This document shows, piece after piece, positions 1 through 36,703 of a stretch of 36,703 nucleotides of DNA. The translations under genes and the position numbers were made by a program. The DNA is from a bacterium (GTDB taxonomy: Bacteria; Patescibacteriota; Patescibacteriia; Veblenbacterales; UBA10138). The stretch covers positions 1 to 36,703 of the forward strand of contig JAGVEX010000009.1 of the NCBI GenBank assembly GCA_020057885.1, given 5' to 3'. The notes under the pieces were generated by a model that was not told the DNA's origin, made no database searches, and worked only from the letters and a program-made list of their open reading frames with translations. Numbering within the stretch: position 1 is the stretch's first letter; every line of letters starts with the position of its first letter.

Positions 1-42
1 CATGCCTCAAATTTAGCATATCCTCGCTAACGCTCGGAGTGG

Positions 43-88
43 TGTCGCATTCATCTCCAGCCTTAAAAGGCTGGAGTATTCTGCGACA
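43..88. repeat. Imperfect hairpin, possible IS200/IS605-type element end
   Basis: TGTCGCA-ttcat-CTCCAGCC-ttaaaa-GGCTGGAG-tattc-TGCGACA: two paired blocks (7 and 8 bp) around an internal loop, directly abutting the stop of the truncated ORF at 89. No transposase is visible in the window. Confidence 0.4.
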
Positions 89-1051
89 TTAAATAAAATT
101 GTCATACCCTGTAAGATCAATGCCAGCGGTTTGGGCAGCGGCACGAGCTGCCAATGTCCAGTTAAACCAGTTGTTTGTGCAGTCAGTGTTGTCATATGGG
201 ATAGTATACCAACCAAAAACATCGCCGTCTTGGCGTATTTTACCCTCAAGTTGTAACTGACCAAACGAAGCCTCTTTAAAAAAAGTATTAGTTGAGGGGG
301 AATTAGTAAACACGGCTCCGCGTGCTTGCTCAGGGGTAAACGGCTGGGACTGGTCATTCTGAAAGTTCATCAAGATAACTGCAACCTTCTTAACCGTATG
401 ACCAGTTGGCTGGCTATAGAGCACCTTAAAGCTAGAGCCCTCGGCTGATTGTATAGCTACGTTGTTAGCTATTTTTACACCTTTAAGCTGAACCCTGGAA
501 CCAGTTAAAAGCTGGGGCTTTTTGTCGGCAAAGGCGATGTTAAAAAGTTGATTATCCTTAGTTTTAAGTTGATACGACTCAAAAGATTTGCGGTTGTCAA
601 AATCGTCAACATGTAAAACCTGTAATTCTCCTTCTAGCTCGACCTTCTGCTCTAGTTGAGATTGCAATTCTTTAGGAAACCGTTCACGTATATCATCAGG
701 TAAACTTACTTTTAACACCAACCCTGGATCGTTAGCTATGACCGCTACTAATTTCTTACCACGTTCGGATACAGCATACCTTAACTGCCGCAGTGTACTG
801 GTATTAGCCGAGGTCTCACCACGCAAATTTTCATTTAAGCGCAACGCGTCCATAGTTATCTGCTCTAGTGATTGCTGCGAGGCTGAGGGAGGTATTTTTG
901 CTGTTTCTGTAACATTGGTCAGAATGACTGACCAAAAACCACCCGTAGCTACCAAAATTCCAAAACTAACCATTAACTTAGTAGTTAAAGTAATAGCGGT
1001 TTTGGTTTTTCCCTTAATTTGCACCGTCACGTTAGGAGGTAGATCATTCAT
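89..1051 (-). pseudogene. Secreted M6/M11 (gametolysin-like) metalloprotease, N-terminal part only (truncated)
   Basis: N-terminal TM segment, then the characteristic pre-catalytic region (VAVILMNFQND...FFKEASFGQLQLEGKI...WYTIPYD...AGIDLTGYDNFI). The ORF stops before any HExxH zinc motif. Confidence 0.55.
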
Positions 1052-1167
1052 ATGATTAAGTATGAATAGTTAGTTATATGACACAATAAATTATTATTAT
1101 AGAAGCTATTCAAATAGTTTGATGACAATGCTAATTTTTCATTCATTATCACAGGAAGGCTAATTAA

Positions 1168-4100
1168 TTAATCCACCATGGGTAATTTAGGCGGCGGTTC
1201 AGCTTTATTATGCACCACTACCCCTCCAGCAATATAAGTATGATAGGAAGTAATCTCAAGGTTATAAACCTGAACTACTTTTTTAACTATTTCTATAGAA
1301 GTAATCTTTTCCGGTTTACCTTGGAAATTAAGTAGGTTGTCTCCTATCTTTAACTGACCTATCTCTACCCATTGGCCATCTGAATAAACAAGGTGATTGG
1401 CAGTTACCTCTAACTGACCATTGATAATTAAGTATTGATCGATAGTATGTTTAAAAACCTTTCCTACCTTATCTGGTTTTAACTCTTTTGTTGCTTCATC
1501 AAAAGCTAACACAGTATCACCTACCTGTACTTGTTCAATTGGTTTGGTGGTGCCATCAGTCATTAAAATAGGGGTACTAGGAAGGAAACAGGTATATCCT
1601 TTAGCTACAGAAATGGTGATAGTTTGAGAGCTTGTGCTACCTGCATTATCTGTGGCATTAAAAATAACAGAATATTTTCCAGCAGTAGTTGGCGTCCAAG
1701 TAAAGGTACGGACAATAGAATCAGTTCCACTAATAGGCTCAGATAAAGTAGCACCAGGAGGAAGTTGGGAAGCGGTAATTTGTATAAGTTTACCTGAAAA
1801 CTCTGCCCTTACATTAAAATTCAGACCTTCCCGTTCGGTTGTTGACTTATTACCAATAGGGTAAAAGTATAGCTGATTAAGGACATTAATAGTAACATTT
1901 TGGCTAGTATAATTTCCATAACTATCAGTGACCGAAAAAACTAAGCCATATAGTCCAATATTAGCGCTGGTCGGACGCCAACTAAAAATATGAGTAGTGG
2001 AATTAAAACTTGCCCCTTGAGGCAATGAATCTACCGAATAGGTTAAAGTGTCGCCTTCTGGATCGCTGGCATTTACCGTAAAGGTCAAGGTATTGCCAAA
2101 ATTCACGGATTTATCGCCTATGGGTGTGATATAAGGATATTGATTTCCTGGAAATTTTTTAAAATAAATATCCCAATTACCATTACGATTATCCTGCCAG
2201 ATGATCCCAAAAGGAGAAATATCCGGCGCCTCCTCGCTGTTCCAACCTGGTCCAGAAGAAACCTGCTGTTCTTGACCAGTAGTTAAATCATAAACATAAA
2301 TATCCCAGCTACCATTACGATTATCCTGCCAGACAATCATGTTTCCTGAAATCACAGAATCGGTCTGGGCTTTGGTATTGGTAGTAATCTGTTGTTCAGT
2401 ATCAGTTGCAATATCATACATATAAATATCTGCGTTACAGTCTGTGTCGCTCCATGGTGGAGAATAACACTCTTTATTGCTATCATTACGAAGATCACTC
2501 CAAACTACTCGTTGCCCTGAGATAGAAACACCTGGATAACCCCGGCTATAAACATAGGGCTTGCTTTTTGTTGTAATTTGTCGTTCCATATTGTTAGTAA
2601 GATCATAAATACCAAGCTGGGATTCTCCTAATGCATCAATATATTCTCTAAAGGCAATAAATTTCTCCGAAACATCAGCATGGAATACTGAGCCAGGAGC
2701 GAATTTGATTAGTCTTGACTTATCGTTGAGATGGTCATAAAGATACAGACTACCTAAGTAATTATAAGCTAAGTTATCTCCCAAAATAGATACAGAAGGC
2801 CTACCTGGACTAAGTAAATGTCCAGGAAGTTGAGTAGCGAGATTATAAATCTTGATGGTATTATTTTCATACCATGCAGCAATCTTATTGGAAATAGCAG
2901 ATGGAAAGATCGAGATAGAGTCTGAAATAGCTTGTATTTTTTTGGAAAGAAGATCGTATAAATAAAAATAACCCACAGAGTTGGTTGTAAGCTCCGCAAA
3001 GACTATTTTCCCTAGAGAGGAAATTTTAGGAAATTGTTGATGTCTTGTGTTGGAGGTTATCTGGATACTATCATCAAAGTAAAGAGTTTTGATGTCCTGA
3101 AATTGGTAACCGTCCTGTGTAGTAACCACTAATTTTATGACGTACTCTCCGGGAAGTAAAGCCTCTATATTCCAGTTGTTTACCAATATACCATTATTTA
3201 CCGGAGTAAATATCGGATCATTAATGGGTAACCAATCTACCGGCGCCTTGCCTGCACCCCAAAAAAGTTGGTAATTTAAAAAGGTACTACCAAAGGCATT
3301 TCCACGAATTGGTAAAGAGGTTACATTGCTTTTCATCAGGATGGATTCAGAGATAGGGCTGGAGATACTGGCATAAGATACTTGATTTAGGCCTAGTGCC
3401 CTCGATAGATTGATTATTCCCGCGCCGGTATATACGTCAAAGCCGGGAGTAGCTAAATTATCGGCTGAGCCACGCAACGCTTGCCGAATATCCTCATTGG
3501 TAAAAGAGGGCTTTATGGTTAAAAGCAAGGCTGCTGCTCCTGCCACGTGGGGAGCGGCCATACTAGTACCACTGGACCGGTAGTATTTGGCACTGGCGTC
3601 AAACGCCGGTACGAAATTTGCTCCGGGTGTATAACCCGGCGCACCTTTATACATATCGGTGCCGGCTGCTCTTAAAGAGATAATTTGCACTCCAGGTGCC
3701 GCCACATCAATTTTATCTCCCCAATTTGAAAAATAGGCGCGGGTATTTTCGTTATCTGTTGCAGCTACAGTTATCACTTGTGGAAACTTTGCCGGAAAGA
3801 AATAATTAACATCAAGATTACTGTTCCCGGCCGCCGCAACCAAAATTACGCCTTGTGAGTAAGCATATTCCACTGCCGCGGTAATCAACTGGGAATTACC
3901 TTGCCCACCCCAACTCATATTGATAATATCTGCCCCGTTATCGGCTGCATAAGTAATTGTCGCGGCAAGATCATCATCATAGCCACTGCCTCCGCCATCC
4001 AATCCTTTTACCGCCATAATCTTGCAATCGGGACATACACCAGCAACGCCTAGGTTATTATCGGTTTTGGCAGCAATAGTTCCAGCTACGTGAGTACCAT

Positions 4101-5025
4101 GGCCGTTATCATCCATTGGGTCGTTATCGTTGTTAACAAAATCATAGCCACCGATAACTTTACAGGTTATACCCAAACAGCCTCCTAAGTCAGGATGATT
4201 GTAGTCAACACCAGTGTCAGAGACAGCTACGATAACATTAGGACTGCCTTTAGTAATATTCCAAGCTTCTTCCATTTTTATCTTCTCTAATCCATAGAGA
4301 TTAGAATAAGCCTGTGCCCAGGCGCCAGTTGACCAAGTTCCTTTTTGATTTGGGTCTACATAGGTATCATTAGGTAAAGCGAATGCAGTAGCTATATAAT
4401 TTGGTTCACAGTATTCCACGTTGGAGTCTTGCTTATATTCTTCGCAAATGGCCAATGCATCTGCATTCTCATCCTGCAATTCCAACTTGTAAATATTAGT
4501 CAAGTTAGGAATCTGGACATTTTTGGGTGCACGTTTAGCCCTTTGAGAGAATTTAGCTTGGGTGTCAGTAAAAAGCTGTTTATAAGATTTATTAGTTTGC
4601 AGCTGTTTGTCTTTCAGTTCTTTAAATACTGGTGCTATATCTTTAACCTTATGTTTAACATTAAGAGTATTAATAGATGGTAAGCCAGTCTGACTAGGGC
4701 TTGGTTTCATAGTTTGAGAATTTATATTACGATCAATTGAAGCAGCGTTCTTCTCTTTAAATTTAATAATGATTTCTCCCGGAACATTCTTAACTTTATC
4801 CTGCGAGGTGTAAGTGCTATCGATAAACGATCCGGTATACGCTAAAGAGTTAATTGGGATTCCGGCACGGGGAAGAATATTGCTTAATTTCGTTACTACT
4901 AAAGCAGCGGCCAGGGCAGTGCTAACCAAAAAAACCATTACCGCTACTACAGTCGTAGTTAAAGTAGTAGTGGTTTTGGTTTTAGTCTTAGTTTGTACTG
5001 TCATGTTAGGAGGTAGATCATTCAT
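1168..5025 (-). CDS. Secreted subtilisin-like (S8) serine protease with TolB-like repeats, Ig-like (He_PIG-type) domains and a C-terminal Hint/BIL domain
   Basis: Catalytic motifs VAVSDTGVDYNHPDL, NGHGTHVAGT, GTSMAAPHVAGA; repeats of the form DIYVYDLTTGQEQQV...WQDNRNG; C-terminal CFLPSTPILMTDG...VTANH...VVVHN. Confidence 0.92.
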   Translation of the reverse strand: MNDLPPNMTVQTKTKTKTTTTLTTTVVAVMVFLVSTALAAALVVTKLSNILPRAGIPINSLAYTGSFIDSTYTSQDKVKNVPGEIIIKFKEKNAASIDRNINSQTMKPSPSQTGLPSINTLNVKHKVKDIAPVFKELKDKQLQTNKSYKQLFTDTQAKFSQRAKRAPKNVQIPNLTNIYKLELQDENADALAICEEYKQDSNVEYCEPNYIATAFALPNDTYVDPNQKGTWSTGAWAQAYSNLYGLEKIKMEEAWNITKGSPNVIVAVSDTGVDYNHPDLGGCLGITCKVIGGYDFVNNDNDPMDDNGHGTHVAGTIAAKTDNNLGVAGVCPDCKIMAVKGLDGGGSGYDDDLAATITYAADNGADIINMSWGGQGNSQLITAAVEYAYSQGVILVAAAGNSNLDVNYFFPAKFPQVITVAATDNENTRAYFSNWGDKIDVAAPGVQIISLRAAGTDMYKGAPGYTPGANFVPAFDASAKYYRSSGTSMAAPHVAGAAALLLTIKPSFTNEDIRQALRGSADNLATPGFDVYTGAGIINLSRALGLNQVSYASISSPISESILMKSNVTSLPIRGNAFGSTFLNYQLFWGAGKAPVDWLPINDPIFTPVNNGILVNNWNIEALLPGEYVIKLVVTTQDGYQFQDIKTLYFDDSIQITSNTRHQQFPKISSLGKIVFAELTTNSVGYFYLYDLLSKKIQAISDSISIFPSAISNKIAAWYENNTIKIYNLATQLPGHLLSPGRPSVSILGDNLAYNYLGSLYLYDHLNDKSRLIKFAPGSVFHADVSEKFIAFREYIDALGESQLGIYDLTNNMERQITTKSKPYVYSRGYPGVSISGQRVVWSDLRNDSNKECYSPPWSDTDCNADIYMYDIATDTEQQITTNTKAQTDSVISGNMIVWQDNRNGSWDIYVYDLTTGQEQQVSSGPGWNSEEAPDISPFGIIWQDNRNGNWDIYFKKFPGNQYPYITPIGDKSVNFGNTLTFTVNASDPEGDTLTYSVDSLPQGASFNSTTHIFSWRPTSANIGLYGLVFSVTDSYGNYTSQNVTINVLNQLYFYPIGNKSTTEREGLNFNVRAEFSGKLIQITASQLPPGATLSEPISGTDSIVRTFTWTPTTAGKYSVIFNATDNAGSTSSQTITISVAKGYTCFLPSTPILMTDGTTKPIEQVQVGDTVLAFDEATKELKPDKVGKVFKHTIDQYLIINGQLEVTANHLVYSDGQWVEIGQLKIGDNLLNFQGKPEKITSIEIVKKVVQVYNLEITSYHTYIAGGVVVHNKAEPPPKLPMVD

Positions 5026-5059
5026 ATGATTAAGTATGAACAGTTAGCTATTAATTTAA

Positions 5060-6160
5060 TTAAATTTTAACACCACTCCATTCGCTAATAACTTTCTTAA
5101 CATCATCAACGTCCACCACGGTCATACCCATGCTTTCTACCTCCTGCTCATATTTTTCACGGTCAGCTATTAACTTAACGCGCGCGACGACTGCTGTTTG
5201 TAAAATATTTTTATCTATTTTTTGTATTTTAGTCCACAACTCGGCCAAAATTTTATTTTTATCACGCGCTGCCCCATGTAAAGCACCTACTACTCCTTGG
5301 TGTATATGAGACACTTTAACCATAGCAGCAGCCTCATCAATTACATCTATTGCTTTATCTGGCAAATGGCGGTTTTTAATGTATTTATTAGCAAGCTCAA
5401 CTGCCGCAATAATAGCACCATCAGTAAATTCCACCTTGTGATAATCCTTATACTTATCTTTCACGCCCTGCAATATTAATATTGTTTCCTCAACAGATGG
5501 CTCGATGATTTCTACTAACTGAAAACGTCTTTCTAAGCTTTCATCACTTTTTATATATTTTTCATATTCATTTGTAGTAGTGGCACCAATAAGTTGTAAC
5601 TCACCGTGTGCCAAAGCAGGCTTTAATATATCAGAAAAGTTAACAGCCCCTTCTGTTCCACGTGATTGCATAACTGTATGAATTTCATCAATAAAAAGAA
5701 TTATCTGCCTGCCCATGGCTTTTAATTCCTGCATTAGCCTTTTGGCCCGCTCTTCAAATTCACCACGATATTTAGTGCCAGCTAACAAAGAAGCTACCTG
5801 GAGTGATAACACTCGTTTATTTTGTAATACCTCTGGTACACTACCTTGCACTATACGCGCAGCTAAACCTTCTACGATTGCGGTCTTACCTACACCAGGT
5901 ACACCAACCAGCATTATATTGTTTTTTGTACGCCTGGAGAGTACTTGCGCCAAACGCATAACCTCACTCTCACGACCAATGACTGGATCTATTTTCCCTT
6001 CTCTGGCTAACCCAGTAAAATCAATGGTATAAGAATCTAAAATTGGAGTTTGAGAACCATTTAACTTACCAAAACTACCTTTTTGTTGTTTCTGCCATAT
6101 ATAAAAAGCTAAACCGCCAATCAATACTGCCAAAATAATTACAAGTGGAGATGTATTCAT
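5060..6160 (-). CDS. Membrane-anchored Clp-like AAA+ ATPase with a single D1-type module
   Basis: N-terminal TM (VIILAVLIGGLAFYIW), GREsEVMRLAQVLSRRTKNN, Walker A GVPGVGKT, Walker B ILFIDEIH, GATTTNEYEKYI; ends at the D1/D2 linker (VISEWSGVKI) with no D2. Confidence 0.85.
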   Translation of the reverse strand: MNTSPLVIILAVLIGGLAFYIWQKQQKGSFGKLNGSQTPILDSYTIDFTGLAREGKIDPVIGRESEVMRLAQVLSRRTKNNIMLVGVPGVGKTAIVEGLAARIVQGSVPEVLQNKRVLSLQVASLLAGTKYRGEFEERAKRLMQELKAMGRQIILFIDEIHTVMQSRGTEGAVNFSDILKPALAHGELQLIGATTTNEYEKYIKSDESLERRFQLVEIIEPSVEETILILQGVKDKYKDYHKVEFTDGAIIAAVELANKYIKNRHLPDKAIDVIDEAAAMVKVSHIHQGVVGALHGAARDKNKILAELWTKIQKIDKNILQTAVVARVKLIADREKYEQEVESMGMTVVDVDDVKKVISEWSGVKI

Positions 6161-6192
6161 ACTTTATATAGTATAACTCTTAATAAATTTAT

Positions 6193-6969
6193 CTACCACC
6201 ACACTGCCCGCTCGTTTAACCTTCGTAAACCAATTGCCGTTCCTATTACTATAAAGGTCAATATGAGCACATTAAGCGCGTAGCTTAAAAGTGGGATAAA
6301 AAAGCTAATAGATTCAGTGAGCCATTTAAGAAGTTTATCCCCCACTGGCTGACCAATTAAATCACCACCCCAAACCACCAAGATGGCTAAAATTGATAAA
6401 GCGGTAAAACCAGCAGTAGTATGTACCAAATCAGCGCCCGAAGGAGCCAAATGCGGACTTATGCAAAGCACTAAATATATAAAAAGCCAGCTTTGCCATG
6501 TGGAAAAATTAAGCGCCTGCCAAAAATTTTTTATAAAATTCCACCAGGCTTCAAAATAAATCAGCAGAACTTGCGAGGAAGTAGCGGCGTGCCCTAAAAC
6601 CGGCGCAGTAGTAGGAGAAGTAGGTAAAAGCAATTGAGCTAAAACAAACAATATAAAAGCTCCACCTAAAATGGGAAATAAAGAAATAAGGATAAGTGTT
6701 ACTGGATTAGAGGTGGCCTCGTGCGTTACTGAGCCAAGCACTTGGCCAGTGGGAGTACTTTTGGGCCAAAGTGAAAAACCTTTAACGCGTGTAAAAGTAA
6801 GTAGTGCGCCTAACAAATGTGAGAGCTCATGCACTACTACACCTGGCCAAAGCAAAACAACATATAGCCGTGCGCCCAAAAGTTCAGCTAGCCAACGGCT
6901 GGTGAGACGCGATAATAACAAAACTAAAAGCAAAGTAACTAGAAACGGCACTATTATACCAACTAACAT
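6193..6969 (-). CDS. Multi-pass membrane protein, M50-like zinc metalloprotease candidate
   Basis: HELSH (HExxH) next to a TM segment (VVLLWPGVVVHELSHLLGALL); several hydrophobic helices. Confidence 0.6.
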   Translation of the reverse strand: MLVGIIVPFLVTLLLVLLLSRLTSRWLAELLGARLYVVLLWPGVVVHELSHLLGALLTFTRVKGFSLWPKSTPTGQVLGSVTHEATSNPVTLILISLFPILGGAFILFVLAQLLLPTSPTTAPVLGHAATSSQVLLIYFEAWWNFIKNFWQALNFSTWQSWLFIYLVLCISPHLAPSGADLVHTTAGFTALSILAILVVWGGDLIGQPVGDKLLKWLTESISFFIPLLSYALNVLILTFIVIGTAIGLRRLNERAVWW

Positions 6970-6981
6970 AATATAAAAAAA

Positions 6982-7968
6982 TTAAATGGTAGGTTGGTTA
7001 AATAAATCTTGGCCAGCACGCCAATAAGAACTATCTCCTTTTTTCAAACTAGCATACCACCACTCCACTCCCCACAAAAAAGCTTCCGGCAAACCAGTGC
7101 GCTTAAAAAAACTAACATTATCATTAAAGCGCTCTAAATTAAAAGAACGTTCAGTTTCTTGCACTGGAGCGTTAACCAAACCAGCCTGTGCCCAAGGCTC
7201 CATTTGCAACTCACTTACTATGGTTTGCTTAACAAAAGGTGAGACTAGAGCGGCTTTGAGCCTGTAATAAAACGGCGGCCAAAGATAACGAAAATATCCC
7301 ACCATAGGATCCCAAGTTACGCGGTAAAGCGTAGCCCCCTGCTCACCACCCAGTAGGGCTGTTTCCAACCATGAAGAAAGTTCGCCTGAATCGGTTAGTA
7401 AAATAGGCCTCGATGGGTCAAGCGCTTTTAATAAATCTCGCTCCAGCCGCAAATTGTGCCAACTAGGCACGGGGCAAGCGCCAAAATTAAACAAAGGTTC
7501 GTTTTCTAATTGCCAACGCACTATTGTTTTATTATCGTGATAATGCTCCACTACGGCCACAAGCATTTTATTCACTCTACTTTGCACTTCCCACGGTTTT
7601 AAATTTTTAAGCCAAACTGGATCGTGGCATTCGGGCCAGCGCGGCAATTTGCGCCCAATAGCCAAAGTTATAGTAGTGCCGTTTTTTCTAGCCGCGGCAA
7701 TAAAATTATCTATTTCTGTAAAATCAAATTCGCCCGGGATTGGTTCTATATCGTTCCAGTTGGCCTGCAAACGAATATGCGCTGGTTTAAAATCTTTTAA
7801 AATTGCCCCATAAACTTCATTTGCCTCTAAACCTAAATAACGCGCTTGCTGAGCAGAAAAGGCCACGCTAAAACGAGGGTTTTGTGTGTGTGGCAAATTT
7901 TGTGCCAGTACTACCGCCGCTACTAAAATAAAAATTGTCGCGCCCAAAAAAATAAGTATATAACGCAT
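6982..7968 (-). CDS. Secreted/anchored glycoside hydrolase-like TIM-barrel protein
   Basis: N-terminal signal/TM; HIRLQANWNDIEPIPGEFDFTEIDNFIAAARKNG and WQLENEP resemble clan GH-A glycosidases. Confidence 0.6.
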   Translation of the reverse strand: MRYILIFLGATIFILVAAVVLAQNLPHTQNPRFSVAFSAQQARYLGLEANEVYGAILKDFKPAHIRLQANWNDIEPIPGEFDFTEIDNFIAAARKNGTTITLAIGRKLPRWPECHDPVWLKNLKPWEVQSRVNKMLVAVVEHYHDNKTIVRWQLENEPLFNFGACPVPSWHNLRLERDLLKALDPSRPILLTDSGELSSWLETALLGGEQGATLYRVTWDPMVGYFRYLWPPFYYRLKAALVSPFVKQTIVSELQMEPWAQAGLVNAPVQETERSFNLERFNDNVSFFKRTGLPEAFLWGVEWWYASLKKGDSSYWRAGQDLFNQPTI

Positions 7969-7972
7969 AATA

Positions 7973-8866
7973 TTAGATAGCTATACTTAATAGCCACAAT
8001 CCCAAACCTATGGTTACCACGCCAAATAATTTACGCCACAATACGCGGCCGGAAAATTCATCATGGAAAAATTGCGGGAAACGACTAGAAACTATAACCG
8101 ACATAATTAGCAAAAATACATATTGCAAACCCTGCAGCGCGTTAACCAAAGTTACGCTGGTGAGGGTAATAGAATAGCTGATTAAAAGGCCCGATAAGGC
8201 ACCACTCGTCTGCCCTGCTATAAAAACTAATTTTACACCGCCAGTGCTTTGCTTAACACTATTGCGCCAGGCACGCCAAGTACCCGGAATAAAAAACAAA
8301 AGTAGGCTCGAGGCAAAACCGCCAAGCCTAGTCCAAATTAATCCTGAAATGTAATTGGTCTCTAAAAAAGTAAACTTAATCCAAACATAAGCCAAGGCAA
8401 AAGCCAAACTGGCGGCAGTGGCTAATAAGAGCGGACGCTTTTTTAAACCACCAGCCCCTCCCACCATTAAAAAACCGCCTAGCACCAAAAGTATAAAAGC
8501 AATAAACTGCAGACTGCTAAAACGCTCCCCCAGCCACAACCAAGCCAATATAAAAATAAACACAGGGCTGAGGCTGCCGATAAAAGCCGGTACGCGTGAA
8601 GCCTCACCTACCTTTAACACATTAAACATTAACCACAACCCAAGTGTAAAAGCAAAGCCAGATAAAACTCCCCACGTAAGCGCCCTAGTTGTAGACACTT
8701 CTAACCCCCATGGCGCCAATACTATAACCAAAAGCCCTAGCGCTGAAATAAATATAGTGTAGGTTGCCGGATCTTTAATCTCCCGCCGACCCAACAGTGC
8801 TTTATCGGTTACTGTGGCAACCGAGTTTAAAAAATATCCAATTATTGCCCACCAAAGCCAACTCAT
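7973..8866 (-). CDS. EamA/DMT-family transporter
   Basis: About 10 TM segments; VPAFIGSLSPVFIFILAWLWLGERFSSLQ is EamA-like. Confidence 0.75.
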   Translation of the reverse strand: MSWLWWAIIGYFLNSVATVTDKALLGRREIKDPATYTIFISALGLLVIVLAPWGLEVSTTRALTWGVLSGFAFTLGLWLMFNVLKVGEASRVPAFIGSLSPVFIFILAWLWLGERFSSLQFIAFILLVLGGFLMVGGAGGLKKRPLLLATAASLAFALAYVWIKFTFLETNYISGLIWTRLGGFASSLLLFFIPGTWRAWRNSVKQSTGGVKLVFIAGQTSGALSGLLISYSITLTSVTLVNALQGLQYVFLLIMSVIVSSRFPQFFHDEFSGRVLWRKLFGVVTIGLGLWLLSIAI

Positions 8867-9067
8867 TTGTAATAAGTAAATATTAAATCTGGCTAATATT
8901 ATTATACACCACGAAAGAATAATAAGCAGTTTTGCTAAAGATGGAGGTTAAAATAGATAATGCTCTATCCCCTACTAAACTATTGACTTAGGGACAGTTT
9001 GGTAGTAAGGTTTAGACAAATAAAAATTAATATTTCTTTAACAAAAACCCAAAAGGAGGGTAATTCA

Positions 9068-9721
9068 ATGTCTAGATCTAACCAACAAAAACTAACATTA
9101 ATAATACTTGGTGTCGTAGTAGCTGCCTTCGTGATAGCGGTAGCAATAATTTCCCTTGCCTTAACAGATAAAGATACTATAGCCGATGCTGTAGCGATTA
9201 AAAACGCGGCACAAGAATGTCTCGATAGTACCCATAATGGACAGTATCTCAATTATTTCGATTTTATAAACTCCGGTCCATATATAAGAAAGTTTAGTTG
9301 TGCTAACAAATATAGGGCAGGGGTTGGAATCCATATTATTGACAGTACTGGTGAACAATACACTATAAAATACTGGAATCACGGTCCGTTTATGAGCGTT
9401 ACAGCATACGGGGAGGGTGGGAAGTTAATTTACCACTATAGAGATTTTTCTATCGGGCTGTTACAAACAAATCTTCGTATGGCATGTGCAGAAGCTGAGG
9501 AATATAAAAAAATTACTGGACGTTACCCGCGCTTTGATCTTTTAAAAGACCTGGTAAAAAATAAAATCCAAGCACCTCTTTATCAAGCTCTTGAAGACGA
9601 TGATAGCACAGGCACACCTGGCAGTATTCTTTACTACACTTGTTCACTGCCTTGCGGGAGTAAAATGCATATAGTCGCCATAGGTGAAAATGGCAACACC
9701 ATACAAGCCGTAGATAAGTAA
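9068..9721 (+). CDS. Membrane-anchored hypothetical protein (pilin-like N-terminus)
   Basis: ATG at 9068 follows a strong SD (AAAGGAGGG); one N-terminal TM (LTLIILGVVVAAFVIAVAIISLAL) and a Cys-containing extracytoplasmic part. The ORF track start at 8999 is less likely. Confidence 0.65.
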   Translation: MSRSNQQKLTLIILGVVVAAFVIAVAIISLALTDKDTIADAVAIKNAAQECLDSTHNGQYLNYFDFINSGPYIRKFSCANKYRAGVGIHIIDSTGEQYTIKYWNHGPFMSVTAYGEGGKLIYHYRDFSIGLLQTNLRMACAEAEEYKKITGRYPRFDLLKDLVKNKIQAPLYQALEDDDSTGTPGSILYYTCSLPCGSKMHIVAIGENGNTIQAVDK

Positions 9722-9743
9722 AAAATAATTCAAAAGATTCACA

Positions 9744-9773
9744 AAGGACGGAATTAAAAACCGTCCTTTTTTT
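9744..9773 (+). terminator. Rho-independent terminator
   Basis: AAGGACGG-aattaaaaa-CCGTCCTTTTTTT just after the stop codon. Confidence 0.85.
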
Positions 9774-9825
9774 ATCCGCCTAAAAAATAAATAATACTGG
9801 CTATGAGACTTCATTTCCAAAAACA

Positions 9826-9852
9826 AACTACCCCCGGAATACGGGGGTAGTT
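9826..9852 (-). terminator. Rho-independent terminator of the HU gene
   Basis: AACTACCCCCG-gaata-CGGGGGTAGTT downstream of the HU stop; T-rich follow-on on the minus strand. Confidence 0.8.
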
Positions 9853-9899
9853 AGAGACTATCTTAGTAGTGGGCGACCACCAGGATAGATTTTACGTTT

Positions 9900-10184
9900 T
9901 TATAAGATTGCGTCCTTGGCAGCCTTAGAAACGCGGAACTTTACTACTGTTTTGGCAGGAATTTTAATTTCCTGACCAGTCGCTGGGTTGCGACCCATGC
10001 GGGCAGCGCGGTTTTTCTTAACCAGCTTGCCAAGTCCGTGAATGGTGAATTCGCCTGACTTTTTAGTTTCTTTGTAGGCGAGGTCTACCATCGCTTCTAC
10101 CAACGCCGTAACATCTTTCCGGCTGTGGCCGGTTGTTTCAGCGAGGGTGGCGAGGACTTGTGACTTTGTCATACCTTTTGCCAT
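9900..10184 (-). CDS. hup: HU family DNA-binding protein
   Basis: GEFTIHGLGKLVKKNRAARMGRNPATGQEIKIPAKTVVKFRVSKAAKDAI. Confidence 0.93.
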   Translation of the reverse strand: MAKGMTKSQVLATLAETTGHSRKDVTALVEAMVDLAYKETKKSGEFTIHGLGKLVKKNRAARMGRNPATGQEIKIPAKTVVKFRVSKAAKDAIL

Positions 10185-10388
10185 AATTATGCTTGGGTTA
10201 ACAAATTAGTAACCATAGTATAGCAAATTACTGGGAAATAGCACAATCCACAGCCTAAAACAAACCGTCAATCTATGTATAAATACAAGCGTATCAACGC
10301 TTTTTGCAGATTAAAAACAGAAGATTAATACCTGTAAGGCACTACTTTTTGGCTAATCTTAGCTATTTTTTAAGGCTGAGACAAAAAA

Positions 10389-13016
10389 CTAATCATTGTT
10401 ATAGTGCCGCGTAAACCAACGTTTTACTATTTGCGTTAAGGCAAAATAACAAACCAACATACCGCCTACTAACAACCAATAGAATGCAGGGAGTGGCACA
10501 AAACCAAGCGAGCTAGCGAGTGGTGAAAATGGCAGCCAAGCGCCAATACCTACCACGCCTATGGTGCTTAAAGTTAAAGGCCAACTGGCACGGCTTTGAA
10601 AAAATGGGATTTTATTGGTGCGGATAATATGAACTATCATAGTTTGAGTAAACAGTGATTCAAAAAACCAACCGGTCTGAAAAAGCGCCGGATTAAGCCA
10701 AGCATTAAACACAAACAACATCATAAAAAAAGTAAGATAATCAAAAATAGAGCTAATGGGGCCAATGAATAACATATAACGCTTAATTTGATTAATATGC
10801 CATTGGCGAGGCTTTGTTAAATATTCTTCATCAACACTGTCGGTGGGTATAGCAGCTTGCGATAAATCATAAAGCAAATTATTAGCAATAATTTGTATTG
10901 GTAACATTGGTAAAAATGGCAAAAAAATACTGCCGCCTACCACACTAAACATATTGCCAAAATTTGAACTGGCAGCCATTTTAATGTACTTTTCTATATT
11001 TCCAAAAATTTTTCTGCCTTCGCGCGCGCCTTCTTTAAGCACTAATAAATTTTTTTCCAGCAAAATAATATCAGAAGATTCCTTGGCAATATCTGTGGCT
11101 GTATCCACTGAAATCCCAACATCCGCTGCTTTAAGCGCCGGCGCGTCGTTAATGCCGTCACCCAAAAATCCCACCACATGCCCCCGGCTCTGCAGCGCGC
11201 GAATCACTCTTTCTTTATGCGCTGGTTCAAGTTTGTCAAGAACAGTGGTTTGCTCCACCGCCTCGGCTAATTCAGCCTCGGTCATTTTTTCTGTTTCGCT
11301 ACCCAATAAAATACGATTGATTTTTAAACCAACATCATCACAAATTTTACGCGTTACTAATTCATTGTCACCCGTTAAAATTTTCACTTGCACGCCATAA
11401 CGGTTGAGTTCTTTAATGGCCACGCCAGCCGACTCTTTGGCAGGGTCAAGAAAAGCCAAAAAGCCAAGCAAAGTAAGATTACTTTCGTCTGCTATTTTGT
11501 AAACGCGCTTAGTTGGCGGCAATTCGCGGTAAGCTATAGCAATTAATCTAAAACCTTCACTGCTCAACTGGGTAATTAAATCTTGTTTGTTTTTATGATG
11601 CGTTTTTTTAAGGATATGCGTTTTTCCACCCTCCACCACGTGCGTAGAACAACTTAATACTTCCTCCACCGCGCCCTTACAAATAAGTAAATGCTTGCCC
11701 GATTTATCCTCTACCACTACCGACATCCGGCGGCGTACAAAATCAAAAGGCAGTTCATCTACTTTGGCATATTCTTTGGCCAAGTCACGAGCACCATCGG
11801 GGGCGTGCTTAAGTACACCAGTATCCATTAAATTTTTAAATCCGGTTTGATAAAAACTATTAAGATAAGCATAATTTAAAATTGCTTCATTTTCGTGGCC
11901 TGCTATATCCACATGTTTAATTAAAATTACTTTGCCTTGAGTAAGGGTGCCTGTTTTATCGGTACAAAGCACATCCATCGCGCCAAAATTTTGAATGGCG
12001 TTAAGACGCTTAACAATAACTTTTTTACGCGACATATCAAGCGCGCCTTTAGACAAATTTACTGTTACTATCATTGGCAGCATTTCTGGAGTTAATCCAA
12101 CCGCCACTGCCAAAGCAAATAAAAAAGCTTCCAGCCAATTACCTTTAGAAAAGCCATTTATTAAAAATACTAGCGGCACCATTACACCGATAAAGCGAAT
12201 CATTAGCCAAGTAAAGCGCCCTACACCTTTATCAAAACTAGTCAGCTCGCGCTCGCCCACAATACTTTTAGCGAGCGACCCAAAATAAGTTGAGGTTCCC
12301 GTAGTTATAGCCACCGTTACTGCCGTACCACTTTCTACAGCCGTACCCATAAAACACAAATTTTGTATTTCAAATTCACTACCGCCAACTACAGCCACTG
12401 GGGACGCGTGTTTTTCCACGGGCAAAGATTCGCCGGTTAAGGCGGACTGGTTAATAAACAAATCCCTTGATTCTATAATACGTACATCGGCTGGTACTAT
12501 ATCGCCAGCTGACAAATGAATAATATCACCTGGTACCACTAATTTAAGTGGAATTTCCTTTTGCACTCCCTCGCGCACTACGCAAGCTGTGGTATGTACC
12601 ATGGCTTTAAGCTTTTCAGCTGCGGCAGTAGCTTTTACTTCTTGAAAAAAACGCAAAAACACACTCAAAATAAGCATAAAGCCTATCAAGACAGTGGCTT
12701 TAATATCACCAGTAAAATAAGAAATTACTCCTAAAGCCAACAATAAAAGACTTAGAGGATCTTTAATATTAGAAAAAAGCCTGCCAAGCCAGCTTAGCCG
12801 CTTTTCGGACGCTATTTCATTAGGGCCATAGTTTGCCAAACGCAAATGAGCCTCCTTGGCCGTGAGCCCATTAGTTGAGGTGTGTAAACTATTTAATACC
12901 GCCGCCGCTTCAATTATGGCAGAATTAACCACCTCGCGCGCTACGGCATGTACAATTTTGTGCTCGGTAGTCGATTTTTTATTGAATTTAGAAACAAAAC
13001 TGTCTATAAAACTCAT
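10389..13016 (-). CDS. mgtA: Magnesium-translocating P-type ATPase (MgtA/MgtB type)
   Basis: DKTGTLTQGK, LTGDNELVTRKIC, GDGINDAPAL, GLTPEMLPMIV. Confidence 0.9.
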   Translation of the reverse strand: MSFIDSFVSKFNKKSTTEHKIVHAVAREVVNSAIIEAAAVLNSLHTSTNGLTAKEAHLRLANYGPNEIASEKRLSWLGRLFSNIKDPLSLLLLALGVISYFTGDIKATVLIGFMLILSVFLRFFQEVKATAAAEKLKAMVHTTACVVREGVQKEIPLKLVVPGDIIHLSAGDIVPADVRIIESRDLFINQSALTGESLPVEKHASPVAVVGGSEFEIQNLCFMGTAVESGTAVTVAITTGTSTYFGSLAKSIVGERELTSFDKGVGRFTWLMIRFIGVMVPLVFLINGFSKGNWLEAFLFALAVAVGLTPEMLPMIVTVNLSKGALDMSRKKVIVKRLNAIQNFGAMDVLCTDKTGTLTQGKVILIKHVDIAGHENEAILNYAYLNSFYQTGFKNLMDTGVLKHAPDGARDLAKEYAKVDELPFDFVRRRMSVVVEDKSGKHLLICKGAVEEVLSCSTHVVEGGKTHILKKTHHKNKQDLITQLSSEGFRLIAIAYRELPPTKRVYKIADESNLTLLGFLAFLDPAKESAGVAIKELNRYGVQVKILTGDNELVTRKICDDVGLKINRILLGSETEKMTEAELAEAVEQTTVLDKLEPAHKERVIRALQSRGHVVGFLGDGINDAPALKAADVGISVDTATDIAKESSDIILLEKNLLVLKEGAREGRKIFGNIEKYIKMAASSNFGNMFSVVGGSIFLPFLPMLPIQIIANNLLYDLSQAAIPTDSVDEEYLTKPRQWHINQIKRYMLFIGPISSIFDYLTFFMMLFVFNAWLNPALFQTGWFFESLFTQTMIVHIIRTNKIPFFQSRASWPLTLSTIGVVGIGAWLPFSPLASSLGFVPLPAFYWLLVGGMLVCYFALTQIVKRWFTRHYNND

Positions 13017-13063
13017 ATATAATATCGTACCTCAATTTGACTTCATTAGTAAAATTTTAATAT

Positions 13064-13097
13064 AAACAAAAACTGGCCAAAACCAGCCAGTTTGTTT
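13064..13097 (-). terminator. Rho-independent terminator of typA
   Basis: AAACAAAaACTGGC...GCCAGTTTGTTT dyad downstream of the typA stop. Confidence 0.7.
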
Positions 13098-13123
13098 AAA
13101 ACAGTTTAGTAATGAAATTAATT

Positions 13124-14938
13124 TTATCTTCGACTAAGTGACTCTATGCGTTTAGCTTCACTTTCATCTAAAACAATCTTTCTAATTCTCACACTCTTGG
13201 GGGTTACTTCCACCAACTCATCGTCACCTATATACTCTAAAGCATCTTCCAAATCCATCACATGGGGAGTATTAAAGTGTTCCGCACTACCATCGCCCTT
13301 GGAACGCATATTAGATAATTGCTTGGCTTTGCAAACATTAACGCGTATATCATCAGCTCGAGAATTTTGACCTACCACCTGACCTTTATATACTTCCACC
13401 CCGGAACCTAAAAATAAAACTCCCCTATCTTGTACATTAAGCAAGCCATAAAGATTGGTGGTACCATTTTCATAAGCCACCAACGAGCCTTGTTCACGTT
13501 CGTGCCAATTTCCCGGATCAGGCTGATATTGATGGAAGATTGTATTCATAATACCTAAACCCCTAGTATCGGTAAGAAATTCAGTACGATAGCCTAGTAA
13601 ACCTTTAGTAGGAATAATAAACTCAAGGTAAGCAATACCATTTTCAACTTTCATTTCTTTAAGTTGGCCACGGCGTATGCCGAGTTTTTGAATAACCACA
13701 CCAGTATGCGCTTCGGGCACTTCTATAAAAGCAAATTCAAAAGGTGTTAACAATTCACCTTTCACTTCTTTGGTAATAACTTGTGGTTGTGAAACTTGAA
13801 ATTCATAACCTTCACGACGCAAACGCTCAATTAAAATAGCCAAGTGCAATTCGCCACGACCAGAAACAATCCAATTACTATTGGGCGCGTCTTCCACTCG
13901 CAAAGCCATATCGGTTTCAAGTTCCTTATAAAGCCGCTCGCGTATTTGGCGCGAAGTAGTATATTGACCCTCTTTGCCAGCAAAAGGCGAATCATTTATT
14001 CTTATGGCAATTTTAACAGTTGGCTCTTCAATAGCTAATACTGGCAGAGCTATAGGAGTCGTTGGATCGGCAATTGTTTCGCCAATTGTAATATCGGGAA
14101 TTCCCGCCAGTGCTACTATATCACCCGCTGTAGCTTCGGTTGCATCCTTGCGCTCCAAACCTTCAAAGGTCATAAGCGCCATCAACCTGCATTTTTGCGA
14201 ACTACCTTCACGATTAATATGAACTACTTCTTGACTAGCGCGTATAGTGCCATTAAAAATTCTTCCGGTAGCAATACGACCACGAAAAGTATCACCACTT
14301 ATAGTAGTCACTAATAATTGTAATGGTAAATCAGGATCACAAGTTGGGGCGGGTACGTATTTTATAATTGCCTCAAAAATTGGAGAAATATCTGTCATCT
14401 CATTAAGATCGGGCCCCAAACCCGCTTTACCTTCACGAGCGGCGGCGTAAAGCACTGGGAAATCCAAAGTTTTATCATCCGCTCCCAACTCAACAAATAA
14501 ATCAAAAGTTTTGTTAAGGGCGTGATTATGTCGCGCGTCTGCCTTATCTATTTTATTTATTACCACAATAATTTTAAGTTTCATTTTAAGCGCTTGTTTT
14601 AAAACAAAACGAGTTTGTGGCATAGGGCCTTCCTTAGCATCAACCAATAATAAACAACCATCGGCCATAGTTAATACGCGTTCTACCTCGCCGCCAAAAT
14701 CAGCGTGGCCTGGGGTATCTATAATATTAATTTTAGTGCCCTGCCAATTAACACTGGCGTTTTTGGAAAAAATAGTAATACCGCGCTCGCGCTCAAGATC
14801 GTTTGAATCCATAATAAGCGTAGTGGCATCAAACTCTTTACCTAGCTTGGTTTTTGACTGCCGAAGTAAAGCATCCACCAAAGTAGTTTTACCATGGTCG
14901 ACGTGAGCAATAATTGCGACGTTACGAATACTTTTCAT
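13124..14938 (-). CDS. typA: Translational GTPase TypA/BipA
   Basis: NVAIIAHVDHGKTTLVDALLRQS, RERGITIFSKN, IDTPGHADFGGEVERVL, NKIDKADAR; C-terminal TypA-type domains. Confidence 0.95.
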   Translation of the reverse strand: MKSIRNVAIIAHVDHGKTTLVDALLRQSKTKLGKEFDATTLIMDSNDLERERGITIFSKNASVNWQGTKINIIDTPGHADFGGEVERVLTMADGCLLLVDAKEGPMPQTRFVLKQALKMKLKIIVVINKIDKADARHNHALNKTFDLFVELGADDKTLDFPVLYAAAREGKAGLGPDLNEMTDISPIFEAIIKYVPAPTCDPDLPLQLLVTTISGDTFRGRIATGRIFNGTIRASQEVVHINREGSSQKCRLMALMTFEGLERKDATEATAGDIVALAGIPDITIGETIADPTTPIALPVLAIEEPTVKIAIRINDSPFAGKEGQYTTSRQIRERLYKELETDMALRVEDAPNSNWIVSGRGELHLAILIERLRREGYEFQVSQPQVITKEVKGELLTPFEFAFIEVPEAHTGVVIQKLGIRRGQLKEMKVENGIAYLEFIIPTKGLLGYRTEFLTDTRGLGIMNTIFHQYQPDPGNWHEREQGSLVAYENGTTNLYGLLNVQDRGVLFLGSGVEVYKGQVVGQNSRADDIRVNVCKAKQLSNMRSKGDGSAEHFNTPHVMDLEDALEYIGDDELVEVTPKSVRIRKIVLDESEAKRIESLSRR

Positions 14939-14972
14939 AAATATTGTTTGGGTGGAAGCGTTAAATAAAAAA

Positions 14973-14986
14973 ATCCCACTCGGGAT
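14973..14986 (-). promoter_or_regulatory. Terminator-like hairpin in the typA 5' leader
   Basis: Minus strand ATCCCgagtGGGAT followed by TTTTTTT, between a consensus promoter and the typA ATG. Confidence 0.55.
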
Positions 14987-15134
14987 AGCATATAGTAAAT
15001 CGTATGCTCGAATGGATAATAAACTAAATTATCTATTCTGTCAAGCTCGATTAGTCTTAAAAATCAATCTCAAATATATACTACAATTAGAAACTCTGCA
15101 TCACAAATAGTATACTAACAATATAAGTAAATTT

Positions 15135-15632
15135 ATGCTTCCTGCACCTATACCACAAGATGACGCTGAACGACTTAAGGCTCTTTTAGCCCTAAACCTT
15201 CTTGATACTGAGCCGGAAGAACGTTTTGATTCCATTACCCACGAAGTTTGTCAGCGTTTAAATGTGCCTATTTGCACCATTACTCTTATTGATTCGCATC
15301 GGGAATGGTATAAATCAGCTCAAGGACTTAAGACGCGCGAAGGAAACCGTGCTGACTCCTTTTGTGGACACGCACTTATTTCTAAATATATTTTTGTGAT
15401 TGACGATACGCTTAAAGATCCAAATTTTGCCGACAACCCACAAGTCATTGGCGAGCCATTTATACGTTTTTATGCTGGTGTGGCTTTGAGGGAAAATATT
15501 ACAAATCACCCTATTGGTGTTTTATGTATCAAAGATATAAAACCGCGAAGTTTTACTAGCGCTGAACTTGGACTCCTGCTGGAATTTGCTGCTAAAACTG
15601 AGATTGAAATCAATCGAGGTAACAAAAAATAA
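15135..15632 (+). CDS. Stand-alone GAF-domain protein
   Basis: PQDDAERLKALLALNLLDTEPEERFDSITHEVCQRLNVPICTITLID...SFCGHAL...FYAGVAL is a typical GAF pattern. Confidence 0.85.
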   Translation: MLPAPIPQDDAERLKALLALNLLDTEPEERFDSITHEVCQRLNVPICTITLIDSHREWYKSAQGLKTREGNRADSFCGHALISKYIFVIDDTLKDPNFADNPQVIGEPFIRFYAGVALRENITNHPIGVLCIKDIKPRSFTSAELGLLLEFAAKTEIEINRGNKK

Positions 15633-15640
15633 TAATACTT

Positions 15641-15667
15641 AAAAACTCCGCTCTCAGGTGGAGTTTT
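15641..15667 (+). terminator. Rho-independent terminator
   Basis: AAAAACTCC-gctctcaggt-GGAGTTTTTT after the GAF gene. Confidence 0.85.
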
Positions 15668-15718
15668 TTGTTATTATACAAACCATATTAAATGGATTCA
15701 TAAGGCTAGTAGAAAATA

Positions 15719-17170
15719 CTAGAGTTTTCCTAAATCTAAATATTCGTTGACTTTTATTTCTTTGACAAATTGCGGCATATGACTGATCAAAATAATCGCT
15801 CCCTCATAATGATTAAGCGCTTTGGCAATTACTGGGATATGGCGAAAATTAATATGATTAGTGGGCTCGTCTAGAATTAATATTCCTGGCCTCATTAGTA
15901 TCAATCTGGCAAAAGCTAATAATCCTTTTTGTCCCTCGGATAATTCACCTACTTTATGCCCCATCAAATCTCCAGTAATCAAGAAACCAGCTGCGATTAA
16001 TCTTATCTCTTGAACAGTTTTACCATCTCCACAGGCACTTACCAATGACTCCATCACTGTTTGTTCAAAATTCAAATTAGAGAAATTTTGACTATAGTAA
16101 CCCACCACCACCTCTGGATTAATTTTAGCGCCCTCATTTTTATTTTCTACCAACGATCTCAATAGCGTACTTTTGCCAATTCCATTGGGGCCAGAAACTA
16201 ACATCCGATTTTTTTGTCTCAATACTTTATCTACTTGTTTAATAACTGGTTCGTGGTTTTGAATAATTTTTATTGATTTAATATTAACCAACTCACCAAC
16301 AATTTCTTGTCTTGGAATATTAAAATCTCTAATTACCTTATCTTCCCTTCTAACCTCTACTTTGTTTTCTTCCAACTCTTCAGTTTCTTCTTTTAACTTT
16401 TTGGCCAATTTTCTCATTTTGCCACCTTTGTTGGAAAAAAAATTTACCTTGTCTTTACGATCCTGAATCGTTTTTTCTAATTGGGCATTCTTTTTTATTT
16501 CCCTCTCTATTCTTCTGGTAATTTCCTCTACTACCGAATAATAATCACCAACATAATTTTCTATTTTTTTAGTGTGGGCATCTAAATAAATTACGCCTTC
16601 CGTAAAACAGTTTAAAAAATCGGCATCATGAGAAATCACAATTATTGTTTTATCGTACATAATCAAAAATTGGACTAGATGATTAATGCCCTCTTCATCT
16701 AAATTATTAGTTGGTTCGTCCAACAATAAAATGTCGGGATTTTGAATCAATGCAAAAGCCAATAACAACCTAGCTTGTTGCCCACCGGATAAATCACCAA
16801 TTTTTTTATCCATCGCTATATTCAAATTTACTGCATTCAGCACTTTGGCTATTTTGGTTTTTAAACCAGGAATCACTTCAGTAAAGGCTTTAGCGAAATA
16901 ATCATCCATTGTGATTGCATAATCATCTCGGGCAATCATTTGTTTGGCAGTAGCGATAGTAGCATCATTTTGATAAGAAATTTTACCACTCTTTGCCTTC
17001 AAATTACCTTTGATTAAATTAAACAAAGTGCTTTTACCAGCGCCGTTCTGTCCCATTAAAGTAATTTTAGCGCCTTTGCGCACGCTAAAATTAACCTCGT
17101 CTAAGACTGGTTGATTCTCTATATATTCAAAAGTGACATTATTAAATCTAAGTACTACTTCTTCGGTCAT
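15719..17170 (-). CDS. ABC-F family ATPase (two ABC modules)
   Basis: Walker A GQNGAGKST and GPNGIGKST; LSGGQQARLLLAFALIQNPDILLLDEPTNNLD; LSEGQKGLLAFARLILMRPGILILDEPTNH; no TM segments. Confidence 0.9.
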   Translation of the reverse strand: MTEEVVLRFNNVTFEYIENQPVLDEVNFSVRKGAKITLMGQNGAGKSTLFNLIKGNLKAKSGKISYQNDATIATAKQMIARDDYAITMDDYFAKAFTEVIPGLKTKIAKVLNAVNLNIAMDKKIGDLSGGQQARLLLAFALIQNPDILLLDEPTNNLDEEGINHLVQFLIMYDKTIIVISHDADFLNCFTEGVIYLDAHTKKIENYVGDYYSVVEEITRRIEREIKKNAQLEKTIQDRKDKVNFFSNKGGKMRKLAKKLKEETEELEENKVEVRREDKVIRDFNIPRQEIVGELVNIKSIKIIQNHEPVIKQVDKVLRQKNRMLVSGPNGIGKSTLLRSLVENKNEGAKINPEVVVGYYSQNFSNLNFEQTVMESLVSACGDGKTVQEIRLIAAGFLITGDLMGHKVGELSEGQKGLLAFARLILMRPGILILDEPTNHINFRHIPVIAKALNHYEGAIILISHMPQFVKEIKVNEYLDLGKL

Positions 17171-17292
17171 AATTTTTTAAGATTATCTCTGCTACTATAC
17201 AGGAAACCACTAATTAGTTCAACAATATAAACTATGGTGGTCGAAAATATATAAAAATCTATATAGTAGGCTACTGATTTTAAGAACTAATA

Positions 17293-17317
17293 AAAAATGC
17301 TAAAACCGGGGTTTTAG
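17293..17317 (-). terminator. Rho-independent terminator
   Basis: CTAAAACC-gg-GGTTTTAG with a T-run (GCATTTTTTA) on the minus strand, downstream of the 17351 gene. Confidence 0.7.
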
Positions 17318-17350
17318 TCAAATATATGAAAACTAGCACACAAATAATCA

Positions 17351-17896
17351 CTAGATAATTTGGGCAACTGTTACTATCACAAAAATACCAATGGTGTTAA
17401 GTATGTAGCTTAATGTAATAAATTGCCATCGCTTAAACTTCGAACCTCCTAATAAAGCGATGCCTAGTTCGTCTGGTAATGGTGAAGCTATAATAAGCGC
17501 CCCTAATACTGGTAGCGACCACGCTAAGTAATGGGACTGAAACAAGCGACCTACACTACTGCGACCAATTAATCCAAAAAAAGGTTTTAGCTCAATAAAT
17601 ACCTTGTCGCGAAGATAATTATAAAGTATAAGGTCGCCACACACAGCGCCCGCACCTGCTACTAGCGAAAGTAAAAACAGATCTCCTGACTCAGTCAAGC
17701 GGAAAAGTACCACCGTAGCGGGAGCTACAGTGAATGTAGAGACGAATAACATACCTACCACAAAAACACCAAGGTATCCAAGACGATCAATTGTTCGCAC
17801 AGTGAAATCAAATGATTCAGTGCTAGCCCATAGGGCCACCGCCACAATACTAATAACAAGTAAAATTGTATAGCGATAACGAATATACATAGGCAT
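17351..17896 (-). CDS. Small multi-pass membrane protein, possibly VTT/DedA-like
   Basis: Hydrophobic helices with GAGAVCGDLILYNYLRDK and LPDELGIALLGGSKF. Confidence 0.5.
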   Translation of the reverse strand: MPMYIRYRYTILLVISIVAVALWASTESFDFTVRTIDRLGYLGVFVVGMLFVSTFTVAPATVVLFRLTESGDLFLLSLVAGAGAVCGDLILYNYLRDKVFIELKPFFGLIGRSSVGRLFQSHYLAWSLPVLGALIIASPLPDELGIALLGGSKFKRWQFITLSYILNTIGIFVIVTVAQII

Positions 17897-18123
17897 TATC
17901 TACTTAGTAAATCGTAGTATTATATTACCATACTTTAATAAACTAAAACCGCTCAAACGAGTTGTCTAAATACATGTAACTCTCTATCCTATCTGTTTAC
18001 CCACACTGTGACATTAAAACTAAAAGTTGTAATTAAAAGAGTTGGTCACGGTCTATTACCCTAACCTATGTATCACTATTTCTTAAGAATAATATAAACC
18101 AAACCTAATGGATGCTCCATTGT

Positions 18124-19353
18124 TTATTCAACACTGTTTTGACTGGCACTATTATTCTCACCTGTTAACTTTTTACAGCTATCCACTAACGAAGAACTCA
18201 CCCTCTCTTTTTCTTTTGTTTCCCACTCGCTAATTTGTGACTCCAATGATTTAATCTCCTGCTCTAAAGCGGTTAATCTGGCTTGACGCTCGGCATTAGC
18301 CGCTTGGCTACTCAATAATACCTGATCTACCACGCCTTTATCTATCTGCTGTTGTCGTAAAATATTAATTTCTGCTTCGGTAATATTAGCTGACGGCAAA
18401 GTTACATCGGCAGCTGATTTTACAAATCTCACTGCCACCTTAACTGGGTCACCCAGGCTCTCCACACCCTCTAGGGCGGTCTTGGCACCCACACTCATAG
18501 CTTTACCACTAAGCTGTGATTTATCTATGGCTAAATCAGAATTGGCTGGTATGACCGCTTGAAAAGTTTTTAAACCAGAACCAACACTTTGTACAGCATT
18601 ACCGGCACTAGTCATTAGATTGCCGTATGACTTACCAGCTGTTACCCCGCTTTTAATAGTTGAATAAGTCACCCAAGACAAACGCCAAAAAGCCTTTAGT
18701 AAATTAGTTTTTTGGTTTTGGACTAAAGCCTGACGATATTCGTTCAAACTGCTTTGCATTTGTTCCTCAATTTCTATATCACGTTGTATTTCAAAAGTTT
18801 CCATTAATTTGCCAATCATTGTTTCATAAACGGTTAAGGCTTGTTTGGCCTCATAACTACGGTCTTCCGCAGGAATTGCGTCATCAATGTCTGAATACTT
18901 TTTCCAGTCCCTATCAAACTCTTCTTGTTTTAATGAACAATCATTATTATATGGACCCTCTGGTAACTCTGCCACCTGTTCTGGTTCACCTGGTACGCAA
19001 GAATCTTTAGTGGCCTTGTAACCCTGATCACAATAATTACAAGTATCATCTTCAATATAACCATTAGCGGCCACGCAACTACTACCAAAACTCTGCTTTT
19101 CTTTTTCTAACCAATTATTATACTGTTCCTCAACATACTTACTAGCCTCCTTACTACTCATACCAATATCCTCACAAAAATCACCATGGAAAGCACATTT
19201 ACAATACTGATAATTAAGATGAACGCCACAAAATTCTTGTTTGATATCGGGTTCATTAAAATCCTCGCTACGACTAACGCCCTGGGGTGTACCACAGCCT
19301 GTTAATATAAACACTAAAAAAACTAAACTAATGGTTATAAATAAACGTTTCAT
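18124..19353 (-). CDS. Predicted Cys-rich lipoprotein with coiled coil
   Basis: Signal peptide with lipobox (FVLFILTGC-like); clustered Cys (CGVHLNYQYCKCAFHGDFC); C-terminal heptad-like region. Confidence 0.65.
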   Translation of the reverse strand: MKRLFITISLVFLVFILTGCGTPQGVSRSEDFNEPDIKQEFCGVHLNYQYCKCAFHGDFCEDIGMSSKEASKYVEEQYNNWLEKEKQSFGSSCVAANGYIEDDTCNYCDQGYKATKDSCVPGEPEQVAELPEGPYNNDCSLKQEEFDRDWKKYSDIDDAIPAEDRSYEAKQALTVYETMIGKLMETFEIQRDIEIEEQMQSSLNEYRQALVQNQKTNLLKAFWRLSWVTYSTIKSGVTAGKSYGNLMTSAGNAVQSVGSGLKTFQAVIPANSDLAIDKSQLSGKAMSVGAKTALEGVESLGDPVKVAVRFVKSAADVTLPSANITEAEINILRQQQIDKGVVDQVLLSSQAANAERQARLTALEQEIKSLESQISEWETKEKERVSSSLVDSCKKLTGENNSASQNSVE

Positions 19354-19412
19354 ATTTGATTAGTTAGATGTTTAGAAAACCTACTTTAATTCTAGCACCG
19401 CTATGATAAAAG

Positions 19413-19452
19413 AAAAACCACCCCTATCAGGTGGTTAAAAAGTGTTAGCAAG
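19413..19452 (-). terminator. Terminator, member of a dispersed family
   Basis: Plus strand AAAACCACCCCTATCAGGTGGTTAAAAAGTGTTAGC; similar copies at 27334, 28859 and 32175. Confidence 0.65.
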
Positions 19453-19472
19453 GACATTAAGCTAAATTGTGT

Positions 19473-19994
19473 TTACTTAATTACCTTCAAATTAGGTAAA
19501 CTTTTAAGGATTATACCCAAATCAAGCACTGAGTAATCATTGCCGGTAAGATTGAGAACGTTGAGATTCTTAAGGTTGCCAAGTTCATATGGTAAACCTG
19601 TTAAACGATTGAATGAAAGATCAAGTTCGTTAAGGTTGGTAAGCTGTCCAACTTCGGCTGGCAGACCAGTCATAAGATTATGACTTAGATTAAGTTTTTG
19701 CAAATTTTTTAATTGCCGCACTTCGGCTGGTATGGCTCCAGAAAGTTGATTATATGAAAGATCCAACTCTTGGAGTTCAGTTTTGGTAAGAATGTATTTT
19801 GGAAATTCAATTAAATCTTTATTGCTCAGATTAAGTTTAGTGCTATTATTTTTATTTACATTTTTAACATCTGGTGTAGTTTGCGCTGAATTAGAATTTT
19901 TTGTATTCAAATTAGGAACACTGCAAGCGGCGCCAAGTAATACTATTGAAATAAAAGATAGAGGGATTAGATATGTGTATTTAAAAATTTTCAT
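19473..19994 (-). CDS. Leucine-rich-repeat lipoprotein
   Basis: Lipobox LLGAAC; LRRs such as LTNLNELDLSFNRLTGLPYELGNLKNLNVLNLTGN. Confidence 0.8.
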   Translation of the reverse strand: MKIFKYTYLIPLSFISIVLLGAACSVPNLNTKNSNSAQTTPDVKNVNKNNSTKLNLSNKDLIEFPKYILTKTELQELDLSYNQLSGAIPAEVRQLKNLQKLNLSHNLMTGLPAEVGQLTNLNELDLSFNRLTGLPYELGNLKNLNVLNLTGNDYSVLDLGIILKSLPNLKVIK

Positions 19995-20037
19995 ATAATT
20001 ATATACTTAAAAATATATTAAAACTTTACACTTATGG

Positions 20038-21243
20038 CTATTTCTGCGTTGTAAACCTTGACCGATACGACTGGCGTGGCCGTCTGTCAAAATTTTCTGG
20101 CTTGGATGTCGCCCGTACGATAGGTAGATTTGGAACTTTTGTAATAGGAAGATTTTTACGGATCAAGCGTTCAATACTTTGAACATCTTTACGTTGATGT
20201 GGCGCGGCAAAAGAAATAGCGTGACCAACTAAACCAGCGCGGCCAGTTCTACCAACACGATGCACATAGTCCTCGGGGTTACTTGGCAGATCATAATTAA
20301 TGACTAACTCTATGTTCGACACATCAATCCCGCGAGCGGCAATATCCGTAGCTACTAAGACTCGGTACTTACCAAGCCGGAATCCTTGTAGTGCTTCGCG
20401 GCGTTGAAAAAGTGAACGATTCGAATGAATTTCTGCGGCGCTGTGATCCATTTCACGAATTTTACTGGCAATCTTTTTGGCCTCGTATTTAGTCCGGGTA
20501 AACACTAAAACGCTACCACGATATTCAGATAAAATTTTACTAAGCAAACTAATTTTATTTGGCTTGTCAACAAAAAATAATTCATGTGTGATATCTTTGG
20601 CGGTAGTGCCCGATGGAGCAACTTCAACGCGAATCGGTAGTTTCATGTGCTTGGCGGCAATAGTAACGATTGCTTGGGGCATAGTCGCCGAAAAAAGCAT
20701 AGTTTGTTTCTCGTGTGGAACCTGGGCTAAAATTTTATTGATTTGAGGAGCAAAGCCCATATCCAGCATACGATCAGCTTCGTCTAAAACAAGAATACCA
20801 ACAGAATCAAGTTTAACTGTTCTTTGTTCAAGGTGGTCAATCAACCGGCCTGGGGTGGCCACTAAAATATGCGGATTCATACGGAGACGTTTTATCTGAT
20901 GAAAAATTTGTTCGCCACCAATAAGAACCGCGGTTTTTAATCCTAATTGCCTACCAATTTTTTGAATAGCTTCATCAACTTGCAAGGCCAGCTCACGAGT
21001 TGGGACAATAATAAGACCCAAACTTTTATGTTGAGCCAAGCGTTGTAGCATTGGAATGCCAAAGGCCAAAGTTTTACCAGTGCCTGTTTGCGCAATACCT
21101 ATTAAATCCTTACCCTCAAGAGCATACGGAATTGATTGTTGTTGAATTGGAGTCGGAATAAGGTATTGATTCTTGGTTAAAATATCAAGAAGCTTAGGCG
21201 CAATACCTAATCCATGAAAACTGTTATTGGGTGCTTGTAACAT
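20038..21243 (-). CDS. DEAD-box ATP-dependent RNA helicase (RhlE-like)
   Basis: AQTGTGKT, PTRELALQ, VLDEADRMLDMGF, SATMP, HRVGRTGRAG. Confidence 0.93.
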   Translation of the reverse strand: MLQAPNNSFHGLGIAPKLLDILTKNQYLIPTPIQQQSIPYALEGKDLIGIAQTGTGKTLAFGIPMLQRLAQHKSLGLIIVPTRELALQVDEAIQKIGRQLGLKTAVLIGGEQIFHQIKRLRMNPHILVATPGRLIDHLEQRTVKLDSVGILVLDEADRMLDMGFAPQINKILAQVPHEKQTMLFSATMPQAIVTIAAKHMKLPIRVEVAPSGTTAKDITHELFFVDKPNKISLLSKILSEYRGSVLVFTRTKYEAKKIASKIREMDHSAAEIHSNRSLFQRREALQGFRLGKYRVLVATDIAARGIDVSNIELVINYDLPSNPEDYVHRVGRTGRAGLVGHAISFAAPHQRKDVQSIERLIRKNLPITKVPNLPIVRATSKPENFDRRPRQSYRSRFTTQK

Positions 21244-21345
21244 GTACTAATGCTAACAGAAATTTGTAATAAAAGACAGGATTATTATTTAATTTAGCTT
21301 TCTACTGTATACACCGTAATAATCTCTCAAATAGTTTTAATCTAT

Positions 21346-22503
21346 TTAATTATCTTCCCTACGACCAGATTGATTATTGGATTTATCCTCTTTTGATTTA
21401 TCAAATTTGGTCTGATTATCTCCATTATCATCAATTTCCAACAGGCTGCTACTAGCAGCTGAATTCAATCTGACTTGTAATTCCAAAATTGATTGATATG
21501 CTTTAACCACTTGCCGATAGGTTGATTTATAATTATTATCACCTAATGATTCACTAATTTTAGTTAAACTATCTTGGGCCAACTGTAATTGCTGATCAGC
21601 TCCATCATATAGTTTAATTAATTTTTCCTGTCGTTCCAAATTGGTTACGGTAGCCAATTTAGCATCCAACTGCTGGAGCAGGTTATTACTGTCATCTATT
21701 TTTTTCTGAATATCCGCTACTGACCAATTAAACTCACTGGCCACTGATTTTTTGTTACCGGAAACCTTTTCTAAAGTAGGCTTAACCGTTTCCTCTTCCA
21801 GTTTAATTTCCGGATGTTCAATAGTATCGGCCTTAAAATAATCAGGAGAAATTTTATCTACCAAATTCAACTCCCTACTACCCGCTTCGCCCATAACTTT
21901 AATCAATTCATCTTCCAATTGAGATTGTTTATTCAAGCTTAATTTAGCCGACCGGTTGGCCATGCGAGCCAAACGTTCCTGCTGCTTAATTAAAACCTCA
22001 TGTTCAGCCTTCAATTTAGACGGATTACTTCCATTGTCAAAATTTAATTGCGGCTGTAATTCGGCCAACTGTTCCTGATAACCTTGCAAGGCCTCACTAG
22101 CTGCTTCGGTCTTATTTTGATCCAGTAACTTTTCTGCTTCTGCTAAGCGCCTTTCAGTAAAAACCATCTGAGTTTTGGCTTTAGTTTGTTTGGTGACTGC
22201 TAAAGCCACCTCTACTTTCTCCATAGCCTTTTTTAATGGGTATAAAGGCTCACCCGGCAAAGCTTGTTGGGCAAAAGCCCCAGTAGCTCCAACCAGCACC
22301 AATACTAAAGACATGGCCGCCATATAAACCGGCTTAAAATAAAATTTCCGGCTAAAAGAACCGGTGACCTCAATGGTCTCAGTTGGCTGAGGATTAGCCT
22401 GCAAATAATCAACCAGTTTTTGCCGGCTGGTCAACCAAGCAGGAGAAAACGGCTCAACTTGGCTCAATGATCTTAATTTTTTCTTATAATTACTTAGTTT
22501 CAT
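21346..22503 (-). CDS. DUF5667-type membrane protein, candidate anti-sigma partner
   Basis: GATGAFAQQALPGEPLYPLKKAMEKVEVALA is the DUF5667-like signature; overlaps the sigma factor stop. Start taken as MKLSNYKKK at 22503. Confidence 0.75.
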   Translation of the reverse strand: MKLSNYKKKLRSLSQVEPFSPAWLTSRQKLVDYLQANPQPTETIEVTGSFSRKFYFKPVYMAAMSLVLVLVGATGAFAQQALPGEPLYPLKKAMEKVEVALAVTKQTKAKTQMVFTERRLAEAEKLLDQNKTEAASEALQGYQEQLAELQPQLNFDNGSNPSKLKAEHEVLIKQQERLARMANRSAKLSLNKQSQLEDELIKVMGEAGSRELNLVDKISPDYFKADTIEHPEIKLEEETVKPTLEKVSGNKKSVASEFNWSVADIQKKIDDSNNLLQQLDAKLATVTNLERQEKLIKLYDGADQQLQLAQDSLTKISESLGDNNYKSTYRQVVKAYQSILELQVRLNSAASSSLLEIDDNGDNQTKFDKSKEDKSNNQSGRREDN

Positions 22504-23005
22504 AAATTTGTTGTTCGGCACTAAAGCGCCGCAGCATCTTTAAGGCTCTATGTATAGTAACGTAAATACCGGTGGTACTCTTACCCATAATTTTGGCTAT
22601 CTCCCCTATATCCAAATCGTTAATATACCGCCAAATTAATACTTGCTGATAGTTATCTGGTAGTTTGACTAATAACTTTTGCATATCAGACCAATCTAAA
22701 CTGGCTGTTAATTTACTTTTGGCGGCTGGCAATTCTGATATTTCCTCCAATGATAAGATTGGTTTTTGTTTACGATAATAATCAATTATTAAGTTATGCA
22801 AAATTCGATAAAGCAACGGCCTAAGTTCAACTACCGGATTATCACGATAATGATCCCAAGCGCGCATAAAAGTCTCACTTACCAAATCTTCAGCTTGTTC
22901 GTTGCTGCTCACCCTAAAAAAAGCATAACGCCATAAAGCCTTAGCCGACTTATCATAGGCCTGCAAAAATTTCTGCTCTGGAGTTAGGATTTGATTGAGA
23001 GGCAT
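22490..23005 (-). CDS. ECF-type RNA polymerase sigma factor
   Basis: AEDLVSETFMRAWDHYRD (region 2) and VLIWRYINDLDIGEIAKIMGKSTTGIYVTIHRALKMLRR (region 4). Confidence 0.88.
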   Translation of the reverse strand: MPLNQILTPEQKFLQAYDKSAKALWRYAFFRVSSNEQAEDLVSETFMRAWDHYRDNPVVELRPLLYRILHNLIIDYYRKQKPILSLEEISELPAAKSKLTASLDWSDMQKLLVKLPDNYQQVLIWRYINDLDIGEIAKIMGKSTTGIYVTIHRALKMLRRFSAEQQIYETK

Positions 23006-23108
23006 TTAATTATATAACGTTTAAACACGATTATTCTTACTTAAGCATAAAACAGGCCTAAGCTTTTAAGCAAATACCAATCTACAGCCAGTATAACTAA
23101 AATAAGCT

Positions 23109-23519
23109 TTAATTCTGAAAATCAATCTCAAATGGATACATGCCCATAATGCACGTACCCTGTAATAACCCCTCCGCTGGACTGGCTATATCAATATCAG
23201 TTGTCCCTGAAGCTGGCAGATTTTTACTAATCCCCAAGCTAGGAATGCGCATAGCTGATGAACAGTCAAAAGTTCCGGTAGTTTCAAATCTTAAAATTGT
23301 TGGCAACCCTGCTTTGGCTACAGTCTTCTTTGGCCAATAACCACCCTTGGTTTTAATTGCAATAATTTGCTGGCCATTGACCACACTAACATTATCAACT
23401 GAAGCGCTTTCAGTGCCTGCTCTACCCCCGCTCAATACAAAAATGATTCCTACTATTGAAACAATGCCTATTATAGAAAGTATTGCTATTATTGATTTCA
23501 TAAAATAAACATTTACCAA
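23109..23519 (-). CDS. Membrane-anchored cupredoxin-like protein
   Basis: N-terminal TM; GGYWPKKTVAKAGLPTILRFETTGTFDCSSAMRIPSLGISKNLPASGTTDIDIASPAEGLLQGTCIMGMYPFEIDF. Confidence 0.7.
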   Translation of the reverse strand: MVNVYFMKSIIAILSIIGIVSIVGIIFVLSGGRAGTESASVDNVSVVNGQQIIAIKTKGGYWPKKTVAKAGLPTILRFETTGTFDCSSAMRIPSLGISKNLPASGTTDIDIASPAEGLLQGTCIMGMYPFEIDFQN

Positions 23520-24554
23520 TTAAAAATTAAATACCGGCGATATTAATCCAATAACCACCAAACTATTGATTAAATTAAATAAAGCAAACATTATTACTAT
23601 TAAACCAGCTGTTTTGAAAAATATACCGGATTTTAGACTGTTATGAATACTAAATGAACTAAAACTTATCAGAGCCAATACTGGCAAGGTGCCCAAAGCA
23701 AAAAAGAGCATTGTTAAACCGCCTTTTAAGAAAGTGCCAGTTGAAAGAGTGTAAATTTGCATTGACTGAGTAAACCCGCAGGGCAAGAAGAAGGTGGCTA
23801 AACCAATAAGCAAAGGAGTTAATGTGCGATTAAGACTTGCTACTCCCAAAACGTGCTTAGAAAGAATTTTTGGTACTGCTGGCTGTAACTTTTTAATCCA
23901 CGGCCATATATCAAGTAAATTAATACCAAGAATAAGCATCACCCCCCCAATGATTAAGCTCAAAGCAAACGTAGCGGAAACATTTAAGGCAAATACCGAC
24001 CCGGCCGCGCCAATAATACCGCCAAGCACAAAAAAAGACACGATACGTCCACTGTGAAACAAAAGCTGGGGGCGAACCCTATCACCCTCCTTGGCAAAGG
24101 TGGCAGACATTGAAAGTAGTAACCCACCCACTACGGCCATACAGGTTGAAAGTGAGGCAATAATACCAACAACAAAAGCAGTACTATATGAAACGGTGCC
24201 TGTGTTCACCAAATTAACCAAACCTGCTTTTTGTAAAGCTAAAAATCCAACTATAAAAGCAAGCGCAATTGGAAAAGCAATTTTAAATTCAGACCAATTC
24301 CTTTTTAGAACCACCTTAGCAACGGAAAGACTATAGCCGTGATGGGCAAGAACTTGGCTCAACTCTTGAGCAATCAACTCTGGCGATTTATTGCCAAAAT
24401 CACCTGTTACCTCAACCGTGCGGCTAGCCAAACTTGATTTTACCTGAGTGATATACGGCACATCTTTTAATTCACTTTCTGTCATTAACTCACACGCCTT
24501 ACAGTGCATGCCATTAACATAAAATGTATAAGTCACCAACACATGCTCATTCAT
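23520..24554 (-). CDS. HMA domain fused to a DsbD/UreH-like transmembrane domain
   Basis: N-terminal VNGMHCKACELMTESEL, then about 6 TM segments (SLSTCMAVVGGLLLSMS..., FLPCGFTQSMQIYTLSTGTFLKGGLTMLFFALGTLPVL). Confidence 0.8.
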   Translation of the reverse strand: MNEHVLVTYTFYVNGMHCKACELMTESELKDVPYITQVKSSLASRTVEVTGDFGNKSPELIAQELSQVLAHHGYSLSVAKVVLKRNWSEFKIAFPIALAFIVGFLALQKAGLVNLVNTGTVSYSTAFVVGIIASLSTCMAVVGGLLLSMSATFAKEGDRVRPQLLFHSGRIVSFFVLGGIIGAAGSVFALNVSATFALSLIIGGVMLILGINLLDIWPWIKKLQPAVPKILSKHVLGVASLNRTLTPLLIGLATFFLPCGFTQSMQIYTLSTGTFLKGGLTMLFFALGTLPVLALISFSSFSIHNSLKSGIFFKTAGLIVIMFALFNLINSLVVIGLISPVFNF

Positions 24555-24559
24555 AATAT

Positions 24560-26830
24560 TTAAAGTTTAATAGTTTTAAGTCGAAGAGAATTTCCAACTA
24601 CCGACACACTAGAAAATGCCATAGCCAACCCAGCAAACACCGGGCTTAAAAGCCAGCCAAACAAAGGATAGAACAAACCGCCCGCAAGTGGTATGCCAAT
24701 AGTATTATATATAAAAGCCCAGAAAAGATTTTGCTTAATTCCCCGCATAGTTATTTTAGAGAGGTTAATGGCTTTTACTAATTTTGAAACATCGCCGTGA
24801 AGTAATGTAATGCCAGCGGATTCAATCGCCACATCTGTGCCTGTAGCCATCGCGATTCCTACATCGGCTTGCGCCAAGGCCGGCGCATCATTTACCCCGT
24901 CCCCTGCCATTGCCACAACTTTGCCTTGAGCCTGCAGCTCTTTAACAATTTTAAGTTTATCTGCTGGCAATACTTCGGCCATAACTTCATCAATACCAAT
25001 TTGGCTGGCAATATACTGGCCTGTATTTTTATCATCACCTGTGAGCATAATTACTTTGATGCCCAGTTTATGCAACCGCGCTACAGCTTCTACTGATTCT
25101 GGCTTCATAGCATCGGCCACCATTACTATACCTAGAACTAAATCTTTAGTTGCCAAAATAACAGGAGTTTTTCCTTGTGCAGTTTCTTTTTCCAATAAGC
25201 TGATATCAAAAGGCAGCTTGAGTTCTTGTATTAACCTGCTATTACCAGCGAAATAGGTAATGCCATTTATAACCCCTCTCAACCCTTTGCCTTTTATAGC
25301 TTCAAAATCTGCTACTGGCCTAAATGTTAATTTTTTTTCATTAGCATAGGTTACAATTGCACTCGCTATAGGATGTTCTGATTTTTTTTCTAACGAGGCT
25401 AAAACAGAAATTAATTCATCGTTTGTTAATTTCGATAAATTATTAACTGATACCACCTCTGGCTTGCCGCGGGTTAAGGTGCCGGTTTTATCTACTACCA
25501 CCACATTAACCTTGTGCAACTTTTCCAAAGTAGCGGCATCTTTAATAAGAATTCCCTCTTTCGCGCCCTTGCCAACTCCGACAATTATAGCTGTAGGCGT
25601 AGCCAGCCCTAGTGCGCAAGGGCAAGCAATAACTAATACGCCAACCAAAGAAACAAGACCATAAGATAACGCCTGCGAAAAACCCAAATACTGTGTACCG
25701 ACTGTCAGCCAAATGGCCAAAGAGACAAAAGCCAATACCAATACAATAGGCACAAACACACCTGAAATTTTATCAGCCAAGGCCTGAATAGGCGCCCGCG
25801 ATCCTTGGGCCTCTTCTACCATTTTAATAATGTGAGCCAGCAATGTTTCAGAGCCGACTTTGGTGGCCTTAAATGTAAATGAACCGCTGGTGTTTATTGT
25901 TCCTGCCACCACTGTGTCGCCCACATTTTTTTCTATAGGAATAGGCTCGCCTGAAATCATTGCTTCATCTACAAAAGACGATCCTTCAACCAAAACTCCG
26001 TCAACCGGTATTTTGCCTGCCGGCTTAACAATAAGCAATTCACCGTGTGCCACTTGCTCAATAGGAATTTCCAATTCCTTGCCGTCTCGAATAACTAAAG
26101 CGGTCTTAACCTGCAAATTAAGTAATTTTTCTATGGCGTCGCCTGTTTTAAGTTTGGATCGCGCCTCTAAATATTTGCCCAAAGCAATAAATGTTATCAC
26201 CACAATCGTAACGTCATAATAAGCCTGATCAATGTTTATATATGACTTAAGTAAATCTGCAAAAACACTAATAACAAAACTATATAAATAAGCTACAGAC
26301 GTACCAATACCTATAAGGGTATCCATATTAGCTTTGCCATAACGGAGAAAACGGTAAAAGCCTTGCAAATATGGTTTGCCAACAACAAACAACGTATAGG
26401 TAGCCATAAGAGGCAAACCAAAGCGAGCCAATTGTTCTAAAAAATATGGCATATCTGCCGCAATGTTGAGTTGCGTTAAAATATCCCATCCCATTATCAA
26501 AATACTAAAAGCCGCCAAAGGTAAAACTGTGATGACCTTGCTTTTCATATCACCAAGTTCGACAAGCTTATCTGATTTTGATTGGCTACGGCCTAAATGT
26601 TTAGAATGATCCTCGTTAAAAACCAGAGAATAGCCTAACGGTTCTATATTTTTTGATAACTCCTGCGGACTAATTCTATTTTCATCAAAAACTAACTTGG
26701 CTGTTTCTGTACCATAATTAACCTCAACAGAACTAACCCCTGCGGTCTTTTTTAAAGTCTTAGTAATAATAGACGCGCATGAAGCACAGTGCATTCCTTT
26801 AATGTTATAAGTTTGTGTTAAAGTAGGCAT
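24560..26830 (-). CDS. copA: Copper-translocating P1B-type ATPase
   Basis: GMHCASC HMA motif; CPCALGL; DKTGTLTRGK; SEHPIA; GDGVNDAPAL. Confidence 0.95.
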   Translation of the reverse strand: MPTLTQTYNIKGMHCASCASIITKTLKKTAGVSSVEVNYGTETAKLVFDENRISPQELSKNIEPLGYSLVFNEDHSKHLGRSQSKSDKLVELGDMKSKVITVLPLAAFSILIMGWDILTQLNIAADMPYFLEQLARFGLPLMATYTLFVVGKPYLQGFYRFLRYGKANMDTLIGIGTSVAYLYSFVISVFADLLKSYINIDQAYYDVTIVVITFIALGKYLEARSKLKTGDAIEKLLNLQVKTALVIRDGKELEIPIEQVAHGELLIVKPAGKIPVDGVLVEGSSFVDEAMISGEPIPIEKNVGDTVVAGTINTSGSFTFKATKVGSETLLAHIIKMVEEAQGSRAPIQALADKISGVFVPIVLVLAFVSLAIWLTVGTQYLGFSQALSYGLVSLVGVLVIACPCALGLATPTAIIVGVGKGAKEGILIKDAATLEKLHKVNVVVVDKTGTLTRGKPEVVSVNNLSKLTNDELISVLASLEKKSEHPIASAIVTYANEKKLTFRPVADFEAIKGKGLRGVINGITYFAGNSRLIQELKLPFDISLLEKETAQGKTPVILATKDLVLGIVMVADAMKPESVEAVARLHKLGIKVIMLTGDDKNTGQYIASQIGIDEVMAEVLPADKLKIVKELQAQGKVVAMAGDGVNDAPALAQADVGIAMATGTDVAIESAGITLLHGDVSKLVKAINLSKITMRGIKQNLFWAFIYNTIGIPLAGGLFYPLFGWLLSPVFAGLAMAFSSVSVVGNSLRLKTIKL

Positions 26831-26832
26831 AA

Positions 26833-27285
26833 TTATTTATTTAAATTACTAAAATCCTTTTTACAGCCAGTGCCACAAAAATAATAAGTCTTACTACCTT
26901 GGGTTAAACTGGCGGCGGCTGAGGCGGGTGTAACATGCATACCGCAAACTGGATCAGTAACCACCGATACCATTCTTTCGGCTTGGGTGGCCTTACCGCC
27001 AAGACGCTCAAAAAGTATTTGTCTCATCATATCAGCGGCTTTTATAAAATTTTTATGAGCCAAACGGTAATAAATTTCTTTACCTTTGCGTTCTGTAGCA
27101 ACAACCCTAAGTTGCCTAAGCACCATTAGGTGCTGTGACAAATTAGCCTGTTCTAACCCAAGCATACGGCTCATATCCCCCACCCGCAGACTGCCAGAAC
27201 GTAATAATTGCATAATCTCCAACCGTTTCGGGTTAGCTAAGGCTCTTAATAACTGGGCATGTAGTTTAAATACTTGTTTATACAT
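26833..27285 (-). CDS. ArsR-family regulator fused to a C-terminal YHS domain
   Basis: ArsR wHTH (LLRALANPKRLEIMQLLRSGSLRVGDMSRMLGLEQANLSQHLMVLRQLRVV) plus TDPVCGMHVTPASAAASLTQGSKTYYFCGTGCKKDF. Start taken as ATG at 27285. Confidence 0.88.
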   Translation of the reverse strand: MYKQVFKLHAQLLRALANPKRLEIMQLLRSGSLRVGDMSRMLGLEQANLSQHLMVLRQLRVVATERKGKEIYYRLAHKNFIKAADMMRQILFERLGGKATQAERMVSVVTDPVCGMHVTPASAAASLTQGSKTYYFCGTGCKKDFSNLNK

Positions 27286-27296
27286 ATTCAATTATT

Positions 27297-27325
27297 AGAA
27301 TATATCATAACTGTAGACATGTCAA
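27297..27325 (-). promoter_or_regulatory. Sigma-70-type promoter of the copper operon
   Basis: Minus strand TTGACA-N17-TATTCT. Confidence 0.7.
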
Positions 27326-27333
27326 GGACTAAC

Positions 27334-27374
27334 TAAAAAATACCCTCTTTGGGTGGTTAAAAATGCTAGCAGGC
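27334..27374 (-). terminator. Terminator-like repeat, same dispersed family
   Basis: AAAAAATACCCTCTTTGGGTGGTTAAAAATGCTAGCAGG. Confidence 0.5.
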
Positions 27375-27460
27375 AGATTAAAACTAGAATTATATTAAAT
27401 TGGGCTAACTTCAATCTGTCTGTGTAGTACCTCACCCCGTGTATCACTATTGTCTATAAT

Positions 27461-27483
27461 AAAAAACACCAAAAATGGTGTTA
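27461..27483 (-). terminator. Rho-independent terminator
   Basis: AACACC-aaaaat-GGTGTT with A/T runs on both sides, downstream of the 27509 gene. Confidence 0.65.
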
Positions 27484-27508
27484 AAATTAATATTATTTAT
27501 CTTAAATT

Positions 27509-28258
27509 TTACATTACCTCAAACTTACCACCAACTGTAACAAAATTTTTCATCTTGTCTGCAACTATTTGTACTTTTTCCTCCGAAAGTGTTGGAGTAT
27601 ACGAGTTTATAAATTTTACAAATAAATCTTTCAATTCCCCAGGCTGGAACTGATTCTTGCCATATAATTGCTTAGTGTAAAGAGCTATTCTAATAATACT
27701 CGGTTCACTTGTTGAAAATGCTGACATACCATTTGGACTAAAAATTACTTTTTGTGCACCACCAATATCTATCTTCCGCAAATGATCATTAAGATCTAAA
27801 TCAACGACTGGCTGATCTGATTCAGTTTTAAAAACAGGAGCTTCCATTATTGGCTTTGCCTCGTCTGTTGGTGGAGCGGATAAATTTTGTTCCTCAACTT
27901 TATATTCTAGATCAGGAAACCACATCCATGCGACAAGATACAGAACAGCCAGTATTAATCCAACGAATAGAGCTTTTATTACATCATATAAATCACCAAA
28001 ATTAGTCATTAACGCGTGCAATACTAAAATATCGGCTGAAAATAAAAATCCTAAACTTACAGGAAATATATTTGCCACCATAACACCAACCACAATATAT
28101 AAACCAGCCAAAATCATTACTGTCCCCCAGTAATCAAGAATCGCATGCTTATCGGTAAACGAGGCCAAAAAATATGCAAACGCTAAACTAAAAGCAAATA
28201 TAATTACTCCAAAGACAAGTTTCAGTGCGTTAGTATTATTTTTTGTGGATGTATTCAT
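27509..28258 (-). CDS. Multi-pass membrane protein with cytoplasmic C-terminus, unknown function
   Basis: Four N-terminal hydrophobic segments and a soluble C-terminal part; ATG overlaps the stop of the upstream gene. Confidence 0.6.
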   Translation of the reverse strand: MNTSTKNNTNALKLVFGVIIFAFSLAFAYFLASFTDKHAILDYWGTVMILAGLYIVVGVMVANIFPVSLGFLFSADILVLHALMTNFGDLYDVIKALFVGLILAVLYLVAWMWFPDLEYKVEEQNLSAPPTDEAKPIMEAPVFKTESDQPVVDLDLNDHLRKIDIGGAQKVIFSPNGMSAFSTSEPSIIRIALYTKQLYGKNQFQPGELKDLFVKFINSYTPTLSEEKVQIVADKMKNFVTVGGKFEVM

Positions 28259-28785
28259 ACAAGCTTTTCTCGTAATTTAATAATGGACATCGCAACTGCA
28301 AGCAATAATCCAAGTCCTGCGGCTATAATACGTGGACCTTCTCCTAAACTCCAAATCTGCATATAAAGGTAAAAAAGTGCAATTGATCCACCCGCAATGT
28401 TACTTACCATAATAGCCGAATGCCGCTTAACAAACAGGCCCCAAATAAGGAAACCAAAAGACATTATTAATCCAAATACAATTACACTCAAACTCCCTTG
28501 AAACGCATCAACTGTATAACGAATAAAAACAGGAAAGAGTAAAGCTATTGAAAATACTACCAGTGTCCTGCGTAGTAAATACAATTGTTGGTATTTTGTT
28601 TCTTCTTTATTTTTACTCGCTGTTTTGTTTCTATTCGTAAAAAATACGCCCACCACAAAGAGTACAAGGGACCATAATAAAAGGCTTAACATTCCTCCGT
28701 GAAAAATGTCTGGCAATACAATAAAAACAAGTCCCACAGCAAGGATTATAAACGGCCAAAGGAATATCATTGCTATAATTTCCAT
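28255..28785 (-). CDS. Multi-pass membrane protein, unknown function
   Basis: Repeated hydrophobic segments; 4-nt overlap with the next gene. Confidence 0.6.
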   Translation of the reverse strand: MEIIAMIFLWPFIILAVGLVFIVLPDIFHGGMLSLLLWSLVLFVVGVFFTNRNKTASKNKEETKYQQLYLLRRTLVVFSIALLFPVFIRYTVDAFQGSLSVIVFGLIMSFGFLIWGLFVKRHSAIMVSNIAGGSIALFYLYMQIWSLGEGPRIIAAGLGLLLAVAMSIIKLREKLV

Positions 28786-28858
28786 AATTTAATATTACAA
28801 TATATTACTTATAATGACAACTCCTTGCAAAATTCGCTTTATAACCTAAAAATGTAAG

Positions 28859-28905
28859 CAAGGCCACCCTCATTGGGTGATTTAAATATAGGTAGGAGCT
28901 GGTGG
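28859..28905 (-). repeat. Terminator-family hairpin followed by a tRNA-3'-end-like segment
   Basis: GGCCACCCTCATTGGGTGATTTAAATA, then GGTAGGAG...CTCCTACC. Confidence 0.4.
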
Positions 28906-28972
28906 AGAACGCCTGCCTGCCCCTCCTACCGCCTTACTGCCGATAGGCAGAGATGCTAGAACGATAATTAGT

Positions 28973-30217
28973 CTACCTTATAAAACTCAATAAATAGTAA
29001 CCACCTAATAATAAAAGTAAGATTGCCTGAATAAGGGCAGCATAAGTAACAAATTTTTCCTTGTCCATCCATAAAGATAATTTCCAAATAGCTACACCAA
29101 ATACAACAAGCTCGTCAATTAAGTAAAACATTAAAAATAAAGCTAAGTAGCCAAGATAAGTCATGTCAGGCAAGTTGGCTTTGGTCAATATGCCAGCAAA
29201 CATTACTGGCACAGCGGCAGAGCAAGGAAATTCAACTATGGTAACAACTGCCGCAAACAAAAATATACTTCCACTGATTAATAAAATATTACCCTTAGAA
29301 CCAAAGGCTTTTTCCACGAGTCGAGACATTTTGCCGATTAGTTTAACACCTCCTACTTCGCAGGCTGGACCATATAACTTGAATCGAATAAATTCCCGGA
29401 AAAAATAGATAGCGCCGCCAATACCCAGCACAGCCAAAGTAAAATCCAACACCCTGACATATTGCCCTAAAGCTGAAAACAATTGATGCCAAAATACAAT
29501 CAGTAATCCATAAATTAAGGCAGTAGTAAATAAAAATATTCCACCATAAATAAATACTTGCCGTCGCGACCGTAATACTAAAACTAAACTCAAGATAAGT
29601 AGTAAAGCCCCCAACGAACAAACATTAAATCCGTCGAGTGCCCCTAAGGCAAGTGCTAGTACTGGCAAAGAGTATTTCTCTAGCTTACTTTTATCAATAC
29701 CTATGGTGGTAACTTTTAGCTTCTCAGCTGGCAATTCTTCTTTGGCTTCTGGCTGCACTACTTCCTCTGATGATGGAGGCTCAGACTGTTCAATTATTGG
29801 CACAATCAAAGCTGGTTCAGGTTTAAGTAATTCAATTTGTCTAATAATTGAACTTTCCATTTTATTACCAATACCATCTGCATTATCAAACCCCAAAAAT
29901 AACTCATTGCCTATAAAAGTGACTGGCACTGACCCAAAATATTCCAATGAAGCGTGAGACTCCAAAAGTCGCTGCATTAAAAGCTGATTATTAAAATCAC
30001 TGGCTATGTATCTTTTAATATTAAGTTCTGGGTATTTTTGTTCTAAACCATTCAAAAAAGGTTCCTCCACGCGGCAATGCGGGCAGGTAGGACTGTAAAA
30101 AAACAGCAGCTGAAGTTTTTCTGGTACAGCCGCAGACACGCAAAAAACGTCAACTACCAAGCCTAGACCTATGAACAAACCGATTAGCAGAATACTAAAA
30201 ATCCTTAAATGTCTCAT
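28973..30217 (-). CDS. Thioredoxin/glutaredoxin-like domain fused to a CcdA/DsbD-like membrane domain
   Basis: FFYSPTCPHCRVEEPFLNGLEQKYPELNIKRY (CPHC) then TM helices including FLFAAVVTIVEFPCSAAVPVMFAGIL. Confidence 0.8.
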   Translation of the reverse strand: MRHLRIFSILLIGLFIGLGLVVDVFCVSAAVPEKLQLLFFYSPTCPHCRVEEPFLNGLEQKYPELNIKRYIASDFNNQLLMQRLLESHASLEYFGSVPVTFIGNELFLGFDNADGIGNKMESSIIRQIELLKPEPALIVPIIEQSEPPSSEEVVQPEAKEELPAEKLKVTTIGIDKSKLEKYSLPVLALALGALDGFNVCSLGALLLILSLVLVLRSRRQVFIYGGIFLFTTALIYGLLIVFWHQLFSALGQYVRVLDFTLAVLGIGGAIYFFREFIRFKLYGPACEVGGVKLIGKMSRLVEKAFGSKGNILLISGSIFLFAAVVTIVEFPCSAAVPVMFAGILTKANLPDMTYLGYLALFLMFYLIDELVVFGVAIWKLSLWMDKEKFVTYAALIQAILLLLLGGYYLLSFIR

Positions 30218-30281
30218 ATAATAAACTTATCCCTTGGTATTACACAAATACAATGATTTTTTAAAACCCTTACAAGATACC

Positions 30282-31019
30282 TCAATAATCAATGACTTTT
30301 ACCAGATACATTAATACTATACCAAAAATAAAAACTAAAAAAATAGTAAGGAACCGCTTGAGTTTAGCTTCTTTTCTGATTTCAGGCATTAAGTCCGACG
30401 CCGCGATATACACGAAACCACCGGCGGCAAAAGATAATAAATATGGTAAAACACCCTGCAAATAAGAAAAGAAGAGGAAACCAACTATACCACCCAACAC
30501 CACGGTTAGGGATACTAAATAATTCACCATCAAAGCCATTCTTTTTTTAAATCCCGCATAAATTAGGACGCCGTAATCGCCAATCTCTTGTGGTATCTCA
30601 TGAAGCGCTATTGCCAGAGTGGTTACCAAGCCCAACTTAATATCCACAATGAACGTACTGGCTATTACCAATCCATCTATGAAATTATGTATACTATCTC
30701 CCACAAGATTCATGTAGCCAAAGGAATGGACCACGCAATTAATTTTATGACAGTGACGCCAGTGTAAGATTTTTTCTATTAAAAAAAATAAAACAAATGA
30801 AACCAAAAAGACCGTAAATAATAAGTTGGGTGCGATACTCTCCAATGCTTCTGGTAGTAAATGTAAAAAAGCACCGCCCATCAACGCGCCAGCCGACAAG
30901 GCCACTAAATACAACGATGCTTCATTTAATTCTTCCTTATTATAAGCAAAAAGAACAGCCACCCAAACGCATAATGTTATCAGGAATGTAGCCGTGATTA
31001 TTAACCATAAAATACTCAT
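30282..31019 (-). CDS. ZIP-family metal transporter
   Basis: SIHNFIDGLVIASTF and LAIALHEIPQEIGDYGVLIYAGF, plus multiple TM segments. Confidence 0.9.
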   Translation of the reverse strand: MSILWLIITATFLITLCVWVAVLFAYNKEELNEASLYLVALSAGALMGGAFLHLLPEALESIAPNLLFTVFLVSFVLFFLIEKILHWRHCHKINCVVHSFGYMNLVGDSIHNFIDGLVIASTFIVDIKLGLVTTLAIALHEIPQEIGDYGVLIYAGFKKRMALMVNYLVSLTVVLGGIVGFLFFSYLQGVLPYLLSFAAGGFVYIAASDLMPEIRKEAKLKRFLTIFLVFIFGIVLMYLVKVIDY

Positions 31020-31309
31020 GTTTTTATATGTTTAATAATCTTTATGGCCTTACCATTCACCAACGCATCGGCAACTTTATTATAGGCTGAATACAGTATG
31101 CGTTGATAGGTACTTTGGGATATTTTCATCCTACTGGCTGCCTCCATTTGTTCTAAGCCAATAATATTCCGCAAACGATAAGCCTCAATTTCCTCTATAG
31201 ATAATTCATTTATTTTCAACTCACGAAGCGGCACATTTTGCGGTTTAAAATAAATAACGTCAGATCTAAGTTTAATTTTATTACATAAACATATCTTTGT
31301 TCTTGACAT
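31016..31309 (-). CDS. DUF134 (UPF0251) DNA-binding protein
   Basis: ELSIEEIEAYRLRNIIGLEQMEAASRMKISQSTYQRILYSAYNKVADALVNGKAIKI. Confidence 0.8.
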   Translation of the reverse strand: MSRTKICLCNKIKLRSDVIYFKPQNVPLRELKINELSIEEIEAYRLRNIIGLEQMEAASRMKISQSTYQRILYSAYNKVADALVNGKAIKIIKHIKT

Positions 31310-31399
31310 AGCTTATACCAAAACAATTAAAAAGATAATACTATTCGACAAAAATATTTTCCAGCCTAAAAAAAATTTATATTTAAATCTTTTTTACTC

Positions 31400-31633
31400 T
31401 TAAATCTTTAATGTGGCCAGGCGCTCTTTAGCAACTCTCAAGTCTTCTTCAAGAATCTCAACTTCTTTTTCCAATATTCCCTTTTCTTCCGACTTGGCTA
31501 CCTGTGTACCCAATCTATAAAATCTGCTAAAACAACGACCGAGCCCACTTTGTAACACTCCACTACAATAACCCAGTTTCCTACCGGTTCCGAAACCGTG
31601 TCCAAAAGGACCTGTACCATCAAATTTAGGCAT
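31400..31633 (-). CDS. DUF5320-type small protein
   Basis: N-terminus MPKFDGTGPFGHGFGTGRKLGYCSG plus C-terminal coiled coil. Confidence 0.75.
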   Translation of the reverse strand: MPKFDGTGPFGHGFGTGRKLGYCSGVLQSGLGRCFSRFYRLGTQVAKSEEKGILEKEVEILEEDLRVAKERLATLKI

Positions 31634-32063
31634 AAATATGAATAGATAATGAATAATAAGAAATGATTCGATATTTTTTAAAACTATCTATTATGAATAT
31701 ATACCCAAAATAGAATGGTGTCAATAACGATTTAGGCATCACGGATTGAATAAGATGTGCGAAGTGGTCTGCAACTTCTTTATCCTCAAGCATCATAGCG
31801 GCTTTGAAGGATACCTGGCCGAGCATGAGATAACGCTCGACATTCCTCAATGGGTTATGAAGTCCGCTTTTAAGACAGCTTTTGAGCCCATCTAAAAATG
31901 GGTCCAATTCGTCAAGTTGAGTATCTGGATACTCGAGTAATGGCGCCCCGGTACAAGGATGAAGGAGGGTGGCATAACTTTTAGTTTCCACCCAATCACC
32001 ACCGACAAAGTTCTTTAGTCTCTTGTTAGCAGCGACTAAAGTATCCAATAATTCCTTGTGCAT
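31626..32063 (-). pseudogene. N-terminal fragment of an ALDH12-type L-glutamate gamma-semialdehyde (P5C) dehydrogenase
   Basis: FVGGDWVETKS...GLHNPLRNVERYLMLGQVSFKAAMMLEDKEVADHFAHLIQSVMPKS resembles the ALDH12 N-terminus; similarity stops at MPKS and the NAD-binding and catalytic regions are missing. Confidence 0.6.
31696..31724 (-). promoter_or_regulatory. Sigma-70-type promoter for the DUF5320-DUF134-ZIP-Trx/CcdA genes
   Basis: Minus strand TTGACA-N17-TATATT. Confidence 0.75.
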
Positions 32064-32174
32064 GATTTCTCCTTTCTAAGAGAATTGTTTGTTGATATTT
32101 GGTAATTTAGTTTGAAACGAACAAATTTTTTATTTTGAATAAACCTTAGAATAAAATGGTTAAAAAGTCAATAC

Positions 32175-32222
32175 CAAAAACCACCTTCATCAGGTGGTCT
32201 AAAATGCTGGCAGGGGGTGTAG
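32175..32222 (-). repeat. Terminator plus partial tRNA-Trp 3'-end copy
   Basis: AAAAACCACCTTCATCAGGTGGTCTAAAATGC followed by TGGCAGGGGGTGTAG, the latter identical to the 3' end of tRNA-Trp at 32401. Confidence 0.6.
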
Positions 32223-32365
32223 CCTACCTACCGGCAGGCGGGGAATCCTCTTCACCCGTCCTCGCCGCAAGTCGGCTCGTCCTCCTTCAGAGCCCGGCGC
32301 TCGCTGCGACTGCCACCGGCAGTCGGTCGAGTCGCCTTCGATTCCTACCTCCACCACAAACAAGA

Positions 32366-32400
32366 AAAGAGCATTCCCGAAAATCGGAACTGCTCTTTTC
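32366..32400 (-). terminator. Terminator downstream of tRNA-Trp
   Basis: AGAAAAGAGCA...TGCTCTTTTCT hairpin. Confidence 0.7.
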
Positions 32401-32474
32401 TGGCAGGGGGTGTAGGAATCGAACCCACATTACTGGTTTTGGAGACCAGAGTCCTACCATTGAACGAACCCCCC
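32401..32474 (-). tRNA. tRNA-Trp (anticodon CCA), 3' CCA encoded
   Basis: Cloverleaf GGGGGGTTCGTTCAATGGTAGGACTCTGGTCTCCAAAACCAGTAATGTGGGTTCGATTCCTACACCCCCTGCCA. Confidence 0.93.
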
Positions 32475-32491
32475 ATAGTAGCCCAAGCGGA

Positions 32492-32647
32492 CTACTTAGT
32501 CTCCTTGTGTAAAGTATGTTTCTTGCACCACTTGCAATGCTTTTTAGTTTCAAGACGCGACTTCACCTTTTTCTTATTGCGATAAGTGTGATAGTTCAAA
32601 CGATGACATTCATTACATTCAAGCTTGATGAGATTATCTTGTGACAT
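32492..32647 (-). CDS. rpmG: 50S ribosomal protein L33 (absent from the ORF track, below its length cut-off)
   Basis: [51 protein letters not shown]; CxxC/CxxC zinc-ribbon form. Confidence 0.93.
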
Positions 32648-32662
32648 ATAATAAAATTAAAA

Positions 32663-32715
32663 TTAAAGCTTAGCTTTAACCCCGCCTAGGCGGGGTGGTC
32701 CACTATGGCGGACCA
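32663..32715. repeat. Three abutting palindromes
   Basis: TTAAAGCTTAGCTTTAA, CCCCGCCTAGGCGGGG, TGGTCCactatggcGGACCA in direct succession. Confidence 0.8.
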
Positions 32716-32780
32716 AAAATCAAAATGTAAAATTATTTTTATATTATTTATTATTAACTATTGGTCATTCGCTAATATAC

Positions 32781-32855
32781 TGGAGCCACCTCTCGGATTT
32801 GAACCGAGGACCTACTGTTTACAAAACAGTTGCTCTACCACTGAGCTAAGGTGGC
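32781..32855 (-). tRNA. tRNA-Thr (anticodon TGT), 3' CCA encoded
   Basis: GCCACCTTAGCTCAGTGGTAGAGCAACTGTTTTGTAAACAGTAGGTCCTCGGTTCAAATCCGAGAGGTGGCTCCA. Confidence 0.95.
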
Positions 32856-32870
32856 ACTAATAATTAATTG

Positions 32871-33125
32871 TTAAGGCTTAAGTCCTTTAATTAGGCGTTC
32901 TTTTTTATCACGCCGCCACTTCTTAATCTGAACCTCTCGACTACGAGCTTCCTGATAAGAGGGGTAAAACTCATTATAAACTATTTGCTCAGGTGTATGA
33001 ATCTTAGTATATTGAGCCCCATAGCCAATCTGATGGCGCCTAAATCTTTTTTCAAGATTATTAGTTATTCCAATATATAAAGATTGATCTTTACAACGAA
33101 CTATATAAAGGTAATATCCTGCCAT
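32871..33125 (-). CDS. GIY-YIG nuclease superfamily protein (YhbQ/UPF0213-like)
   Basis: YYLYIVRCKDQSLYIGITNNLEKRFRRHQIGYGAQYTKIHTPEQIVYNEFYPSYQEARSREVQIKKWRRDKKERLI. Confidence 0.9.
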   Translation of the reverse strand: MAGYYLYIVRCKDQSLYIGITNNLEKRFRRHQIGYGAQYTKIHTPEQIVYNEFYPSYQEARSREVQIKKWRRDKKERLIKGLKP

Positions 33126-33230
33126 ATAATTAATTGCCCTTCGATTAACTCAGGGCACTCGCCTCGCTATTTGGTTTACCACGAGCGAGGCTTCGACGTT
33201 GAGCTCAGCCGAAACGCACAGCGAGTCGAG

Positions 33231-33316
33231 TGGTGGGTGGAGCAGGATTCGAACCTGCGAAGCCCGGAGGCAACTGGTTTACAGCCAGTCTCGTTTGACC
33301 ACTTCGATATCCACCC
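33231..33316 (-). tRNA. tRNA-Tyr (anticodon GTA), long variable arm, 3' CCA encoded
   Basis: GGGTGGATATCGAAGTGGTCAAACGAGACTGGCTGTAAACCAGTTGCCTCCGGGCTTCGCAGGTTCGAATCCTGCTCCACCCACCA. Confidence 0.95.
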
Positions 33317-33381
33317 GTGAACTAATCACTCGCTTCGCTCGTTCTAATTCACGGCACGCCTAAGCTACAATTGAGGCTGTG

Positions 33382-33556
33382 CCATGTACCCAAACGAAGT
33401 GAGTGGTACATGGAGCCGTTGACCCGATTGATATCGGGTGACCCTGCGCCCAGTACTGTGCTTTGCTCTAGTACTGGGTACTCCTTACCATGCTTGTCCG
33501 CCGTAGGCGGAGAGTTGTCCCGCTACGCCTACCTACCGCAGGCAGGCGAGATCTCG
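33382..33556. repeat. Array of six unrelated palindromes in the tRNA-Thr/tRNA-Tyr spacer
   Basis: CCATGTACC/GGTACATGG; ACCCGAT/ATCGGGT; CCCAGTACT/AGTACTGGG; TCCGCC/GGCGGA; GCCTACCT/AGGCAGGC; CGAGATCTCG. Confidence 0.75.
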
Positions 33557-33586
33557 CGAAGCGATGACTCTACTTCATCCCCCCAG

Positions 33587-33658
33587 AGCCGTTGCGCGGA
33601 TTTGAACCGCGGACCTACTCCTTACCATGGAGTTGCTCTACCACTGAGCTACAACGGC
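33587..33658 (-). tRNA. tRNA-Thr (anticodon GGT), no encoded CCA
   Basis: GCCGTTGTAGCTCAGTGGTAGAGCAACTCCATGGTAAGGAGTAGGTCCGCGGTTCAAATCCGCGCAACGGCT, followed by CTGGGGGG. Confidence 0.9.
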
Positions 33659-33735
33659 TCTGGGGGGACTAGCTAAGCCCTGCCTACCGCAGGCAGGTAC
33701 AACGGCACAAAAACAGAACGGTAAACTTTAAACTA

Positions 33736-34680
33736 TTAACGTTTACGATTCGTTTGTATACCAAATGAAGTGATTTTGTTTGAGGAATGAGATCTTTTTG
33801 TTTTTAATTTATCAGCTATTTTACGAATTTCCTTATCAAACTCTGGTATCTTTTGATTTTCAGGATTTACCTCCCGCAAAACATCCAAAGCGGCTTGGGC
33901 CTCGATTGGTTGCCCATTTACTATACTGAGTTCGATATAAAAGTCAAGTATCTTAGGGTTACGAGGTTCAAAACGTTTAGCATCACGCAAGTGCAAAAGT
34001 GCTTCTGATTGCAGACCTAATTCTATTAAAATATTTGCTAATTCAAGATGCGCAACTAAAGAATCTTTTATATTTAAAGCCGCCAAGTATTCAACCCTAG
34101 CATCATCCAGTCGACCTTGCCCGGCGGCTACCCTAGCCAAGCCTAAATGGGCAATCTCTATCAAACCCTGTTGAGCTAGATACTCAAAAACTTCTTGAGC
34201 CTGTTCGTACTCACGTTCCTCTAAATAAGTTTTGGCCAAACCTTCATATGCAAATAAATTATGTGGCTCCAGTTTTATAACTTCGAGGTATTTTTGTTCC
34301 GCCTCTGGCAAACGGTTATACTTTAAAGCCTCTTCAGCTTCACTCATTAATTCATCTTTTGTAGTTTGAGGAGATGAATGATGATTAATTTTATTTTGTA
34401 CTCGCTCTTCGGTGTTGCTAAAGGCTAAACGAATTTTGTTAACTTGACTGCTAAAAAAATTATTTACCGGAGTCAATTTACCGCTTAAATAATTTTTTAG
34501 ATTAGTAAGCTTTCTTTTTAATCTCAATTCTAAAAGACTATGTTTAACTGCCTGCTGGTTAAGTTCAATAATTTTTTTAGGATCAATTACCCGTAAAACC
34601 GGAATTTTTTTAATAACCAAACCTAATAAACCAAGCACTCCTAAAATCAGAAGTGCCCATAAAATACTATCGAGTACCAT
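33736..34680 (-). CDS. Membrane-anchored TPR protein
   Basis: N-terminal TM (ILWALLILGVLGLLGLVI); TPRs such as AEEALKYNRLPEAEQKYLEVIKLEPHNLFAYEGLAKTYLE. Start taken as MVLDSILW at 34680. Confidence 0.8.
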   Translation of the reverse strand: MVLDSILWALLILGVLGLLGLVIKKIPVLRVIDPKKIIELNQQAVKHSLLELRLKRKLTNLKNYLSGKLTPVNNFFSSQVNKIRLAFSNTEERVQNKINHHSSPQTTKDELMSEAEEALKYNRLPEAEQKYLEVIKLEPHNLFAYEGLAKTYLEEREYEQAQEVFEYLAQQGLIEIAHLGLARVAAGQGRLDDARVEYLAALNIKDSLVAHLELANILIELGLQSEALLHLRDAKRFEPRNPKILDFYIELSIVNGQPIEAQAALDVLREVNPENQKIPEFDKEIRKIADKLKTKRSHSSNKITSFGIQTNRKR

Positions 34681-35536
34681 AAGTAGTTGAGAGTGCTTTA
34701 AGTTTTTGTTCTGCCGTCTTTTGAATATCTGCAATTACCGGATAAAAAATCACGCGCGGGTCATACTCGTGTTCCTGGCTTTTAAGCTCGCGACGCAAGC
34801 TAGTTAAGTAAGACAAACGAATTTCAGTATCAATATTGACTATCGTTACACCCAAACTACGAGCTTTTTTTAAATCCTTTGCTGGCACGCCTGAAGCGCC
34901 ATGGAGAGCTAAAGGAATTTTAACTAATTGATGTATAGAGTTCAGCCGGCTAAAATCAATTTGAGGAAGTTTATGAAACATTTTCATAGCACCGTGTAAG
35001 GTCCCCACTGCTACGCCCAATGTATCAACACCTGTTTTGGCTACAAACTCTCGCGCTTGGGCCGGATCGGTCATAAGGTCGCTAGCCGCAACTAAACGGG
35101 CTCCCTTAACTACCGGCTTAAGTGCGCCAACCTCTCCCTGCACCAAAACATTATGCTTATGAGCGTAATCAACCACACGTTTAGTTAATTTTACATTTTG
35201 TGAAAAAGGCAAAGCTGAGCCATCTATCATTACCGAGGTAAAACCAGCTTTTATGGCTGCCACGCAAATCTCGTAAGTATGCGCATGATCCAAATGAATA
35301 GCTAGCGACGCTTTAATACTCGGATCATCACAAATAGTACGAACTAACTCTACCACTGTATTTAAACCCAAGTATGTAATAGTTTTTTCACTAACTTCAA
35401 ATAAAGTCGGCCGGCGAAGGGCAGAAGCGGCGCGGGCAATTGCTAAAGTCGTTTCCGCATTAATGGTATTAAAAGCCACTACCGCTTGGCGGCGGCGGTA
35501 GGCAGGGTAAATAATTTTACGAGCATGCACTAACAT
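34667..35536 (-). CDS. fba: Class II fructose-bisphosphate aldolase
   Basis: VAFNTINAETT, HLDHAHTYE, SVMIDGSALPFSQNV, QGEVGAL, LHGASGVP, NIDTEIR. Confidence 0.92.
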   Translation of the reverse strand: MLVHARKIIYPAYRRRQAVVAFNTINAETTLAIARAASALRRPTLFEVSEKTITYLGLNTVVELVRTICDDPSIKASLAIHLDHAHTYEICVAAIKAGFTSVMIDGSALPFSQNVKLTKRVVDYAHKHNVLVQGEVGALKPVVKGARLVAASDLMTDPAQAREFVAKTGVDTLGVAVGTLHGAMKMFHKLPQIDFSRLNSIHQLVKIPLALHGASGVPAKDLKKARSLGVTIVNIDTEIRLSYLTSLRRELKSQEHEYDPRVIFYPVIADIQKTAEQKLKALSTTYGTR

Positions 35537-35538
35537 AA

Positions 35539-36309
35539 TTAAAGCTGTTTTAATAAAGCCAAAAAAGATTTCGCCTCTAAACTAGCGCCCCCCACCAACA
35601 CCCCGCCCAGTTTACCCCTGCCTACAAAAGAAGCTATGTTAGACGTGTTAACACTGCCGCCATAAATAATTTTTATTTGACTATCAACCATACGGGTCGA
35701 AAAAATATCAATTAAGCTTTGGCGAATAACACGAGCAATGTAAAAAGCCTCCTCCGGCGCCACGGCTCGGCCGGAACCAATTACCCATACCGGCTCATAA
35801 GCTATAACTAATTCGTGACCAGGCGACAAAGTAATTCCGGTAAGTGCAGCTGATATTTGTCTTGCCACCACTATATCTTTTTGGCCAGCCTGCCGCTCGG
35901 CAAAAGTTTCACCCACGCATAAAACCGGAGTTAATCCTTCGGCCAAGGTAGCGGCTATTTTTTGGCGTATCATTATATCTGTTTCTTTAAGATATTGTCT
36001 GCGTTCAGAGTGACCAACAATTACATACTTCACTCCCAATTCACGCAATACGCTTGGTGAAATTTCGCCTGTGTACGGACCATTTGGTTTCCAAAAAACA
36101 TTTTGCGCGCCCAATAAAACTTTTTTCTTTTGCAACAATTTAGCCACGCCCGGGAGTGCTGGAAAAGTAGGACAAAGTCCCAGCTCAAAATTACCTTTGA
36201 GTTTGGCTACTCCGGTAAGTAATTTTTTAACCAACGCTAAGGTTTCGGCTAAAGACAAATTTACCTTCCAATTAGCTAAAACCAATATTTTTGAGTTTAA
36301 ATTTGGCAT
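35539..36309 (-). CDS. tpiA: Triosephosphate isomerase
   Basis: LANWKVNL, YVIVGHSERRQ, IAYEPVWVIGSGRA, IIYGGSV. Confidence 0.96.
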   Translation of the reverse strand: MPNLNSKILVLANWKVNLSLAETLALVKKLLTGVAKLKGNFELGLCPTFPALPGVAKLLQKKKVLLGAQNVFWKPNGPYTGEISPSVLRELGVKYVIVGHSERRQYLKETDIMIRQKIAATLAEGLTPVLCVGETFAERQAGQKDIVVARQISAALTGITLSPGHELVIAYEPVWVIGSGRAVAPEEAFYIARVIRQSLIDIFSTRMVDSQIKIIYGGSVNTSNIASFVGRGKLGGVLVGGASLEAKSFLALLKQL

Positions 36310-36344
36310 GATTAAAAAAGAAATAGACTATTAAATATTCTACC

Positions 36345-36703
36345 CTAGGTACGCAACAGAAGCCAGCTCACCACTTTTAAGACATCGGCCGAACGATCTT
36401 CTAGGGTAGGCGCGTTTAATAACACTAATAAATACTCACCACCACGCCTAAGACGAAATTGAAAGATTAAATTATACCCCGCCTCCTCTAAATAACCGGT
36501 TTTGCTTGCTCGGGGAGTAAAATTTATTTGCGGTTGTAATAATAAACTATTAGTATTATTAATTTTATGAGGCTTACCATCTAAAGTAGTAAAATTAATC
36601 TGTTTTTTGCCAGAAAATTCACGCAAGAGTTTGTTTTGCCAAGCATATCTGCCTATAATGGCCAAATCGTAGGCGGTACTAATGTTAGCGGGATCAAGGC
36701 CGG
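36345..36703 (-). CDS. Serine-type D-Ala-D-Ala carboxypeptidase (S11), C-terminal part; 5' end beyond the window
   Basis: Frame is open to the window edge: ...GLDPANISTAYDLAIIGRYAWQNKLLREFSG...RASKTGYLEEAGYNLIFQF. Confidence 0.8.
   Translation of the reverse strand, partial: GLDPANISTAYDLAIIGRYAWQNKLLREFSGKKQINFTTLDGKPHKINNTNSLLLQPQINFTPRASKTGYLEEAGYNLIFQFRLRRGGEYLLVLLNAPTLEDRSADVLKVVSWLLLRT

Follow-up and report, generated by a model that had tools for sequence, protein, structure and literature searches.

A tRNA-Thr gene nested within a broken tRNA-Thr gene in a Patescibacteriota genome, and a proposed homing-type takeover of tRNA genes

Results

The window, by which we mean the whole stretch of 36,703 nucleotides analyzed here, belongs to a patescibacterial genome of 952 kb in 21 contigs. 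Its minus strand carries tRNA-Thr(GGT) (33586–33658) and tRNA-Tyr(GTA) (33231–33316), as called by ARAGORN and Rfam, together with tRNA-Thr(TGT) and tRNA-Trp. The 269-nt spacer between the first two genes (33317–33585) had been described in the initial annotation as packed with palindromes, a description borne out by dinucleotide shuffles and by fold z-scores near −5 on both strands. The spacer contains six perfect hairpins with arms of at least 6 nt (mean of 1.0 in 300 dinucleotide shuffles of the same 269 nt), four with arms of at least 7 nt (mean of 0.27), and two with arms of 9 nt (mean of 0.013), counts that none of the 300 shuffles matched; for arms of at least 8 nt, one shuffle did. Shuffled controls thus fail to reach a comparable dyad density, ruling out chance palindromes. 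Examples lie at 33382–33390/33405–33413, 33422–33428/33433–33439, 33449–33457/33470–33478, 33497–33502/33506–33511, and 33503–33509/33526–33532. By hairpin density the spacer is the top 270-nt stretch of the window, and it folds with z = −5.3 on the minus strand and −5.2 on the plus strand, values equaled by none of 200 shuffles. The extended dyad said to enclose the tRNA was also confirmed: inverted repeats flank tRNA-Thr(GGT) in the arrangement TCCCCCCAGA–tRNA-Thr–CTGGGGGGA, and their duplex of −30.3 kcal/mol is the strongest among the 48 tRNA genes of the genome.

Reading along the minus strand, we find pieces of a second, broken tRNA-Thr around the intact one. Nucleotides 1 to 9 of this outer copy, GCCGTTGTA (33698–33706), were identified by reading the sequence, and the same piece with the same kind of palindrome occurs in the related genome G005. 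They are followed by the palindrome CCTGCCTGCGGTAGGCAGG (33679–33697), which a repeat search places among 24 genomic copies, and by the putative 5′ part of the outer D-arm, GCTTAGCTAG (33669–33678), assigned partly by homology with G005. Dyad analysis and sequence reading delimit the cassette that comes next, in which the left inverted repeat TCCCCCCAGA (33659–33668) and the right inverted repeat TGGGGGGA (33578–33585) enclose the intact tRNA-Thr(GGT), the only copy in the genome, at 33586–33658. The probable 3′ part of the outer D-arm, TGAAGTAGAG (33568–33577), is separated from the anticodon arm by a block of palindromes (33518–33567). Split alignment and sequence reading then give the start of the outer anticodon stem, CAACTC (33512–33517), and, beyond the palindrome TCCGCCTACGGCGGACAAG (33493–33511) that lies within the arm, the anticodon part with GGT, CATGGTAAGGAGTA (33479–33492). 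The palindrome CCCAGTACTAGAG..CAGTACTGGGC (33448–33478), a sibling of which (85% identical) adjoins a tRNA-Ser gene, precedes the variable region and an altered T-arm (33422–33447; GCAGGGTCACCCGATATCAATCGGGT in the minus-strand order), the T-arm being comparable in G005 and G001. The outer copy ends with its 3′ acceptor strand and CCA, CAACGGCTCCA (33411–33421), fully complementary to 33700–33706. Immediately 3′ of this CCA is a hairpin (33380–33410), followed by the hairpins GGCACAGCC..GGCGTGCC (33353–33383) and GTGAATTAG..TTAGTTCAC (33317–33352), the latter abutting tRNA-Tyr. One correction to the initial annotation is that the palindrome at 33382–33413 starts within the encoded CCA of the broken tRNA-Thr. 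Further along the same strand, a 106-nt palindromic repeat extends from the CCA end of tRNA-Tyr (33134–33239) and has a 93% identical copy at C15:35043, after a duplicated tRNA-Ile 3′ end. Beyond it lies a gene for an 84-aa GIY-YIG nuclease (32871–33125), whose stop codon is 16 nt before tRNA-Thr(TGT).

The tract is thus best read as a nested locus, an interpretation well supported by the sequence: an older tRNA-Thr has been split by a cassette of inverted repeats and a complete, CCA-less tRNA-Thr(GGT). The outer acceptor strands, GCCGTTG and CAACGGC, pair fully, and CCA is present in the broken copy and absent from the intact one, which sits in the outer D-loop. The palindromes interrupting the outer copy are unrelated to one another and lie mostly at loop positions. 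Split alignment with long gaps allowed recovers the outer tRNA-Thr in order around the intact one with a score of 19, against a 99th percentile of 13.3 and a maximum of 16 for control tRNAs of other isotypes. The outer D-arm pieces are short and the weakest part of the reconstruction, and automatic alignment placed the first part elsewhere than our manual reading; the counterpart in G005, where CCTGCCTGCCGGCAGGCAGG lies between GTCGATGTA and GCTCAGCTGGTA, supports the pieces read in the window.

To place the locus in context, we compared it with those of related genomes. In G003, G028, G026, and G044, tRNA-Thr(GGT) and tRNA-Tyr lie only 0 to 4 nt apart, so that the site is uninterrupted. A broken tRNA-Thr accompanies the intact one in 15 of the 32 genomes compared, some of them doubly or triply nested (G005 has a triple nest), with the caveat that loci from the same family do not count as independent events. 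The junction pattern AGCTCAGYTGGCCCCGCCAC has five matches in GTDB contigs, two of them in known Patescibacteria records (one Ca. Kerfeldbacteria); the remaining three have no tRNA nearby and were taken as chance.

This variation between relatives bears on two of the proposals for the array, an undescribed structured RNA and processing signals in a polycistronic tRNA precursor. Strong folding would suit either, as would pair-keeping changes both in the cassette stem around tRNA-Thr (three two-sided changes across three genera, a small sample) and in the family of hairpins that begin at CCA ends. However, the spacer is missing from several relatives, orthologous spacers range from 0 to more than 600 nt, and their hairpins differ from genome to genome with no conserved overall fold. 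We reject a single structured RNA because spacer length and hairpins vary in this way, and tRNAs are the sole Rfam matches in the region. A processing role is conceivable for the stem around the intact tRNA-Thr, which preserves its pairing. For the array as a whole, the absence of the spacer elsewhere and the inconstant hairpins speak against such signals, and a function at the RNA level is on balance very improbable.

Two further comparisons favor a nested cassette. A cassette of the form CCCCGCCACC–tRNA-Thr–GGTGGCGGGG is found at one and the same D-loop position in G005 and G007, members of different genera within the window's family, and also in G048, which belongs to another family. The G048 tRNA-Thr is identical to that of G005 at 75 of 76 positions, and because tRNA-Thr is conserved anyway (72 of 76 to G003), the shared repeats and site outweigh this identity as evidence. 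In G025, the outer tRNA-Thr is otherwise intact and split in the anticodon arm, and the inner and outer copies differ in the acceptor and T-stem with both still paired; the inner gene is therefore not a simple local duplicate. These observations weigh against a plain local duplication, in which generic intergenic palindromes would have landed in the decayed copy of a tRNA-Thr duplicated in place, with no homing involved. Such a history would fit the neutral landing sites that pseudogenes provide and the occurrence of one of the palindromes in intergenic DNA away from tRNAs, but tandem duplication does not yield an intact copy inside a broken one between inverted repeats, nor does duplication in place agree with the same cassette in another family or with the strong linkage to GIY-YIG genes described below. 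We regard it as unlikely.

Two tRNA-Thr loci elsewhere have different layouts. At L091 (G053:C83), the first 25 nt of tRNA-Thr(GGT) and about 80 nt behind them form a tandem repeat upstream of the intact gene, with no obvious palindromes. At L099 (G018:C8), about 235 nt interrupt tRNA-Thr at the anticodon in a stretch with no intact tRNA-Thr(GGT), and this may be a true intron rather than a nested cassette.

The palindromes themselves recur well beyond this locus. CCTGCCT..AGGCAGG occurs 24 times in the genome, compared with 0 for a reversed control, and often adjoins AATC, the T-loop motif in tRNAs; the CCTGCC palindrome is also found in non-tRNA intergenic DNA. Some copies of CCTGCCT..AGGCAGG hold a second palindrome near the tip. 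The 33382–33413 palindrome has family members that likewise begin within a CCA end, at seven intact tRNAs (Val(CAC), Val(TAC), Lys(CTT), Ala(GGC), Arg(CCT), Leu(GAG), and Leu(CAG)) and two outer copies in all, and three pairs of the family's stem have changed on both sides with pairing kept. Judged by this distribution, the palindromes are dispersed elements, neither one RNA nor plain spacer. A short inverted repeat dispersed in 24 copies is what is looked for in a MITE/REP-like element, and of the options in the initial annotation a nest of such elements came closest, although the interrupted tRNA-Thr and the intact gene nested in it had escaped notice. As a separate observation, the palindrome ATTTCGACGAGCTCAATCGAGTCG lies near the tip of CCTGCC..GGCAGG in five places, at L194, L200, L201, and L206 in the window's own genome and at L008.

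Across 43 outer tRNAs, 47 of 64 insertion points fall at loops or junctions, compared with 33.9 expected (p = 0.0006, the loci not all being independent). A preference for loops could also be expected if the hairpins were inserts at the RNA level. In that case, transcription of the nested locus would yield one precursor for both tRNAs, and the outer tRNA would mature by losing its hairpin introns. The covarying stem around the inner tRNA agrees with this possibility, as does the outer tRNA-Thr of G025, in which taking out the insert leaves a recognizable tRNA. Of 12 outer copies spliced in this way, however, only 4 are recognized, and a functional inner copy with the same anticodon is already present. 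Because the outer T-loop has lost its TTC in the window and part of the D-arm is gone in G030, splicing of the outer tRNA is unlikely, even if it is conceivable in the youngest cases. Nor did we find a group I intron match in Rfam, whether in the window at the gathering score or in 33120–33740 with E up to 1. We therefore give the RNA-level explanation a low probability and return to nested cassettes at the DNA level.

Nesting is not confined to tRNA-Thr(GGT). About 14 of the 48 tRNAs of the window's genome are flanked by a broken copy of the same tRNA (split-alignment score of at least 15). tRNA-Arg(TCG) sits within the D-loop of an outer tRNA-Arg, tRNA-Ser(CGA) is enclosed by an outer tRNA-Ser, and behind tRNA-Asp lies a half copy of the same gene, running from anticodon to CCA, with three palindromes interrupting it. 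Among the same 48 genes, 9 of the 10 tRNAs lacking CCA are embedded in a dyad, compared with 5 of the 38 with CCA (Fisher p = 1e-5).

Two other tRNA loci were noted. At L061 (G000:C20), successive truncated 5′ pieces of tRNA-Ser lie upstream of an intact tRNA-Ser(CGA), one of them with a sibling of the 33448–33478 palindrome. L064 (G000:C12:163825) holds a second tRNA-His, which scores low and lacks CCA.

Small GIY-YIG nuclease genes are closely linked to tRNA genes. Four of the six in the window's genome lie directly 5′ of an intact tRNA, namely Ser, Thr(TGT), Cys, and Asn, and at the Ser, Cys, and Asn loci a broken 5′ part of the same tRNA is found on the other side of the nuclease gene. In a class-wide sample, chosen non-randomly by match score and by genome, 42 of 79 GIY-YIG loci have a tRNA within 300 nt (≈3.7 expected), and all 59 tRNAs near those genes are on the strand of the nuclease. 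Of 41 loci tested, 21 have a broken copy of the neighboring tRNA whose score exceeds the 99th percentile of the controls, and at many loci the GIY-YIG ORF has the 5′ half of a broken tRNA on one side and the same tRNA, intact, on the other. In G030, for example, nucleotides 1 to 36 of tRNA-Arg, identical at 36 of 36 positions, immediately precede the GIY-YIG ORF, and at another locus tRNA-Leu is split at nucleotides 35/36 around the nuclease gene and an intact tRNA. Outside the class, in a phylum-wide sample, the link is weaker, with a tRNA at 7 of 29 loci and a clear broken copy at one.

The 84-aa protein encoded in the window matches PF01541 with 63.7 bits, and Y7, Y17, G19, R27, and E64 are invariant across 11 tRNA-linked GIY-YIG proteins. 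The domain thus has the conserved Tyr, Arg, and Glu looked for in a homing endonuclease, and at many loci, though not at the window's Thr(GGT) site, its gene lies at the disrupted or protected target. These parallels make the small GIY-YIG nucleases the likely engine of tRNA takeover. For Thr(GGT) this role is assigned by analogy, because in the window's genome there is no GIY-YIG gene between the outer and inner tRNA-Thr.

Discussion

Together, these data point to a homing-type process in which cassettes carrying a replacement tRNA take over tRNA genes and the dead copy then collects hairpins; on the sequence evidence we consider this probable. A small GIY-YIG nuclease of the kind found here beside many tRNA genes would cut a tRNA gene, and repair would copy in a cassette bringing the replacement, amounting to homing-type gene conversion. 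At the locus in the window, a nuclease-driven or recombination-driven cassette would have converted the old tRNA-Thr gene and supplied a substitute, with which the cell would survive and on which it would then depend. The displaced copy, no longer under selection, would gather small mobile hairpins inserting into tRNA-like loops, and the nuclease gene could also disappear, as may have happened at the window's Thr(GGT) locus. The anatomy, the uninterrupted sites, the recurrence of nesting, and the linkage to GIY-YIG genes are direct observations, whereas cleavage, the direction of transfer, and the movement of hairpins are steps that we infer. A more general formulation, to which we give about even chances, is that mobile units with a tRNA gene as cargo (a complete tRNA and inverted repeats, sometimes joined by a GIY-YIG nuclease) invade tRNA genes of the same isotype at a loop, assume their function, and by successive takeovers leave tRNAs nested like Russian dolls, accompanied by hairpin insertion aimed at the tips of stem-loops.

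If takeover of this kind occurs, selfish cassettes would repeatedly seize essential tRNA genes of Patescibacteria and possess the sole working copy of the host. A concrete, testable role would fall to the numerous small GIY-YIG genes in such tiny genomes, and odd tRNA flanks and missing CCA ends would be explained. Annotators would also be warned that tRNA "spacers" in these genomes hold gene fossils of successive takeovers.

We know of several systems that share parts of this arrangement. SegB of phage T4 is a free-standing GIY-YIG endonuclease encoded in the tRNA-Arg/tRNA-Ile intergenic region that promotes inheritance of the tRNA region (PMC2988022). The loci described here likewise place a small stand-alone GIY-YIG gene in a tRNA region, but they lie on bacterial chromosomes, with the ORF flanked by a broken copy of a tRNA on one side and a complete one on the other, and with many isotypes involved. 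Group I introns interrupt tRNA anticodon loops (PMC3984707) and have been noted in CPR bacteria (PMC8172020). They resemble the cassettes in anticodon-loop insertion and in their link to homing endonucleases; here, in contrast, the insert carries a second tRNA, and the window has no intron match.

Similarly, the hairpins recall the repetitive hairpin elements of sponge mitochondria (PMC2800124), the GC clusters of yeast (PMC4478555), and fungal double-hairpin elements. All are short and dispersed, change in sequence, and sometimes lie within genes, whereas those described here have a bacterial host and are concentrated in tRNA genes and their remnants. By description, the hairpins also resemble the palindromic elements of Rickettsia, which are palindromic insertions within genes of a reduced bacterial genome. 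There the host gene tolerates its insert, whereas here it is replaced. Our search of the open-access literature found no account of tRNA-in-tRNA nesting or of bacterial GIY-YIG/tRNA cassettes, and we found no known family that delivers a complete substitute tRNA to a loop of the gene it targets.

Integrative elements insert at tRNA 3′ ends and rebuild them. Exact 15-nt repeats of the tRNA's own 3′ end, 160 to 190 nt downstream of Trp, Gln(TTG), Pro(CGG), and Ile(GAT), resemble their traces, although the Thr(GGT) architecture does not: cassettes of the Thr type bring an entire tRNA and are inserted in the D- or anticodon loop. In these short elements, the less than 200 nt between the tRNA and its 3′-end repeat leave no room for an integrase.

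One of these repeats lies within the window. At 32199–32400, the sequence downstream of tRNA-Trp contains a terminator-like hairpin, the T-arm in inverted copy (32335–32349), palindromes rich in GC, and the last 15 nt of the gene repeated exactly. Gln(TTG) and Pro(CGG) share this downstream layout, and Ile(GAT) has the 15-nt repeat in common with them.
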